Assembly (NCBI RefSeq): GCF_000688395.1 | Contig: NZ_JIAG01000002.1 | Coordinates: 1-64,000 of the forward strand | Direction of reading: 5' to 3' | Length of the DNA: 64,000 nt | Source: Haematomicrobium sanguinis DSM 21259 | GTDB lineage: Bacteria > Actinomycetota > Actinomycetes > Actinomycetales > Micrococcaceae | In this document: positions 1 to 64,000 of the stretch, piece after piece | How positions within the stretch are numbered: the first letter of the stretch is position 1 | How the letters are laid out: every line of letters begins with the position of its first letter | Notes under the pieces: model-generated | The model's database searches: none | Told to the model about the DNA's origin: nothing | The model's input: only the letters and a program-made list of their open reading frames with translations | Made by a program: the position numbers and the translations under genes

Positions 1-2188
1 CGGTTCCTGTTCCGACGGGTTCGGTGAGGTAGGTGTTGCACAGTGGTGAGGTCCATTGGATCGTGTTGGTTTCTGGGTCCAGGACTTTGGCTTGCCAGCC
101 GTGGTGGGTTTTGAGGTTGTGGTGTTTGCGACACAACAACTGCAGATTCTCCGGGTTGGTTTCGCCGCCGGTGTCCCATTCGGTGATGTGGTCGGCGTCG
201 GTACGACGGGCATTCACCCCACAGCCGGGGAACTGGCAGGTATCCGAACGCAGTTGCAGGAATTCACGCAACTGGGTGTCTACCCGGTAACTTGAGCGAC
301 CCAACGCGAGCGGCCTACCCGTGTTCGGGTCGGTAAATATCCGGTACAGGGTGTGCGCGGTTCCGGCGAGTTCGCGGATCGCGTCGGCGGGGATGGGACC
401 GTACCCGGAGAGCATCCCATCCTGCTCATCCAACCCCGCCAGAGTAGTGGCCGGGATCGTCACAAAAATTTTCGCTTCACCGCGCAACCCCGACCGCGAC
501 CCCGAGACGGTTTCCGGTTCCGGGCTGGCGTCCGAATGTGAACCATTTCCAGAATCGGGCACACGTGTCCCCTCGCCACTGGTTTCGGGCGCAGTGGTCC
601 CCTCGAACCCGGTTGCGTTCCTGGCGTCGGGCGCAGTGGTCCCCTCGAACCCGGTTGCGTTCCTGGCGTCGGGCGCAGGTGTCCCCTCGAAACCGGTTGC
701 GGTTCTGGCGTCGGGAGTGGTGTTTTGGTCGAACAAGTCATGGACCGCGTCGTAGGAGAGTCGCTCAGTCGGTGCTGAGCCGCCAGGACCAGTGTCCGCT
801 GGGTCGTGGTCGCGTGGTGGCCAAGACCCAGGTTCGGCTACTGATCCAGAATCGGTTTCGGACGCGCTCGTGGCGCTGGCTCCACCGGTGGACGGGCCCG
901 TCGCCGCGGAATCACCGGTTCCCGGTGACGTGGACGGCGCTGCGGGCGCACTCGTCCGCTCAGTCCCGCCAGTGGAGCCAGTGCTCTGGCTCGCGTCTGG
1001 GCCCGCGCCACTGGTCTCTGCCGGGTTGGGTGGGGTGTTCGGGTACGAGTGGTTGTAATTATGGGTGATCAGGTCGGTGAAAACATCTGCGATCAGTTGT
1101 TTCAATGTACGAGTGTCGTGCTCGGTCTTGGCGGTGATCGCGAAATCCGTGAGGGTGTTCATGAAACGGTGCGCCGCCGTCGCCGGGAGCAACCCCGAGA
1201 TGGAGCACATGCCGTTCGACTCGTTGCTGATCGACACGTACCGGTGCTTCATCTCCCGCCGCTCCCGCACCGCCAGTGGTTCGGCGTGTAACCGGTTCCG
1301 GGTCACCTCGGCGAACTTCGCCACATCATTCGCGGAGCGCACGGGGTATTGGCCGGTCACATCATATTTCACGGGGAACATGAACTCATGCAGGCGAGCG
1401 TCATAACTGGCGGCTTGCTCATCGGTCAGCCCGACACAGTGTTTCACCGCGGTTTTCACCAACCGGCTGTTCAGTAACCCTGTAATGAATCGTGCCTCGA
1501 GTTTCGGCAGCCGGGACAGGGTCGCGGTGTCGATGAGCATCCCGGTGGTCACGAACTCGCTGCGACCCCACAAGAGCGCCAACTCCGACCCAAGCCCCCA
1601 GAGCGCTTCATCCATCGCTTTCACCGACACACCGCACCACACCCGCGGGAACGCCACCTCGGAGTCCTCAACATCCCGGGAATCAAACCCCGGGAAAAAC
1701 GCCGAACCCCGCGGTGACGCTGACGCAGGATCGGCACTCGTACTCGACGACCCCGCGGCAGTGGAAGTGCTTGCGTTGGTAGGTGGAGTGACGGTGAACG
1801 CATCCTGATGTTTCCCTCGCCCCGAACCGCGACGTCCTTTGTTCCGTCCGATCCTCTCATCCAACGGTAAGTCAAGCAGTCGTTCTTGCTCCTCCGCCTC
1901 CACGCTCAACGCGACACCCGCAGCCAGATGCATCGCCGCCTCCACCTGCACCTGAGCACGCTCCAACACGCGCACCGCGCCCAGGGCGTCGCGCTTGAAC
2001 GCATCCGGTTTGTGCGCGTCACTAGCCGCGGTCGAGGTGGATGGTGATGCCGGGACGGTGGGCTCCGCCCCGAGAGGATTCCGAAGATCCTGCTGAAACT
2101 CGTGCATGAGCTTTTCCAGACCACAGGCGAGCCGGGCGACCGCACTGGTGCGGACCCCGAGCTCTGTCTGTGCCATAGGAAACGTCAT
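1..2188 (-). CDS. DUF222 / HNH endonuclease (13E12-repeat family), partial at left edge
   Basis: The minus strand is open without a stop from the ATG at 2188 to base 1 (729 complete codons), so the 3' end lies outside the window. The N-terminal part (about residues 20-380) looks like a DUF222 region. It is followed by a low-complexity Pro/Thr/Ser/Gly linker containing three 14-residue repeats (about residues 491-532). An HNH nuclease domain lies near residues 650-695: a CxFPGC zinc pair, then ADHITEWDTGG with His667, then a C..HH knuckle. The family is abundant in actinobacterial genomes; its biological role is not settled, and DNA cleavage is inferred from the HNH motif. A second start, ATG at 2176, would shorten the protein by 4 residues. 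The gene lies alone, 317 bp from vanW. The second family member at 50952 is clearly different in length and linker. Confidence 0.85.
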   Translation of the reverse strand, partial: MTFPMAQTELGVRTSAVARLACGLEKLMHEFQQDLRNPLGAEPTVPASPSTSTAASDAHKPDAFKRDALGAVRVLERAQVQVEAAMHLAAGVALSVEAEEQERLLDLPLDERIGRNKGRRGSGRGKHQDAFTVTPPTNASTSTAAGSSSTSADPASASPRGSAFFPGFDSRDVEDSEVAFPRVWCGVSVKAMDEALWGLGSELALLWGRSEFVTTGMLIDTATLSRLPKLEARFITGLLNSRLVKTAVKHCVGLTDEQAASYDARLHEFMFPVKYDVTGQYPVRSANDVAKFAEVTRNRLHAEPLAVRERREMKHRYVSISNESNGMCSISGLLPATAAHRFMNTLTDFAITAKTEHDTRTLKQLIADVFTDLITHNYNHSYPNTPPNPAETSGAGPDASQSTGSTGGTERTSAPAAPSTSPGTGDSAATGPSTGGASATSASETDSGSVAEPGSWPPRDHDPADTGPGGSAPTERLSYDAVHDLFDQNTTPDARTATGFEGTPAPDARNATGFEGTTAPDARNATGFEGTTAPETSGEGTRVPDSGNGSHSDASPEPETVSGSRSGLRGEAKIFVTIPATTLAGLDEQDGMLSGYGPIPADAIRELAGTAHTLYRIFTDPNTGRPLALGRSSYRVDTQLREFLQLRSDTCQFPGCGVNARRTDADHITEWDTGGETNPENLQLLCRKHHNLKTHHGWQAKVLDPETNTIQWTSPLCNTYLTEPVGTGT
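593..718 (-). repeat. Three in-frame 42-bp tandem repeats in the HNH gene
   Basis: Two adjacent 42-bp units (593-634 and 635-676) are identical. The third (677-718) differs at a few bases, and a degenerate partial unit precedes them (about 562-592). Each unit encodes 14 residues of the form PDARNATGFEGTTA. They lie in the linker between the DUF222 part and the HNH domain and keep the frame. Confidence 0.9.
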
Positions 2189-2196
2189 AACACCAC

Positions 2197-2202
2197 GCTA
2201 TA
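2197..2202 (-). promoter_or_regulatory. Candidate -10 box of the HNH gene, leaderless type
   Basis: Read on the minus strand, TATAGC ends 8 bases before the ATG at 2188, which would put the transcription start at or next to the start codon. No Shine-Dalgarno sequence is present. The other HNH gene at 50952 has the same arrangement (TATAGT, 6 bases, ATG). Confidence 0.45.
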
Positions 2203-2239
2203 ACCCGGCACCGACATTGAGCACCCCAAAAACCCCAAA

Positions 2240-2287
2240 TGTGGATAACTTCGGAAAAATCTTTAAAAAAATTTCAACTGTGGATAA
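2240..2287. promoter_or_regulatory. Pair of DnaA-box sequences flanking an A/T-rich stretch
   Basis: TGTGGATAA occurs at 2240-2248 and again at 2279-2287, in the same orientation, 39 bp apart. This is the reverse complement of the consensus DnaA box TTATCCACA. The spacer is rich in A and T. Two boxes are far fewer than in a normal actinobacterial oriC, and no dnaA or dnaN is nearby. Function is unproven. Confidence 0.35.
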
Positions 2288-2505
2288 CCTTGCTCGACCT
2301 CGGGAACTTTTCGACCAGCTTGCTAAGGAAATTCGGGGGGTCTTCGCCATTGCCGGCGTCATCGGTGGAAAAACGATTTCGCTTCACCGAATAAGTTGCT
2401 GCAGTATCTTGTCTTACGAACTCGCGAGCCCCACGAGCTGATGACCAGCCCACCACCGCGCTTGGTGAGGATTCTGCACCAAAGGCGAGCAACGCCGTCG
2501 TACCT

Positions 2506-3366
2506 TTAGGATGCCGTACCCGCTCCCGCGCGCTCGGGGCGAAAATCGAGAATTTCGGTGCCAATCAGCGATTCGTCGTAACATACCAGCGCATCGTTTT
2601 CACGAAGTAGCTCCTCTTCGAGGTACCTGCCGGACCGCTTATCCACCACACTTCTGACAATCGTGTTGTGCCGACGCACGGCACTACCATCGCGATAAAA
2701 ATACGCGTCCTGCTCCCTGATGTGGTACTTAAAATCCACCGGACGTTCTGCACGCAATTCGCCAACCAAATGTTCGTCAGTCACGTGCACACGAATCTGG
2801 AAATCCTGGTCGGTGTCATTACGGAATCGATAGTCAATAAAGTTGTGCATAATCGACGTCCCGACCCCAAAAGGAACCTGGCGGTTATAGTCCGGAAAGA
2901 GGTCCCACTCATTGTGGTGGTGATGCTCGGTGACGGTCAGTGGAGAATGCAAAATCATCCAATGAATCAAATTCGTAAATTGGCACATTCCGCCGCCACG
3001 GCCCGAATCGGCCCTCCCGTGAACAATGATCACACCATCGCGGTATCCCTGCCGCGCCGAAAGCGCGCCAACTAACGACCAGAATGAGAATGTTTCACCG
3101 GGGCGGATCACGATTCCGTCCACTTTCGGGGCGGCGAGCGCCAGGTTCACCGCCTTGTTCTCCTGCAATTGCGGATTAGTATTCCCCAGCAGTCGGCGGA
3201 TTAGCGACTTATGTCGATACACCACCGTCGGCAATGATTCCCCACTGCGGCGCGCTGCCAGCTTACTGCGATTGAGCGCATTGGAAAGGTGCCGGACAGC
3301 ACGTTGTTTGGCCAAAGAAACCTCATAGGTGAGCGGTGACAGCTCGCTGAACAATTTGCGCGGCAT
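2506..3366 (-). CDS. VanW family protein
   Basis: A 286-residue protein with the VanW signature: a PGETFSFW segment near residues 90-100, then a GGGMCQFTNLIHWM block around residue 125, and a conserved HHHNEWDLFPDYNRQVPFG stretch. VanW-like proteins accompany some glycopeptide-resistance clusters, but most homologues are chromosomal proteins of unknown role. Nothing else here suggests a van operon, so resistance should not be inferred. The ATG at 3366 follows a purine-rich GAGAAGGAAGAG ribosome site. I see no signal peptide or membrane segment. It is a single gene, divergent from livH. Confidence 0.85.
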   Translation of the reverse strand: MPRKLFSELSPLTYEVSLAKQRAVRHLSNALNRSKLAARRSGESLPTVVYRHKSLIRRLLGNTNPQLQENKAVNLALAAPKVDGIVIRPGETFSFWSLVGALSARQGYRDGVIIVHGRADSGRGGGMCQFTNLIHWMILHSPLTVTEHHHHNEWDLFPDYNRQVPFGVGTSIMHNFIDYRFRNDTDQDFQIRVHVTDEHLVGELRAERPVDFKYHIREQDAYFYRDGSAVRRHNTIVRSVVDKRSGRYLEEELLRENDALVCYDESLIGTEILDFRPERAGAGTAS

Positions 3367-3518
3367 GACTCTCTTCCTTCTCTCCGATCGATCCCCCGAG
3401 CTACCTATGAACGTTTCGCCGAAACGACCTCAGGTTACCTCGGAGCAACGCCGAAACCAGACTGTTACCTCGCGCGCACCGTGGGCCCCCAATCACTCAT
3501 GTAGCATGGTGAAAAGTT

Positions 3519-3534
3519 CGTGATCTGGATCACA
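3519..3534. promoter_or_regulatory. CRP/GlxR-like operator upstream of livH
   Basis: CGTGATCTGGATCACA contains the perfect inverted repeat GTGATC-TG-GATCAC and fits the CRP-family pattern GTGA-N6-TCAC. It lies about 80 bp upstream of the livH start in the vanW/livH divergent gap. A related, weaker site lies upstream of livK at 9162-9177. Confidence 0.55.
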
Positions 3535-3612
3535 CAGCTCACGTGCGCCGTCCGCTAGTCTTGTCGGGGTCAAAGGCGATCTCGGCACCTAACTTCATGA
3601 AAAGGTTCGCCC

Positions 3613-4989
3613 GTGCCAACAGCCGCGCAATGGGGACATCCGTGGAAACGATCCGTCCGCAGGGTCGTCACATTACTCGCCGTCGTCGCCTTTATGGCTC
3701 TGTCTTCCATTGGAATGGCGCAGTCCGCAAGCGCCGAAACCACACCGTCTGGGTCACCGACGTCAACGGATGCGGCCTCGGCACCGACTTCCAGCACCGA
3801 GCCTGCCTATGACAACACCATCTCCGGTAACTTGCGCAATGCGGGCGTCCCCATTGCCGGAGTCACCATCAAGGTCCAGTCAGAATCCGGCGGCTTTCAG
3901 GGCTCTGGCACCACTAATGACCGGGGAATTTGGCGGGTGGGGGTCCCCGATCGCGGCACCTACACCGTGGAGCTAGACGTCTCCACCCTCCCCGAGGGTG
4001 TGTCCCTGGCAGAAGGACAAGAAAACCCGCGAACTGTCACCTTTGGCGGCACCTCCAGCGTCTCCACGCTCTTTCTCTTAGGTGAAGGAATCGTCACCCA
4101 AACCACCAGTTTCTGGAACCAATTGGCGGACCGCGTGCTCGCCGGACTGAGCTTCGGCCTGCTCCTTGCCCTTGCCGCGGTGGGACTCTCGCTCATCTTC
4201 GGCACCACCGGACTCACCAATTTTGCCCACGGAGAAATGGTTACGCTCGGAGCCGTGTCCGCATACGGCTTTTCCGTGGCCGGACTACCCATCTTCTTAG
4301 CAATCGTCCTTGCCGTGATCGTGGGCGGAGTGTGGGGCTATGTCCAGGACGCCGGGCTATGGAAACCCTTGCGTAAACGCGGCATGGGCCTCATCCCGAT
4401 GATGATTGTCAGCATCGGTCTCGCCCTGACCATGCGCTACGTCATCCAGCTACTCTTCGGCACCGACACCAAGCAACTTCCCGGCGCCAATAGCCCGACC
4501 CTCGTCTTCGGCCCATTTTCGATCACCCAAAACAACCTGAATTCACTCCTCGTATCGCTGGTGGTCATCGTCCTTCTTGGGTTCCTCCTGCTTCGCACCC
4601 GCATCGGCAAAGCCACCCGCGCTGTCTCGGATAATCCCGCACTCGCCGCCGCATCCGGCATCGACGTCGACCGCGTCATCCGCATCGCCTGGGTGATCGG
4701 TTCCGCCGTCGCCGCCCTCGCCGGCATCCTGTGGGCGTACTACCGGCCCGGTATTAACTTCAATATGGGCCAGCAGATCCTGCTGCTCATCTTCGCCGGG
4801 GTGGTGCTTGGCGGCCTCGGCACCGTGTTCGGTGCGCTCGTCGGCTCCGTGATCGTCGGGCTCTTCGTGGAGGTGTCCACCATCTGGCTCGTCGCCGACC
4901 TCAAATACGTCGGCGCGCTCCTCATCATGATCCTGGTGCTTCTCTTCCGACCCCAAGGAATACTCGGCCGTAAGGAAAGGGTGGGTTAG
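3613..4989 (+). CDS. livH: LivH-type ABC permease with secreted N-terminal beta-domain
   Basis: The C-terminal ~290 residues (from about 165) are a branched-chain amino acid-type permease: many hydrophobic helices, the start block GLSLIFGTTGLTNFAHGE, and the closing FRPQGILGRK. Ahead of this sits an extension unusual for the family. It has a signal peptide (residues 1-41; Arg/Lys-rich start, hydrophobic core, ASA-ET cleavage-like site), a Ser/Thr/Pro spacer, and a domain at about 67-160 (SGNLRNAGVPIAGVTIKV, NDRGIWRVGVPDRGTYTVEL) that resembles Cna-B or carboxypeptidase-regulatory beta-sandwiches. The GTG start at 3613 follows AAAGG at 7 bases. It is first of a livHMGF operon; livM starts 2 bases later. 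The substrate is inferred only from family. Confidence 0.88.
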   Translation: MPTAAQWGHPWKRSVRRVVTLLAVVAFMALSSIGMAQSASAETTPSGSPTSTDAASAPTSSTEPAYDNTISGNLRNAGVPIAGVTIKVQSESGGFQGSGTTNDRGIWRVGVPDRGTYTVELDVSTLPEGVSLAEGQENPRTVTFGGTSSVSTLFLLGEGIVTQTTSFWNQLADRVLAGLSFGLLLALAAVGLSLIFGTTGLTNFAHGEMVTLGAVSAYGFSVAGLPIFLAIVLAVIVGGVWGYVQDAGLWKPLRKRGMGLIPMMIVSIGLALTMRYVIQLLFGTDTKQLPGANSPTLVFGPFSITQNNLNSLLVSLVVIVLLGFLLLRTRIGKATRAVSDNPALAAASGIDVDRVIRIAWVIGSAVAALAGILWAYYRPGINFNMGQQILLLIFAGVVLGGLGTVFGALVGSVIVGLFVEVSTIWLVADLKYVGALLIMILVLLFRPQGILGRKERVG

Positions 4990-4991
4990 CC

Positions 4992-5972
4992 ATGGACTTC
5001 GGAAACGTACTCGCCGGCGCCCTGAGCACGCTGATCGAACCGACCACCGCCGCCTACGGTCTCGCCGCACTGGGGCTTGCCGTCCACTTTGGCTTCGCCG
5101 GCCTCTTGAACTTCGGCCAGGCCGGGTTCATGGCCGTTGGCGCCTACGCCTATGCCATCTCCATCCTGACCTTCAACGCTCCTCTCCCCCTCGCCGTTCT
5201 GGCCGCCTTGATCGCCTCGGTCATCTTTGCGATCCTCCTTGGCATCCCCACGCTCCGGCTCCGGGCAGACTACCTCGCCATCGTCACCATCGCGGCCGCC
5301 GAAATCCTGCGCTACATCGTCACCACCAACCAGTTCAGCGACGTGACCGGCTCGGCCAACGGCCTGGCCCGATTCGAGGGCAGCTTCTACGCCTTGAATC
5401 CCTTCCCGCAAGGCACATACTCGCTCGGTCTTTTTAGCCTCAATGAGCGCGAGCTATGGATCCGGGTCGTCGGCTGGGCGCTGGTCATCATCGCCTGCAT
5501 CCTGGTCTACCTCTTGATGCGCTCGCCCTGGGGCCGCGTCCTTAAGGGCATCCGCGAGGACGAAAACGCGGTCCGCTCCCTGGGTAAAAACGTGTATGCC
5601 TTCAAGATGCAGGCCCTCATTATTGGCGGCATCCTCGGATCGCTCGGCGGCATGATCTTTGTGCTGCAACGCGGTTCGGTGCAGCCCGGAAACTTCTCCA
5701 CCGAACTCACCTTCTTCCTCTACACCTGCCTACTCCTAGGCGGTATGGCCACGGTCTTCGGCCCTATTCTTGGCGCGATGATCTTCTGGGTCGTGCTCTC
5801 GCTGACCCAGAGCCTGCTCTACGGCGCCATCGAAGCCGGGTGGATCACCTTCCTCACCACCACCCAGGCCGGACAAATCCGTTACATCTTCGTGGGCATA
5901 GCACTCATGCTTCTCATGATCTTCAGGCCACAAGGCATCCTCGGCAACAAGAAGGAGCTGGTCTTCTCATGA
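4992..5972 (+). CDS. livM: LivM-type ABC transporter permease
   Basis: A 326-residue integral membrane protein of the LivM family, the second permease of a high-affinity branched-chain amino acid-type importer. It has the typical GLAVHFGFAGLLNFGQAGFMAVGAYAYA start region, the IPTLRLRADYLAIVTIAAAEI block, and an EAA-like cytoplasmic loop (LKGIREDENAVRSLGKNVYAFK), ending in FRPQGILGNK as LivH does. The start lies 2 bases after the livH stop and the stop overlaps the livG start (ATGA), so translation is likely coupled. Related permeases also import urea or amides, so specificity is not certain. Confidence 0.92.
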   Translation: MDFGNVLAGALSTLIEPTTAAYGLAALGLAVHFGFAGLLNFGQAGFMAVGAYAYAISILTFNAPLPLAVLAALIASVIFAILLGIPTLRLRADYLAIVTIAAAEILRYIVTTNQFSDVTGSANGLARFEGSFYALNPFPQGTYSLGLFSLNERELWIRVVGWALVIIACILVYLLMRSPWGRVLKGIREDENAVRSLGKNVYAFKMQALIIGGILGSLGGMIFVLQRGSVQPGNFSTELTFFLYTCLLLGGMATVFGPILGAMIFWVVLSLTQSLLYGAIEAGWITFLTTTQAGQIRYIFVGIALMLLMIFRPQGILGNKKELVFS

Positions 5973-6859
5973 GCACCACCATAGATGACATCACCACCCA
6001 ATCCGCCGGTCCCGGGTGCACCAAAATCGACCCCATCCTGACGGCAGACAACGTGACCCGCACCTTTGGCGGGCTTAACGCCGTCGACGTTCAGCACCTG
6101 GAAATCCCGCGCAACAAAATCACCGCGCTCATCGGCCCCAACGGGGCCGGAAAGACCACGCTGTTCAACTTGCTCACCGGTTTCGACACCCCGCAATCGG
6201 GTTCCTGGACCTTTGACGGCACCGACTTGGCACACGTACCTAGCTTCAAGGTGGCCCGCATGGGCATGGTTCGCACCTTCCAACTCACCAAAGTCATGGG
6301 CAAACTCACCGTCCTGGAAAACATGCGCTTGGGCGCCACCGACCAAGGCGGCGAAAAGCTCCGCAATGCCCTCTTCCGCAGTTCGTGGCGCTCCCGCGAG
6401 GCCGAGATCACCGCCCAAGCCGAGGAACTCCTCGCCAAATTCAAGCTCGACGCCAAACGCGATGACTACGCCGCCTCCCTCTCCGGCGGTCAGCGCAAAC
6501 TCCTGGAAATGGCACGCGCCCTGATGACCAAACCGCGCCTGGTCATGTTGGACGAACCCATGGCCGGCGTCAACCCGGCGCTCACCCAGAGCCTCCTGGA
6601 CCACATTTTGATGCTCAAGGACGAGGGCATGACCGTCCTCTTCGTCGAACACGATATGCATATGGTTCGCCACATCGCCGACTGGGTCGTCGTCATGGCG
6701 GAGGGCAAGGTCGTCGCCGAGGGTCCGCCGGACGAGGTCATGAAGGATCAGGCCGTGGTGGACGCGTACCTTGGCGCGCACCATGACATCGACCTGTCCA
6801 AGACCGCCAATTTCCAGAAGCTGGAAGAAGAGCTGGAAGAGGAATTGCCGCATGAGTGA
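5969..6859 (+). CDS. livG: LivG-type ABC transporter ATP-binding protein
   Basis: A 296-residue cytoplasmic ATPase that powers the LivHM permease pair. Walker A GPNGAGKTT is near residue 55, the signature SLSGGQRKLLEMARAL near 175, Walker B LVMLDEPMAGVNP follows, and the H-loop is VEHDMHMV. The ATG at 5969 overlaps the livM stop (ATGA); a longer upstream reading is open but would run deep into livM and is not needed. The C-terminus is strongly acidic (EEELEEELPHE). The stop overlaps the livF start by 8 bases. Confidence 0.93.
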   Translation: MSTTIDDITTQSAGPGCTKIDPILTADNVTRTFGGLNAVDVQHLEIPRNKITALIGPNGAGKTTLFNLLTGFDTPQSGSWTFDGTDLAHVPSFKVARMGMVRTFQLTKVMGKLTVLENMRLGATDQGGEKLRNALFRSSWRSREAEITAQAEELLAKFKLDAKRDDYAASLSGGQRKLLEMARALMTKPRLVMLDEPMAGVNPALTQSLLDHILMLKDEGMTVLFVEHDMHMVRHIADWVVVMAEGKVVAEGPPDEVMKDQAVVDAYLGAHHDIDLSKTANFQKLEEELEEELPHE

Positions 6860-7577
6860 TCACGTCGTCGAAGTGAAGGACCTGGTTGCCGGCTACCTCC
6901 CCGGCGTCAACATCCTGAACGGCTGCTCCATCCATGCCGACAAGGGCGAACTCATCGGCATTATCGGCCCGAACGGCGCCGGCAAATCGACGCTGCTCAA
7001 AGCCATGTTCGGCCTTGTGACGGTCCGCTCCGGAAGCGTCACGGTCCGCGGCGAAGACCTGACCGGGCTACGCGCCAATAAGCTGGTCGCCCGCGGCCTC
7101 GGCTTCGTCCCGCAGACCAACAACGTTTTTCCCAGCCTCTCCATTGAGGAGAATTTGCAGATGGGCGCCTTTTTGCGTCCCAAGGATTTCAAAGAGAGGT
7201 TCGACGCCGTTGCCTCCATTTTCCCGGACCTCGCCACCCGCAGGGCTCAGCGGGCAGGTTCGCTTTCCGGCGGCGAAAGGCAAATGGTCGCCATGGGCAG
7301 AGCCCTCATGATGGATCCCGCAGTGTTGCTACTCGATGAGCCCTCGGCCGGACTCTCCCCCGTGCGTCAAGACGAGGTATTCCTGCGCGTCCACGAAATC
7401 AATCGCGCGGGCGTCAGCGTGATCATGGTGGAACAGAACGCGCGCCGCTGCCTGCAAATTTGCGACCGCGCCTACGTTCTCGACTCCGGGAAGGACGCCT
7501 ACACCGGTACCGGCCGAGAACTCTTGGAAGACCCGAAGGTCATCCAGCTCTACCTCGGCACGCTTGCCGCCTCCTGA
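6852..7577 (+). CDS. livF: LivF-type ABC transporter ATP-binding protein
   Basis: A 241-residue ATPase, the second nucleotide-binding subunit of the importer. Walker A GPNGAGKST is near residue 39, the signature SLSGGERQMVAMGRAL and Walker B VLLLDEPSAGLSP follow, with MVEQNARRCL as H-loop region. The start MSDHVVEVKDL at 6852 lies within the end of livG; upstream in-frame codons read through livG and are not family-like. It is the last gene of livHMGF and is followed after 14 bp by a strong two-way hairpin. Confidence 0.93.
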   Translation: MSDHVVEVKDLVAGYLPGVNILNGCSIHADKGELIGIIGPNGAGKSTLLKAMFGLVTVRSGSVTVRGEDLTGLRANKLVARGLGFVPQTNNVFPSLSIEENLQMGAFLRPKDFKERFDAVASIFPDLATRRAQRAGSLSGGERQMVAMGRALMMDPAVLLLDEPSAGLSPVRQDEVFLRVHEINRAGVSVIMVEQNARRCLQICDRAYVLDSGKDAYTGTGRELLEDPKVIQLYLGTLAAS

Positions 7578-7591
7578 CCTGCACTCATCTC

Positions 7592-7643
7592 AAAAGCACT
7601 GTGGCTGTGACCCAACCGTTCGGGTCACAGCCACAGTGCTTTT
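7592..7643. terminator. Bidirectional terminator between livF and livK
   Basis: A perfect 22-bp stem (7592-7613 with 7622-7643) around the 8-base loop AACCGTTC. It has A-rich and T-rich ends, so it can stop transcription from both convergent sides. Confidence 0.9.
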
Positions 7644-7670
7644 TCGAGTTGATCGCTGAGCTAGCGTCTC

Positions 7671-9065
7671 TTAGCCGAGCGAACCTTCTTCGGCGCGCGA
7701 TGGCACGGGCTTATTGTCCGCGTCATAGGTGTAAATGCCGATGAGCGCTTCGGACGGGTCGCCGGCCTCATTGAACGCGATCGGACCGGAGTAACCGTCA
7801 TAGTCAATGTCTTTGCCCTCGCGCAGCAGGGTGACACAGCCCGCGAAGTCGAAGCACTTCTCGCCGTCCTTGGATACCGCCGCCATTTGCTCGGCAATGG
7901 CCTTGCCGTCGGTGGAACCGGCGGCTTCCGAGGCGAGCGCCACCAGGGTGATCGCATCATAGGATTCACCGGCGTAGGTCCAGTTCTCCAACTTCGGGTC
8001 AACGCCCTTGAGCGCCTCGCGGAACGCTGCCGAGGTGAACGTGCCGGGAATGGTTCCCTGCGCTCCCTCCAGCGCGCCCTTGGCGATTGAGGACTCACCA
8101 GAGTAATCCAGCACGTTGCCGTCCACCAGGAAGATCTTGGTCGGGTCCACGCCCTTGGACAGCAACAGCGGGATAATCTGCTTCGCCTGATCGAAACTGA
8201 AGATCGCAATCGCGTCCGGGTTGGCGTTAGTGACCTCATCCACCTGGGACTGGAACTGCGAATCGCCCACATTGAACATGGACTCGGCAACAACCTGGCC
8301 GCCGGCCCCTTCAAACGCCTGCTTCACATTGGTCTGCAAACCGGTGCCGTAGGGGTCGTTCATGACGATCATACCGAGTGTCGTCGCACCGCACTGCGCA
8401 ATGTAGTTGCCCAAAGTCCGGCCCTGCAACACATCGGATGGCGCGGTACGGAAGTACAGGTTGTTGTCATCCCAGGTCGTGAAATCCGGCGAAGTGTTAG
8501 ACGCCGAAATTTCCAGGACACCGCCGCCGGTGATCTGGTTAATCACGTTCTTGGTCGACCCTGAGGCCGCCGCACCGAAGATCACGTTGACGCCTTGGCG
8601 CATCATGTCCGCAACCGATTGGCTGGCAATATCGGTGGAGGATTCGCCCTCGTCGCGGTTGATGACCTCGACCGGTTTGCCGAGCACGCCGCCGGCATCG
8701 TTAATCTCCTTGATCGCGACATTGACACCGGCAAGCTGTGGCGGCCCGAGCACCGCAAGGCTGCCGGTCGCTGGCACGAGCGTACCGATCTTGAGCGGAT
8801 TCTCGGTGCTGCCTTTGGACTCCGGGACGCTGGCCGGATCGCCCTTGGGCCCCGGATCCTTGCCCTCGCCGCCGTCTCCGGTGGGACAGGACAGCGCCCC
8901 GGCCGGCGCCGCAGTGCTGGGGCTATCGCTTGATCCGCCCGAGGGCGACCCCTGCGAGCATGCGGCCATGGATAGGGTGAGGGCCAACGCGGCCACCGAA
9001 ATCACGGATGTCCGCGCACGGCGCTTCATTGCGCTCGCGCGATCCCGTGTCGAAACGTCACTCAT
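7671..9065 (-). CDS. livK: ABC transporter substrate-binding lipoprotein (LivK-like)
   Basis: A 464-residue secreted lipoprotein with a periplasmic-binding type 1 fold (Leu/Ile/Val-binding family): PLKIGTLVPATGSLAVLGPPQLAGVNVAIKEINDAGG is the usual first strand/helix. A basic start and hydrophobic core lead to the lipobox LSMAAC with Cys36, followed by a Gly/Ser/Pro linker. The ATG at 9065 was chosen because GAGGAG lies 7 bases upstream; a longer reading to 9104 has no ribosome site. It would deliver substrate to LivHMGF, although it is convergent with that operon and has its own promoter. The ligand is not readable from sequence. Confidence 0.9.
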   Translation of the reverse strand: MSDVSTRDRASAMKRRARTSVISVAALALTLSMAACSQGSPSGGSSDSPSTAAPAGALSCPTGDGGEGKDPGPKGDPASVPESKGSTENPLKIGTLVPATGSLAVLGPPQLAGVNVAIKEINDAGGVLGKPVEVINRDEGESSTDIASQSVADMMRQGVNVIFGAAASGSTKNVINQITGGGVLEISASNTSPDFTTWDDNNLYFRTAPSDVLQGRTLGNYIAQCGATTLGMIVMNDPYGTGLQTNVKQAFEGAGGQVVAESMFNVGDSQFQSQVDEVTNANPDAIAIFSFDQAKQIIPLLLSKGVDPTKIFLVDGNVLDYSGESSIAKGALEGAQGTIPGTFTSAAFREALKGVDPKLENWTYAGESYDAITLVALASEAAGSTDGKAIAEQMAAVSKDGEKCFDFAGCVTLLREGKDIDYDGYSGPIAFNEAGDPSEALIGIYTYDADNKPVPSRAEEGSLG

Positions 9066-9150
9066 GGATTTTCTCCTCATATATGAATTGCGGGGCGGAC
9101 GCACCCGCCAAGCACCGGAACCCAGAAACTCAAAGGGTCCAGGCGCAAGT

Positions 9151-9177
9151 GTTACTAAAAAAGTAACCTAAATCACA
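9151..9177 (-). promoter_or_regulatory. Regulatory site upstream of livK
   Basis: Two overlapping signals. First, GTTACT-AAAAA-AGTAAC is an inverted repeat at 9151-9167. Second, on the minus strand, TGTGATTTAGGTTACT (9162-9177) matches the GlxR-type pattern TGTGA-NNTANN-TCACA at all but two defined positions. They lie about 85-110 bp upstream of the livK start. Confidence 0.35.
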
Positions 9178-9209
9178 CCGGGAGTTAAGGGCATCGCGAA
9201 TACTGCTGG

Positions 9210-12200
9210 TTACGAGTGCGTAACGGTCCCCAAATCGAGCCGGGTATCCGCGGCGCGCACGTCGCTATCCTGGTGCGTCACCTGCACCACACCGTGCCCG
9301 GCCAGGTGCGTGCGCAACTGGTCCTGAAGTTCGCGCGCCGTGGGCTCATCCAGGTGCGCGCTCGGCTCGTCGAGGCACACAATGTCCGCTCCCGCCAACA
9401 CCGCGCGCGCAATCGCGAGGCGTTGCCGCTCGCCGCCGGAGAGCCAGGACCCCGCAGGTCCCACCTTCGCATCCAGCCCGCCGGCGCGCGAGTCGACCAT
9501 GTGCGCGAGCCCCGCGGTTTTCAGCGCCGCCCACATCTGCTCCTCACCGACCTCCCCGGCACGGGACAACGCCAGGTTGCCGCGAATGGTCGAATCGAAA
9601 ATGTGCCCCTCTTGCGGGCACCAGGCGACCCGTGGCGCCAGTTCGCCCGGCGCCAGCATCCGCGGCGCATCGTTGACCGCAACACTGCCGCTCTCCGGGC
9701 GCAAAAACCCCAACATGATGGCCAGCAGCGTGGTCTTGCCGGAGCCGCTCGGGCCGGTGATGCTCAACCACTCCCCGCGCCGAACCCCGGCGGACACCGA
9801 TTCCACCGCGAGCGGCAGGTCTTCACCCCATCGGGCGCTCACCTGGTGAAGTTCGACGGCGTTAATCGCCTCGGTTGCCGGGTGTCCCGGGTTCGCGTGC
9901 TCACCATGCGGAATGTCTTTGGCGAGCGCCAGGACCGGGAACCACCAGCCGGCGGCGGATTGGGCGTTCATGATGGGTTCGGTCAGGGCGATCTGCATCA
10001 GCACAATGGTGAGCAAGAGCGGCGCAGCGACGGCCGTGCTTGCCCCGATCGGGATCATGAGCGCGGCGGTGAGCGCTTGAACTGCGGTAATCAGGGCAGC
10101 AGCCAGTCCGGTACTGCCCGCGAGCGCGTTCTCTGCCGGGACGGCTTGGCGATCCAGTTCGCGCAGGTGCTCCAGTTTGTGACCGAGCGTGCGGTGCACC
10201 CGCAGGTAGTCGCGTTGGCTGAGTGTGTCGAGCGTGGCGCTCACCAAGTCGGCGCGGAGCCCTCGTTGCAGCCGCCGGGCGCGGGCCTCGGTGATAAGGG
10301 AGAAACCCACCCCGGCAAGCACGCTCACTGCCACGCCGAGCAGCTGAATCCATAGCAGAGACGGCGCGAAGATGGCGGTGACCGCCGCCGCGGCGACGAG
10401 CACGATGGGTAGCCCCGCGACCGGCACAACCGCGCGAATGAGCGCATCGCGCAACTCATCGACCTTGACCACGAGGGCATTCACGCTCGCGGCCGGGGTA
10501 AGCCGCTCCTTGAGGCTCAGCGCCCGCTCGCTCAGATACTTCCACACCGCGGCCCGCCACTTGCCCTGCAGGTCAAAGACCACGTCATGGGACACCAAGC
10601 GTTCCAGGTAACGCAAGAGTGCGCGCGCCAGTCCGAAGAACCGGACGCCCACAATGGCGACCAACAAAAACAAAATGGGCGGCTGCTCGCTTGCACGCAC
10701 AATAAGCCAGCCGGAGAGTGCGCTTAACGCAATCGCCGCCATGGAGGCGAGCGCACCGGTCAGTACCGCCGCGAGGAGCCGCCACCGGGCACCGCGGGTG
10801 AGGTCGAGGACGGCAGCCCATCCGGTCCGAGTGAGCTCGGCATTGTCGGCGCTCGTCGCATCGCTGGCCGGGGCAGCCGCGCCAGGCGCCTCAATCACGG
10901 CAGCGTGCTTGGTTTTAGTCGGCTCGGGCAACGAGAACTGCAACGCCGGGTCCGCATTGGGCGGTTCGGCGATCGTACTCGGCGTTTCGCGCGGTGTCAG
11001 CGCGATCGTGGTGTCGGCAAGGTCTTTTACGTCGCGGTCGTGGCTTGCCACGAGGACCGGGGTGGTGCCGCGCAGTTCGTGCAGCCATTGAATCACGTCG
11101 GCGCGGCGGGCGCCGTCGAGGTGCGCGGTGGGCTCGTCCAACACCACGAGGGAGTCCCGCGTGCGTTGCACCTCGGCGCGCGCGAGTGCGAGCCGCCGCT
11201 GCTCCCCGGGAGAGAGCCAGGACGGGTGACGCTCAGCGAGGTCCTGCAGCCCGAAGCGCTCCAGCGCAGCGTTGATCGCGGCGTCGGGAGCCTGGCCAAG
11301 TTCCGCGCGCACCGTCGGCTCGGTAAACAAGGGGAGCTGTTGCACCCACAGGACATTCCGGTTCCGGTAGTTCGCCTCCAGCCAACGTCCCAACACGGTT
11401 GATTTTCCGGCGCCGCTCGGCCCGGTGAGCGCAAGGAATGGCGCACTGTCCGGGTCCTCCGTGAGTTCCTGTAGCCGTGCCGTGGCCGCGTCCCACTGGG
11501 GGTTCGCCGGTGCCGAGTCATCCGCGGCGTGCCCTGAGTCAGTGTCCCCGGTGGAGGTAACCGTATTGACGGCACGCGCACGTTGCGCGCGCGATTGCGC
11601 CAACGCCTCCAGCCCGTCCTGCGCCGCGTGATAGGAACTGCCCACCTCGCGCAAGGGATTGTAGATATCGGGGGCGAGGATCAGAACCAAGAGCCCGACT
11701 TCCAAACCGAGATCGCCCTTGACCATCCGTACCCCAATGACCACGGCCACGAGCGCCACCGAGAGCGTCGCAACCAGTTCCAGGGCCAGCGCGGAGAGGA
11801 AGGCAACGCGCAGGTTTTTCACGGTCGCCCGCCGGTACTCCCGAGAAATAGAGATGAGCGAATCGTGTCCGGCACGGGAGCGGCCGAGCCCCACCAATGC
11901 GGGCAGGCCGCGAGCGAGTTCGGCGAAGTGCTGACTCATGCGCAACAGCGCCTCGGTCGACTTCTTGGTGTTCTCCACCGTGTGCTGGCCAATGAGCACC
12001 ATGAAAATAGGGATGAGCGGAAGGGTGAGAAGCACCAGCAACGCCGAAAGCCAGTCTTGGCTGAGCACCACGAGCCCCAACACCAACGGAATGACGGCAG
12101 TCTGCGCAAGAGCCGGGACAAACTGCAGGTAAAACCCCTCCACCTTGTCCAGTTGCCGGGTGGCCGTCAGAGCCATCCCGGCGTCCCGGGATGCTCCTAG

Positions 12201-12503
12201 CGGCGAACTCTCGCCGGTCAACGCTCCCACCAATTCGGCGCGTTCACGCTCGATCACCACCCGGGCCCGGTTACGCCCAAAGACGCCTTGCACCCAAGCG
12301 GTCAGGCCCAAGAGCAAGGCTCCGGCGCTCGCCATCAATCCCGAACTGGCGGGAAGGATCGTATTGGCGGCAACGGCGGCGACTCCTTGAGTCAGCCCCG
12401 CGGCAAAGAGCACCAGGGCGGCCGCCCTCACCAGTGCGATGAGGGCGAACCCCAGCAGCGAACGCCGATCGATCAGTTCGTGGAGCTTGACCCCTGGCAC
12501 CAT
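9210..12503 (-). CDS. cydDC: Fused CydDC thiol/heme ABC exporter
   Basis: A 1097-residue protein joining both halves of the CydDC exporter, which is required for assembly of cytochrome bd. Half 1 (about 1-545): transmembrane region, Walker A GPSGAGKST near 362, signature LSPGEQRRLALARAEV, Walker B LVVLDEPTAHLD. Half 2 (about 565-1097): second transmembrane region, Walker A GPSGSGKTT near 920, canonical LSGGERQRLAIARAVL, Walker B IVCLDEPSAHLD. The first signature is degenerate (LSPGE), suggesting unequal ATP sites. ATG at 12503 lies 10 bases after the cydB stop; the longer open reading upstream runs through cydB and has shadow-like Arg/Ser-rich composition. Last gene of cydA-cydB-cydDC. Confidence 0.92.
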   Translation of the reverse strand: MVPGVKLHELIDRRSLLGFALIALVRAAALVLFAAGLTQGVAAVAANTILPASSGLMASAGALLLGLTAWVQGVFGRNRARVVIERERAELVGALTGESSPLGASRDAGMALTATRQLDKVEGFYLQFVPALAQTAVIPLVLGLVVLSQDWLSALLVLLTLPLIPIFMVLIGQHTVENTKKSTEALLRMSQHFAELARGLPALVGLGRSRAGHDSLISISREYRRATVKNLRVAFLSALALELVATLSVALVAVVIGVRMVKGDLGLEVGLLVLILAPDIYNPLREVGSSYHAAQDGLEALAQSRAQRARAVNTVTSTGDTDSGHAADDSAPANPQWDAATARLQELTEDPDSAPFLALTGPSGAGKSTVLGRWLEANYRNRNVLWVQQLPLFTEPTVRAELGQAPDAAINAALERFGLQDLAERHPSWLSPGEQRRLALARAEVQRTRDSLVVLDEPTAHLDGARRADVIQWLHELRGTTPVLVASHDRDVKDLADTTIALTPRETPSTIAEPPNADPALQFSLPEPTKTKHAAVIEAPGAAAPASDATSADNAELTRTGWAAVLDLTRGARWRLLAAVLTGALASMAAIALSALSGWLIVRASEQPPILFLLVAIVGVRFFGLARALLRYLERLVSHDVVFDLQGKWRAAVWKYLSERALSLKERLTPAASVNALVVKVDELRDALIRAVVPVAGLPIVLVAAAAVTAIFAPSLLWIQLLGVAVSVLAGVGFSLITEARARRLQRGLRADLVSATLDTLSQRDYLRVHRTLGHKLEHLRELDRQAVPAENALAGSTGLAAALITAVQALTAALMIPIGASTAVAAPLLLTIVLMQIALTEPIMNAQSAAGWWFPVLALAKDIPHGEHANPGHPATEAINAVELHQVSARWGEDLPLAVESVSAGVRRGEWLSITGPSGSGKTTLLAIMLGFLRPESGSVAVNDAPRMLAPGELAPRVAWCPQEGHIFDSTIRGNLALSRAGEVGEEQMWAALKTAGLAHMVDSRAGGLDAKVGPAGSWLSGGERQRLAIARAVLAGADIVCLDEPSAHLDEPTARELQDQLRTHLAGHGVVQVTHQDSDVRAADTRLDLGTVTHS

Positions 12504-12513
12504 GACGCGGCGC

Positions 12514-13584
12514 CTAGGACGCGTTGGAGCGCGGCGCGTCCGGATCGATGAGGATCTTGGACTTGATTGCGGCCACAATCGGGTGCGCCTTCGGGATGCT
12601 CTTGGTGGAGATGCGGCGGCGGAACACCCAGTAGGTCCAGATCTGGTACACCAACACGATCGGGACACCGATCGCCGCGGCGACGGTGACGAAGGTGAGC
12701 GTATAGGTCGCGGCGGCCGCGTCATTCACGGTCAAACCGAACGCCGGGTCCAGCGTGGAAGGCAACGCCATCGGGAACATGGCGAGCCCGACGCCCACCA
12801 TAATGGCCACCAAAAACACACCGTGGGCGGCGAACTGCCAGCCATCACGGCCCGCCCGGGCGGCAATCCACGCGCCGGCAAGAGCAAGAACGCCGACCGC
12901 CACCATGACCCAGGCAAGCACGTGCGAGGGCTGAGCGTTGACCACAATGAGCCAGCCGATCATCGGGATCCCGAAGAGCAGCGCGGTCTTCTTGAACAAC
13001 CCGGCATACTTTGCCCGCACCTCGCCGCTGGTTTTCAGGGTCAAGAACGCGTTGGCTTGGCTCAGGCAGAAGAGCACGACGGCGATGCCTCCTAAGAGTC
13101 CCGGCCAGCTGACCCAGGCGAGGGCTCCGCCGACCCGGTCGTGGTTTTCATTGAGCGGCAGACCCCAGCTCATGGTCGCCAAGACCACGCCGATCCAGAA
13201 CGCAGCGCATAGCGAGCCCAGCGAAATGGCCCAGGTCCATACGGTGCGCCAGCGTTCGGAGTCCACCTTGCCGCGGTATTCGATACCGGTGGCACGGAAG
13301 ATGAGCCCGACCAGGATGAAGAGGAACGGAAGGTACATTGCCGAAAGCGCGGCCGCATACCAGTTGGGCATGGCGGCGAACATCGCGCCGATCGCGGTGA
13401 TCAGCCACACTTCGTTGCCGTCCCAGACCGGGCCGATGGTGTTGAGCAGAACCCGCCGTTCCTTGTTGGTTCGGGCGGCAAAGGACATGTTCATGCCGAC
13501 GCCGAGATCAAACCCGTCCAAGAACAGGTAGCCGCTCCACAGCACCATGATGAGAACAAACCAGAGAGTGGGAAGAAATTCCAT
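12514..13584 (-). CDS. cydB: Cytochrome bd ubiquinol/menaquinol oxidase subunit II
   Basis: A 356-residue membrane protein of the CydB family, the structural partner of CydA in the bd-type terminal oxidase. The N-terminus has the diagnostic LWFVLIMVLWSGYLFLDGFDLGVG followed by GPVWDGNEVWLITAIGAMFAAMP. It has about eight further hydrophobic helices and is near usual length. The ATG at 13584 has AGGA at about 8 bases. It lies 29 bp after cydA and 10 bp before cydDC, in one operon. Confidence 0.95.
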   Translation of the reverse strand: MEFLPTLWFVLIMVLWSGYLFLDGFDLGVGMNMSFAARTNKERRVLLNTIGPVWDGNEVWLITAIGAMFAAMPNWYAAALSAMYLPFLFILVGLIFRATGIEYRGKVDSERWRTVWTWAISLGSLCAAFWIGVVLATMSWGLPLNENHDRVGGALAWVSWPGLLGGIAVVLFCLSQANAFLTLKTSGEVRAKYAGLFKKTALLFGIPMIGWLIVVNAQPSHVLAWVMVAVGVLALAGAWIAARAGRDGWQFAAHGVFLVAIMVGVGLAMFPMALPSTLDPAFGLTVNDAAAATYTLTFVTVAAAIGVPIVLVYQIWTYWVFRRRISTKSIPKAHPIVAAIKSKILIDPDAPRSNAS

Positions 13585-13613
13585 GAGCTTTTCCTAATCC
13601 GTTTCGATCGTTC

Positions 13614-15215
13614 TCAGTAGGCAAAGGCGAGCACGTCGTCAGGTTCCTTTGCGGAACCCTGGTGAGTATCGCCGTCGTTCTTCTCATCATCCTCACCCGG
13701 CGGGTGAGCCAATTCCGGCATGGCCGAAGGCACCCCGGCGCGCACGTACTTGACGATGAGTGCGGTCTCCACCACGAGCAGGACAAGGTAAATGCTGCCG
13801 AGGATGACCAGCGAGGCGATCAGTTCGCCCGCGCTCACCCCGGGTGAGACGGCTGCCGCGGTGAACATGAAGACCCCATCGATGCCGGACGGGTCCGGGT
13901 TCGGTGCGACCACGAAGGGTTGGCGGCCCATTTCGGTGAACACCCAGCCGGCGATGTTCGCAAGGAACGGTGCTGCGATGCCGAGAACGGCGAGGCGCAT
14001 CAACCACGGCGATTGCGGCACGGTGCCGCGGCGAGTCACGATGAGCGCCACGAGTGCGGCAAGCGAGGCGAGGGCGCCGAAACCGATCATCATGCGGAAG
14101 CCCCAGTAGGTGACGACCATGACCGGGACGTACTGGACTTCCTGTCCGGCGCGGTCGCCGTAGATGGGACCGTCGGGCAGGTTGGTGCCGTACTTTTCCT
14201 GGTATTCCGGGATAAGCGTGTTGACGCCCTTGACGTTGGTTTCGAAGTCGCCGTTGGCCAAGAAGGACAGGATGCCCGGGATCTCGATGACGGCGGTGAC
14301 GTCATCGCAGTTGCGGGAGGCCACATCCCCGATGGAGAGCACCGAGAAGCTGGTGCCGTCGTTGCAGGCGGCTTCGGCGGCGGCCATTTTCATGGGCTGC
14401 TGTTCGAACATGAGCTTGCCCTGAATGTCGCCGGTGATCGCGGTGCCCGCGAAAGAGATCATGGCGACGACCGCGCCGATGCGCAGCGAGCGGATCCAGA
14501 CGGTGTAGTCGGTCTTGTCGCGGCCCGGGATTGCCGGGTTCTCGCCGACGATGACCTTCTTGTCCGGTCCCACGGTGTCGATACCGTCTTTGCGGCGGCG
14601 CCACAGTTGATACCAGGCGACGCCCAAGAGGAATGCGCCGGCGACGCCGAGTGCGCCGAAGATGGTGTGCGGGAAGGCGACGAGGGCGGTGTTGTTCGTG
14701 AAGACGGCCCAAGCGTCGGTCATGACTGGCTTGCCATCGATGAGTTCCACACCCACCGGGTGCTGCATCCAGGAGTTTGCGACCAGGATGAAGTACGCGG
14801 AGATCACCGAAGCGATAACCGCCGCCCACAGGCAGAAGAGGTGGATGCTGGGTTTCAATCGCTTCCAGCCAAAGATCCAGAGGCCAAGGAATGTCGACTC
14901 GACGAAGAAGGCGAGGAGCGCTTCCAGGGCGAGCGGCGCACCGAAGACGTCGCCGACAAAGCGCGAGTATTCGCTCCAGGCCATGCCGAATTGGAACTCT
15001 TGGACCAGGCCGGTGGCCACGCCCATGATGAAGTTGATGAGGAAGAGCTTCCCCCAGAATTTGGTCATCCGCAGATATTGCGGTTTGGCGGTGCGCCACC
15101 ACATGGTCTGCATTGTTGCCACTACGAGGCCGAGGCCGATCGTGAGCGGAACCATAATGAAGTGGTAGACAGTCGTGATGCCAAACTGCCACCGTGCGAT
15201 CTCGAGGGCTTCCAT
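13614..15215 (-). CDS. cydA: Cytochrome bd ubiquinol/menaquinol oxidase subunit I
   Basis: A 533-residue heme-bearing subunit of the bd-type oxidase, which reduces O2 to water with quinol electrons. Visible heme-ligand regions: His18 in TTVYHFIMVPL, the SWMQHPVG histidine, and the methionine of GFRMMIGFG. The C-terminus has VFTEMGRQPFVV. Length is close to the family norm of about 520. The ATG at 15215 has AAGGGG at 6 bases. It is first in cydA-cydB-cydDC. Two BlaI-like operators lie 35-69 bp upstream of the start codon, so the operon is probably repressed by the adjacent BlaI protein. Confidence 0.95.
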   Translation of the reverse strand: MEALEIARWQFGITTVYHFIMVPLTIGLGLVVATMQTMWWRTAKPQYLRMTKFWGKLFLINFIMGVATGLVQEFQFGMAWSEYSRFVGDVFGAPLALEALLAFFVESTFLGLWIFGWKRLKPSIHLFCLWAAVIASVISAYFILVANSWMQHPVGVELIDGKPVMTDAWAVFTNNTALVAFPHTIFGALGVAGAFLLGVAWYQLWRRRKDGIDTVGPDKKVIVGENPAIPGRDKTDYTVWIRSLRIGAVVAMISFAGTAITGDIQGKLMFEQQPMKMAAAEAACNDGTSFSVLSIGDVASRNCDDVTAVIEIPGILSFLANGDFETNVKGVNTLIPEYQEKYGTNLPDGPIYGDRAGQEVQYVPVMVVTYWGFRMMIGFGALASLAALVALIVTRRGTVPQSPWLMRLAVLGIAAPFLANIAGWVFTEMGRQPFVVAPNPDPSGIDGVFMFTAAAVSPGVSAGELIASLVILGSIYLVLLVVETALIVKYVRAGVPSAMPELAHPPGEDDEKNDGDTHQGSAKEPDDVLAFAY

Positions 15216-15249
15216 GATTATCCCCTTGTCAGAGCCCGATGTTCCTGTT

Positions 15250-15284
15250 TTCTACAGCTCGTAGAAATTCTACAGCTTGTAGAA
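15250..15284. promoter_or_regulatory. Two adjacent BlaI-type operators upstream of cydA
   Basis: TTCTACAGCTCGTAGAA (15250-15266, one mismatch) and TTCTACAGCTTGTAGAA (15268-15284, perfect 7-3-7 palindrome) lie 18 bp apart centre to centre. Both have the TACA/TGTA core of BlaI/MecI operators. They occupy the expected promoter region of cydA. Confidence 0.75.
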
Positions 15285-15370
15285 AACGGAGCGCTATTTA
15301 GCGTGGCCTTACTGAGTCCAAGGCTACTCGGCGAAAGGGAGATTGTCTGTGCACCCTCCTCTGGCCACCC

Positions 15371-15387
15371 TTCTACATCGTGTAGAA
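15371..15387. promoter_or_regulatory. BlaI-type operator upstream of blaI
   Basis: TTCTACATCGTGTAGAA is a perfect 7-3-7 palindrome with the same half-sites as those near cydA. It lies about 73 bp upstream of the blaI start and just before a candidate -10 (TAAGAT, 15407-15412), which suggests autoregulation. Confidence 0.75.
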
Positions 15388-15459
15388 AAACCCCGCGCGC
15401 GCCCGGTAAGATTAAGCTCACACACGCAAGCGAGAACAAGAAAAGAGCAACGGACGTCA

Positions 15460-15822
15460 ATGGCCACATTGGGGGAACTGGAACGCACGGTCATGGACGT
15501 GCTGTGGGAGACCGAAAAGTCGGTCAACGCGAACGAACTCCGCGAACTGTTGCTTGAGCGCTCCCGCCCCACCAAGGACCTTGCCGTCACCACGGTATTG
15601 ACCGTACTTTCCCGCCTGGAAAAGAAAGGCCTCGTGATGCGTGAGCGCGAAATCCGCCCGTACGCCTACCGCGCCGTGACCTCGCGCGCGGAGCACTCGG
15701 CCGACCTCATGGTGGAGGCTCTGGGGCAGGCTCCGGATCGCGAAGCGGTGCTGGCCCGGTTCGTCGGAACTGTCACCGATGATGAAGCCGAGGTCTTGCG
15801 AAAACTCTTGGGCGGTCACTGA
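15460..15822 (+). CDS. blaI: BlaI/MecI/CopY family transcriptional repressor
   Basis: A 120-residue winged-helix regulator. It has MATLGELERTVMDVLWETEKSVNANELRELL, then the recognition helix region AVTTVLTVLSRLEKKGLVMRER, and a dimerisation C-terminus, all at usual family length. Such proteins bind TACA/TGTA palindromes as dimers and are inactivated by a partner M56 protease. Three matching palindromes lie in the gap to cydA. The ATG at 15460 was chosen over an open upstream reading because it begins the conserved domain. The M56 gene follows 4 bases after the stop. Targets are inferred as cydAB-cydDC and itself. Confidence 0.88.
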   Translation: MATLGELERTVMDVLWETEKSVNANELRELLLERSRPTKDLAVTTVLTVLSRLEKKGLVMREREIRPYAYRAVTSRAEHSADLMVEALGQAPDREAVLARFVGTVTDDEAEVLRKLLGGH

Positions 15823-15826
15823 CGCC

Positions 15827-16762
15827 GTGCTGGCGACCTCCTACATTCTGGCCGCGCTCGCCATTTTTCTCGCGTGGCCGGCGCCGCTGATTCTCTCGCG
15901 CGCCGCCTGGCCCGCACGCTCTCCATTTGTCGCGATGATTCTGTGGCAGGCGATCGCCCTGGCCGGCGGACTCTCCATGATCGGCTCCATGTTGCTCTGG
16001 GGCCTGTCCCCCTTGAGCAGCAATATTTACGTCGCCACAAACGAACTTTTCCACCTGATTACCAGCGAACGCACCGTAGCCGAGTTCAACATCATCCATG
16101 TTTTCGCCGTCAGCACCGCCGGACTGTTATTCGCCCACCTGAGTTTTTCACTGTTGCTCACCTTTGTGCGTATTTATCGCCAACGCATCAAGCACCGGAA
16201 CCTGGTGGAGATCCTTTCCGCACCGAGCGCCACCCCCAACACCGTGGTCATCGAACACCCGGTGCCGGTGGCCTATTGCCTCCCCGGCGGCTCCCGCGGT
16301 GTGACGGTCATGTCCGACGGCCTCGTCGCTGCCCTCAGCCCGCAGGAACTGGACGCGGTCTTGACGCACGAGCGCGCCCACCTCGCTCAACGCCATCACC
16401 TCTTGCTGTGGGCATTCTCGGCCTGGCGCACCGCGCTCCCCTGGCTTCCCACCTCGCGATTGGCGCAACAGGCCGTCAACTCGCTGATCGAAATGCTCGC
16501 GGACGATTCCGCCCTGGCGACCACGGATCGAGGCACTCTGGTGCGTGCCATCGCCGTCGTCGCTACCGGGCAGCGCTCCCCCGGCACCGGTAGCGCGCCC
16601 GGCATCACCGATAACCCGGGAAGTACGACGACGGGACGTCGCCTTTCGCGCCTGCTCTCACCGCAAGCGCCCCTCACCGGATGGCAACGGGGTGCGGTGA
16701 TGGCGATCAGCCTGGCGCTGCTGGGGGTCCCGACGCTTTTGGTGCTCGCGCCCTATTCCTGA
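15827..16762 (+). CDS. M56 family (BlaR1-like) membrane metallopeptidase
   Basis: A 311-residue membrane protein with several N-terminal hydrophobic helices and the zinc-protease motif HERAH (in DAVLTHERAHLAQRHH), preceded by a PVAYCLPGGSRGVTVMSDGL block typical of M56 peptidases. It lacks the extracellular penicillin-binding sensor of true BlaR1, ending with one more helix, so its signal is probably not a beta-lactam. In the family, such proteases relieve repression by the neighbouring BlaI. The start is uncertain: GTG at 15827 lies just after the blaI stop, and an ATG at 15779 would overlap blaI by 44 bases. Convergent with parE, with a 6-bp gap. Confidence 0.85.
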   Translation: MLATSYILAALAIFLAWPAPLILSRAAWPARSPFVAMILWQAIALAGGLSMIGSMLLWGLSPLSSNIYVATNELFHLITSERTVAEFNIIHVFAVSTAGLLFAHLSFSLLLTFVRIYRQRIKHRNLVEILSAPSATPNTVVIEHPVPVAYCLPGGSRGVTVMSDGLVAALSPQELDAVLTHERAHLAQRHHLLLWAFSAWRTALPWLPTSRLAQQAVNSLIEMLADDSALATTDRGTLVRAIAVVATGQRSPGTGSAPGITDNPGSTTTGRRLSRLLSPQAPLTGWQRGAVMAISLALLGVPTLLVLAPYS

Positions 16763-16768
16763 GCCAGG

Positions 16769-18868
16769 TTAGGCGTCAATCCGTTCGCGGTCCAGCCGGT
16801 CCGCGCCCTCAATGATGAAGTCCTTGCGCGGGGCAACCTCGGAACCCATCAGGAGTTCGAAGACCTCCTCGGCCTGGGCGGCGCTTTCCACGCTGACCCG
16901 GCGCAGGGTGCGGCGGCGCGGATCCATCGTCGTCTCGGCGAGCTGATCGACGTCCATTTCGCCCAGACCCTTGTAGCGTTGCGGCGTTTTGTACCGCTTA
17001 TTTTCCTTCTCCAGCTTGGCCGTAAGCCGGTACAGCTCCGCATCCGAGTAGGTGTAAATCATTTCGTTGGGTTTGCCGTTGTGAATCACTTCGACACCGT
17101 GAAGCGGCGGAACCGCTGCGTACACGCGACCGGCGTTAATCATCGGGCGCATGTAGCGGAAGAAGAGCGTGAGCAAAAGGGTGCGAATGTGGGCGCCGTC
17201 GACGTCGGCGTCCGTCATCAGAATGACCTTGCCGTAGCGGGCGGCATCCAGGTCAAAGGTGCGTCCGGACCCGGCGCCGATCACCTGGATAATGGCGGCG
17301 CACTCGGCATTAGAGAGCATGTCGGAGACTGAGGCTTTTTGCACGTTCAGGATCTTGCCGCGAATGGGAAGGAGCGCCTGGAAGTCCGAGGAGCGCGCCG
17401 GTTTTGCAGTGCCGAGGGCGCTATCGCCCTCCACGATAAAGAGTTCGGATCGGGTGACGTCGGTGGAACGGCAGTCCGCCAGTTTGGCCGGTAGCGAGGA
17501 CGTTTCGAGCGCGTTCTTGCGGCGCTGGGTTTCCTTGTGCAGGCGCGCGGAGATGCGGGATTTCATCTCCGAGACAACTTTTTCCAGCACGAGCGCGGAC
17601 TGTGCCTTGTCGCCTCTCGCCGTGGAGTTAAGCCGTGAGGTGAGCTCTTTCTCCACAATCTTGGAAACGATCGCCCGGACCGCAGGGGTGCCGAGAATTT
17701 CCTTGGTTTGCCCTTCGAACTGTGGTTCGGCGAGGCGTACGGTTACCACGGCCGTCAGCCCGGCAAGGATGTCGTCCTTGTCAACCTTGTCACTGCCGGC
17801 CTTGAGTTTGCGCGCGTTCTGATCGATGACCTTGCGGAAGGTTTTCACGAGCGCTTGTTCAAACCCGGCCAGATGGGTTCCGCCTTTGGGCGTGGCAATG
17901 ATGTTCACAAAGGAGCGGATGGTGGTGTCGTAACCGATACCCCAGCGCAACGCGATGTCCACTTCGCAATCACGGCCCACTTCGGCAATGGTGGAATGCC
18001 CGTTCTCATCCAAGACCGGAATGGTTTCCTTAAAGGAATCGGTGCCGTGAATGCGCCATACGTCGGTGACGGGGCCGTCGGCGGCGAGAAAATCGACGTA
18101 CTCGGTGATGCCGCCATCGTGTTGGAAGACTTCTTCCACCGGACCGTTTTCGCCGGGGGTTCCGGGCAGGCGGCGCTCGTCTCGCAGAGTGATTTTGAGC
18201 CCGGGAATCAGGAAGGAGGTTTGCCGGACGCGAGCCTCTAACTCGACGTAGTCCACGGCGGCATCGGGGGTGAAGATTTGCCGGTCCACCCAATAGCGGA
18301 TCCGGGTTCCGGTCACGCCGCGCTTGGCCTTGCCGATCACGGCCAACTCCGATTTCTCGGTAAACGGAGTAAAGGTGGAGGTCGGAGACGCCTTGGTCCC
18401 GGTGTCGGCGAAGGTGCCCGGTTCGCCGCGGCGGAAAGACATGGCGTACGTCTTGGATCCGCGATCGACCTGTACGTCTAGACGGGTGGAAAGCGCGTTG
18501 ACGACGCTTGCGCCCACGCCGTGCAGGCCACCGGAGGCGGAATAGGAGCCGCCGCCGAACTTTCCGCCGGCATGAAGCTTGGTGAAAACGACCTCGACGC
18601 CGCTCAGCCCGGTTTTGGGTTCGATGTCCACCGGGATGCCGCGGCCCTCGTCACGCACCTCGATGCTCTGGTCCTTGTGCAGCACGATCACGATGTGTTG
18701 ACCGAACCCGGCAAGCGCCTCGTCAACCGCGTTGTCGATGATTTCCCATATGCAGTGCATGAGGCCGCGGGAATCGTTGGACCCGATGTACATGCCGGGG
18801 CGCTTGCGAACCGCCTCCAGCCCTTCGAGGACAGAGAGGTGGCGAGCGGAATAATCAGATGTGGGCAC
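16769..18868 (-). CDS. parE: Type IIA DNA topoisomerase subunit B (ParE/GyrB family)
   Basis: A 699-residue ATPase subunit of a type II topoisomerase. It has a GHKL ATPase domain (EIIDNAVDEAL; DEGRGIPVDI; GGLHGVGASVVNALS), the Toprim motifs EGDSALG and DADVDGAHI, and QRYKGLGEMDVDQL near the C-terminus. Location between sigA and DUF7455 matches the actinobacterial ParE-like paralogue rather than the gyrB beside dnaA; no A subunit lies in the window. The GTG at 18868 has AGGTGA 8 bases upstream. An in-frame GTG at 18880 would add four residues but would overlap that ribosome site. Confidence 0.88.
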   Translation of the reverse strand: MPTSDYSARHLSVLEGLEAVRKRPGMYIGSNDSRGLMHCIWEIIDNAVDEALAGFGQHIVIVLHKDQSIEVRDEGRGIPVDIEPKTGLSGVEVVFTKLHAGGKFGGGSYSASGGLHGVGASVVNALSTRLDVQVDRGSKTYAMSFRRGEPGTFADTGTKASPTSTFTPFTEKSELAVIGKAKRGVTGTRIRYWVDRQIFTPDAAVDYVELEARVRQTSFLIPGLKITLRDERRLPGTPGENGPVEEVFQHDGGITEYVDFLAADGPVTDVWRIHGTDSFKETIPVLDENGHSTIAEVGRDCEVDIALRWGIGYDTTIRSFVNIIATPKGGTHLAGFEQALVKTFRKVIDQNARKLKAGSDKVDKDDILAGLTAVVTVRLAEPQFEGQTKEILGTPAVRAIVSKIVEKELTSRLNSTARGDKAQSALVLEKVVSEMKSRISARLHKETQRRKNALETSSLPAKLADCRSTDVTRSELFIVEGDSALGTAKPARSSDFQALLPIRGKILNVQKASVSDMLSNAECAAIIQVIGAGSGRTFDLDAARYGKVILMTDADVDGAHIRTLLLTLFFRYMRPMINAGRVYAAVPPLHGVEVIHNGKPNEMIYTYSDAELYRLTAKLEKENKRYKTPQRYKGLGEMDVDQLAETTMDPRRRTLRRVSVESAAQAEEVFELLMGSEVAPRKDFIIEGADRLDRERIDA

Positions 18869-19115
18869 GGTATCTTTCACCTAGGTATCTTGCGAGGTTT
18901 CGCGGACGGAGCGCGCCGCCGCGATTCAGAATCCAGGGTATCGCCTCGCACCGACATTCCCGGGCTGCCACTCCGCGGGAGGGGCTCACGGCAACGCCAA
19001 GTTAACAGGGTTGTTACGCAACACGCAGTACGCGGACAGCGAAAGCGCATAAAGTGTGGCATAGATTGAACGCCATCAGTGGTTTCATAAGTAGTCACCG
19101 ATTTAGGAGGTCAAC

Positions 19116-19340
19116 ATGTCCACAGCAACTGCAACCCGAGAGCTCACCGCCCTAGACCGCTGTGATCGCTGCGGAGCACAGGCCTATGTGCGTGCCGTCC
19201 TCGCTTCCACCGGTGGAGAACTTCTGTTTTGCGCTCACCACTCCCGTCAGGTCGAGGCTAAGCTTCGTCCGCTGACCTCCGAGTGGCAGGATGAAACCCA
19301 ACGCCTACACGAGAAGCCCGAATTCGCCGACCGCGACTAG
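19116..19340 (+). CDS. DUF7455 domain protein, small zinc-ribbon-like
   Basis: A 74-residue protein with CDRCG (Cys16, Cys19) and a second knuckle CAHHSRQ (Cys39, His41/His42), which together look like a zinc-binding site. The family is typical of actinobacteria and commonly sits beside sigA/parE, as here; its function is unknown. A near-perfect ribosome site, TTAGGAGG, precedes the ATG at 19116 by 5 bases, so it is probably well expressed. It is divergent from parE and is followed by a strong terminator. Confidence 0.88.
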   Translation: MSTATATRELTALDRCDRCGAQAYVRAVLASTGGELLFCAHHSRQVEAKLRPLTSEWQDETQRLHEKPEFADRD

Positions 19341-19352
19341 CACGGCTCTCAG

Positions 19353-19392
19353 ACAAAGGGCCCCTCGCCATGGATGGCGAGGGGCCCTTTGT
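19353..19392. terminator. Terminator after the DUF7455 gene
   Basis: An 18-bp perfect, GC-rich stem (19353-19370 with 19375-19392) around TGGA, ending in CCCTTTGT. It stands 12 bp after the stop codon. Confidence 0.88.
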
Positions 19393-19401
19393 CGTTCGCC
19401 G

Positions 19402-19444
19402 CGACGGCGGTGCGGCACCTCCTTAAGGCAACCTCCCGCCGTCG
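19402..19444. repeat. 43-bp imperfect palindrome, copy A
   Basis: Starts CGACGGCGGTGC and ends CCGCCGTCG, with the central block CCTCCTTAAGGCAAC. A copy of equal length at 43398-43440 matches at 37 of 43 positions, and both are followed by a CAGT(A)GGGA flank. This copy lies between the DUF7455 terminator and the rpoD-end hairpin. Confidence 0.8.
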
Positions 19445-19498
19445 CATCTCAGTAGGGAACCCGGCGCCTGCCGCGGCTTTTAAGCCCAGCCAACCGAT

Positions 19499-19555
19499 CT
19501 GTGTAGCAGTTAATGCCCATGACCGGCACGGTCATGGGCATTAACTGCTACACAG
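19499..19555. terminator. Very long hairpin after rpoD
   Basis: A 26-bp perfect stem (19499-19524 with 19530-19555) around the 5-base loop GGCAC. It lies 7 bp beyond the rpoD stop. There is no clear T-tract, so it may act as a strong hairpin or mRNA 3'-end structure rather than a classical terminator. Confidence 0.75.
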
Positions 19556-19562
19556 TCGAGGG

Positions 19563-21077
19563 TTAGTCGAGGTAATCGCGCAACACCTGGGAGCGCGAAG
19601 GGTGGCGGAGCTTGGACATCGTCTTGGACTCTATCTGGCGGATGCGCTCACGCGTGACGCCGTAAACCTTGCCGATTTCGTCTAAAGTCTTGGGCTGGCC
19701 ATCGGTCAACCCAAAGCGCATCGCGACCACGCCGGCCTCACGCTCGGACAGAGTGTCCAGCACCGAGTGCAGTTGCTCCTGCAACAGAGTGAAGGAGACG
19801 GCGTCTGCCGGGACCACGGCTTCCGAGTCCTCGATCAGGTCGCCGAATTCGGAGTCGCCGTCTTCGCCCAGCGGAGTATGCAGCGAGATGGGCTCGCGGC
19901 CGTACTTCTGGACTTCGACGACCTTTTCCGGGGTCATGTCCAGCTCAACGGCCAGCTCCTCCGGGGTGGGTTCGCGGCCCAGGTCCTGCAACATTTGGCG
20001 TTGGACGCGAGCAAGCTTATTAATGACCTCGACCATGTGCACCGGGATACGGATGGTGCGAGCCTGGTCTGCCATGGCGCGGGTGATCGCCTGGCGGATC
20101 CACCAGGTTGCGTAGGTGGAGAACTTGAAGCCCTTGGTGTAGTCAAACTTTTCCACCGCACGGATTAGACCGAGGTTTCCTTCCTGGATCAGGTCCAGGA
20201 AGAGCATGCCGCGTCCGGTGTAGCGCTTGGCGAGCGAGACGACGAGACGAAGGTTCGCTTCCAACAGGTGGTTCTTCGCGCGGCGGCCATCGTTAATGAC
20301 CCAGCGCAGCTCGCGCACCAGTTTAGGATCGAGCTTGCCGTCATCGTGGGCGAGTTTTTCCTCGGCAAAGAGCCCGGCCTCGATGCGCAAAGCCAAGTCG
20401 ACTTCTTGTTCCGCGTTCAGCAGCGCGACCTTGCCGATCTGCTTTAAGTAGTCCTTGACGGTGTCGGTGGTCGCGCCTGCGGACACTACTTGCTGGGCAG
20501 GAGCGTCGTCATCGTCGGCGTCGGAGTACACAAACCCGCCGGCGGTGCTGGTTTCCTCTTTAGCGGATTCCTTCTCGCTACCCTCCGACTCCTCGTTGTC
20601 CGAGTCGTGATCGTCTTGCTCGGCATCGGTATCGCCGTGCTCCGCGGCGTCAACCGCGGGAGTTTCGTCATCGGCGTCGGCGCTTTCGGCGGCTTGAGCG
20701 TCCTGGGCTTGCTTGTCCTTCGCCTTGGTTGTCGACTTTGCCGCGCCGGTTTTGGCTGCGCTGGTCTTGGTTGCACCAGTCTTGGCTGTTCCGGTCTTGG
20801 CCGCACCGGTTTTAGCGGTACCGGTCGTTGCTGTACTGGCCTTAGCCGGCGCCTTCTTGTCGGTCGCGGCCTTAGCGGTGCTTTTAGCTGCGGTCTTGGC
20901 GGTGCTCTTAGTTGCGCTCTTGGCCGGCGCCTTAGCACCGGAAGTCTTCGCGGCGCCCGACTTGATTGCCGGTGCCTCGGTGTCCTTCGCAGCCGCCTTG
21001 GATCGATTGGTGGAGGTGGCACGCTTCGCGGAAGCGGTGCTTGTGGAAGTGTCAGTCTTTGATGATGCGGGTGACAC
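19563..21077 (-). CDS. rpoD: Principal RNA polymerase sigma factor (SigA/RpoD)
   Basis: A 504-residue sigma-70 factor. The core is complete: region 1.2 ([25 protein letters not shown]), region 2 ([27 protein letters not shown]), region 3 and region 4 ([30 protein letters not shown]). The first ~125 residues are an Ala/Lys/Thr-rich histone-H1-like tract of repeated [12 protein letters not shown] units, followed by an acidic stretch (about 125-195). Actinobacterial SigA proteins often have such extensions, but this one is long and repetitive. The GTG start at 21077 has AAAGG 7 bases upstream. The 287-bp upstream gap holds its promoter, which I could not place confidently. Confidence 0.96.
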
Positions 21078-21364
21078 GGGGAACCTTTCTACCGTTGGCT
21101 GGACTGCCTAGTGGCTAACACCACTATGACCCTGTCAAGTCCACGAGGCGTTTTCGCGCTCAGGTTTCTTGCCAAGGCCAGCATTTAAGCTAACGAAGCA
21201 AGAGCCCCACGTTGTTCCCCAGTTCGCAAAAAATCTTGCAAATAACCGGCAAATCGCGAGCGACGCAACGGTGGACCCAACCGGGTCTGTCCTCCATTGT
21301 CGCACGCTCGAGGAACAAACCAACAATTAGCGGGGCGTCGCCCACCGATAGGCATAGCTCCCCA

Positions 21365-22708
21365 TTAGCTCGCCCAATGATCCGCTTCCGCCGGCGGTTG
21401 GTAGCTGGTGCGATCGAAGTTGATCCCGTGCTCGATCATCTGCAATTGAATTCTTGCCAAGTTGTAGTCGGGATCCTGGCCTAGCGCCCTATCGAGGTAG
21501 CAACCGGCGACGCTCCCCCGGCCCCGACGCCAACTTTCCCACGCCAAAAGGGTCAAGATCGCCGGATCGCTCTCTGACTCGGGAAGCGAGTACAGGGTTT
21601 TGAGGATCAAGGTCAGCGCGGCGAGTCGAAGCTCGGCGAACTCATGGAACGGCTCGGTCTCCCCCAGCCCCTGGCCGGTAAAAATTTGACCGTACAAATC
21701 CATCGCATGGTGGTGCATGGCCTTGGCTTGAAGACGATCCTCGGCACACATTCCGTCGACGTCCTCAATGTCCTCGAGTACCGATACATCCCCGTCTTCG
21801 CCCCGATCCAAGATCTGAGCCACCAAGACAATATAGGGAGTGTTGATCACCCTGACCGTGAGGTCGGCACACTCGTGCCCGAAGAAGCATTGCACTAAAA
21901 GCGCGTCGCGGATCTGAATGGAGCGCAGACTCGCGTAGAGTCCGGCGAGAAGTTCGCCCTCGAGCCTGGACAGTGCGGACCTGGCTCCGGCAGGGTCGAA
22001 ACTGTGCGGATCGAAAGCCGATTGTCCCCCAGCCACGACAGCGGCCAGCGCCCTCTCCCACCGCTCGAGTTCCATCGCCAGGTATGCGCGATCCCAGCGC
22101 TCGGGAATGGGTCGCGAGAGCGCAGTGGAGAGTTCGGCGGCAAGATTCGTCGCCGCGAGTTCTGGCACGTTGTCAAAAAGCTGATCGGTCAGGCTACCGA
22201 GGTTTGGCGCGTAGGTTTGCCCGCCGTAGACCATGCTGGCGTTGACCGCGGAGTGAGCATCCACGCCGGCGTGCAACCTCTTGGCATCAGAGCGCGAACC
22301 GTCCGCATAGAGAACTTGCCAGTATTCCACTCCGACGTGAAGCATCGTCAGGATGCGGCAATCGTCGCCATCATGATCGCAATTGAGTGAGAAGACCTCA
22401 TGGAAGCTTTTCCGAAGCTCATCCAGGCGTTCCTCGGTTTCCAGGTACAACACCACGGCGTACTGGGCATCAGGAGAAATGGCGGTCGCGCCGTGGAAAA
22501 CCTGGTGTACCTGTTCTGCGTACTTGCGAAGGGTTGCCGCGTCCGCGGCGAGCACCTCGGCGCGGATATCGAATCGGGCCATGAGTTCAACGGTGTCTGC
22601 CGTGAGCGCCATAATGACCACGGATTGTTCGGGGAGGAATCCCATCTTGTATGGGATATAGCTCAGCAGATCCCCGTCATTGCGTATTTTTGTGATTTCG
22701 TCATCCAT
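21365..22708 (-). CDS. DUF4192 family protein
   Basis: A 447-residue protein beginning IRNDGDLLSYIPYKMGFLPEQSVVIMAL, the hallmark start of the actinobacterial DUF4192 family, with a C-terminal TPR-like helical part containing LTLLAWESWRRGRGSVAGCYLDRALGQDPDYNLA. Function is unknown; the family commonly lies near sigA. No signal peptide or membrane segment is seen. The ATG at 22708 was preferred because GGGG lies 5 bases upstream; an ATG at 22720 would add four residues. A terminator separates it from the PAC2 gene upstream. Confidence 0.88.
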   Translation of the reverse strand: MDDEITKIRNDGDLLSYIPYKMGFLPEQSVVIMALTADTVELMARFDIRAEVLAADAATLRKYAEQVHQVFHGATAISPDAQYAVVLYLETEERLDELRKSFHEVFSLNCDHDGDDCRILTMLHVGVEYWQVLYADGSRSDAKRLHAGVDAHSAVNASMVYGGQTYAPNLGSLTDQLFDNVPELAATNLAAELSTALSRPIPERWDRAYLAMELERWERALAAVVAGGQSAFDPHSFDPAGARSALSRLEGELLAGLYASLRSIQIRDALLVQCFFGHECADLTVRVINTPYIVLVAQILDRGEDGDVSVLEDIEDVDGMCAEDRLQAKAMHHHAMDLYGQIFTGQGLGETEPFHEFAELRLAALTLILKTLYSLPESESDPAILTLLAWESWRRGRGSVAGCYLDRALGQDPDYNLARIQLQMIEHGINFDRTSYQPPAEADHWAS

Positions 22709-22747
22709 GCACCCCAGCATGGGCCGCGGGAGCCGCGTCCCGCGGAG

Positions 22748-22791
22748 AAAATGAGCCCATTGTGGACAACTCCGAACAATGGGCTCATTTT
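22748..22791. terminator. Terminator after the PAC2 gene
   Basis: A 15-bp stem (22748-22762 with 22777-22791), AAAATGAGCCCATTG and its complement, around a 14-base loop, with A/T-rich ends. It lies about 47 bp past the PAC2 stop on the minus strand. Confidence 0.85.
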
Positions 22792-22838
22792 TCCGTGCTG
22801 TGTAGGAACAGGCGCGCGGACGAAATCTAGCTCAAACG

Positions 22839-23852
22839 CTACTCGTCCTCGGGGTCTTGATCGGCCTCGCTTTGCGCCAAGAACGCCTCCACTTGCGCGC
22901 CGATTTCCTCGGCGTCGGCGAGCTTGCCATCCGGCTTGACCAAGAGCGAGCGCTGCGGAGCGTTCTTGGAGAACTCGTCATAGCGTTCCTCCAGATTCGC
23001 CACCACTTGCTGCACTTCTGCAGACTCCTGCATCTGCGTGGCGATTTGCGAATCCACATCGCGTCCGCTCTCGCGCAGATCCTCGGTCGGCAACATGAGT
23101 CCGGTTGCCGCTCCTAAATACTCCAGAGCCGTCACCGCGGCCGGCGGATATTGCGCATCGGAAACATAATGCGGCACATGGACTGCAAACCCGGCGACCT
23201 TCCGGCCAGATTCGATCAGCCGCAGTTCCATCAGGTGCGCCACACTGGAGGGCAACTCCGCCCGCGGGCGCCACATGGAACCCAGTTCGGTCAGATCGGA
23301 CCGGTTGCCGTGTACGGTCACACCCAGCGGACGGGTGTGCGGCACCGGCATAGGAATGCCGTGAACCCAGGCCACAAAGTTGATCCCGGAGAGGTCCAGC
23401 AGTTGATCAATTGCGGCAATGAACCGCTCCCACTGGTAGTCCGGCTCTACGCCGGTCAAGAGCAGGAAGTCTTTGCCCATCAGATCGGTGACCTTGTACA
23501 ACACGATTTCCGGGGACTGGAAATTTGTCAGGTGATCCTGGTCGAATTCAATATGCGGGCGGCGTCCTCGATAGTCGATCAACTGGTCCGCGTCGAAGGT
23601 TGCCAAACGCTCGTAGGTGAGGGATTCCAGCAGCTCATCGCGCACCTGGTCGGCAATATGCCCGGCCTCGCCGAAGCCGTTGAGCGCCACCACTAGCGTG
23701 GTCGGAGCACCGGAGCTTCTGCCCAGGTTGCTCGGTGACTCCAGTTCGCGGGCGCCCGCGCCAAAGGTCACCGCATTCCCATAGTGCGGGGCGGAAGGGT
23801 TGATCGCTATTCGGCTGCTCGTCAAGGTATAGAGGTCTTCAGGTTCCAACAT
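22839..23852 (-). CDS. PAC2 family protein
   Basis: A 337-residue protein of the PAC2 (proteasome assembly chaperone 2-like) family: an N-terminal TTLVVALNGFGEAGHIADQVRDEL block, a conserved EIVLYKVTDLMGKDFLLLTGVEPDYQW segment, and a G-rich VAWVHGIPMPVPHTRP turn. The C-terminus is charged and probably helical. Bacterial members are widespread in actinobacteria and their role is not established. The ATG at 23852 has AGAGGAG 8 bases upstream, which favours it over a reading 20 residues longer. Confidence 0.86.
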   Translation of the reverse strand: MLEPEDLYTLTSSRIAINPSAPHYGNAVTFGAGARELESPSNLGRSSGAPTTLVVALNGFGEAGHIADQVRDELLESLTYERLATFDADQLIDYRGRRPHIEFDQDHLTNFQSPEIVLYKVTDLMGKDFLLLTGVEPDYQWERFIAAIDQLLDLSGINFVAWVHGIPMPVPHTRPLGVTVHGNRSDLTELGSMWRPRAELPSSVAHLMELRLIESGRKVAGFAVHVPHYVSDAQYPPAAVTALEYLGAATGLMLPTEDLRESGRDVDSQIATQMQESAEVQQVVANLEERYDEFSKNAPQRSLLVKPDGKLADAEEIGAQVEAFLAQSEADQDPEDE

Positions 23853-24020
23853 GATATGCACTCCTCTCTTCGCCTCGCACCGATGCCCGTGGCACTGCGG
23901 TGCTGTGCGCACATCTCTACTCAGAGATCAATAACCGCGCGGACGCCCAAACCATTCCGCACCCGCGCCCCTGCGTGAGGGAAAACGCTCAGCCCGCAGC
24001 GAACGCGGTGCACACAGCAC

Positions 24021-25130
24021 TTAGTCCCGCGTGTGATCGGCCGCAAACGGCGGCTTTTGCGCCGCGACGGCGAGTTTGCGTCCGCGCACGTCCAGGAACA
24101 ACTCGGCATCTTCGTCCGTCGCGGCGTCAATCAACGCCAGCGCAATCCCGGTCTGCAGCGAGGGCGAGAAGGTTCCCGAGGTTGTCACACCGACCACGGT
24201 GCCATCGCCCAAAACCACATCCATCCCGGCCCGCGGCACACCCCGGTCAACGGCCTTGAGGCCCACCGATCGGCGCGGCGCTCCGGTCTCGCGCTGCGCC
24301 AGCAGCGCGTCCCGGCCCCAAAATTGCTCCTTCTTCCAGCCCACGGCCCAGCGCACCCCCGCTTCCAGCGGGGTGATGTCCTCGGTCAACTCGTGGCCGT
24401 GCAGGGCATATCCCATCTCCGTGCGCAAGGTGTCCCTGGCACCCAGGCCGGCGGCAGCACCGCCGTCGTTTTCCACCGCGGTCACCAAGCGCTCCCAGAG
24501 AGCCGGCGCGGAATCCCAGGTGGGCACGAGCTCATAGCCCGGCTCGCCGGTGTAGCCGGTGCGGCACACGGTCAGCGGCGCGCCGTCAAACTCGGTGTCG
24601 ACAAAGGACATGTACTCGCTCGGCGCCTGGATCCCCAGCGACTCCAACACCGCCTTGGACCTCGGCCCCTGCAACGCGAAAACGGCGAAGTCCCGATGCT
24701 GATCGCGCACCTCAAACTCGCCGCCGGCCGCGTCCTGCAACGCCGACACGACCTTGGCGGTGTTCGCGGCATTGGGGATCAGGAACACCTCGTCGTCGCC
24801 GCGCAGGTAGGCGATCATGTCATCAATGACCCCGCCGTCCTCGGTCAACGCCATCGTGTACTGCGCCTGCCCGGGTGCAATGCGGTTCAGGTCATTGGCG
24901 AGCGTGCGATTCACAAAGTCCTTGGCCCCCGGCCCGCGAACCAACGCCTTGCCCAGGTGGGACACGTCGAAGAGACCCACGGTGTCCCGCACCGCGTTGT
25001 GCTCGGCCACCACACCGCTGGCGGCGTAGGAAAGCGGCATCTCCCAGCCGCCGAACTCGGCCATTTTCGCGTCCCGGCCGCGATGCCAGGAATCCAGGGG
25101 GGAGCGCAACAAGTCAGAGGTATCGATCAT
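24021..25130 (-). CDS. gcvT: Glycine cleavage system T protein (aminomethyltransferase)
   Basis: A 369-residue folate-dependent aminomethyltransferase. It has the N-terminal MAEFGGWEMPLSYAASGVVAEHNAVRDTVGLFDVSHLGK, the folate-site region TGYTGEPGYEL, and GARDTLRTEMGYALHGHEL with VGVTTSGTFSPSL. It transfers the methylene group from the H-protein aminomethyl arm to tetrahydrofolate. No gcvP or gcvH lies in the window, so either they are elsewhere or this copy acts apart from them. The ATG at 25130 follows a weak GAGAG; a GTG three codons upstream is possible. It is divergent from pepA. Confidence 0.92.
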   Translation of the reverse strand: MIDTSDLLRSPLDSWHRGRDAKMAEFGGWEMPLSYAASGVVAEHNAVRDTVGLFDVSHLGKALVRGPGAKDFVNRTLANDLNRIAPGQAQYTMALTEDGGVIDDMIAYLRGDDEVFLIPNAANTAKVVSALQDAAGGEFEVRDQHRDFAVFALQGPRSKAVLESLGIQAPSEYMSFVDTEFDGAPLTVCRTGYTGEPGYELVPTWDSAPALWERLVTAVENDGGAAAGLGARDTLRTEMGYALHGHELTEDITPLEAGVRWAVGWKKEQFWGRDALLAQRETGAPRRSVGLKAVDRGVPRAGMDVVLGDGTVVGVTTSGTFSPSLQTGIALALIDAATDEDAELFLDVRGRKLAVAAQKPPFAADHTRD

Positions 25131-25240
25131 GACTCTCACAGTATCGCAGCGCCATCCGTATTACGATCGAGCGTAGGGTGTGCCACGCAATGCCGCGTCG
25201 CGCACCGACTGACGCGAAAACCCACAAAGGATCTGAGGAT

Positions 25241-26779
25241 ATGCCAAGCGCTGTGCCCACCATTTCTGCCATTGAAACCAATATTTCCGCCGCCAAGATT
25301 GACGCCCTGGTGCTCGCGGTGGCCAAGGGCGAGAACGGGCCGTGGCTTGCCAATGGGCCGCTGGGGCCCAAGGCGATTCAGGCCATCGGAGACTCGCTGG
25401 AATTGCTCGGGGTCAGCGGCGAGGCGGACAGTGTGGTGCGCATCCCCGGTGCTCCCGAGCTCGGCGCGCCGGTCATTATCCTGACCGGTTTGGGCGCTCT
25501 GGCCGAGGGCGAGAGCCCGGAGCTGGAGACGTTGCGCGCCGCTGCCGGGTCGGTGACCCGGCAGATCAACGGGGTCAAGTCCTTTGCCTTCGGGTTGCCG
25601 GCTCCGACCGTCGAGTCCGCCGCGGCGGTGGCCGAGGGCGCGCTACTCGGCGCCTTCCGGTACCAGGGCTACCGGACGCCGAAGAACGACGGCGATGCCT
25701 CCTCCCCGGAGGATTACAGCTTTAGTGCCGAACGGCTGGTCATTGTCACGCCCGCCGCCAATGATCGGGCGCTCGCTCCGGCGCTAGAGCGCGCGAGCGT
25801 GCTGGCCGAGGCGAGCTGCCTGGCCCGCACCCTGGTGGATCAGGTGCCCAATTTCTTGTACCCGGAGTCCTTCGCCGCGCAGGCGAAAGAGGCCGGAAAG
25901 GGTCTGCCGCTCAAGTACACGGTGTGGGATGACAAGAAGCTCGAGCGGGATGGCTTTGGCGGTCTGATCGGCGTGGGCAAGGGCTCGGCGCACGGGCCGC
26001 GCCTGGTCAAGATCGAGTACACCCCGGCGAAGGCGAAGGCTCGATTGGCGCTGGTGGGTAAGGGCATCACCTTTGACAGCGGCGGAATCTCGCTGAAGCC
26101 CAGCGACGGTATGTGGAATATGAAGTCGGACATGGCCGGGGCGGCGAGCGTTCTCGCGACACTGGTTGCGGTGGCGCGGTTGAAGCTGGATGTGGCCGTG
26201 ACCGGGTGGTTGTGCTTGGCCGAGAACCTGCCCTCGGGGACCGCGCAAAAGCCGTCCGACGTGCTGAGTGTTTTTGGCGGGAAAACCGTGGAAGTCAAGA
26301 ACACCGACGCCGAGGGGCGCCTGGTCATGGCGGACGCGCTGGTGGCCGCAAGCATGGAGTCCCCGGACGCGCTGGTCGATATTGCGACGCTGACCGGAGC
26401 GCAAATGATTGCGTTGGGCACGCGTACCGCTGGTGTCATGGGTAACAACCCGGAGCTGTGCAGCGAGATTGTGGCCGCTGCCGACCAGGCGGGCGAGCAC
26501 ATGTGGTACATGCCGATGCCGAAGCATTTGCGGGCGAGCCTGAATTCCAAGGTGGCCGACATTTCTAACCACGGTGTGCGTTTTGGCGGGATGATGACCG
26601 CCGCCACGTTCTTGAGCGAATTTGTGGGCTCGGTGGGCGCCAAGAGCATCCCTTGGGCGCACATTGACATTGCCGGGCCTTCCTATAACGAGGGTGAAGC
26701 GCACGGGTACACCCCGGCGGAGGGCACGGGTTTCGGGACGCGCACCCTGGTGACCTACGTGGAGAACGTTTCCGCGTAA
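25241..26779 (+). CDS. pepA: Leucyl aminopeptidase (M17 family)
   Basis: A 512-residue cytosolic metallo-exopeptidase that removes N-terminal residues from peptides. The catalytic C-terminal domain has GKGITFDSGGISLKP, the M17 signature NTDAEGRL, and MKSDMAGAASVLA. Metal-binding Lys and Asp/Glu residues are present. The ATG at 25241 has TGAGGA just upstream; in-frame codons before it lack a ribosome site. The gene stands alone, with gcvT divergent and a long hairpin after its end. Confidence 0.94.
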   Translation: MPSAVPTISAIETNISAAKIDALVLAVAKGENGPWLANGPLGPKAIQAIGDSLELLGVSGEADSVVRIPGAPELGAPVIILTGLGALAEGESPELETLRAAAGSVTRQINGVKSFAFGLPAPTVESAAAVAEGALLGAFRYQGYRTPKNDGDASSPEDYSFSAERLVIVTPAANDRALAPALERASVLAEASCLARTLVDQVPNFLYPESFAAQAKEAGKGLPLKYTVWDDKKLERDGFGGLIGVGKGSAHGPRLVKIEYTPAKAKARLALVGKGITFDSGGISLKPSDGMWNMKSDMAGAASVLATLVAVARLKLDVAVTGWLCLAENLPSGTAQKPSDVLSVFGGKTVEVKNTDAEGRLVMADALVAASMESPDALVDIATLTGAQMIALGTRTAGVMGNNPELCSEIVAAADQAGEHMWYMPMPKHLRASLNSKVADISNHGVRFGGMMTAATFLSEFVGSVGAKSIPWAHIDIAGPSYNEGEAHGYTPAEGTGFGTRTLVTYVENVSA

Positions 26780-26816
26780 GCGCGCCCAGACTGCGGCGGC
26801 TCCGTGTTCTGCGCCG

Positions 26817-26872
26817 ACTGAACTGTGCCACCTGAACTGTGCCGCTCCAATAGTGCCGCCTCAACTATGTAG
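26817..26872. repeat. Degenerate 14-bp tandem repeat after pepA
   Basis: Four consecutive 14-bp units: ACTGAACTGTGCCA, CCTGAACTGTGCCG, CTCCAATAGTGCCG and CCTCAACTATGTAG. The last unit runs into the left arm of the adjacent hairpin. Confidence 0.55.
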
Positions 26873-26920
26873 CGCGAAGTGCCCATGTTTTCGTAAACAT
26901 GGGCACTTCGCGCTACATAG
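26865..26920. terminator. Very long hairpin after pepA
   Basis: A 26-bp perfect stem (26865-26890 with 26895-26920) around TCGT. Its outer 13 bases, CTATGTAGCGCGA, are the same as those of the hairpin at 50087-50146. It lacks a clear T-tract. Confidence 0.7.
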
Positions 26921-27128
26921 ATGCGGGAACGGGCGTGAGCATGGCCACATCCGAGCCGCGCGCGGAGTAATTGAGTGGAGCTTGGGCGTTCACTAGTTAT
27001 AAGGTGAAAACCGGAGCGTGCTTTGCGCACATCAGAGTGCTCACGCCGCCCCACACTATTTGTTCGAGACGCCTTGCTGGTCTTTCACGTTGACGGGGCG
27101 TCGATCTGATCCGCGAGGGAGCGCTACA

Positions 27129-28514
27129 GTGGCCGATTCGGCAGCTTCGCAAGAGTTCGATGTATTGATTCTCGGAGGCGGTAGCGGTGGTTACGCTGCT
27201 GCACTGCGTGCCGTGCAGGCCGGCCTGAGCGTCGGCCTGATTGAAAAGGATAAGCTCGGCGGCACCTGTCTGCACCGCGGCTGCATCCCCACCAAGGCGT
27301 ACTTGCACTCGGCAGAAGTGGTGCACGAGATCCAGGACGCCGCAAAGTTCGGCGTCAAAGCCACCCTTGACGGCGTGGACATGCCTGCCGTCAAGGCGTA
27401 CAAGGACGGCATCGTTTCCGGTAAATTCAAGGGCCTCCAAGGTCTTTTGAAGGCACGCGGCGTGACCGTCATCGACGGCCACGGCAAGCTCGTGGGCCAA
27501 GACACCATCGAAGTGGACGGCACCAAGTACAAGGGCAAGAACATTGTGCTGGCAACCGGTTCCTACTCGCGCACGCTCCCCGGTCTGGAAATCGGCGGCA
27601 AGGTCATCACCTCAGAAGAGGCTCTCAATATGGAGACCCTCCCGAAGAGCGCGATCATTCTGGGCGGCGGCGTCATCGGCGTGGAGTTCGCATCCGTCTG
27701 GTCCAACTTCGGTGTCGATGTGACCATCATCGAGGGTCTGCCCTCCCTGGTTCCCAATGAAGACCCGGCCGTCATTAAGGCGCTGGAGCGGGCCTTTAAG
27801 AAGCGCGGCATCAAGTTCAACACCGGAACCTTCTTTGAGTCCGTGGAACAAAACGAAAATGGCGTAACCGTCAAGCTCGCCGATGGCAAGACCTTCGAAG
27901 CCGACTTGCTACTGGTAGCCGTGGGCCGCGGCCCCGTGACCGACGGCTTGGGCTACGAGGACCAGGGCATCACCTTGGACCGCGGCTTTGTCATCACCAA
28001 CGATCGTCTGCACACCGGCGTGGGCAACATTTACGCGGTCGGTGACATTGTTCCTGGTGTGCAGTTGGCGCACCGCGGCTACCAGCAGGGCATTTTCGTC
28101 GCCGAAGAAATCCTGGGCCTGAACCCGGTGGTCGTGGAAGACATCAACGTCCCGAAGGTCACCTACACCTCCCCGGAAATCGCTTCGGTGGGCTACAACG
28201 AACCAAAGGCCGCCGAAAAGTTTGGCGCCGACAACATCGAAACCTTCGAGTACAACCTCGCTGGAAACGGCAAGAGCTCGATCCTGGGCACCGGCGGGTT
28301 CGTCAAGGTCATTCGCGAGAAGGACGGACCCGTGGTCGGTATTCACATGATCGGCGATCGCATGAGCGAACAAATCGGCGAGGCACAACTCGTTGTCAAC
28401 TGGGAAGCGTACCCGGAGGATGTTGCTCCGCTCCTGCACGCGCACCCCACTCAGAACGAGGCCATGGGCGAAGCATTCATGATGCTCGCCGGGAAGCCCC
28501 TCCACGCCATGTAA
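27129..28514 (+). CDS. lpd: Dihydrolipoyl dehydrogenase (E3)
   Basis: A 461-residue FAD flavoenzyme that reoxidises dihydrolipoyl groups with NAD+. It has the FAD site LILGGGSGGYAAALRAVQAG, the redox disulfide GGTCLHRGCIPTK (Cys47, Cys52), the NAD motif ILGGGVIGVEFASVW, and C-terminal HAHPTQNEAMGEA carrying the catalytic His-Glu. The GTG at 27129 follows GAGGGAG and begins the conserved domain; the longer open reading is not family-like. The E2 gene lies 117 bp downstream, with a hairpin between them. Confidence 0.95.
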   Translation: MADSAASQEFDVLILGGGSGGYAAALRAVQAGLSVGLIEKDKLGGTCLHRGCIPTKAYLHSAEVVHEIQDAAKFGVKATLDGVDMPAVKAYKDGIVSGKFKGLQGLLKARGVTVIDGHGKLVGQDTIEVDGTKYKGKNIVLATGSYSRTLPGLEIGGKVITSEEALNMETLPKSAIILGGGVIGVEFASVWSNFGVDVTIIEGLPSLVPNEDPAVIKALERAFKKRGIKFNTGTFFESVEQNENGVTVKLADGKTFEADLLLVAVGRGPVTDGLGYEDQGITLDRGFVITNDRLHTGVGNIYAVGDIVPGVQLAHRGYQQGIFVAEEILGLNPVVVEDINVPKVTYTSPEIASVGYNEPKAAEKFGADNIETFEYNLAGNGKSSILGTGGFVKVIREKDGPVVGIHMIGDRMSEQIGEAQLVVNWEAYPEDVAPLLHAHPTQNEAMGEAFMMLAGKPLHAM

Positions 28515-28520
28515 GTGTCT

Positions 28521-28550
28521 GGGTGCGTGCGCCACACGGTGCACGCACCC
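28521..28550. terminator. Terminator between lpd and sucB
   Basis: A 10-bp GC-rich stem (28521-28530 with 28541-28550), GGGTGCGTGC and its complement, 7 bp after the lpd stop. The T-tract is weak, so read-through into sucB is possible. Confidence 0.6.
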
Positions 28551-28631
28551 GGTTCACTTTCTTGCCGCACCGCTCGACAATAGAATTCACAACAACTTAA
28601 AGATTTTTCACGAAGGAGAAACGGGGACATC

Positions 28632-30524
28632 ATGTCGGAAACCGTTAATTTGCCCGCCCTAGGCGAGAGCGTGACCGAGGGCACCGTGACTCGCTGGCTC
28701 AAGCAAGTGGGTGACCAGGTCGAGGTTGACGAGCCGCTGCTCGAAGTCTCGACCGACAAGGTTGACACCGAAATCCCCTCTCCCGTGAGCGGTGTTTTGG
28801 AAGAAATCTTGGTTCAAGAAGACGAAACTGCCGACGTGGGAGCCCCGCTCGCACGCATTGGCGACGGATCAGGATCGTCCGATTCCGGCTCCGCCGATGC
28901 CGACAATTCGGATGCCGCCGATGACTCGGCGTCTGGCGAGAGCACCGAAGAGAGCGCTCCTGCCGAGGAGCCCGCTCCTGCCGAAGAACCGGCACAGGCT
29001 GAGCAGCAAGAGTCGAGCGATTCGAGCGAACCTGCACAAGGCAATGCTGGCGGCAACACCACCGAAGTGACCCTCCCGGCGCTTGGCGAATCCGTCACCG
29101 AAGGCACCGTCACCCGCTGGCTCAAGGAAGTCGGCGACGACGTCGAGGTTGACGAACCGCTCCTGGAAGTGTCCACCGATAAGGTCGACACCGAAATCCC
29201 GTCTCCGGTGGCCGGAAAGCTTGTCGAAATCAAGGTGGGCGAAGACGAGACGGCCGAGGTTGGTGCCGTGCTCGCCCTGGTAGGCGACGGCAGCGGCTCT
29301 AGCGCGTCTGCACCGGCCGGCAACGACCAAGACTCGTCTCAGGACGAGTCCGCAAAGGAAGTTCCTTCCACGGAGGCTCCGGCCCCGGATGAGAAGGAAT
29401 CCGAGCAGGCCGCTCCCCCGGCACCCGCTCCAGCACCGGAGGCCGAGAAGCCTGCCGCAAAGGAAGAGCCTGCTGCTCGGGAAGAATCAGAGCCGAAAGC
29501 CCAGACCCAAGAATCCGCGCAACCGAAGTCCGCATCGGCGGATGCGGGTTCGAACGCGACCGATTTCGGTTACGTGACCCCGATTGTGCGCAAGCTCGCT
29601 TCGCAAAAGGGCGTGGATCTGAACTCCCTCACCGGTACCGGAGTTGGCGGACGCATCCGCAAGCAAGATGTGCTCGATGCCGCGGACAAGGCACAGTCGG
29701 CCCAGTCGGCGTCGGCTCCTGCCGCACCGGCTTCTTCGGCACCGGCGAACACCGGGTCTGGATCTTCCGCGCCCGCTGCGGCCCCCAAGGTTGTGCCCTC
29801 CAAGCTTCGCGGAACGGTGGAGAAGGCTCCGCGCATCCGCCAAGTTATTGCCCGTCGCATGAAGGAGTCCTTGGCCGAGTCCGCGCAGCTGACCCAGGTG
29901 CAGGAAGTCGACATGACTCGCGTGGCAAACCTGCGCAAGGCGGCCAAGGGTAGCTTTGAGCAGCAAAACGGTGCGAAGCTCACCTTCTTGCCTTTCATTG
30001 CGAAAGCTGTGACCGAGGCGCTGAAGGCACACCCGAAGCTCAACGCGTCCTTTGACGAAGAGGCGAAAGAGATCACTTACCACGATGCCGAGCACCTGGC
30101 CATCGCGGTAGACACCGAAAAGGGCCTGCTGGTTCCGGTCATCAATGATGCCGGGATGCTCAACCTGGCCGGACTGGCGCAGAAGATCGCCGACGTCGCC
30201 TCCCGTACCCGCAACAACCAGTTGGGGCCGGATGAGTTGACCGGCGGCACCTTCACCATCACCAACATCGGTAGCGTGGGCGCGCTCTTCGACACCCCGA
30301 TCATCAACCAGCCCCAAGTCGCGATCTTGGGCACCGGCGCGATCGTGAAGCGCCCGGTTGTGGTCACGGTCGATGGCGAAGACACCATTGCGATCCGCCA
30401 GATGATGTACCTCTCGCTCACCTACGATCACCGACTGGTGGACGGCGCGGATGCCGGTCGTTTCTTGCAGACCGTCAAGCAGCGCCTCGAGCAGGGAGCT
30501 TTCGACGCGGACCTCGGCCTCTAG
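28632..30524 (+). CDS. sucB: Dihydrolipoamide acyltransferase E2 with two lipoyl domains
   Basis: A 630-residue E2 core of a 2-oxoacid dehydrogenase complex. Order: lipoyl domain 1 (lipoyl Lys43 in [12 protein letters not shown]), acidic/Ala linker, lipoyl domain 2 (Lys184, nearly identical motif), long Pro/Ala/Glu linker, E1/E3-binding domain (about 313-355; [23 protein letters not shown]), and catalytic domain with DHRLVDG (His600, Asp604). The actinobacterial family is usually annotated SucB but also serves the pyruvate complex; substrate is not decided here. lpd is upstream and lipB/lipA downstream. Candidate -10 TAGAAT at 28581. An AAGGAG at about 28613 lies rather far from the ATG. Confidence 0.93.
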
Positions 30525-30549
30525 AGCCGCGGAACGCTTAGACTCCTAA

Positions 30550-30588
30550 AAAATGGAGCGGACTCGCAGGTCGGGTTCGCTCCATTTT
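30550..30588 (+). terminator. Terminator after sucB
   Basis: Stem AAAATGGAGCG (30550-30560) with CGCTCCATTTT (30578-30588), then AGTTTCTT. It lies 26 bp past the sucB stop. Confidence 0.8.
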
Positions 30589-30626
30589 AGTTTCTTGGGC
30601 GCCGGGCATCGCACTAGAGTGGAACT

Positions 30627-30980
30627 ATGCAAACCGTTGTAGGAATCCTCGTCTTTATTCATATTCTCTGCGCCGCCGTGATTGTGGGCTATTGGATCGC
30701 CAACATTAAGAAGCCCACCGTGGTGCCCGGTCAGTTTCACGCCTCGCTCGGCGCGATTGTGGCCGGCCTCGCGATCGTCGGTATCACCGAAATGGCAGAT
30801 CTCGGTGAGGTCAACAACGCGAAGATCGCGGTAAAGCTGATTGTCGGCATCGCAGTAGCCGTGGCCGCATTCCTCGGCCAGCGTTCGGTCAAGAAGACGG
30901 GTTCCGTCTCTGCGGCTCTCGCGAATAGTGTCGGCATTTTGGCGATTCTCAATATCGCCGTTGCGACCATTTGGCGTTAA
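30627..30980 (+). CDS. Small four-helix membrane protein
   Basis: A 117-residue protein with about four hydrophobic segments: 5-25, 38-56, 68-84 and 97-115. I recognise the type as a conserved actinobacterial membrane protein of unknown function; no catalytic motif is visible. The ribosome site (GAGTGGA) is weak. It lies between the sucB terminator and osmC, both on the same strand. Confidence 0.75.
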   Translation: MQTVVGILVFIHILCAAVIVGYWIANIKKPTVVPGQFHASLGAIVAGLAIVGITEMADLGEVNNAKIAVKLIVGIAVAVAAFLGQRSVKKTGSVSAALANSVGILAILNIAVATIWR

Positions 30981-31033
30981 AGTCTCGTCTCACGCTCCCC
31001 GCGTGCGGACTCAACACTAGTTAGGGAGAAGAA

Positions 31034-31462
31034 ATGGCAACTGTACGTAAAGCACACACCCAGTGGAACGGCGGATTGGCCGACGGCAACGGCGAAGTCA
31101 GCCTCGACAGTTCCGGTGTTGGCACTTTTGACGTGACCTGGAAGGCTCGCAGCGAATCTGCCGAAGGTAAAACCAGCCCCGAAGAGCTGATCGCCGCGGC
31201 GCACTCGGCCTGTTTCTCGATGGCGCTCAGCCATGCTCTTGGCGAGGCCGGAAAGACGCCGGAATCCATCGAAACCACCGCCGAGGTCGACTTCACCCCC
31301 GGCACCGGAATCACCACCTCCGCATTGACGACGAAAGTCCGCGTCCCGGATCTCAGCGATGAGGAGTTCCAGCGCATCGCCGAGGAAGCGAAAAAGGGCT
31401 GCCCGGTTTCGCAGGCGCTCGCCGGTATCAACATCACCCTGGATGCGACTCTGGAGAACTAG
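31034..31462 (+). CDS. osmC: OsmC family peroxiredoxin
   Basis: A 142-residue thiol peroxidase that reduces organic hydroperoxides. The two conserved cysteines are Cys60 (AAHSACFSMAL) and Cys123 (KKGCPVSQAL), with the OsmC-type TSPEELIAAAHSACF block. Length is typical. AGGGAGAAG lies just before the ATG at 31034. In many bacteria Ohr/OsmC enzymes are recycled by lipoylated proteins and dihydrolipoyl dehydrogenase, so its position beside E2/E3 genes may be functional; that link is inference. Confidence 0.93.
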   Translation: MATVRKAHTQWNGGLADGNGEVSLDSSGVGTFDVTWKARSESAEGKTSPEELIAAAHSACFSMALSHALGEAGKTPESIETTAEVDFTPGTGITTSALTTKVRVPDLSDEEFQRIAEEAKKGCPVSQALAGINITLDATLEN

Positions 31463-31502
31463 CGCGGGCTAGCTCACGGTTCTCACCTCGGGATCCGTCA
31501 CG

Positions 31503-31555
31503 GTTGGACTCATCTGCACGAAATTCCACGCGAATTAGTTGCAGATGAGTCCAAC
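31503..31555. terminator. Long hairpin between osmC and the kinase gene
   Basis: A 16-bp perfect outer stem, GTTGGACTCATCTGCA (31503-31518) with its complement (31540-31555), plus an inner AATTC/GAATT pair. It sits between convergent genes. Confidence 0.75.
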
Positions 31556-31574
31556 GGCGTTTAACGCTCTCGCT

Positions 31575-33518
31575 TCATTCGGCGCCGGACACCGATTCGA
31601 TGCGCCATTGCCCGCCCGCGGCGCTCAGAGTCACGGTGACGCTTTGGCTCGAGGCCGCCTTGGCAACCGTCCGCCCCGCACCGACAACCTGATACGGCGA
31701 CGCCTTAAGGACCGTCGCTATGACCGCACGGTTTGCGCTCTGCTCGATCACTCGCGCCTCGGCGATGGAGAGTTCGAGTCCCTGATAGCGCAGGCCAGCG
31801 GTGGCAAGTTGCTCAATCGTGGCGCGGTCTTGATCCATGGCGGTGGAACCCATCACATTGATCGCGTCCAGGGCCGGTACGCTTCGCGCCGCCAAAGCGT
31901 CCTGGCGTTTCGCCACCAGGTCCCTGAGCACGGCAACCGGGTCGGGATCACTCCCCGGGCCGCCAACTGTAGGCCCGGAGCCGGGGTCACCCGAGGACTT
32001 GGGCTGCGGTGCCGCCGTGGTAGTCGGCGTAGGCTCGGCCGAGGCGAGGGTTGTGGTGGCCGCCGTCGCGGCCGAACTGGGCGCACCCATGACGCTACCC
32101 ACTTTGGCCGCAATGGCGGGTCCAAGGACCAACCCCAAAATCGCGAGCACGGCGAGACTGAGCCCGGCGGCGGTGAATTTCATCCACCGTTGCCCGCTCG
32201 CCGGTTGTGCCTGCGCCTGGGCAATGCGCCGTTCCAGAGAGCCGCGCGTGCTTCCAGTTCCGGAATGCGCATCCGGCGAGTGCAACAGCTCCATGTCTGT
32301 GGCACGGGGATCCGCACGGTGCGCACGGACGGACGGTTTTGCGGTACCGGCCGTTGCCATCAGCCCCACTCGCGAATGCACCGAACGCACCGCGGACCGA
32401 AACGATGTGCCCAGCCGAGTACGCAGACACGAAAGCATCCCCTGCCGTTCCTCTCGAATAGGTTCGGCCCGCCGGGTGAGCAGGAGCGGCAGGTCGGAGG
32501 CGTGCGCGCTCAGCGTCACGTCCACCGGCATCGGTTGATGGGATCGGTACAGTTCTTGGGCAAAGTCCCGCGCGCTCGGGCGCAGCGCGGGATCTTCCGC
32601 TAGTGCCGCCTCCACCATTGACACCAAATCTGGATTGACCTCCGGAAGCATAACGGTGAGCGGCGTCCGCCCCGATTCGGGACCTGGCACCTCACCTGTG
32701 AGCATGAACCAGACGAGAGCCCCCAGCGAGTACACGTCGGAAGTCGAAGTTCCCACCTGTGCGCCCGATGCCATGAACGGGTCAGCGAAGCCGGGTGTGC
32801 CCCACACAGTCTTTCCGGCTTGAGCAAAAACGTGGGCGAAGCCGAAATCGGAGAGAAGCGGGCGCCCCTCGGCGTCAAAGAGGACGTTAGACGGGGAAAT
32901 ATCGCGGTGAGACACTCCCGCCTGGTGCAAAAAGTCCACTGCCCGCGCCACACCGACGGCAACCGTCACTGCTTGGCCCACCGGTAAGGGGCCGGTCGCC
33001 GAGATCATCTGCAACAGTGAACCGCCGGCCCCGTACTCCATTACATATCCTCGGCCGTGCGAGGTCTCGGCCGTGCCGAGATACTTCACTAGGTTCTCGT
33101 GGCGGAATCGGGAAAGAATATACTCTTCCTGAGCTCGCGCGGAGACCACTTCCGCCGGGGCCAAGTTCGGCGCACCACCCTCGAGTTCGGACAGATTTCG
33201 ATCCCGATCACCCTGGGTCTCCTGTGCACGCCGCTCACGCCGGGTCAGTGGAGCCGGCACAACGCCTGACCCGGGTTCGGTTCCGGCCAGGTGCTTGGTC
33301 AAAGGCTCGTTGTGCGGTTCCCCGGACAAGGGTTCGTCACCCCCGCGCGGAATCTTGAGCGCTACGAGGCTCTCGGACCCTAACGGTTCAAAAAGCGCGT
33401 CCTCACGGCGAGCCAACCACACCACCGCGCTCGCGCCCTGGCCGATCTTCCGCTGAACCACAAAACCGGTGAGCTGTGGCACCCTGGCGGGCAACGCCGT
33501 CGTACTCTGCACATCCAT
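31575..33518 (-). CDS. Transmembrane Ser/Thr protein kinase, PknB-like, with unusual insert
   Basis: A 647-residue Hanks-type kinase. It has the Gly-loop GQGASAVV (about 26-33), Lys55 in VALKIP, HRDISPSN with Asp206, and DFG with Asp224. A ~65-residue charged insert (about 60-125) separates Lys55 from helix C. The catalytic loop has Ser where Lys is normal (HRDISPSN rather than HRDLKPEN). A juxtamembrane linker leads to one transmembrane helix (about 449-470), a Thr/Ser/Pro stalk, and a ~120-residue outer domain (DPDPVAVLRDLVAKRQDAL...). There are no PASTA repeats. Convergent with osmC; divergent from lipB. Confidence 0.88.
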   Translation of the reverse strand: MDVQSTTALPARVPQLTGFVVQRKIGQGASAVVWLARREDALFEPLGSESLVALKIPRGGDEPLSGEPHNEPLTKHLAGTEPGSGVVPAPLTRRERRAQETQGDRDRNLSELEGGAPNLAPAEVVSARAQEEYILSRFRHENLVKYLGTAETSHGRGYVMEYGAGGSLLQMISATGPLPVGQAVTVAVGVARAVDFLHQAGVSHRDISPSNVLFDAEGRPLLSDFGFAHVFAQAGKTVWGTPGFADPFMASGAQVGTSTSDVYSLGALVWFMLTGEVPGPESGRTPLTVMLPEVNPDLVSMVEAALAEDPALRPSARDFAQELYRSHQPMPVDVTLSAHASDLPLLLTRRAEPIREERQGMLSCLRTRLGTSFRSAVRSVHSRVGLMATAGTAKPSVRAHRADPRATDMELLHSPDAHSGTGSTRGSLERRIAQAQAQPASGQRWMKFTAAGLSLAVLAILGLVLGPAIAAKVGSVMGAPSSAATAATTTLASAEPTPTTTAAPQPKSSGDPGSGPTVGGPGSDPDPVAVLRDLVAKRQDALAARSVPALDAINVMGSTAMDQDRATIEQLATAGLRYQGLELSIAEARVIEQSANRAVIATVLKASPYQVVGAGRTVAKAASSQSVTVTLSAAGGQWRIESVSGAE

Positions 33519-33557
33519 GCCTTAACAGATACGCGCATTTCACCTTTCCCGCAGAAG

Positions 33558-33566
33558 TTATCCACA
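33558..33566. promoter_or_regulatory. Single DnaA-box sequence upstream of the kinase gene
   Basis: A perfect TTATCCACA in the kinase/lipB divergent gap. One isolated box may be chance. Confidence 0.3.
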
Positions 33567-33624
33567 GGCTGTGGTGTGCGTCACGGAATGCGGAGATGCG
33601 GCGCGCGGCGAGTAGGCTTGCTTT

Positions 33625-34320
33625 ATGGCGTTTCGGTACCTTGACGTTGGTTTCGATCCGGACTTTGTTCCGTATCTGGACGGCTTAGATTTGCAAGAGC
33701 GCACCCACGCTGCGGTGGTTGCGGACCAAAAGCCCAACACGATCCTGATGTTGGAGCATGAGAGCGTATACACCGCGGGGCGTCGCACCAAGGATGAGGA
33801 TCGGCCCACCGATGGCGCGCCGGTTGTCGATATCGATCGCGGCGGCGAAATCACCTGGCACGGCCCTGGGCAACTGGTCGCGTACCCGATTGTGAAGCTG
33901 CGTAACAAGGCCGCGGTCAGCGACTTTGTGCAGGCGCTTGAGGACGCCATTATTCGAGTGCTCGCCGAATACGGCATCACCACGACCGTGATTGAGGGCC
34001 GCCCCGGTGTATGGGTACCCGGCGACGCATTGCAGGCGCCGCGCAAGATCGCCGCAATCGGGTTGCGCATCCATTTGGGCGTCGCGAAGCACGGCGTGGC
34101 CATCAACTGCAATAACTCTTTCGATGCCTTCGCCAAGATCGTGCCGTGCGGCATTTCCGATGCTGGCGTCACCAGCATTCAGGCCGAAACCGGTCAAGAC
34201 GTGAGCCCCGCCGAGCTCGCCGTGCGGCTCAAGCAAGAATTTGACCGCCTGGAGCCGCGCATCGCGGCGATGGGCGCACCAGCAGCAACGAACCCCACGT
34301 TTGAAGGAGCACATCAGTGA
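33625..34320 (+). CDS. lipB: Lipoyl(octanoyl) transferase
   Basis: A 231-residue cytosolic enzyme that moves the octanoyl group from acyl-carrier protein to lipoyl domains. It has [18 protein letters not shown], the catalytic Lys141 in RKIAAIG, and the catalytic Cys175 in PCGI. The ATG at 33625 has only a weak upstream ribosome site. The stop overlaps the lipA start (GTGA), so the two lipoylation enzymes are coupled. Substrates for this pair include the E2 encoded at 28632. Confidence 0.95.
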
Positions 34321-35324
34321 GCACCCAGCCCGAAGGCCGCCGTCTGCTACGCATCGAGGCGCGTAACGCTGAAACACCGGTGGAACGCAAACCCGACTGG
34401 ATGAAATCCAAGGTCAATATGGGCCAGGAGTTCATCGATCTGAAGAAGGTCGTGAACCGCGAGGGTCTGACCACGGTGTGCCAGGAGGCCGGTTGCCCCA
34501 ACATCTTCGAGTGCTGGGAGGACAAGGAAGCGACGTTCCTGATCGGCGGTTCGCAATGTACTCGCCGGTGCGACTTCTGCCAGATCGACACCGGCAAACC
34601 CTCCCCGCTGGACCGTCTGGAGCCGCTCAAGGTTGCCGAATCCGTGCGCACCATGGGCTTGCGCTACGCGACCGTGACCGGCGTGGCCCGCGATGACCTC
34701 GAGGACGAGGGCGTCTGGCTCTACGCCGAAACGATCCGCAAAATCCACGAATTGAACCCGGGCACGGGTGTGGAAATCCTCATCCCGGACTTCTCCGGAA
34801 ACCCGGACCTCATCAAGGCCATCACCGACGCCGAGCCCGAGGTGTTTGCGCACAACGTGGAAACCGTGCCCCGCATCTTCAAGCGCATCCGGCCCGCCTT
34901 CCGCTACGAGCGTTCGATGGATGTCATCACTCAGGGCCGCGACGCCGGCATGGTCACCAAGTCCAACCTGATTCTCGGCATGGGCGAAACCCGCGAAGAA
35001 ATCTCCGAAGCCATGCGCGACCTCTTCGACGCCGGTTGCGACCTGTTGACCATCACCCAATACTTGCGGCCCTCCGAGCGGCACCACCCGGTGGAACGGT
35101 GGGTGCGTCCCGAAGAGTTTGTCGAGTTGCGCGATGAAGCCGAGGAAATCGGTTTCCTAGGTGTCATGAGCGGGCCGCTGGTGCGCTCGAGCTACCGCGC
35201 CGGCAAGCTGTGGGCCACCGCGATGCGCAAGAAGGGGCTGGAGCTTCCCGCGGAGCTGGCGCACCTGGGTGAGGGCGGTGCGGCGCGCCAGGAGGCCGAT
35301 GCCGTGCTTGCCCGCGCGAATTAG
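34317..35324 (+). CDS. lipA: Lipoyl synthase (radical SAM)
   Basis: A 335-residue radical-SAM enzyme that inserts two sulfurs into octanoyl groups to form lipoyl. Auxiliary cluster cysteines: Cys55, Cys60 and Cys66 ([12 protein letters not shown]). SAM cluster: Cys81, Cys85 and Cys88 (CTRRCDFC). The conserved RSSYRAG motif is near the end. The GTG start overlaps the lipB stop by 3 bases. The end is 84 bp before DUF4191. Confidence 0.96.
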
Positions 35325-35407
35325 CCAGTAGCGAGGCAAGCGCCTCGCAGCCATGAGCCGCGGCGCGGGAACGGGGCGCTGTGAAACTCCCGTAGAATGG
35401 GAGCATC

Positions 35408-36160
35408 ATGGCTGACTCCACTGAAGAAAATACCCAAGAACGTCGCGGCCTTTTCCGCCGCAAGCCCAAGAACACCAATCCGAACAAGGAACCGGGCCGC
35501 CTAAAACAAATGGGCCAAGTGTTCCAGATGACGCGGAAGTACGATTCCACGCTCATTTGGTGGATGCTTCTCGCCTTCCTCGGCACCATCCTGGTGGGCC
35601 TCGTGATTGGGTTCCTGCTGGGCGGACTGACCTGGATCACGATGCTCCTGATCGCGATCCCGCTGGGTTTGCTGCTCGCCATGATCGTGCTCTCGCGCAA
35701 GGCCGAACGGGCCGCATTTGCCAATATTGAGGGCAAGCCCGGTGCCGCCGGTGCCGCGCTCGGTACGTTGCGCCGCGGTTGGATCGTCGAGGAACAACCG
35801 GTTGCGGTCAGCCCGCGCACCCAGGACGTCGTTTTTCGGGCGATTGGCCGCCCCGGCATTGTGCTGGTCACCGAGGGGCCGCGCGGCCGAGTCCGCCCGC
35901 TGGTGAACGCGGAAACGAAAAAGGTCAACCGTGTGGCGCCGAACGTGCCGGTGCACGTCATCGAGACAGGTCGCGGCGAAGGCCAGACCGAGTTGCGCAA
36001 CGTCACGCGCGACATGAAAAAACTCCCCAAAACGCTGACCAAGGCAGAGGTGCATGTGGTCAACAAGCGCCTCGCCTCGCTCGCCGGCGGCATGGGCATT
36101 CCCAAGGGCGTCGACCCGTTCAAAGCCCGCCCGGACCGCAAGGCGATGCGCGGACGCTAA
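35408..36160 (+). CDS. DUF4191 family membrane protein
   Basis: A 250-residue protein with a charged, basic N-terminus, two hydrophobic segments (about 49-95), and a conserved cytosolic C-terminal region (WIVEEQPVAVSPRTQDVVFRAIGRPGIVLVTEGP). It matches the actinobacterial DUF4191 family, commonly placed just after lipA and before glnA as here. Function is unknown. The ATG at 35408 has GGGAG 5 bases upstream, and TAGAAT at about 35393 could be a -10 box giving a very short leader. Confidence 0.9.
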   Translation: MADSTEENTQERRGLFRRKPKNTNPNKEPGRLKQMGQVFQMTRKYDSTLIWWMLLAFLGTILVGLVIGFLLGGLTWITMLLIAIPLGLLLAMIVLSRKAERAAFANIEGKPGAAGAALGTLRRGWIVEEQPVAVSPRTQDVVFRAIGRPGIVLVTEGPRGRVRPLVNAETKKVNRVAPNVPVHVIETGRGEGQTELRNVTRDMKKLPKTLTKAEVHVVNKRLASLAGGMGIPKGVDPFKARPDRKAMRGR

Positions 36161-36169
36161 ACGTTCCCT

Positions 36170-36245
36170 CTCGTTTCGCATCCCCGTACCGCATTTTGAG
36201 AGCCGCATACGGCTCAATTTTTGCGGTAGAGGGATGCGAAACGAG
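36170..36245. repeat. Long compound palindrome upstream of glnA
   Basis: A nested inverted repeat: outer arms CTCGTTTCGCATCCC (36170-36184) with complement 36231-36245, middle arms TACCGCA (36187-36193) with 36222-36228, and inner arms GAGCCG/CGGCTC around CATA. The whole forms one long, slightly interrupted hairpin of about 76 nt. Confidence 0.75.
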
Positions 36246-36262
36246 GTGCAAGGCGAGATGCG

Positions 36263-36301
36263 CGACGGCGAGCCAAGACGTGAAGTCTTGGCTCGCCGTC
36301 G
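36263..36301 (+). terminator. Terminator after DUF4191
   Basis: A 17-bp perfect GC-rich stem (36263-36279 with 36285-36301) around GTGAA, followed by TTCTTCTTCC. Confidence 0.85.
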
Positions 36302-36481
36302 TTCTTCTTCCGCACCTGGGCGAACCCGGACGCGTAACACGCCGGAAACAATAGCGACACAGCCGCGAAATTGCGCCTTCCTAGGATGGGAACAACGCTG
36401 GCACCGAAACTTGGCCGAAACGATTTTCGATAGAGTGAAAGAACCGGCGCAATCCCAAAGACTCGTAAGGAGCCCTAGCCG

Positions 36482-37906
36482 ATGTTCAAAAATGCGGACG
36501 AAGTTCTCAAATTTATCAAGGACGAAGAGGTCGTCTTCGTCGACGTCCGGTTCACCGACCTGCCCGGCGTGCAACAGCACTTCAACGTTCCAGCCAAGAC
36601 CGTGGACAAGGACTTTTTTGAGAACGGCCAGCTGTTTGACGGCTCCTCGATTCGCGGATTCCAAGGCATCCATGAATCCGATATGCAGCTCATCCCGGAC
36701 CCCACCAGCGCTTTCCTGGACACGTTCCGCGTCGAGAAGACCCTCGCGATGAACTTCTCCATTGTGAACCCGCGCACCGGCGAGTCCTATGGTCGTGACC
36801 CGCGCTCGGTGGCAGAGCGCGCCGAACAGTACCTCGCCTCCGCCGGCATTGCCGATACCGCGTTCTTCGCACCCGAAGCCGAGTTCTACCTCTTCGACAA
36901 CGTGCAGTACCAGTCCAGCCCGGAAAGCTCCTTTTACAAGGTGGACTCGATCGAAGCCCCGTGGAACACCGGCAAGAAGGAAGAGGGCGGTAACCTCGGG
37001 TACAAGACGCCGTTCAAGGGCGGCTACTTCCCCGTGGCGCCGCAAGACCACCAAGCCGATATCCGTGACGCGATCTGTGTTGCCTTGGATGAGGCCGGGC
37101 TCGAGGTCGAGCGCAGCCACCACGAGGTCGGCGCCGCGGGCCAGGCCGAGATCAACTATAAGTTTGACACCATGGTGCACGCTGCCGATGACTTGCAGAA
37201 GTTCAAGTACATCGTGAAGAACACCGCGTTCGCGTACGGTCTGTCCGCCACCTTCATGCCGAAACCAATTTTCGGCGACAACGGTTCGGGTATGCACTGC
37301 CACCAGAGCCTGTGGAACGGCGGCGAGCCGCTGTTCTATGACGAGAAGGGCTACGCCGGGCTCTCCGACATTGCCCGCTGGTACATTGGCGGTCTGCTCA
37401 AGCACGCCTCCGCGGTGCTGGCCTTCACCAATCCGACCGTCAACTCCTACCGCCGCCTGGTCAAGGGGTTCGAGGCACCGGTGAACATGGTCTACTCGCA
37501 GGGCAACCGCTCCGCCGGCATCCGCATCCCGATCACCGGTTCCAACCCGAAGGCCAAGCGCATCGAGTTCCGCGCACCGGACCCCTCGTCCAACCCGTAC
37601 CTCGCCTTCGCCGCGCAGCTGATGGCGGGCCTCGACGGCATCAAGAACCGCATCGAGCCGCACGAGCCGGTCGATAAGGACCTCTACGAGTTGCCACCGG
37701 AGGAAGCGAAGGACATTCCCAAGGCGCCGGGTTCGCTCGAGGAAGCACTGGACGCGCTCGAGGCGGACAACGAGTTCCTGCAGGCCGGCGGCGTGTTCAC
37801 CCAGGACCTGATCGACGCGTGGATCACCTACAAGCGCGAGAACGAGATCGCGCCGCTGGCCGCACGCCCGAACCCGTACGAGTTTGAGCTGTACTACGGG
37901 GTGTAG
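36482..37906 (+). CDS. glnA: Type I glutamine synthetase (adenylylation-controlled)
   Basis: A 474-residue GSI-beta enzyme that makes glutamine from glutamate, ammonia and ATP. It has [23 protein letters not shown], the Glu-binding [30 protein letters not shown], and the adenylylation loop [11 protein letters not shown] with Tyr402. The length and loop place it in the GlnE-regulated class, and glnE lies convergent just downstream. The ATG at 36482 has AAGGAG 9 bases upstream. Promoter elements lie in the preceding gap but are not clear. Confidence 0.97.
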
Positions 37907-37950
37907 CCTGCAACTTCCGTGAGCGTTAACCTCCGTTGGCGCTCACAGAG

Positions 37951-37994
37951 AAACTTCCGTGAGCGTTAGCCCGAGTTAACGCTCACGGAAGTTT
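37951..37994. terminator. Bidirectional terminator between glnA and glnE
   Basis: An 18-bp perfect stem (37951-37968 with 37977-37994) followed by a T-tract. The left arm also occurs as a direct repeat at 37913-37928 (ACTTCCGTGAGCGTTA), so two alternative hairpins are possible. Confidence 0.88.
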
Positions 37995-37995
37995 T

Positions 37996-40900
37996 TTAAC
38001 CCGGATAAAAGTACTTCTCGAACGCGCCGCGCGCCTGCCGTGTGGCGCGCAAATAGTCTTCCTCGAGCTCGGCCGCACTCCCGGCCGGGTACCCGCACCA
38101 CCGCGCGAGCGCCTCCAGATCACGGCGGCTGTCTGGCAAACTATCGTTCGCCTTCCCCGTCCACACCACGGTCCCGGAGCGCAGCCTGGAAGCCAATAAC
38201 CAGGCATCGCGGAGTACGACGGCGTCCGGCTGGCTCACCAGCCCCAGCTCACCGAGTGCCGCGAGGGTGGCGAGCGTGGACGTCTGCTTCAACTCCGGGT
38301 GCCGATGGGCATGTTCCAGCTGCAAGAGCTGCACAAGCCACTCGACATCGCTCAACCCGCCGCGGCCCAGTTTGAGATGCCGCTTGGGGTCTTTTCCACG
38401 AGGCAGCCGCTCGGATTCCACCCGCGCCTTTATGCGCACGATCTCCAGGCGGTCCTTTTTGCTCAAGTCTTCGGGATAGCGCACCGGGTCAATGAGCTCG
38501 ATAAATTTGCCGGCGAGTTCGTCCGAACCCGCGATCGGCCGGGCCCGCAGGAGTGCTTGCGCCTCCCAAATGTCGCTCCAGCGTTCGTAATACTCCCGGT
38601 AGGAGTCCAGCGTGCGCACCTTGGCACCGTTCTTGCCTTCGGGCCGCAAGTCCAAATCAAGGGACAGCGGTCGCTCGGCAACTATGGCAGGCTTACAGGG
38701 CTGTTGCAGCAGGGACGAAACCAGGGCGACGATCTTTTCCGCCTGCGCGGTGGCCCGTTCGTCATCGGCCCGTTCGCCATCGGCACCGGCGCGAGGCTGG
38801 TGCACATAGATGACGTCGGCGTCACTCCCGTAGCCGATCTCGCGGCCGCCTTGGCGGCCCATCGCCACGACGAGCACGTCCGTCACGAGCTCTTCGTCCG
38901 CGGCGATGCTGCGCTCGGCGACCATGAGCGCCCCGAGGATGGCGGCGCGGTCGGCGTCGGAGAGCGCCAGGCCGACCTCTTGCTGGCCGATCAGCCCGAG
39001 AGCGTCGGCGAGCGCGGTGCGCAGAATTTCGCGTTGGCGTATCTGCCGGATGAGCCGCATCGCGTTTTCGCCCTTGCGGTGCCGGGACATCTTGGACTGA
39101 ATCTCTTTCCACTGCGATTCGAACGGCACCGGCACAAGCTCCTTGCCGTTGCCCAGCCACGCGACCGCTTCGGCGTTGGCCTCCAGCATGTCTGGAATCA
39201 TCGAGCCGGTGGACAGGACGCGGCACAAATTTTCCGCCGCGCCGGGCGAATCCCGCAGCATACCCAAGTACCAGGGCGATTCGCGCAGTGTTTCACTCAA
39301 ACGCCGGAACGCGAGGAGCCCGTGATCGGGGTCCACACCCTCGGCGAAGTAGCCGAGCATGGCCGGTAGCAACTGGCGCCGGATCGCCGCCGAGCGCGAG
39401 ACCCCCTTGGTGAGCGCCTCGATGTGCCGTAAGGCGCCGGCCGGATCGACAAATCCGAGCGCGGCGAGCCGTGCCTTGGCCGCGTCCGGGCTGAGCTTGA
39501 CCTCGTCCTCGCTCAGGTTCGCTGCGGCGGCCAAGAGCGGGCGGTAGAAAATGTTCTCATGCAGGGCACGCACCCTCCTGCGCACCTCCTGCCACTTGGC
39601 CACCAGCGCCTCCGCGTTCGCACCCTTGCCCAGCGTGGGCCCCAAGATGCCGCGAGAGAGAGCACGGCGTTGATATTCGTGCGCGGGCATCAGGTGGGTG
39701 CGGCGCATGTGCTCCAATTGGATGCGGTGCTCCAGCGTGCGCAAGAACGCGTAGGATTCGCGAAGCTGCGCGGCGTCCTCGCGACCGATATATCCGCCGT
39801 CGCTGAGCCTGCCGAGCGCGTCCATCGTGTTGCGCACGCGCAAGGATTCGTCCACCCGCCCGTGCACCAGTTGCAAGAGCTGCACCGTGAACTCAACATC
39901 GCGCAGCCCCCCGGAGCCGAGTTTGATTTGCCGATCGCGTTCGACCTCCGGAATGTTCTCGGACACCCGGGCACGCATTTTTTGCACCGATTCGACGAAC
40001 CCATCGCGGCTCGACGAGCTCCAGATAAGAGGAGACATGGCGGCCTCATATCGCGCCCCGAGTTCCCTGTCCCCGGCGATCGCGCGGGCCTTCAAGAGCG
40101 CTTGGAATTCCCAGTCCTTGGCCCAGCGTTCGTAGTACGCCACGTGAGAATCCAGCGTGCGCACGAGCGGCCCGTCCTTACCCTCCGGACGCAAATTGGG
40201 GTCCACCTCCCACAGTCCCGGTTCGCTCGCGGGAGCCGAAATGACACGGGAAATGCCCCGCGCAAGCGCGGTTCCGATCTTGTGCGCGGTATCCGGATCG
40301 ACCTCGCCCTCATCCAGAACATAGATGACGTCAACATCGGAAATATAGTTGAGCTCTTCGGCCCCGGTCTTACCCATCGCGATGACGGCGAGGGACACCC
40401 CGTCTACGTCCGCCGCCTCGAAATGCTCTTTCGCTTCCGCCGCGGACACCACCAGCGCCGCGTCCAGTGCCGCACCCGCCAGATCCGCCAGTTCACCGGA
40501 CACGTCCGGGAATGTCGCGGTCGGCTCGGCGGCCGTGACGTCCCTGACGGCGATGCGCGTCAGTTCGCGCCGGTAGGCCACTCGCAGCGCACGGTACGCC
40601 TCGACCCCGGCCATCACCGACGGAGCAGAACCGGACTCCCCGCCCGTGACGGCACCGACCAAACTCTCCCGCAACTGCTCGGCGCTACGGCGGCCAAGCG
40701 GCTCGCTCGCCTCCACCGCGGTCAACGTGGAGGCGTCCCGCAGGGCATATTCGGCGAGCGCCTCGGAAGCGCCAAGCGCGCGAAAAAGTCTTGGCGCGCC
40801 GTCGTGCTTCTCGGTACCAACGATCTCGGCTGTGAGGCGACGGACCAGCGGAACCGCGTCCCACAAGTGCACCAGCGACACGAGCGCCATATCCGGGTTT

Positions 40901-41031
40901 GCGGCCACCGAAAGGGTGCCGACCAGCCGCTCGACGTCCAGGCCCTCGAGTTCGGGCGCAGCGAGGAAGCGTTGGCTCTTGTCCAGATCCGTGAAGCCGC
41001 TGGCGATCAACTGCCGGGTGAGGCTGGCCAT
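37996..41031 (-). CDS. glnE: Glutamine synthetase adenylyltransferase / adenylyl-removing enzyme
   Basis: A 1011-residue two-domain nucleotidyltransferase that adds AMP to, and removes it from, glutamine synthetase in response to nitrogen status. It has an N-terminal catalytic half with AMGKTGAEELNYISDVDVIYVL (near 218-240) and a C-terminal half with AMGRQGGREIGYGSDADVIYVH, each carrying the D.D metal pair. An NlnE-type helical linker lies between. The ATG at 41031 lies 3 bases after the glnA2 stop, so glnA2-glnE is one operon. The stop faces glnA. GlnA Tyr402 is the likely target; GlnA2 lacks the loop. Confidence 0.95.
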   Translation of the reverse strand: MASLTRQLIASGFTDLDKSQRFLAAPELEGLDVERLVGTLSVAANPDMALVSLVHLWDAVPLVRRLTAEIVGTEKHDGAPRLFRALGASEALAEYALRDASTLTAVEASEPLGRRSAEQLRESLVGAVTGGESGSAPSVMAGVEAYRALRVAYRRELTRIAVRDVTAAEPTATFPDVSGELADLAGAALDAALVVSAAEAKEHFEAADVDGVSLAVIAMGKTGAEELNYISDVDVIYVLDEGEVDPDTAHKIGTALARGISRVISAPASEPGLWEVDPNLRPEGKDGPLVRTLDSHVAYYERWAKDWEFQALLKARAIAGDRELGARYEAAMSPLIWSSSSRDGFVESVQKMRARVSENIPEVERDRQIKLGSGGLRDVEFTVQLLQLVHGRVDESLRVRNTMDALGRLSDGGYIGREDAAQLRESYAFLRTLEHRIQLEHMRRTHLMPAHEYQRRALSRGILGPTLGKGANAEALVAKWQEVRRRVRALHENIFYRPLLAAAANLSEDEVKLSPDAAKARLAALGFVDPAGALRHIEALTKGVSRSAAIRRQLLPAMLGYFAEGVDPDHGLLAFRRLSETLRESPWYLGMLRDSPGAAENLCRVLSTGSMIPDMLEANAEAVAWLGNGKELVPVPFESQWKEIQSKMSRHRKGENAMRLIRQIRQREILRTALADALGLIGQQEVGLALSDADRAAILGALMVAERSIAADEELVTDVLVVAMGRQGGREIGYGSDADVIYVHQPRAGADGERADDERATAQAEKIVALVSSLLQQPCKPAIVAERPLSLDLDLRPEGKNGAKVRTLDSYREYYERWSDIWEAQALLRARPIAGSDELAGKFIELIDPVRYPEDLSKKDRLEIVRIKARVESERLPRGKDPKRHLKLGRGGLSDVEWLVQLLQLEHAHRHPELKQTSTLATLAALGELGLVSQPDAVVLRDAWLLASRLRSGTVVWTGKANDSLPDSRRDLEALARWCGYPAGSAAELEEDYLRATRQARGAFEKYFYPG

Positions 41032-41034
41032 GGG

Positions 41035-42375
41035 TTAAAGGATGGAGAGGTTGCGCTGCAGTTCGAAGAGGGTGACGTGTTGGCGGTATTCGCCCCATTC
41101 GTGGCGTTTGTTGCGCAGGAAGTTGTTGAAGACCTGTTCGCCCAAGATTTCGGCCATGAATTCGGATTCCTCCATCACGCCGATCGCGTCATACAGCGAG
41201 CTCGGGAGTGGCTTGAGACCCATGGCGCGGCGTTCGGCGCCGGTGAGCGACCAGACGTCATCCTCGGTGTCCGGCGGCAGATCGTAGCCCTCGCGGATGC
41301 CTTTGAGCCCGGCGCCCAGGAGCACGGCGTAGGCCAGGTACGGGTTCGCCGCGGAGTCGATGCCGCGGTATTCCACGCGCGCGGACTGGCCCTTGTTCGG
41401 TTTGTAGAGCGGGACGCGCACCAGTGCGGAGCGGTTGTTATGGCCCCAGGAGATGTAGCTCGGGGCCTCGCCGCCGCCCCACAGTCGCTTGTAGGAATTG
41501 ACGAACTGGTTGGTGATGGCCGTGAACTCGGGGGCGTGCGTCAGGATCCCAGCGATGAACTGGCGGGCGGTTGCCGAGAGCTGGTATTCGGCTCCGGCCT
41601 CGAAGAACGCGTTGGAATCACCCTCGAAGAGCGAAAAGTGGGTGTGCATGCCCGAGCCCGGGAAGTCGGTGAAGGGCTTGGGCATGAACGTCGCGTAGGT
41701 GTCCTGCATGAGCGCGACCTCTTTAATGACCGTGCGGAAGGTCATGATGTTGTCCGCGGTTTGCAGGGCGTCCGCGTAGCGCAGGTCGATCTCGTTTTGG
41801 CCCGGTCCTGCCTCGTGGTGGCTGAATTCCACCGAAATACCGACCGACTCCAGCATGGCGACCGCCGTGCGGCGAAAGTCCTGCGCCACGCCGCCGGGGA
41901 CATGGTCGAAATAGCCGGCGTGATCCACCGGGACTGGCTGCCCGGCGGCATCGACCTGATCCGATTTGAGCAGGTAAAACTCGATTTCCGGGTGCGTGTA
42001 GCAGGTGAATCCCATGTCTGCGGCTTGGGAGAGGACCCGCTTCAAGACATTGCGCGGGTCCGCGGCGGAGGGCTCTCCGTCCGGGGTGAGCACGTCGCAA
42101 AACATGCGCGAGGTCTGCTCGCGTTCGCCGCGCCAGGGCAGGATTTGGAAGGTGGACGGGTCCGGCTGCACGAGCATGTCGGATTCGTAGACGCGCGCGA
42201 GCCCCTCAATGGAGGAGCCGTCAAAGCCGAGACCCTCTTCAAAGGCGCCCTCAACCTCGGCCGGGGCGAGCGCCACCGATTTCAGCGAGCCGATGACATC
42301 GGTGAACCACAGTCGCACGAAGCGTACATCGCGCTCTTCAATGGTGCGCAACACAAATTCTTGCTGCCGGTCCAT
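41035..42375 (-). CDS. glnA2: Second type I glutamine synthetase, GlnA2 / GSI-alpha type
   Basis: A 446-residue GS with GLGFDGSSIEGLARVYESDMLVQPD, PEIEFYLLKSD, GSGMHTHFSLFEGD and NRSALVRVP. The segment that carries the adenylylation tyrosine in GlnA is replaced by DLPPDTEDDVWSLTGAERRAMGLKPLP, so GlnE control is unlikely despite sharing its operon. The ATG at 42375 has AGGGG about 5 bases upstream; a GTG two codons earlier would overlap that site. It is divergent from panB. Confidence 0.93.
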   Translation of the reverse strand: MDRQQEFVLRTIEERDVRFVRLWFTDVIGSLKSVALAPAEVEGAFEEGLGFDGSSIEGLARVYESDMLVQPDPSTFQILPWRGEREQTSRMFCDVLTPDGEPSAADPRNVLKRVLSQAADMGFTCYTHPEIEFYLLKSDQVDAAGQPVPVDHAGYFDHVPGGVAQDFRRTAVAMLESVGISVEFSHHEAGPGQNEIDLRYADALQTADNIMTFRTVIKEVALMQDTYATFMPKPFTDFPGSGMHTHFSLFEGDSNAFFEAGAEYQLSATARQFIAGILTHAPEFTAITNQFVNSYKRLWGGGEAPSYISWGHNNRSALVRVPLYKPNKGQSARVEYRGIDSAANPYLAYAVLLGAGLKGIREGYDLPPDTEDDVWSLTGAERRAMGLKPLPSSLYDAIGVMEESEFMAEILGEQVFNNFLRNKRHEWGEYRQHVTLFELQRNLSIL

Positions 42376-42498
42376 GGGCACCCCTCGCTCTCAATGGTGG
42401 GACGAAAACATGAGTCTGCTTTAGCCTACCGGCTCGGGGGCGCCGGGGGCGTTTGGCGCCTTGAGTGCGTCGCGGCGTTAAGGATTAGGGTTAAACGT

Positions 42499-43380
42499 AT
42501 GAGCACCCCAGAGTCGAACTCCCCCGAATCCGCTGCGCCCTATGGCGGCGGCACCGCGCAACAGGTTCCGTTGGCGGACCGTCCGCGCGTACGGATATCC
42601 CACTTGCAGGCGGCCAAGGATGCCGGCGAGCACTTTGCCATGTTGACCTCGTATGACACCTTGACGGCACAAATTTTCGATGAGGCCGGCGTGGAGGTGC
42701 TCCTGGTTGGCGACTCGGCGGGCAATAACGTCCTCGGCTTCTCCACCACGCTCCCGGTCACGATGGAGGAGATGATTCTCTTCACCCGGGCCGTTACGAG
42801 CGGGGCCACAAAGGCGCTGGTCATTGCCGATCTGCCATTTGGCAGCTATGAGGAGTCCCCCGAGCAGGCGGTCCGCGCCGGGGTCCGGCTCATGAAAGAG
42901 GGCGGCGCGCACGCGGTCAAAATGGAGGGCGGCGCGCATTTTGTCCCGCACGTTGAGGCGATGGTTGCCGCCGGGGTCCCGGTCATGGCGCACATTGGGT
43001 TCACTCCGCAGTCCGAGCACGCGTTGGGCGGCTATAAGGTCCAGGGTCGCGGGGACGCGGCACAGAAAATCAAGGACGACGCCGATGCGCTGGCCCGGGC
43101 GGGCGCCTTCAGCGTGCTGATGGAAATGGTGCCGTCCCCGGTTGCGGCCGAGGTGGACCGTTTAGTTTCCGTGCCCACCGTGGGCATTGGCGCCGGCGCC
43201 TCCACGACCGGTCAAGTGCTCGTCTGGCAGGATATGGCCGGCATGCGCGCCGGGCGGATGCCGAAGTTCGTCAAGCAGTACGCCCAGTTGCGAGAGGATC
43301 TGCTCCGCGCGGCCGGCGATTATGCCCGGGACGTGCGTCAAGGCTCTTTCCCGGACGCCGACCACGAATTCCAGAATTAG
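42499..43380 (+). CDS. panB: 3-methyl-2-oxobutanoate hydroxymethyltransferase
   Basis: A 293-residue enzyme forming ketopantoate from 2-oxoisovalerate and methylene-tetrahydrofolate, the first committed step of pantothenate synthesis. It has ISHLQAAKDAGEHFAMLTSYD, VEVLLVGDSAGNNVLG, DLPFGSY, KMEGG and IGFTPQ(S/E). The ATG at 42499 starts the family-like sequence; the very long open frame upstream is antisense to glnE and glnA2 and is not coding. No panC or panD lies in the window. Confidence 0.94.
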   Translation: MSTPESNSPESAAPYGGGTAQQVPLADRPRVRISHLQAAKDAGEHFAMLTSYDTLTAQIFDEAGVEVLLVGDSAGNNVLGFSTTLPVTMEEMILFTRAVTSGATKALVIADLPFGSYEESPEQAVRAGVRLMKEGGAHAVKMEGGAHFVPHVEAMVAAGVPVMAHIGFTPQSEHALGGYKVQGRGDAAQKIKDDADALARAGAFSVLMEMVPSPVAAEVDRLVSVPTVGIGAGASTTGQVLVWQDMAGMRAGRMPKFVKQYAQLREDLLRAAGDYARDVRQGSFPDADHEFQN

Positions 43381-43397
43381 TCCCGTGGGGTGAGGGA

Positions 43398-43440
43398 CGA
43401 CGGCGGTGCCTCGCCTCCTTAAGGCAACGCACCGCCGTCG
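43398..43440. repeat. 43-bp imperfect palindrome, copy B
   Basis: Same length and layout as 19402-19444, differing at 6 of 43 positions: CGACGGCGGTGC at the left, CACCGCCGTCG at the right, central CCTCCTTAAGGCAAC. It lies between the convergent panB and permease genes and may terminate both. Confidence 0.8.
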
Positions 43441-43480
43441 TGCTTCAGTGGGAGAGCCCTGTCCAACGCGAGAAGCGTGG

Positions 43481-45022
43481 TCAGCGGGCGCGGGCGAGGG
43501 TCTTGCCCTGGAAGTACGCCGGGTGGCGCCAGCGGGTGTATAGCATGAACACGATGCCGAGCCCCAAGACCGCCATGCCGAGGATGAAGACCATACCCAC
43601 TCCCCCGATCTCACTGCCCGAACCGTAGGACGGGTCCATCGAGTCGATCGCGGTTTTGATAAACATGACGATCAGAATGATCCCGCCGAGAAGCGGCGCC
43701 ATGAATCGGAAGAAGAAATTGCGAGGCGAGGCCGTCCAGTCGCGGCGGAAGTACCAGACGCACGCCAGGGCAGTAACCCCGTAGTAGAAGCAGATCATCA
43801 TTCCGAGCGCCGTGATGGTGTCCCAGAGCGCGTTTTCGGAGAGCAAGCGAGTGACCACGTAAAAGGCGGCGGCGGCGATTCCGGCAACAACCGTGGCACG
43901 GCTGGGTGAAAGGTAGCGCGGGCTGACGTTCCCGAGGCTTGGCGGCAGCGCCTTGTAGTGTCCCATCGCTAACAGGGTGCGGGCCGGCGACACAAAGGTG
44001 GATTGCAGTGACGCGGCGGAGCTGGAGAGCACCGCGAGGGACATCAGAATCGCGAACGGCCCCATGACCGGACCGGCGAGCACCGCGAAAATGCTTTCTT
44101 GATTCTCCGGGTTGCCCGCGCCGAGCCCCTCTTCGCCCACACCGGCGTAAGTGATGACGGCGAGCGACACCACGATGTAGACAGCCATGATCACGAGGAC
44201 CGTGATGGTGGCGGCGCGGCCGGGAATCTTGTCAGGGTCTTTTGTTTCTTCGTTCATCGTCAGGGTCACGTCCCAGCCCCAGAAAATAAAGATTGAGAGC
44301 GAGACGCCGGCGGCAAAGGCGGCAAACGAGCCGACTGCAAAGGGATTGAACCATTCGGGGCTGATCGGGGTAAAGTCGAAAGCTGTACCTGCGGCCGCAT
44401 GGGAGAACGCGGCCACTGCGAACCAGCCGAGGACCACCAGCTGAAACGCCACCAACACGTACTGCACGGCCTTGGTCGTTTGAATGCCGCGATAGGATAT
44501 CCAACACGCGAGCGCAATAAACACCAGGGTGGTCGCGATATTGACCGGAAGGTTTGCGGCAAGGTCGGCCAGGGCCGGATTGCCGAACACTTGGGCGAGC
44601 ATGATGTAGAAGAAATCGACGGCGACCGCGGCCAAATTGGACAGCACAATGATGGTCGCCGCCACCAAACCCCAGCCGCCCATCCACCCGATCCACGGCC
44701 CAAACGCCCGGGTCGCCCAGGTGAACGACGTACCAGAATCGGGCATGGCATTGTTGAGCTCTCGGTACCCCAGGGCCACGAGCAACATCGGGATGAACCC
44801 GACCAAGAAAATTGCCGGAAGCTGCGTGCCAACTTGCGCCACCGTGGGCCCGAGCGCCGCCGTGAGCGTATACGCCGGGGCGATACAGGAGATGCCGATA
44901 AAGACCGCTCCGAGCAGTCCTACCGCACCTGGTTTGAGGCCCTTCGCACTGAGTTCGCCTGTCTCTTGGGTGCCGGTGGACGGTTTTCGCGGCGTTTGGG
45001 TGGTGACGTCATTGTCGCTCAT
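43481..45022 (-). CDS. APC superfamily amino acid/polyamine permease
   Basis: A 513-residue transporter with about twelve membrane helices. The start region GAVGLLGAVFIGISCIAPAYTLTAALGPTV and the loop RELNNAMPDSGTSFTWATRAFGPWIGWMGGW are typical of APC amino acid/polyamine importers. It lies 15 bp after a UspA gene and downstream of an amine oxidase in one operon, which suggests uptake of an amine or amine precursor for that oxidase. The substrate cannot be read from sequence. Purines near the ATG at 45022 (TAGGATC) are distant. Confidence 0.88.
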   Translation of the reverse strand: MSDNDVTTQTPRKPSTGTQETGELSAKGLKPGAVGLLGAVFIGISCIAPAYTLTAALGPTVAQVGTQLPAIFLVGFIPMLLVALGYRELNNAMPDSGTSFTWATRAFGPWIGWMGGWGLVAATIIVLSNLAAVAVDFFYIMLAQVFGNPALADLAANLPVNIATTLVFIALACWISYRGIQTTKAVQYVLVAFQLVVLGWFAVAAFSHAAAGTAFDFTPISPEWFNPFAVGSFAAFAAGVSLSIFIFWGWDVTLTMNEETKDPDKIPGRAATITVLVIMAVYIVVSLAVITYAGVGEEGLGAGNPENQESIFAVLAGPVMGPFAILMSLAVLSSSAASLQSTFVSPARTLLAMGHYKALPPSLGNVSPRYLSPSRATVVAGIAAAAFYVVTRLLSENALWDTITALGMMICFYYGVTALACVWYFRRDWTASPRNFFFRFMAPLLGGIILIVMFIKTAIDSMDPSYGSGSEIGGVGMVFILGMAVLGLGIVFMLYTRWRHPAYFQGKTLARAR

Positions 45023-45037
45023 GGGGGTGATGAGATC

Positions 45038-45928
45038 CTATTCTGTACTGCGCGGGGGCGCGTCGGCATTTTCACCGGAACGCGTGCGGTAGGAACGTGG
45101 GACGGCAACCAGCGGTACGGGCAGTTCGCGCAGAATGCGGTGTGCGGTGGAGCCCATGAAGAGCTTCCCGCGGGTTGCCAGACGGCTCGAGCCGACGATC
45201 GCAATTTCAGTGGGTTGCCAGTCAAGACTCTCAACGGCGTCCTCGATGTCTTTGCCGGTGGCCGAAACGGTCTCGGTTTCCACATTCAACGGCTCCACCA
45301 AGGAATGCAGGAGTTCATCCGAGCGGCGGCGTGCCGCTTCAATATCGGCCGCGGTCTGTTTACGCGAGTCGACCGGTAGCAAGGAAATCAGGCGGAGCGG
45401 AATGCCCCGCCTTCCAGCCGTGGCCGCCGCGGTATCTACGACGGCGCGTGCCCCCTTGAGTGCCCCGACAAAGGCCGATACCCGGGTCATCTCGCCGTGA
45501 CCGCTGAAGCCGTGCGGCGCCATCGCGACCGGAACTTGCGATGCGTGAAGCAGCGCATTCGCAGTCGAGCCAATCGTGAAGCGGTCCTTGAGCCCGCGGG
45601 CGTCTGCACCGACCACGATAACGGCAGAATCGGTATCAATACTGACTCGCAGGAGCCCCTGTGCTTCGCTTCGCGCACCGACGACTACCACTTGCGCGTC
45701 GGTATCTTCGGGCAACGACGCCAGCACCTCGCCAGCCCACTCGTTGATTTGTTGGCTGACCACATTCTGATAGTCCACTTCACCGGGTAGCGCAGACTGG
45801 AGAGCCGAGGGCTGCGGCGCGACCATGACAAGGTCCAGTTCGGTCTTGGTCCCTTGCGCTAAGAACTGGGCCAGCCGGACAACTTCGCGGCCGCGCTGAT
45901 CTGCGGTGTAGCCTACGGTGAATTTCAT
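45038..45928 (-). CDS. Universal stress protein, tandem UspA domains
   Basis: A 296-residue cytosolic protein with two UspA folds. Each keeps an ATP-binding G-x2-G-x9-G-S/T-like motif: VVGADARGLKDRFTIGSTA near 115 and VGSSRLATRGKLFMGSTA near 250. It likely binds ATP; its role is regulatory and unknown. It sits between the amine oxidase (15 bp) and permease (15 bp) genes in one operon; UspA proteins often accompany transporters. Confidence 0.9.
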   Translation of the reverse strand: MKFTVGYTADQRGREVVRLAQFLAQGTKTELDLVMVAPQPSALQSALPGEVDYQNVVSQQINEWAGEVLASLPEDTDAQVVVVGARSEAQGLLRVSIDTDSAVIVVGADARGLKDRFTIGSTANALLHASQVPVAMAPHGFSGHGEMTRVSAFVGALKGARAVVDTAAATAGRRGIPLRLISLLPVDSRKQTAADIEAARRRSDELLHSLVEPLNVETETVSATGKDIEDAVESLDWQPTEIAIVGSSRLATRGKLFMGSTAHRILRELPVPLVAVPRSYRTRSGENADAPPRSTE

Positions 45929-45943
45929 GGTTCTCGCTCTCCC

Positions 45944-47305
45944 TCACAACAGTTGATGGTGTACGCGCTCCGCGACCGCGGCGCCCATCCGGATAGCCCC
46001 ATCGACGTGCTGATAGCCCTCGCCAGCCAGATCCGAAGAGCACCAAAAGATGGGGCCCACCGGATCGTGCTGGTGTGCTCCATATCGGTGCAGTCCGCCC
46101 AGGTCATAGCTGGTGGCGTACGCGCCGCGAGTCCACTCTTCGCTGCCCCAATCCGATTCGTAGTACACATCGGGGGTGAGTGCTTGATCGCCAAGATAGT
46201 TCGCAATGCTCGCTAAAATGGCCGCTTGGCGTTCTGCGGCGTCAAGGGCGAACATCGCATCTGCTTTCTCATCGGAGACAAAGCCCACAAGAGTGCCGCG
46301 CTCGTCCCCGTGCAGGGTGTTGTCATAAACCTCTTGCACCAATTGCGACGGAGAGAACCCGGTTCCGGATAGTCCATTATTGCGCCAGAACGGGGTCGGG
46401 TAAACGGCGTGCACCTTGATCACGAGCCCCATGGACTGGTGTTGGTGCATTTGGTGTTGCAATCGGGGAAGCGCCGGAACATAGCTAATACGCGAATAGA
46501 GATTCGGCGGAACGGCGACGATCACTTTCTTGGCAACCACGGTGACATTGGCACCTACGGCCCGAACGCCGTCGTTCATCCATTCCAAGCGAAGCACCGG
46601 ATTGGCGAGGTAAATGTTGCCCGCACCCACGTCCATGGCCAGGCGTTCGCTCACCGATTGCATGCCGCCGACCACGCGCCGGTCGAGAATGAAGTCCTCA
46701 TCGACCAGGTGGGAGAAGCTGCCTGCGGACGCGGCCATCAGGACGGCCTGGAGCGCGGAGAAGGAGTGGTCCGGTTTGGTGAGCATGCCGCCGGCAATGA
46801 AGAGACCGATGTTGGTGCAGGCGGCCTCGCTGTCGGAGACGGTGCGCAGCCAGGAGTGGAAGGAGATTGTGTCCAGTGCGCGGGCGTCGGGGTGTTCCCA
46901 CGGGCGCTGGGGATCCATCTGCGCGGCGAGGCGGTCGAGTTCGGCGATCAGCCGGTCCATCTCGCGCTGGGTGTGTTCATCGGTGGGGAAGGTGTCGCCG
47001 ACGTATTCGGTGCGGGTGCCATCCTCGGCGATGAAGACCGATTTGCCGTCGCGGTAGCGGGGGTAGGTTTGAATGCCAAAGTCGTTCAGGAGCGCGAGGA
47101 GCGCGGATTGGTCTGGGGACACCCACTGACCGCCGATTTCTAGGGTGGCGCCGTCAATGTCCTTGGTCCAGGTCCGGCCGCCCACCCGGTCGCGGGACTC
47201 GAGCACCGCGACGCTGCGGCCCTTGAGCGTCAGTTCCCGGGCGGCCATGAGGCCAGCAGGCCCGGCGCCAATGACTACGACGTCGCGTTCGATGGTGTCC
47301 ACCAT
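45944..47305 (-). CDS. FAD-dependent amine oxidase (putrescine oxidase-like)
   Basis: A 453-residue flavin monoamine oxidase. The dinucleotide site VVVIGAGPAGLMAARELTLKGRSVAVLESRDRVGGRTWT spans residues 9-45, and the second FAD motif near the end is GEGYQHVDGAIRMG, with GGQWVSPDQSALLAL at the substrate side. These enzymes oxidise amines to aldehydes with H2O2 and NH3; actinobacterial members include putrescine oxidases. There is no signal peptide. The ATG at 47305 has AGAGGA 5 bases upstream. It is first of an operon with UspA and permease genes, divergent from TetR with a palindrome between them. Confidence 0.9.
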   Translation of the reverse strand: MVDTIERDVVVIGAGPAGLMAARELTLKGRSVAVLESRDRVGGRTWTKDIDGATLEIGGQWVSPDQSALLALLNDFGIQTYPRYRDGKSVFIAEDGTRTEYVGDTFPTDEHTQREMDRLIAELDRLAAQMDPQRPWEHPDARALDTISFHSWLRTVSDSEAACTNIGLFIAGGMLTKPDHSFSALQAVLMAASAGSFSHLVDEDFILDRRVVGGMQSVSERLAMDVGAGNIYLANPVLRLEWMNDGVRAVGANVTVVAKKVIVAVPPNLYSRISYVPALPRLQHQMHQHQSMGLVIKVHAVYPTPFWRNNGLSGTGFSPSQLVQEVYDNTLHGDERGTLVGFVSDEKADAMFALDAAERQAAILASIANYLGDQALTPDVYYESDWGSEEWTRGAYATSYDLGGLHRYGAHQHDPVGPIFWCSSDLAGEGYQHVDGAIRMGAAVAERVHHQLL

Positions 47306-47340
47306 GGTTCCTCTCGCGGATGCTCGGGACGTGACAATAA

Positions 47341-47360
47341 ATGAATGTCATTCATATAAT
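47341..47360. promoter_or_regulatory. TetR-type operator and -10 box between amine oxidase and tetR
   Basis: ATGAATG-T-CATTCAT (47341-47355) is a perfect 7-1-7 palindrome, 36 bp upstream of the amine oxidase start. It adjoins TATAAT (47355-47360) on the plus strand, a consensus -10 for tetR. A repressor bound here would cover promoters in both directions. Confidence 0.7.
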
Positions 47361-47438
47361 GAGAACAAGCGTAGCGTACCGATGCGATACTTGGGAAGTG
47401 CCAGCAATGAAGTCGAGGAAGAATGGGGGGGCCAGGCC

Positions 47439-48104
47439 GTGAGCAGTGCAACTACTGGCCGTAAGGCAGGGCGGCCGATCGGCACGGTGCTCACACAGGA
47501 ATCGATTGCCCGCGCCGCCATAAAAAGGGTCTCATCCCAGGGGTACCAGACGCTCACCATGCCTGCGCTTGCCAAAGACCTTTCGGTCGCCGCATCCGCG
47601 CTCTATAACCACGTCTCTTCCAAGCAGGACGTGCTGCTTCTCATGCAGGACGCGATTATGAGCGAGGTGGACACTTCCGCACTCGGCACGGCACCGCTGG
47701 ACGACGCGCTCACCGCGTGGGCGCGCTCCTACAAGGATGTTTTTGCCGCTCACACACCGCTGATTCCGCTCATCGCGGTGATGCCGATCCGCAACGCGCC
47801 GGCCACGCTAGACATGTATGAGAAAGTTGCCGCCGCATTTGCCCGAGACGGCTGGCCCGTCGAGTCAATTGCTCCGGCGATTGTGGCGTTGGAGTCGTTT
47901 ATTTTCGGTTCGGCGTTTGACGCTACCGCCCCGGCAGACATTTTTGACCTGGGCGAGGAAAGCGAAACGGCCCCGGAATTTTCCGAGGCCGTCCGGGCGC
48001 TGAATCGCCATCGCGATCCGGCAGCCGAGGCATTTGAGCGCGGACTGCGCGCGCTCTTGAGCGGGTTGCGGGCGTCCCGCGCCGAGGAACGGCCCGCCTG
48101 CTAA
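47439..48104 (+). CDS. TetR/AcrR family transcriptional regulator
   Basis: A 221-residue regulator. The N-terminal HTH is clear: RKAGRPIGTVLTQESIARAAIKRVSSQGYQTLTMPALAKDLSVAASALYNHVSSKQDVLLLMQ (about 7-68), followed by a TetR_C-like ligand/dimer domain. The GTG at 47439 was chosen because GGGGGGG lies upstream and the HTH begins just after it. An ATG at 47382 would add 19 residues but has no ribosome site. The adjacent palindrome at 47341 suggests it represses both itself and the divergent amine oxidase operon. Confidence 0.85.
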   Translation: MSSATTGRKAGRPIGTVLTQESIARAAIKRVSSQGYQTLTMPALAKDLSVAASALYNHVSSKQDVLLLMQDAIMSEVDTSALGTAPLDDALTAWARSYKDVFAAHTPLIPLIAVMPIRNAPATLDMYEKVAAAFARDGWPVESIAPAIVALESFIFGSAFDATAPADIFDLGEESETAPEFSEAVRALNRHRDPAAEAFERGLRALLSGLRASRAEERPAC

Positions 48105-48107
48105 GTA

Positions 48108-48281
48108 TTAGCTGTCCGCTTCGTCTTCCTTATCCCAGCGCTCGGTGTTCTCCCGCACTTTCTCCGGCGCATGCTCCGCCTCTTCACGAGTTTCGTACGG
48201 CCCCAATAGTTGGCTCCAGTCCGATTGCGCGCCGACTTCCACCTTTTTGGTGATCATGTTGTACCAGAATTCCTCGGCCAT
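48108..48281 (-). CDS. Small conserved protein (SPOR-methylase-like, 57 aa)
   Basis: A 57-residue, highly charged protein, MAEEFWYNMITKKVEVGAQS... continuing to an acidic tail. The FWYN..TKKVE and LLGPYETREEAEHA features resemble a short actinobacterial family often annotated as SPOR domain-containing; function is unknown. AAGGAG lies 6 bases before the ATG at 48281, which gives good support. A longer open reading upstream is antisense to map. It is convergent with tetR and divergent from map. Confidence 0.8.
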   Translation of the reverse strand: MAEEFWYNMITKKVEVGAQSDWSQLLGPYETREEAEHAPEKVRENTERWDKEDEADS

Positions 48282-48354
48282 GAGGTTCTCCTTATCGTCT
48301 CGCTGTGCGTTCAAGAATTGATACCAACGCCTGCTGGCTCTTAGGATCGATACT

Positions 48355-49233
48355 ATGCCGATCCCGACCCAACATGCACCCTTGGGCACGCTCGTGCCCG
48401 GCGCGATAGCGCCACCGCTTTCTGTACCCGCGAATATCGCAAGGCCGGAGTATGTCGGCAAGGACGCGCCGTCGAAATTCACCGGCTCTGAAGTCAAGAG
48501 TGCGGAAACCATCGAAAAAATCCGGGTGGCAAGCAAAATCGCCGCACAGGCGATCCAAGAGGTGGGCCGCGCGATTGCACCGGGCGTGACCACCAATGAG
48601 CTCGACGTGATCGGCCACAACTTCCTGATCGATCACGAGGCTTATCCTTCGACGCTGGGTTACCGCGGGTTCCCGAAGTCGCTGTGCTCCTCGATCAACG
48701 AGGTCATTTGCCACGGCATCCCCGATAGCACCGTGTTGCAAGACGGCGACATTATCAACATCGACATCACCGCATACATTGATGGCGTGCACGGCGACAC
48801 CAACTACACGTTCCTTGTGGGCGATGTCGACGAGGAGTCCCGGCTCCTGGTGGAGCGGACCAAGGAGTCGCTCAATCGCGGGATCAAGGTGGTCGCGCCG
48901 GGACGGCAATTCAACGTGATTGGCCGCGCGATCGAGTCCTACGCGAAACGCTTCGGCTATGGCGTGGTCCGTGATTTCACCGGGCACGGAGTCGGCGAGG
49001 CCTTCCACACCGGGCTGATTATTCCGCACTATGACGCGGCGCCCGCCTACTCGCGCGAAATCGAGGAAGGCATGGTGTTTACTATTGAACCGATGCTGAC
49101 GCTGGGATCGATCGAGTGGGACATGTGGGAGGACGGCTGGACCGCGCTCACCCGGGACCGCAAACGCACCGCGCAGTTCGAGCACACGCTACTGGTGACC
49201 GCGAACGGCGCCGAAATTCTGACCCTTCCCTAA
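48355..49233 (+). CDS. map: Type I methionine aminopeptidase
   Basis: A 292-residue enzyme removing initiator methionine. Metal ligands are visible in [19 protein letters not shown] (two Asp), [12 protein letters not shown] (His), FTIEPMLT (Glu) and QFEHTLLVT (Glu). An N-terminal ~40-residue extension ([32 protein letters not shown]) is typical of the actinobacterial longer MetAP and looks like a Pro-rich ribosome-side linker. TTAGGATCG precedes the ATG at 48355. ppgK follows 35 bp later. Confidence 0.95.
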
Positions 49234-49268
49234 AAACCTACCGCTAGCACTCACGTGAGGACCCCCTG

Positions 49269-50078
49269 ATGGCAAAAAAGCACGCGAAAGACCCCAAGAA
49301 GGGCCTGCCGCTAGTGATCGGAATCGACTTCGGCGGCACCGGCATTAAGGGCGGTATTGTCGATTTGCGCAAGGGCAAAATGGTCGGCGAACGTTTCCGC
49401 ATCGACACGCCGAAGCCCGCGACCCCGGAGGCCGTGGCCGAGACCGTGGAGAAGATTGTCGCCGAGCTGGTTTCCCGGGACGCCGGAACCACTGACACCA
49501 CACCGGTCGGCATGACCTTCCCGGGCATCGTCAAGCACGGCGTGGCGCACTCGGCGGCCAATATCGATAAGTCCTGGCTCGAGGTGGACATTGACAAGCT
49601 CATCACCGACCGCTTGGGACGCAGCGTCCATGTGATTAACGACGCCGATGCCGCCGGGCTCGCGGAAGCTCGCTATGGCGCGGGCAAGGGTATTCCCGGC
49701 TCTGTCATGGTGATCACCTTGGGCACCGGGATCGGCTCCGCGATGATCTTCAATTCGCAGTTGGTTCCGAATTTCGAGTTGGGTCACCTGGAAATCGACG
49801 GGTTTGACGCCGAATCCAAAGCTTCCGCCGTCGCGCGCGAGCGAGAAGAGCTGACCTGGGATGAGTACGCGGTCCGGCTACAGCGCTATTTTTCCACGGT
49901 CGAGTTCTTGTTCTCCCCGGACCTGTTCATTGTCGGCGGCGGTATCTCCAAGCGCAGCGAGGACTTCCTGCCGAAGCTCGAGCTCAAGACCAAGATCATC
50001 CCGGCCGAGTTGCGCAACAACGCCGGCATTGTGGGCGCGGCGCTGGAGGTCGCGATTTCGGAAGGCCTCACCGAATAG
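49269..50078 (+). CDS. ppgK: Polyphosphate glucokinase
   Basis: A 269-residue ROK-family kinase that phosphorylates glucose with polyphosphate or ATP. It has the phosphate motif GIDFGGTGIKGGIVD, GMTFPGIVKHG, the catalytic Asp in HVINDADAAGLAEARYG, VITLGTGIGSAM, and GHLEIDG. The basic N-terminus (KKHAKDPKKG) is common in PpgK. The ATG at 49269 has GTGAGGA about 8 bases upstream. It follows map on the same strand and is closed by a long hairpin. Confidence 0.94.
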   Translation: MAKKHAKDPKKGLPLVIGIDFGGTGIKGGIVDLRKGKMVGERFRIDTPKPATPEAVAETVEKIVAELVSRDAGTTDTTPVGMTFPGIVKHGVAHSAANIDKSWLEVDIDKLITDRLGRSVHVINDADAAGLAEARYGAGKGIPGSVMVITLGTGIGSAMIFNSQLVPNFELGHLEIDGFDAESKASAVAREREELTWDEYAVRLQRYFSTVEFLFSPDLFIVGGGISKRSEDFLPKLELKTKIIPAELRNNAGIVGAALEVAISEGLTE

Positions 50079-50086
50079 CCTTCTCG

Positions 50087-50146
50087 TCTATGTAGCGCGA
50101 CACGCCGAGGAAACTCCAGTTTCGTCGGCGTGTCGCGCTACATAGA
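50087..50146. terminator. Very long hairpin after ppgK
   Basis: A 22-bp perfect outer stem (50087-50108 with 50125-50146) with an inner GAAACT/AGTTTC pair. The arms contain CTATGTAGCGCGA, shared with the hairpin at 26865. It lies 8 bp past the ppgK stop. Confidence 0.75.
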
Positions 50147-50159
50147 TTTGACGTTGGTG

Positions 50160-50199
50160 CCGGTGGTGGTTTCGGCTTCCCCTCCGCAACCACCACCGG
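50160..50199. terminator. Terminator hairpin between ppgK and nrdR
   Basis: A 12-bp stem CCGGTGGTGGTT (50160-50171) with its complement (50188-50199), 19 bp beyond the nrdR stop. It probably ends nrdR transcription. Confidence 0.7.
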
Positions 50200-50218
50200 A
50201 GTCTTTGTGTGCCGCTAG

Positions 50219-50716
50219 CTAGCGGACGTCGAGCGGCAACTGGATGCCCGATGGCATCGTGGAGCGGCGACCGGCCTCGGCGCGCAGCGTTTCAATCGCA
50301 TTCTCGAAGTCTTCGAGCGACTCGAAGTCCTGGTAAACACTCGCAAAACGCAAGTACGCAATTTGGTCGAGGCGCTGGAGCGGCTTCAAGATTTCCAGGC
50401 CCACGGCGTGCGCATCGATTTCGGCAATACCGCTCGCGCGGATCGATTCTTCGACGTCCTGGGCGAGAATCGCGAGGTCATCCTCGGAAACCGGGCGACC
50501 CTGGCACGCCTTACGCACCCCATTAATGATTTTGGAGCGGCTAAACGGCTCACTCACACCGGAGCGCTTATTGACGGTCAGGCTCGTAGTTTCTATGGTG
50601 CTGAATCGGCGGTCACACTCGGGGCACAGCCTACGCCGACGAATGGCACTTCCATCATCGACCAGGCGCGAATCGACAACCCGGGAATCGGGATTCCGGC
50701 AAAACGGACAATACAT
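50219..50716 (-). CDS. nrdR: Transcriptional repressor NrdR
   Basis: A 165-residue ATP-cone repressor of ribonucleotide reductase genes. The zinc ribbon is CPFC (Cys3, Cys6) and CPEC (Cys31, Cys34), followed by an ATP-cone domain (about 46-136) starting [24 protein letters not shown]. The ATG at 50716 begins the conserved MYCPFC and has AAAGGG 6 bases upstream. Two NrdR-box-like repeats in its own promoter suggest autoregulation. No nrd reductase gene is in the window. Confidence 0.95.
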
Positions 50717-50751
50717 GCCAATCCCTTTCTGTGACGGAACACTCAACTCCC

Positions 50752-50807
50752 ATATTAGAACTACATGTGGGGAAACTACAAGCCTGTCATTACTACATGT
50801 TGTGGTT
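50752..50807 (-). promoter_or_regulatory. nrdR promoter with two NrdR-box-like repeats
   Basis: On the minus strand, TTGTAG (-35, 50776-50781) and TAATAT (-10, 50752-50757) are separated by 18 bases. ACTACATGT occurs at 50760 and 50792, 32 bp apart (about three helical turns); the second continues as ACTACATGTTGTGG, an imperfect palindrome like known NrdR boxes. One box lies between -35 and -10, the other upstream of -35. Confidence 0.55.
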
Positions 50808-50883
50808 TGAGGGGCGCGAATCGAGTTCCCGAGAGTATTTCGTCAGAGGCGTGAAACCGCACCGCCTGAAGGCATGCAAAATA

Positions 50884-50945
50884 GTACTAATGTCTTATGT
50901 TTAACTTTTCAAAAAGTTTGCATTAGTACATTTTTACGGTATAGT
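50884..50945 (+). promoter_or_regulatory. Promoter and palindromes of the second HNH gene, leaderless type
   Basis: TTTGCA (-35, 50917-50922) and TATAGT (-10, 50940-50945) are 17 bases apart, and the ATG at 50952 is 6 bases after the -10, so the mRNA is probably leaderless. GTACTAATG (50884-50892) and CATTAGTAC (50921-50929) form an inverted repeat around a smaller AACTTTT/AAAAGTT one; the right arm overlaps the -35. Confidence 0.55.
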
Positions 50946-50951
50946 TAACAC

Positions 50952-52598
50952 ATGGACGACGATCTGCACCAGCACACACCCCGGGAGCAAGACTCCCCCG
51001 GTGCTCGCGTGCCGCGCGCTGACTCGCAATCTGTCCATATCCCCACGGTAGAACCCGGCTCTGACAATGAGTTTTTTGAGCCAACAGCCCCGGAAAAGCT
51101 TGAGCGTTCGGCACTCGGGGCCGAATTTGAGCTCCTCGAAGCGCGGCAACGCCTGCTTGAGTTGAGCAAGCGCCTCACCACCCAGAGCGCCGGAATGTCG
51201 CGCCGCGAATTGACCTCGTTGATGATGGAAGCTGAGGCGCTCTCCCGGGCAACCCAGTCGCTGCAAATTGTGCTCGCTGGCGCGGCCGAACGGGAGCGCG
51301 TCGCCGCCAATCCCCTGGGAAATAGCTTCGGCTGGGACTCCGAGCCCAAGAACCCGCAGTACCGCAATCAGGCCGAGTTCATGGTGGACACACTTCGCAT
51401 CCCTCGTAAAGAAGCCAACATGCGCATGAAGGTGGCTCGCTGCATCTTCACCAAACCCGGCATGTCCACCGAAGGATCGGCGATACCGCAACCGCTGTTG
51501 GCCAAAGCAATCTTGAGCGGCGAGGTCAACCTCGAATCGGCCAGCCTCATCGCCCGCACCGTGAAAAGCATCGACGCACTACCAGCGCCATCTCCTTTTG
51601 AGCAGACTCAAGACGCCACTCCGGATTCACCCCAGAACGCCTACACGCCACAAGAATGGGCCCGTGAATCCGAGCGCCACCTCTGCGAGAATGCCACCCA
51701 ATTTGGCCCGGACCTCTTGCGAAAGCTGGCCAAAAAACTCGAAATTCTGGCCGACCCCGACGGCAGCGAACCCACCGAACGGTTTCTCGCCCAGAAACAG
51801 GGTGCCTTCTACCTCGGATTCGAGCAGAACCTCCATTCGGTCCTCTTGCGCATGACGCAAAAGCAGTTCGAGATATACCGCACCAAGACCGAAGCAGCGA
51901 TCGCTCCCCCGCCACGCTCGGCAAACACGAGGGACAATCGGGGCGAGCACAACCCGTATGCGACGCCCGGCACCTCGGACGCCGCTCGCTCGTCGATGGG
52001 CATTGAGCCCACCTATCCGCAAAAAGTCCTGCAAGCGTTCATCGGGCTCCTAGACACCGCGGAACTGGAATTCAGTGCCCAGGGCCAGCGCTCCACGATT
52101 CTCGCGACAATCGACTACGAGAGCCTCTTCGCTAGGGCCGCGCAAGATAGCCCCGGTCTCTTCCAGCATTCGGGTGCCGTGTCCGCTTCGCTCCTGCGAG
52201 AAATGGCCTGTGAAGCCGACATTATGCCGATTGTTTTGAATGGCGCATCCGAACCGCTCGACATAGGCCGCGCCAAACGCCTCTTCACCCGTTCACAGCG
52301 CATGGCACTCGCGGCACGCGACCAAGGCTGTATTTTCCCCGGCTGCACCGCGCCGCTCGGCATCTGCGAATCACACCACGTCAAACATTGGAAAGCGCAC
52401 GGCGGCAAAACCAACGTGAACAACGGGGCACTGCTCTGCCCCTACCATCACCACGTCATCCACAAAGGCGTTTGGGTGCTCCGCGTCATCGACAATCTAC
52501 CGTGGGTGATCCCGCCGCCCTGGATCGATCTCGACCAGCGCCCCACTCGCAACACCTACTTCACCCTCGGCGACGCGCACGCGCGCGAGGCGGGATAG
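50952..52598 (+). CDS. DUF222 / HNH endonuclease (13E12-repeat family)
   Basis: A 548-residue protein. The N-terminal half (about 50-440) matches DUF222-type helical sequence (EFELLEARQRLLELSKRL; NQAEFMVDTLRIPRKEANMRMKVA). The C-terminal HNH domain starts at Cys460 (CIFPGC) with SHHVKHWKAHGGKTNVNNGALLCPYHHHVIH. Nuclease function is inferred; the family's role is unclear. It differs in length and linker from the protein at 1-2188 and has no tandem repeats. No ribosome site is seen: a -10 box lies 6 bases before the ATG. The upstream region is A/T-rich against the local average, which may indicate later arrival. Confidence 0.87.
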   Translation: MDDDLHQHTPREQDSPGARVPRADSQSVHIPTVEPGSDNEFFEPTAPEKLERSALGAEFELLEARQRLLELSKRLTTQSAGMSRRELTSLMMEAEALSRATQSLQIVLAGAAERERVAANPLGNSFGWDSEPKNPQYRNQAEFMVDTLRIPRKEANMRMKVARCIFTKPGMSTEGSAIPQPLLAKAILSGEVNLESASLIARTVKSIDALPAPSPFEQTQDATPDSPQNAYTPQEWARESERHLCENATQFGPDLLRKLAKKLEILADPDGSEPTERFLAQKQGAFYLGFEQNLHSVLLRMTQKQFEIYRTKTEAAIAPPPRSANTRDNRGEHNPYATPGTSDAARSSMGIEPTYPQKVLQAFIGLLDTAELEFSAQGQRSTILATIDYESLFARAAQDSPGLFQHSGAVSASLLREMACEADIMPIVLNGASEPLDIGRAKRLFTRSQRMALAARDQGCIFPGCTAPLGICESHHVKHWKAHGGKTNVNNGALLCPYHHHVIHKGVWVLRVIDNLPWVIPPPWIDLDQRPTRNTYFTLGDAHAREAG

Positions 52599-52695
52599 CA
52601 AAAGAAGGTAACCCGCAGGTGTGAGTGGATGCGGGAGCGGGCCACCGAACTGCTTGCCCGGCCGAGAAAACCTGGCAGAAACTGCGCGGCGAGAA

Positions 52696-54048
52696 TTAGT
52701 TGCCGTTCTGATCAAACCGAATGGCCACCGCACGCGCGTGCGCCGGCAAATACTCGGCCTCCGCGAGATGTTCGACGGCGCCCATCACCTCAAGGAGCGC
52801 ATCCTGGGAATACTGGATGGTTTGGATGGCCTTGAGGAATGTCGTGGTGTTCAGGCCCGAGGCAAAGGCCGCGGTTCCCGAGGTTGGAAGCACGTGGTTC
52901 GATCCGGCCGCGTAATCGCCCAAACTCACCGGCGCATAGTTACCAATGAAGACCGCACCGGCGCTGGTGATCCGGCTAGCGACGCCCTCAGCATCCTCCG
53001 TCTGGATTTCCAGGTGCTCGGCACCATAGGCGTTCGCCACGTCGATGCCCTGCTCGATCGAATCCACCATAATGACCGCAGACTGGGTCCCGGAGAGTGC
53101 CTGGGTAATGCGCTCCTGGTTTTTCTGAGCCGGGATCTGCCTGGCAAGTTCCGCCCGAACGGCCTCGGCAAGCGGAGTCGAGGGGGTGATGAGGACCGCG
53201 CCGGCATTGGGGTCGTGCTCGGCCTGCGATATCAGGTCGGCGGCAACGTACGCGGGGTTTGCCGCGTCATCGGCCAGAATGGCGATCTCGGTGGCACCGG
53301 CCTCGGCGTCGATCCCAACCGCGCCCTGGACCAGTCGCTTCGCCGTCGCCACAAAAACATTGCCGGGCCCGGTGATGACGTCGACCTTGGCTACCGAGCG
53401 TGACGGATCGTTGTCCTGGACACCGTAGGCAAATGCGGCGATGGCCTGCGCGCCGCCCATCGCGTACACCTCGTCGATGCCGAGCAGTGCGGCCGTTGCC
53501 AAGATGAGCGGGTGCGGCAGCCCGCCGAACTCCCGCTGCGGCGGCGAGGCGAGCGCGATGGAGCCCACACCGGCCGCTTGAGCCGGAACCACATTCATCA
53601 TGACGGACGACGGGTACACCGCGAGTCCGCCCGGCACATACAGTCCCACGCGGCGCACCGGTACCCACCTCTGTTCGAGCACTGCCCCTGGTGCGACCTC
53701 CATCGATGTGTCCGCGGGTGCCTGCGCTTCGGAAAACGCCCGCAACCGCCGGATCGACTCCTCCAGGGCGGCCCTGGTCTCAGCGGGCAGTTCCGCGAGC
53801 GCCCTGGTGAGCGCCTCTTGCGGAACCCGCAAGGATTGTTGGGCAACGCCGTCGAACTTCTCCGCATACTCAGCCAGCGCCGCAAAGCCGCGCCCGCGCA
53901 CCTCGGCGATAATCGACTCGACCGCTTCGGTGACCGTGCCCGCGTTCTGGGCGGCACGCGGCATGGCATGAATCAACTGGTCGTGATCAAGGTTCTGGCC
54001 GCGAAGGTCCAGTGTGGCAAGGTCGGGGTACGGGTTCGGTTGACTCAC
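52696..54048 (-). CDS. hisD: Histidinol dehydrogenase
   Basis: A 450-residue zinc enzyme for the last two steps of histidine synthesis. It has RVGLYVPGGLAVYPSSVMMNVVPAQAAGV, DVITGPGNVFVATAKRLV, GATEIAILAD, ISQAEHDPNAGAVLITPS, AEHLEIQ and GDYAAGSNHVLPTSGTAAF. The GTG start at 54048 is 24 bp after the dnaE stop. No other his gene is adjacent in the window. Confidence 0.96.
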   Translation of the reverse strand: MSQPNPYPDLATLDLRGQNLDHDQLIHAMPRAAQNAGTVTEAVESIIAEVRGRGFAALAEYAEKFDGVAQQSLRVPQEALTRALAELPAETRAALEESIRRLRAFSEAQAPADTSMEVAPGAVLEQRWVPVRRVGLYVPGGLAVYPSSVMMNVVPAQAAGVGSIALASPPQREFGGLPHPLILATAALLGIDEVYAMGGAQAIAAFAYGVQDNDPSRSVAKVDVITGPGNVFVATAKRLVQGAVGIDAEAGATEIAILADDAANPAYVAADLISQAEHDPNAGAVLITPSTPLAEAVRAELARQIPAQKNQERITQALSGTQSAVIMVDSIEQGIDVANAYGAEHLEIQTEDAEGVASRITSAGAVFIGNYAPVSLGDYAAGSNHVLPTSGTAAFASGLNTTTFLKAIQTIQYSQDALLEVMGAVEHLAEAEYLPAHARAVAIRFDQNGN

Positions 54049-54071
54049 CCGGCTATTTTACGCGGGGCGAG

Positions 54072-57000
54072 CTAGCGTTCGACACTTTCGGGTCCCAACA
54101 AGACTTTGAGGTCGCCGTGCAGCTCCGGGCCGGCGTTGACCCGGAATTGCGGTGGGAGGGACATGGTCCACTCTTTACGCTGACCGGTGACCTTCATCCG
54201 CACTTCGACATTGCCCTTGTGATTGCGCAGGATCTCTTCGATGCGCTCCAGAAGTTCCTCGGTGGCCCGGTGTTCGGACAGCCGAATGGTGACCGGCTGG
54301 TTTTTGCTTTCGGTCAGTTCCGGCACCGTGAGTTCTTGGGCGCTCAGTGTGATGGAGCCGTCGTCGCGGCGCTGCACCCGCCCGCGCACCGAGACTATGA
54401 GGTCATCGGCGAGCACGTCGGCGATCGGACCGTAGGCGGCGCCGAAGAACATGACCTCCATCGAGGCGCCCATGTCCTCGATTTCCAGGCGCGCATACGG
54501 GTTTCCGCTATTTTTCGCGATACGGCGCTGCAGACCGGTGATCATGCCGGCAATGGTGACGATCGCGCCGTCTTGCGGACCCTCGGGCGAGATCACGTCG
54601 GTGATGGAGTTCGTCGCGAATTCGCTCAGCGCGGTTTCTAGGCCGGAGAGCGGGTGGTCGGAGACGTACAGGCCGAGCATGTCCCGCTCATAGGCGAGTT
54701 TCGTTTTTTTGTCCCATTCGGGAAGGTCCGGGACCGTGACGGCGAATCCGGGCGCCTCGCTCAGGCCCACACCCGAAAACAAGTCAAACTGGTTGGCAGC
54801 CTCGTTGCGTTTGAGCCCGATCACCGAGTCGACGGCCTCTTCATGGATCATCGCGAGCGGTCGGCGCGCCTGGCCGAGTGAGTCGAAGGCACCGGACTTG
54901 ATGAGGGACTCCACCGTGCGCTTATTGCACACCGTGGCCGGGACCTTGCGCAAGAAGTCATCAAAGGAGGTGAACGCTCCCTTTTCTTCACGCGTTTCCA
55001 CAATCGCGTTCACCACGTTAGTGCCGACGTTGCGGATCGCGGCCATGCCGAAGCGGATATCCTCGCCGACCGGGGTGAAGTTCAGGTTGGAATCGTTCAC
55101 ATCCGGCGGCAGCACCGTGATCCCGAGCCGCCGGCACTCGTTGAGGTACACAGCGCTACGGTCTTTGTTGTCCCCCACAGACGTGAGTAGCGCAGCCATG
55201 TACTCGGCCGGGAAATGCGCCTTGAGATAGGCGGTCCAGTAGCTCACCAATCCATACGCGGCGGCGTGGGATTTATTGAACCCGTAACTGGAGAACGGAA
55301 GGAACGTGTCCCACAGCGCTTGGGCCGCAGCCTCAGAATGGCCGCGTTCTTTCATGCCCGCAAAGAAGAACTCCTGCTGTTTGTCCAGCTCTTCTTTCTT
55401 TTTCTTGCCCATGGCGCGTCGCAAAATGTCCGCTTGACCCAAGGAATACCCAGCGAGCTTCTGCGCAATTGCCATGACCTGCTCTTGATACACCAAGAGC
55501 CCATAGGTTTCCCCGAGTAATTCATCGAGTTCCTCGGACAGGTCGGGGTGAATGTGCGTGACCGGTTGCTGCCCCTTCTTGCGCAACGCGTAATTCGTGT
55601 GGGTATTCGTTCCCATGGGTCCGGGACGGAACAGCGCACCTAGCGCGGTGATGTCGGAGAACTCATCGGGTTGCAGGAGCTTACAAAGTTGTTGGTAACC
55701 GCCAGAGTCAAACTGAAACACGCCAAGCGTGTCGCCGCGCGACAAGAGTTCGTAGGAAGCCCTGTCATCGGTCGGCAGGTGCTCCAAGTCCAGGTCAACG
55801 TCTTTGTTGAGCTTCACGTTCTCGACGGCGTCGGAAATGATGGTGAGGTTCCGCAGCCCCAAAAAGTCCATCTTGATCAGTCCCAAACCTTCACAGGTGG
55901 GGTAATCAAACTGAGTGATGATCTGGCCGTCTTGTTCGCGCTTCATGAGCGGAATAATGTCGATGAGCGGGTCAGAGGACATGATCACACCGGCAGCGTG
56001 CACGCCCCACTGTCGCTTGAGTCCTTCGAGACCTTTCGCCGTTTCAAAAACTTTTTCGGCTTCCGGGTCGCTGCCTAAAAGCTCGCGCATCTCGTTGGCT
56101 TCGGAGTAGCGCTTGGCTTCCTTGTTAAAGATGTCCTGGAGACTGACCCCTTTGCCTTGCTCTTCCGGGGGCATCGCCTTGGTCAACCGCTCCCCCATGG
56201 AGAACGGGTAGCCCATCACGCGCGAGGCGTCCTTGAGTGCCTGCTTGGACTTAATGGTGCCGTAGGTGACGATCATCGCGACGCGCTCATCGCCATACTT
56301 CTCGGTCACATACTTAATCACTTCGCCGCGGCGCCGATCGTCAAAGTCGACGTCGAAGTCGGGCATGGAGACGCGCTCGGGGTTCAAGAAACGCTCGAAG
56401 ATGAGCCCGTGCTGCAGAGGGTCGAGGTCGGTGATGCGCATGGCGTAGGCAACCATCGATCCGGCGCCGGAGCCGCGCCCGGGGCCTACCCGGATTCCGT
56501 TCTCTTTGGCCCAGTTGATGAAGTCGGCAACCACCAAGAAGTAACCGGGGAAGCCCATCTGGGTGATCACCCCGACCTCGAATTCCGCCTGTTTGCGCAC
56601 CTCGTCCGGGATGCCGCCCGGGAAGCGATAGTGCAGCCCCTTTTCCACTTCCTTGACGAACCAGGACTGCTCGTCTTCGCCCTCGGGCACGGGGAAGCGC
56701 GGCATGTAGCTGGCCGAGGTATTGAACTCCACATCACACCGCTCGGCGATGAGCAGGGTGTTATCGCAGGCCTCCGGGAAGTCGGAGAAGAGCGCGCGCA
56801 TCTCGGCAGGGGACTTCAGGTAGAACTCGTCGGCGTCGAACTTGAAACGTTTCGGGTCATTCAAATTGGACCCGGATTGCACGCACAGGAGCGCCGCGTG
56901 CGCCTCGGCGTCCTCGGGGTGCGTGTAGTGCAGGTCATTGGTGACCACCATCGGCATGTTCAACTCGCGCGCCAGCTTCACCAAATCTTCCTGCACGCCG

Positions 57001-57599
57001 CGCTCAATATCGAGCCCGTGATCCATCAGCTCGCAGTAAAAATTGTCCCGGCCGAAAATGTCCTGAAACTCGCTGGCGGCTTGGCGCGCCGCATCGTATT
57101 GCCCCAACCGCAGTTTGGTTTGCACTTCCCCGGAGGCACACCCGGTGGTCGCAATAATGCCCTTGCCGTAGGTTTGCAGCAGCTCGCGGTCCATGCGCGG
57201 CTTGTACAAGAATCCCTCGATCGAGGCGAGCGAGGACATCCGAAACAAATTGTGCATCCCGGCGGTGTTCTCGGCCCACATGGTCATGTGCGTGTAGGCA
57301 CCGGCGCCGGACACGTCATTGCGTCCGCCGTCCCCCCACTTCACACGGGTCTTATCCGAGCGCGCGGTCCCCGGCGTCAAATACGCTTCCACGCCCACGA
57401 TCGGCTTGATCCCGGCCGAGCGCGCCTTGGACCAAAAGTCGAACGCGCCGAAAATGAAGCCGTGGTCGGTCGTGGCGAGGGCGTTCATCCCCAACTGCTC
57501 GGTACGTTCAAACAGCTCCGTCAGTCGCGCCGCACCGTCCAGCATGGAGTATTCGGTGTGGTTGTGAAGATGAACGAAGGAATCAGAACTGGAAGCCAC
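54072..57599 (-). CDS. dnaE: DNA polymerase III subunit alpha
   Basis: A 1175-residue replicative polymerase (DnaE1 type). The PHP domain begins FVHLHNHTEYSMLDGAARL with its metal-binding residues kept, which in this class may give proofreading. The palm has the catalytic PDFDVDFDDRRRGEVI, then GRGSGAGSMVAYAM, and SFYGFNKSHAAAYG-like finger sequence. An OB domain near the end is GAIVTIAGMITGLQRRIAKNSGNPYARLEIEDM. The GTG start at 57599 has GGTGGG immediately upstream. It precedes hisD by 24 bp. Confidence 0.97.
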   Translation of the reverse strand: MASSSDSFVHLHNHTEYSMLDGAARLTELFERTEQLGMNALATTDHGFIFGAFDFWSKARSAGIKPIVGVEAYLTPGTARSDKTRVKWGDGGRNDVSGAGAYTHMTMWAENTAGMHNLFRMSSLASIEGFLYKPRMDRELLQTYGKGIIATTGCASGEVQTKLRLGQYDAARQAASEFQDIFGRDNFYCELMDHGLDIERGVQEDLVKLARELNMPMVVTNDLHYTHPEDAEAHAALLCVQSGSNLNDPKRFKFDADEFYLKSPAEMRALFSDFPEACDNTLLIAERCDVEFNTSASYMPRFPVPEGEDEQSWFVKEVEKGLHYRFPGGIPDEVRKQAEFEVGVITQMGFPGYFLVVADFINWAKENGIRVGPGRGSGAGSMVAYAMRITDLDPLQHGLIFERFLNPERVSMPDFDVDFDDRRRGEVIKYVTEKYGDERVAMIVTYGTIKSKQALKDASRVMGYPFSMGERLTKAMPPEEQGKGVSLQDIFNKEAKRYSEANEMRELLGSDPEAEKVFETAKGLEGLKRQWGVHAAGVIMSSDPLIDIIPLMKREQDGQIITQFDYPTCEGLGLIKMDFLGLRNLTIISDAVENVKLNKDVDLDLEHLPTDDRASYELLSRGDTLGVFQFDSGGYQQLCKLLQPDEFSDITALGALFRPGPMGTNTHTNYALRKKGQQPVTHIHPDLSEELDELLGETYGLLVYQEQVMAIAQKLAGYSLGQADILRRAMGKKKKEELDKQQEFFFAGMKERGHSEAAAQALWDTFLPFSSYGFNKSHAAAYGLVSYWTAYLKAHFPAEYMAALLTSVGDNKDRSAVYLNECRRLGITVLPPDVNDSNLNFTPVGEDIRFGMAAIRNVGTNVVNAIVETREEKGAFTSFDDFLRKVPATVCNKRTVESLIKSGAFDSLGQARRPLAMIHEEAVDSVIGLKRNEAANQFDLFSGVGLSEAPGFAVTVPDLPEWDKKTKLAYERDMLGLYVSDHPLSGLETALSEFATNSITDVISPEGPQDGAIVTIAGMITGLQRRIAKNSGNPYARLEIEDMGASMEVMFFGAAYGPIADVLADDLIVSVRGRVQRRDDGSITLSAQELTVPELTESKNQPVTIRLSEHRATEELLERIEEILRNHKGNVEVRMKVTGQRKEWTMSLPPQFRVNAGPELHGDLKVLLGPESVER

Positions 57600-57651
57600 C
57601 CCACCAGTCTAAGACCGCGCTCCCCCATCGAGACGTCAAAACACCGTCGGC

Positions 57652-58182
57652 TTAATCACCCGGGCGCGCCTCGGGCGCATCCACCTCGAAAAACTCGATC
57701 TTCGCGGGCTGCTTGGCCAGCGTGTTGCGCAGCATGAGCGCAAACTGCCGGTAGTCGCCCAGCTTCTCGCTCGCCTCCCCGCCCCGTGTGCGCCCCAAAT
57801 CGAATCGCTCAATGCGGCCCAACCGATTTTGCAGCACGAGCCGGTAGCGCGTGACGTCCACGGCCTCGGGGCTCGTCAACTCCACGACGGCGAGATCCTC
57901 ATAGCCAAAAAACTGCTCGCCCAACCACAGCCCGTCCTCGCCGATGGCCACCCGAAACGCGGTGTTCGCACTCGCGCTCGCCTTGGTCAGCACCACGAAC
58001 CCCACCCCGAGCGCCGCCGCGCCCAGCAACGGCACCGCCACGTGCAGCCACGAGTCCGGATCCGTTGCGGCGAAAGCCATCATGTACACCGTCACCGCCG
58101 CCAAAATAAGTACGACGGCGATGCTCACCCCAAGCAGCATCGCTCGCCCATGCTTGGGGTGATTGAGCTCAAAGGTATACAT
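57652..58182 (-). CDS. Two-helix membrane protein of unknown function
   Basis: A 176-residue protein with two hydrophobic segments (about 15-37 and 46-64) followed by a soluble domain (RVAIGEDGLWLGEQFFGYEDLAVVELTSP...) that looks like a small PH-like beta-fold, which is a guess. I do not recognise the family. It lies 6 bp after rluD and 53 bp before dnaE on the same strand, so it is probably in the lspA-rluD operon. A GC-rich reading on the other strand is weaker. Confidence 0.72.
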   Translation of the reverse strand: MYTFELNHPKHGRAMLLGVSIAVVLILAAVTVYMMAFAATDPDSWLHVAVPLLGAAALGVGFVVLTKASASANTAFRVAIGEDGLWLGEQFFGYEDLAVVELTSPEAVDVTRYRLVLQNRLGRIERFDLGRTRGGEASEKLGDYRQFALMLRNTLAKQPAKIEFFEVDAPEARPGD

Positions 58183-58187
58183 CGGGT

Positions 58188-59120
58188 TTAGTGATCGCCT
58201 TCCAGCGCCTCGAGCGCGTAACGCAGATCCTCGGGGTACGGTGCACTAAAGCGCACCTGTTCGCCGCCCCCCGGGTGGGCGAAGCCCAATTCGTAGGCGT
58301 GCAGCCATTGGCGGGTCAGGCCGAGTTCGGCGGCGAGCCGCGGGTTGGCGCCATAGGTGAGGTCCCCGGCGAGCGGATGACCGAGCGCGGAAAAGTGCAC
58401 CCGAATTTGGTGGGTGCGCCCGGTCTCCAGCTTGACGTCAACGAGGCTCGCGCGCCCAAACGCCTCCAGCACCTCATAGTGTGTCACCGCATGGCGGCCG
58501 TCCTGCAACACCGCGAACTTCCAGTCGTGGCCGGGGTGGCGTCCGATCGGCGCATCAATGGTGCCCTGGAGCGGATCCGGCAACCCTTGCACCAGTGCGC
58601 GGTATTTCTTGTCCACCTCGCGCTCTTTGAACTGCCGTTTCATTTCGGTGTACGCCCGCTCCGATTTCGCCACCACCATCACTCCGGAGGTGCCCACATC
58701 CAGCCGGTGCACAATGCCTTGGCGTTCCGGTGCGCCCGAGGTCGAGATCCGAACTCCGGCCCCGGCGAGGGCCCCGACCACCGTCGGTCCCACCCAACCC
58801 GGCGAGGGGTGCGCGGCCACGCCGACGGGTTTCGCGATGACGACAATGTCATCGTCTTCAAAGAGAATGTCCAGGCCCTCAAGCCGCACCGGCTTCACTT
58901 CTAGAGGGTCTTCGTCCTCCGGTTCACGCACCTGGAGCACCTGGTTCGCTGTGAGCTTTTCCGATTTGCCCAAGGCTACCGCGCCCGAGGTGACCAGCCC
59001 GCGAGAGGCCCAAGAGGCCGCCTGGGACCGGGAAATCCCCAAGGCCGAGGCGAGAAAGGCATCCAGGCGAGTACCGCCGTCGTTCATCCCGACCCGTACG
59101 GTGCGCGGCTCTTCGCTCAC
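58188..59120 (-). CDS. rluD: RluD-family 23S rRNA pseudouridine synthase
   Basis: A 310-residue RNA pseudouridine synthase. An N-terminal S4-like RNA-binding part ([31 protein letters not shown]) is followed by the catalytic HRLDVGTSG (Asp in HRLD), ALVQGLP and [22 protein letters not shown]. The GTG start at 59120 overlaps the lspA stop (GTGA), a family-typical pair. Confidence 0.94.
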
Positions 59121-59644
59121 GAACTCGCCTCGGTGGGGGTCTCGGTTTCTTCGCTCTTGCGCTGGCGTTTGCCGTCATAGCCGATACCGAGGAGCGTCAA
59201 CAGGATGACGAGGCACACGCCGCTCGTCACGCCGACGTCGGCGAAATTGAAGATCGCGAAATTGGGCACCGACACGTAATCCACCACGTAACCCCAACCG
59301 CCGCCGGGGGGTTGGAAGAGCCGGTCGGTGAGGTTGCCGAGCGCACCACCCAAGATGAGCCCGAGCGCGATCGCCCAACCGATCGAGCGGACCTTGCGAA
59401 TAAAGAAGAGGATCGCGGCCGAGGCGATGATCATGATGATCGTGAAGACGATGGTGTAGTCCTCGCCGATGGAGAACGCTGCGCCGGGGTTGCGGATGAA
59501 GTACCACTTGAGAAATGGCGGCCAGACGTCGAAGGATTCGCCCTCGGTCATATTGGCCACGACCCACAGTTTCATGAGCTGGTCTGCGGCATAGATGATC
59601 ACGGCGAACAGGGCGAGCCAGCCAAAAGCGTGGCGTGTTTTCAT
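59117..59644 (-). CDS. lspA: Lipoprotein signal peptidase (signal peptidase II)
   Basis: A 175-residue membrane aspartyl protease cleaving prolipoproteins. Four hydrophobic helices and the catalytic regions GNLTDRLF and FNFADVGV (two Asp) are present; IRNPGAAFS is conserved. Its substrates would include the lipoprotein LivK encoded at 7671. The ATG at 59644 has AAGGAC about 5 bases upstream. It overlaps rluD by 4 bases and lies after the divIVA terminator. Confidence 0.95.
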
Positions 59645-59660
59645 GCGGGTCCTTGGGCGT

Positions 59661-59702
59661 AAAAAATGGTGGGCCGAACCGTTTCGGGTTCAGCCCACCA
59701 TT
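59661..59702 (-). terminator. Terminator after divIVA
   Basis: On the minus strand, a 10-bp stem AATGGTGGGC/GCCCACCATT plus an inner GAACC/GGTTC pair, followed by TTTTTT. It lies 31 bp past the divIVA stop and 17 bp before lspA. Confidence 0.9.
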
Positions 59703-59732
59703 CTAGCTGTGCTTGGTCAAACGAGCCGGGTC

Positions 59733-60407
59733 TTAAGAGCTCGAGGACGAGGTGTCCGAGGCGACGGACTTGCGCTCATCCAGGTCACGCAACTGACCCT
59801 CGATGTAGGCCTTGAGGCGGCTGCGGTAGTCGCGCTCGAAGCCGCGCAGTTCCTCGACCTTGCGCTCGAGTTCGCCCTTTTGCTGCTCGAGGGCGCCAAG
59901 GGTCTTGCGGCTCTTGTCCTGGGCGTCGCGGACGAGGCTGGAGGCCTCAATCTGCGCTTCGGCAATGATCTTGTCGCGTTGCTGAACACCGGCGTTGACG
60001 TAATCGTCATGCAGTTGCTGCGCCATGGCCAAGACGTTGGCCGCGGACTCTGCGGACGGGTTCGTACCGCTGCTCGCGGCAGGAGCCGGCGCCGGGGTCG
60101 ACACTGCGGGCGCCGGAGCGGTAGCGGCAGCCTTGGGCGCCTCTTCCTTCTTGGCTTCGGCAGGAGCGTCCGACTTGCCGGAAGCGGCAACCGGGGCGGG
60201 AACGTTCGCGCCGCCGCCTTCCACCTTGGCAAGCTGCGCCTTGGCTTCGGCTAGTTGGGCGCGCAGGTCGTCATTCTCTTTGTAAAGACGGCGCAGTTCG
60301 ACGACGATCTCATCAAGAAAATCGTCGACTTCGTCCTGATCGTAGCCCTCGCGGAACTTCGTAGGCTGAAAACGCTTATTGACAACGTCTTCTGGCGTTA
60401 AGGCCAT
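59733..60407 (-). CDS. divIVA: DivIVA/Wag31 polar-growth protein
   Basis: A 224-residue coiled-coil protein that marks cell poles and directs wall growth in actinobacteria. The DivIVA N-terminal domain is MALTPEDVVNKRFQPTKFREGYDQDEVDDFLDEIVVELRRL (1-41), then a coiled coil, a Pro/Ala linker (about 70-120), and a second coiled coil with DAQDKSRKTLGALEQQKGELERKVEEL. AGGTGA lies a few bases before the ATG at 60407. It shares the cluster with sepF and ftsZ. Confidence 0.95.
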   Translation of the reverse strand: MALTPEDVVNKRFQPTKFREGYDQDEVDDFLDEIVVELRRLYKENDDLRAQLAEAKAQLAKVEGGGANVPAPVAASGKSDAPAEAKKEEAPKAAATAPAPAVSTPAPAPAASSGTNPSAESAANVLAMAQQLHDDYVNAGVQQRDKIIAEAQIEASSLVRDAQDKSRKTLGALEQQKGELERKVEELRGFERDYRSRLKAYIEGQLRDLDERKSVASDTSSSSS

Positions 60408-60574
60408 TAGGTCACCTCATATTGCTTCCATCGGCATTGCCCAGCTTTTGCCAGACCTGTGAATAATGAAGAATCGTACAGCTAAACCATACAACCACGT
60501 CACCCTCGAGTATAACTATCTCGGTTGCGTGTTGGTGAAATTAGTGGGAGTGTCTGCGCGAGAATTTTGGCTTG

Positions 60575-60865
60575 TCACGCCGCAATTGAGCCCAGAATGT
60601 TGATCAATATGGTGACGCCGAAGAACAAAATCAAAAATGCCAAATCCAGCGCGGCCCCGCCGATGCGGATCGGTGGGATCACCCGGCGCAACAGTCGCAG
60701 CGGAGGGTCGGTCACGGCATAGACAAAGCTCGCGGCCACCAGCGACACGCCCTTGGGTTTCCACCCGCGGGCAAACATTTGCACCAGGTCATAGACGATC
60801 CGGACGGTGAGTACCAGCCGGAATACTGCCAGCAGGAATATCAGTATTCCCAAGATCAGTTCCAC
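60575..60865 (-). CDS. YggT family membrane protein
   Basis: A 96-residue protein with two hydrophobic segments: ILGILIFLLAVFRLVLTVRIVYDLV and LDLAFLILFFGVTILINIL. Between them is the conserved DPPLRLLRRVIPPIRIGG. The family commonly lies between sepF and divIVA in actinobacteria, as here, and may help division or membrane organisation; function is not proven. GTG at 60865 begins the conserved part; longer readings are not family-like. Confidence 0.85.
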   Translation of the reverse strand: MELILGILIFLLAVFRLVLTVRIVYDLVQMFARGWKPKGVSLVAASFVYAVTDPPLRLLRRVIPPIRIGGAALDLAFLILFFGVTILINILGSIAA

Positions 60866-60914
60866 GTTCTTCGATGCGCCTTCCTGGGGGCAGTCCCCCG
60901 TGTGACGTGGGCGT

Positions 60915-60951
60915 AAAACAAAGGTGGGCCGGCACTCGTGCCGACCCACCT
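60915..60951 (-). terminator. Terminator after sepF
   Basis: On the minus strand, AGGTGGG-T-CGGCAC pairs with GTGCCG-G-CCCACCT around a short GA loop, followed by TTTGTTTT. It separates sepF from yggT. Confidence 0.8.
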
Positions 60952-60963
60952 AGGATATAGGGC

Positions 60964-61455
60964 TTAGCTCTGGTTGAAGAATGCGGCTTTCTTCTCATCC
61001 TCTTTGCTGTCCTCGCCGAGCACCTCGACGTAGGCCGGTGAGAGCAAAAACACCTTGTTGGTCACGCGTTCAATGTTGCCATGCAGACCGAATACCAGCC
61101 CGGCGGAGAAATCGACGAGGCGCTTCGCGTCGGCTTCACCCATATCGGTCACGTTCATGATCACCGGGATGCCGTCGCGGAAGCTCTCCCCGATTGCCTT
61201 GGCGTCATTGTAGGACCGCGGGTGGATGGTGTTGATCTGTCGCAGTTCCATAGCCTGCTCCTTGGCTGACGGGGCACGCTTGATCGGAGTCACGGGGGCA
61301 CGGTAGTCCTCGTCACGGCGTTCGGCGATCTCGGTGGTGTTCTGCCGCTTTTCCGTCTCGGCCTCGGGGGCTTCGCGGTGGTCTTCGTCGCGGTATTGGT
61401 CTTCACCGTCGGCCAAGCCGAGATAGACCATTGTCTTGTGGATAGCGCCGGCCAT
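60964..61455 (-). CDS. sepF: Cell division protein SepF
   Basis: A 163-residue FtsZ-binding membrane-anchor protein. The N-terminus [14 protein letters not shown] is the amphipathic membrane helix. A charged linker leads to the globular SepF domain (about 70-150: [32 protein letters not shown]...[15 protein letters not shown]). AAGGAG lies 6 bases before the ATG at 61455. Part of the ftsZ cluster. Confidence 0.96.
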
Positions 61456-61504
61456 TGTCGACTCCTTAGCATGTGTGCTGGCGGGTATTGCGTTAGTACT
61501 GACG

Positions 61505-62269
61505 CTAGCGCACCGGCGGGCGGCTCCCGAGGATATCGGAGCCGATTCTTAGGTGTGTCGCGCCATTTTCTATCGCGGCCTGCATGTCTTGGCTCATCCC
61601 CGCTGAAACGAAGCTCGCACCCGGGTGCTCGCGCTGCAGCTCGGCCGAATAGCGGTGCAGCCGTTCGAAAGCGCGGTTCGGGTCTTCGCCCAGCGGGGCG
61701 ACCGCCATCAACCCGACAAGATCGAGTCCCTCCTGACCGGCGATCGCATCAGCGAGGGTCAACATGTCCTCAGGTTTGGCGCCTCCGCGCCCGGGCTCAT
61801 CGGCTTGGGCGCCCTCGCGCAAATCAAGTTGGATGTATGCCTGGAGCGGCTCGCGCCGCGGCTGCCCGCCGGCCTCGCGCTGCTCGTTCTCGGTCAGGAC
61901 GGCTTTGGCAAGGGCCTCGGCGAGGGACACGCGGTCAACCGAGTGAACGCTGTGAGCGAACCGGGCGACGGACTTCGCCTTATTGCGTTGCAGCTGGCCG
62001 ATGAAATGCCAGCGCAGTGCCGTCAAATCCACCACCTCGGCGTGTTTTACTCGAGCCTCTTGTTCCTTGTTCTCACCGATGTCTTGGACACCGAGGCCGT
62101 GGAGGGCTCGGACGTCGGAGGCCGGAAAGAACTTCGTGACCACTATCAGCTTTGGCTGAGCTTGCCCTGCCGGTGTGACGTCTTTGATGTGTTTGCGCAC
62201 CCGAAGCAGATTGGCGCGTAGCTCCTCCACCCGGTGCGGTGCCGCACCGTTGTCGCTGCTGTTCGTCAC
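61505..62269 (-). CDS. yggS: YggS family PLP homeostasis protein
   Basis: A 254-residue PLP-binding TIM-barrel protein that buffers the cofactor rather than catalysing a reaction. It has [21 protein letters not shown] (PLP Lys), [34 protein letters not shown], and [30 protein letters not shown] at 62269 overlaps the pgeF stop (GTGA) and is preferred; a GTG three codons earlier (62278) is also open. Standard place next to sepF. Confidence 0.94.
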
Positions 62270-62967
62270 GGGACCCACACCACCGAAGCCATGCGCCCAC
62301 CGGTCTTGTTCCGGCGGTAGGAGTAATAGCGTTCATCCTCCAGCGTGCACACATGAGCGTCCATATGTACCGCGACGCCCAGGCGTTCTAACTGCCGCGC
62401 GGCCGCGCCGGGTAGATCCAGGCTGGTTGTTCCCCAGCGGGTCGTCGCGGCGATGGACGGGAGTATCCTCTCGGACTCTTGCTGCATGGCCTCGGGCACT
62501 TCGTAGCAAGCTGCGCAGATCGCAGGCCCGATCCAGGCGTGAACCTGGGTGGCGTCCGTGTCCGGGCGCGTTGCGCGCAATTCCGCCACGGTGTTGACCA
62601 GCACTCCGTCAAGGAGCCCGCGCCGTCCGGCGTGGGCGACAGCGGTACGCGCCGGTTGTCCGTTCGATGCGGGAAGGACGAAGGCGACCGGCAGACAATC
62701 GGCGGTGAGAATTCCGAGCGCGGTTCCGTCCTTGTCGGCGAGGATCGCATCCGCCTCGATGCCCTCGTTCGCCTCAGCGGCCGTGACGACTCGTGCCGAA
62801 TGCACTTGGGACACAAAGGCGATGTCGGCCGTTCCGAGTTCGGCGGCAAGCGATGCGCGACGGCGACGGACGGCATGCGGGTCATCGCCGGTGTGTAAGG
62901 CAAGATTGCCGTGGGCGGTGCCGGTAAACGCTACCTTGGCACCGCCCACGGCGTTGATGAGGATCAT
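62266..62967 (-). CDS. pgeF: Polyphenol oxidase / purine nucleoside phosphorylase-like (PgeF, YfiH family)
   Basis: A 233-residue laccase-domain protein with the family zinc-site residues in VSQVHSARVV, GILTADCLPVAFV and AVAHAGRRGLLDGV. Homologues act as purine nucleoside phosphorylases/adenosine deaminases or as peptidoglycan-editing enzymes. It overlaps yggS by 4 bases and lies 6 bp from ftsZ, the standard actinobacterial order. Confidence 0.93.
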   Translation of the reverse strand: MILINAVGGAKVAFTGTAHGNLALHTGDDPHAVRRRRASLAAELGTADIAFVSQVHSARVVTAAEANEGIEADAILADKDGTALGILTADCLPVAFVLPASNGQPARTAVAHAGRRGLLDGVLVNTVAELRATRPDTDATQVHAWIGPAICAACYEVPEAMQQESERILPSIAATTRWGTTSLDLPGAAARQLERLGVAVHMDAHVCTLEDERYYSYRRNKTGGRMASVVWVP

Positions 62968-62973
62968 GAAGAA

Positions 62974-64000
62974 TTACTTGAGGAAATCGGGGACGTCCAA
63001 CTCTTCGCGGGTCCTGGTGTTCTCTTCGTCGACGTTCTTCGGACGATCCGCCTCCGTGTCCACGGCCGAGGGAACCGGAGTCTGCGGAATCAGCCCGGTC
63101 TGCTCGGACGGTTGCGACCAGGCGCTCATACCAGCTGCCGGGGCCGCTGCCGGAGCAGAGACCGGCGCGGCGCTGGGGGCCGGAGCAGCGGTTTCGGTAC
63201 TCGGTGCGGGCGCCGCACTCGCCGCGGCGGCAGTGTTTGCCTGCGGCGCCTTGGCGCTGGTCATGTCGTTTTGATCGAAACCGGCGGCAATGACCGTGAC
63301 GCGAGCCTCGTCGCCGAGGGCATCGTCGATGACAGCTCCGAAGATGATGTTCGCTTCGGGGTGGGCGACCTCTTGGACCAGTCGGGCTGCTTCATTGATT
63401 TCAAAGAGACCCAAGTCGGAGCCGCCCTGGATGGAGAGCAGGACGCCGTGCGCGCCGTCAATGGACGCTTCCAGGAGCGGAGACGCAATGGCAAGCTCTG
63501 CCGCCTTGACCGCACGGTCCTCGCCACTGGCCTTGCCGATACCCATGAGCGCTGAACCTGCACCTTGCATCACGGACTTCACGTCGGCGAAGTCGAGGTT
63601 GATCAAGCCCGGCGTTGTGATGAGGTCGGTAATGCCCTGCACACCGGAGAGCAATACCTGATCGGCGGAGTGAAACGCTTCCAGCATGGAGATGTTCGGG
63701 TCGCTGATCTGCAAGAGGCGATCGTTCGGGATGACGATGAGCGTATCCACTTCTTCGCGCAAGCGGTCAATGCCGGATTCTGCTTGGGCGGAGCGACGAC
63801 GGCCCTCGAAGGTGAACGGACGGGTGACGACGCCGATGGTCAGGGCCCCCAGGGAGCGGGCAATGCGGGCTACTACCGGCGCGCCGCCGGTGCCGGTTCC
63901 GCCGCCTTCGCCCGCGGTGACAAACACCATGTCTGCTCCGCGAAGAGCCTCTTCGATCTCTTCTTTGTGATCCTCGGCGGCCTTGGAGCCAACCTCGGGG
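62974..64000 (-). CDS. ftsZ: Cell division protein FtsZ, partial at right edge
   Basis: The C-terminal 341 residues of FtsZ, the tubulin-like GTPase that forms the division ring. The window starts inside the GTPase domain ([40 protein letters not shown]), with T7-loop [11 protein letters not shown] and then an Ala/Pro-rich linker and the short C-terminal peptide DVPDFLK that binds SepF. The 5' end lies beyond base 64000; the reading stays open to the edge. ftsZ-pgeF-yggS-sepF is one cluster. Confidence 0.97.

Follow-up and report, generated by a model that had tools for sequence, protein, structure and literature searches.

BlaI and BlaR are usually read as regulators of antibiotic resistance. 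In Haematomicrobium sanguinis DSM 21259 and its relatives, the switch formed by BlaI and the adjoining M56 membrane protease probably controls cell respiration rather than antibiotic resistance, since putative BlaI sites recur before genes for respiration, heme and energy metabolism. We consider it likely that BlaI is an autorepressor acting at the palindrome TTCTAC-N5-GTAGAA over blaI-M56, cydABDC and further respiration and heme genes, and that M56 inactivates BlaI when the membrane or the respiratory chain is disturbed. The original prediction for this DNA, in which the pair controlled cytochrome bd, was right in its core and too narrow.

Gene order and operators at the blaI-cydA locus

The host genome comprises 2.9 Mb in 27 contigs, and the window (the whole stretch of DNA that was analysed) covers 64 kb of it. 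The gene pair blaI-M56, both on the plus strand and separated by four bases, is divergent from cydA-cydB-cydDC, with an intergenic gap of 244 bp at 15216-15459 (Table 1). The predicted arrangement of a BlaI repressor and a BlaR1-like M56 protein facing the cytochrome bd genes was borne out by the Pfam matches and the coordinates. The cydDC gene lies downstream of cydB on the same strand, and its fused product contains ABC_membrane and two ABC_tran stretches. In BlaI the Penicillinase_R domain PF03965 extends over practically the whole protein (residues 4-117 of 120, 75.7 bits with a cut-off of 22.6), and the sole match in a phmmer search of PDB sequences was 2g9w (E 7e-19), whose record title is "conserved hypothetical protein" and which we take to be BlaI of Mycobacterium tuberculosis. 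The closest relatives by BlaI among the matches listed were Specibacter, Arthrobacter and kin, and the family that they represent is presumably the Micrococcaceae. No RNA families were found in 14000-17500, and no sigma-70-like promoter was found in the blaI-cydA gap.

Table 1. Genes and putative operators of the cyd-blaI-M56 locus, in window coordinates
Feature	Position	Strand	Remarks
cydDC, fused ABC transporter for cytochrome bd assembly	9210..12503	-	1097 aa; start chosen by the authors
cydB, cytochrome bd subunit II	12514..13584	-	PF02322, E 2.2e-93
cydA, cytochrome bd subunit I	13614..15215	-	PF01654, E 6e-149
operator 1 (putative), TTCTACAGCTCGTAGAA	15250..15266	.	centre 43 bp upstream of cydA start
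operator 2 (putative), TTCTACAGCTTGTAGAA	15268..15284	.	centre 61 bp before the cydA start; spacing to operator 1 of 18 bp
operator 3 (putative), TTCTACATCGTGTAGAA	15371..15387	.	centre 81 bp upstream of blaI start
blaI, BlaI/MecI-type winged-helix repressor	15460..15822	+	120 aa; Penicillinase_R PF03965, E 4.9e-21
M56 (BlaR1-like) membrane zinc protease without sensor domain	15827..16762	+	311 aa; GTG start

The gap contains three palindromes, two nearer cydA and one nearer blaI, as originally described. The 7-bp arms and 3-bp spacer first assigned to them, which operators 2 and 3 match exactly and operator 1 with one mismatch, did not hold when relatives were compared, and the consensus operator was instead TTCTAC-N5-GTAGAA, with 6-bp arms and a variable 5-bp spacer. 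Among 145 exact sites drawn from the gaps of 70 loci, in which the arms are fixed by selection of the sites, spacer position 7 was any of the four bases and position 11 was C or T in 136. Within three mismatches the palindrome occurred four times in the 64-kb window compared to 0.48 expected, and none of 100 shuffles reached four. The whole genome contained 10 exact sites (none for the reversed control pattern) and 15 sites with at most one mismatch (one for the control); three of the one-mismatch sites (C12:85708, C9:108540 and C4:213913) were located inside long open frames and were left out of the target count. Across 100 genomes of the family, 469 exact sites were found in 91 genomes; the reversed pattern gave 38, spread over 30 genomes.

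Conservation of the operator and its tie to BlaI

A search for BlaI at E 1e-8 was positive in 91 of the 100 family genomes, the best match being distant (E about 1e-13) in G010, G040, G064 and G087, and 70 blaI loci from the positive genomes were examined, one per genome. M56 directly followed blaI in all 70 loci and cydA was divergent from blaI in 63. Each of these 63 cydA-linked gaps contained an exact site, with two or more in 53 and three in 23. When the 300 bases upstream of blaI were used for the loci without adjacent cydA, an exact site was present in 69/70 loci; six of these seven loci had one and the seventh had a site with one mismatch. The palindrome and the gene order of the original prediction are thus both retained in relatives. 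As to position, the site nearest to cydA was centred 18-87 bp away in 58/63 linked relatives and the site nearest to blaI 56-169 bp away in 65 of the 69 loci with a site, and neighbouring sites were spaced by 21-26 bp in 55 of 76 distances (mode 24-25), among which the 18 bp between operators 1 and 2 of the host was the sole case of its length. A second set, the best 80 of 576 relatives, shares genomes with the 70 loci and the two sets are therefore not independent; it had M56 in 80/80 loci, cydA in 75/80, one or more sites in 80/80, located in the gap or in the 300 bp preceding blaI, and two or more in 75/80, with no exact site elsewhere in the loci of approximately 10 kb.

Three copies in one gap could stem from duplication, given 94 percent similarity between operators 1 and 2, and the palindromes might then be chance or structural repeats without any regulatory role. 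The probability of this is next to nothing, as an exact site was found in 0/1400 shuffled gaps, exact sites were present somewhere in the genome in 32/32 genera sampled, and their presence is tied to that of BlaI: 90 of 91 BlaI-positive genomes had exact sites and only one of nine BlaI-negative genomes did (Fisher p = 4e-10, kinship ignored). The two exceptions were G089, BlaI-positive without an exact site, and G058, which lacks BlaI and has one; the nine BlaI-less genomes fall in three genera.

The genomes in which blaI and cydA are unlinked separate the two genes as possible owners of the site. In three of the seven such genomes cydA was found elsewhere (G034, G004 and G065, the CydA of the last being a 58 percent partial match), and in all three it was preceded by two exact sites 23-25 bp apart. 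In the other four no cydA was found at E 1e-20 and blaI-M56 and the site were still there; for this reason cyd is not an obligatory target of BlaI. Conversely, four of the nine BlaI-less genomes have cydA, and none of these four had a site with two or fewer mismatches across the 4.5-kb locus. Control of cyd by BlaI, as originally proposed, is thus strongly supported by the conserved sites in the gap, the sites kept at unlinked cydA and their absence where BlaI is absent.

Outside the family, 21 loci at the order level were taken from the 30 best matches. In 20/21 cydA was divergent from blaI-M56, and an exact site was present in 12/21, all of them from families f4 and f67; two loci (L181 and L182) had BlaI, M56 and cydA and no site with two or fewer mismatches. 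The recognition-helix residue before TT is Tyr in seven order-level loci, five of which belong to family f75, and also in 2g9w; three of these seven loci had perfect 6-5-6 palindromes in the gap, reading TACTAC or TACGAC. Use of the exact motif throughout the phylum was ruled out, as 16/246 genomes had an exact site with the host and one family member included.

The host genome encodes a second BlaI-type protein (G000:C2:176827), and the operators might belong to this paralogue, or to a redox or heme regulator, with blaI-M56 being merely one target among others. The target set does resemble the respiration regulons of Rex and HrrA: Rex and HrrSA of actinobacteria have similar outputs (terminal oxidases and heme), although they belong to other protein families and use NADH sensing or a histidine kinase instead of a membrane protease. 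The paralogue was rejected as the operator-binding protein, since its 5-kb locus contained no site closer than three mismatches. Ownership by another regulator is in general very unlikely given that BlaI-less members of three genera lack the site (except G058), that the dyad and its position before blaI fit autoregulation, and that the recognition helix of f75 has Tyr before TT as opposed to Val, Leu, Thr, Ala or Pro, with palindromes of the TACTAC or TACGAC type in 3/5 f75 loci. Binding by BlaI itself is the reading that we follow below.

Candidate targets beyond cytochrome bd

The original prediction took cyd as the target of BlaI. Judging from site occurrence the candidate regulon is wider than cyd, which is only a part of it: hemQ and the atp operon also carry the operator, and a smaller number of genomes have it at hmp, qcrC, ccs and small membrane genes. 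Seven further exact sites of the host genome lie outside the gap. One separates hemA from hemE and one precedes hemQ. Three more are found upstream of ctaC-ctaD, of the atp operon with its small first gene, and of an ABC gene that is followed at some distance by a ctaA-like gene. The remaining two precede a DJC28 gene and, at 20 bp, a 125-aa membrane gene located behind a MatE pair. The names CtaA, CtaD and AtpB, like that of the small atp gene, come from reading the sequence, with no family model behind them.

For three targets outside blaI-cyd the 30 best family orthologues, none of which came from a BlaI-less genome, were examined. The most constant of the three with respect to exact sites was hemQ, with an exact site within 300 bp in 25/30 and a site with at most one mismatch in 29/30 (reversed control 0/30). 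For the atp operon a site with at most one mismatch was found 45-114 bp before the small first gene in 27/30 (control 0/30), and 26 of these 27 sites had the identical change to TTCTAT. Given this replacement of C6 by T, the atp site may be a weaker site or the site of another protein. The flanks of the atp and hemQ sites had 0.2-0.33 bit per column compared to 1.9-2.0 for the arms, a difference that is partly due to selection of the arms. As a general target ctaC was rejected, with a site in 1/30 orthologues, that of the host only, and part of the target list from a single genome may accordingly be chance or lineage-specific.

Two target tallies were made. In the first, 30 loci listed for the 7-bp-arm pattern and read by eye, the sites were located at blaI-cyd in 14 loci (one without cyd), hemQ in 6, flavohemoglobin hmp in 3, polyphosphate kinase PPK2 in 2 and ccs (resA) in 1, and 4 loci had no nameable target. 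The second comprised 40 loci at sites away from blaI in 12 genomes that were chosen by hand and are no random sample, with Pfam run for representatives. Here the sites were near hemQ (7), hmp (4), qcrC (1), ccs (one close, two over 600 bp away), an unlinked or additional cydAB (2), sdhC or the guanylyltransferase-like gene divergent from it (3) and a pyridoxamine-oxidase-like gene (3). Others were near membrane genes: 5 at genes of 125-130 aa located behind a MatE pair, 4 at genes of the 132-aa type (with isocitrate lyase adjoining at least 2) and 2 at 115-aa genes that come after the E2 gene of a 2-oxoacid dehydrogenase. One was near a 211-aa gene that is followed by a DUF1775 gene, and 5 had no nameable target. 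Rejected as targets were the E2 gene and the MatE-adjacent membrane gene, as the sites lie behind both and before small membrane genes. No beta-lactamase was among the nameable targets of either tally.

The regulon of M. tuberculosis BlaI is the closest comparison. There BlaI is reported at the cytochrome bd promoter and its partner BlaR is reported to lack an extracellular sensor (PMC5473688), a mobility shift assay together with lowered transcription is described for BlaI at Rv1303, which precedes atp, or at the homologue of this gene (PMC12565901), and BlaI control of the atp operon or atpH is mentioned (PMC5874750, PMC8265638). Respiratory control by BlaI is already known in one genus. The host pair is like that of M. 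tuberculosis (Rv1846c-Rv1845c) in its homologous BlaI, in a BlaR-type protein without extracellular sensor and in having sites at cytochrome bd (63/63 linked and 3/3 unlinked) and ATP synthase (27/30 with at most one mismatch), the two promoters given for BlaI in PMC5473688 and PMC12565901. It differs from the M. tuberculosis pair, as known from these papers, in being divergent from cydABDC itself with the operator TTCTAC-N5-GTAGAA, in that hemQ is a frequent candidate target in the host's family, and in that the single Beta-lactamase2-type gene of the host has no site. Among the matches listed in the open-licence PMC literature, none dealt with a BlaI operator at cyd or hem genes of this family; nor was there any on the arrangement linked to cyd, the operator sequence, hemQ as a target or the fixed change in the atp site.

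The M56 protease and candidate signals

In the M56 protein, membrane helices at the N-terminus are followed by a domain that carries the motifs HExxH (181-185) and ExxAD (222-226), and then by a single C-terminal helix. Both motifs were kept in 85/85 aligned proteins, and Tyr150-Cys151, His190 and Arg272 were also invariant in all 85. Peptidase_M48 (41.8 bits, E 1.4e-10, cut-off 20.3) outscored Peptidase_M56, which was below its cut-off (21.8 bits, E 1.2e-4, cut-off 31). The last helix spans residues 285-307 of 311 and the chain stops four residues later, so that the originally claimed lack of a penicillin-binding sensor domain is confirmed by both the sequence and the AlphaFold model (63 sequences, pLDDT 93.6). 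The open frames of 84 M56 relatives were at most 420 codons, compared to the 556-residue chain of BlaR1.

In structural comparison the best row was Staphylococcus aureus BlaR1 (8exs, Z 11.9, 215 residues, rmsd 6.0, residues 5-270 of the model on BlaR1 1-291), and five BlaR1 entries were found at ranks 1-4 and 7 with Z 9.6-11.9 over 205-219 residues, values that call for care given that Z under about 13 can reflect a common helical arrangement only. Human and yeast M48 proteases were close behind for the protease half (Z 9.0-9.9), and Foldseek alone gave no match at E 0.001 or better (best E 1.6e-3, TM 0.36). From the model, the M56 protein looks like the BlaR1 transducer minus its sensor. The host pair thus has the combination of repressor and membrane zinc protease that is found in S. 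aureus BlaR1-BlaI and MecR1-MecI (PMC5473688), with both protease motifs and a palindrome upstream of the repressor's own gene. It differs from these systems in the missing sensor domain and in its putative respiratory targets, and the operator at a beta-lactamase or PBP2a gene that is typical of BlaI and MecI was not seen at the host's Beta-lactamase2 match, the sole family searched.

A beta-lactam or envelope stress response in which cytochrome bd is raised as a side-branch has been proposed for M. tuberculosis. There BlaI represses blaC besides being reported at the cyd and atp promoters, and blaI-blaR and cydAB go up under amoxicillin-clavulanate although BlaR has no sensor (PMC5473688). 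An indirect beta-lactam effect on the host pair is by this analogy possible. A putative mannose-1-phosphate guanylyltransferase gene divergent from sdhC in three loci (L139, L143 and L146) could also be an envelope-related target. As an account of the host system such a response is nevertheless unlikely, and beta-lactam is disfavoured as the signal because the M56 protein has no penicillin-binding domain and no site with two or fewer mismatches was found in the 3.5 kb surrounding the host's single Beta-lactamase2-type match; the absence of beta-lactamases among the nameable targets points the same way.

A respiratory, membrane or heme signal is favoured instead, based on the target genes. In one special case of this, the BlaI-M56 pair would sense heme or the status of heme synthesis, and its main outputs would be cyd and hemQ. 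The constancy of the hemQ sites, the host sites between hemA and hemE and before hemQ, and the invariant Cys151 and His190 of M56 are in line with it; the candidate ligands are not invariant, and we regard so specific a signal as rather doubtful. His91 and His104 in the third membrane helix were rejected as heme ligands, being present in only 60/85 and 74/85 proteins.

In the broader mechanism that we prefer, a BlaI dimer would bind the TTCTAC-N5-GTAGAA palindromes and, most likely acting by repression rather than activation, would hold down its own operon, cydABDC, hemQ, hemA/hemE and atp, and in the host also ctaC and the ABC-ctaA locus. M56, a membrane zinc protease that resembles BlaR1 in its membrane and protease portions, would cleave and inactivate BlaI upon disturbance of the membrane or the respiratory chain, and cytochrome bd and heme supply would then rise together. 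That M56 most likely cuts BlaI is suggested by the adjacency of the two genes in 70/70 loci. More tentatively, the BlaI-M56 pair of Actinomycetota could ancestrally have been a circuit for respiration and heme, in which a sensor-less protease reads the state of the membrane or of electron transport, the sensing of penicillin and control of beta-lactamases being later additions in other lineages; we would not give this even chances.

A conserved operator with respiratory targets across Arthrobacter-type bacteria would change how blaI and blaR genes are read, and, if the mechanism is true, cytochrome bd, heme synthesis through HemQ and ATP synthase are joined under one switch. These bacteria would then be non-pathogenic models for what a BlaR protease without a sensor detects, a question that PMC5473688 leaves open for M. 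tuberculosis.

Variant sites and the conserved cysteine of the protease

The operator-like site before the small first gene of the atp operon (loci L251-L280) carried T at position 6 in 26/27 cases and its spacer was more conserved, often reading CTCGT. From its sequence, this variant looks as if it were tuned for weaker binding or for a second protein. Within f75, a family of the same order, the blaI-M56 pair was divergent from a distant cydA type (37-39 percent) at three loci (L184, L186 and L189), where the palindromes were TACTAC or TACGAC. A Tyr-Cys pair (residue Cys151 of the protein encoded at window 15827-16762), located in the strand preceding the HExxH helix, was invariant in the M56 proteins aligned (85/85), and Cys151 is a possible redox or metal handle.

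The window genome encodes a second BlaI-type protein (42 percent identity), with neighbours assigned by reading as thioredoxin-fold and CcdA-like genes; the operator was absent at this locus.

Small membrane proteins and dehydrogenase genes

Small membrane proteins of three recurrent kinds were found with the operator immediately upstream, and kind 1 is present in the window genome too. No Pfam family was obtained for the proteins tested, L133 of kind 1 and L137 of kind 3.

Features and their locations
Feature	Size	Location
Membrane protein, kind 1	about 125-130 aa	L010, L117, L125, L133, L151, L155
Membrane protein, kind 2	about 115 aa	L134, L150
Membrane protein, kind 3	about 132 aa	L137, L142, L147, L148
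Dehydrogenase genes		window 27018-30524
BlaI-type paralogue		G000:C2:176827-177150 (L362)

In two relatives (L134 and L150) the operator lay directly behind the gene for the E2 component of a 2-oxoacid dehydrogenase. Genes resembling those for dihydrolipoamide dehydrogenase and for the E2 component of a 2-oxoacid dehydrogenase were recognised by eye in the window, and no site within 3 mismatches was detected near them.

Flavohemoglobin as a candidate target

The flavohemoglobin gene hmp had the operator upstream at seven loci (L118, L122, L129, L153, L026, L031 and L033; Pfam was applied to L118), and in 4/7 of these an Rrf2-type (NsrR-like) gene was close to hmp. Given the operator before hmp and the Rrf2-type gene nearby, these loci suggest that the operator system is linked with nitric-oxide stress.
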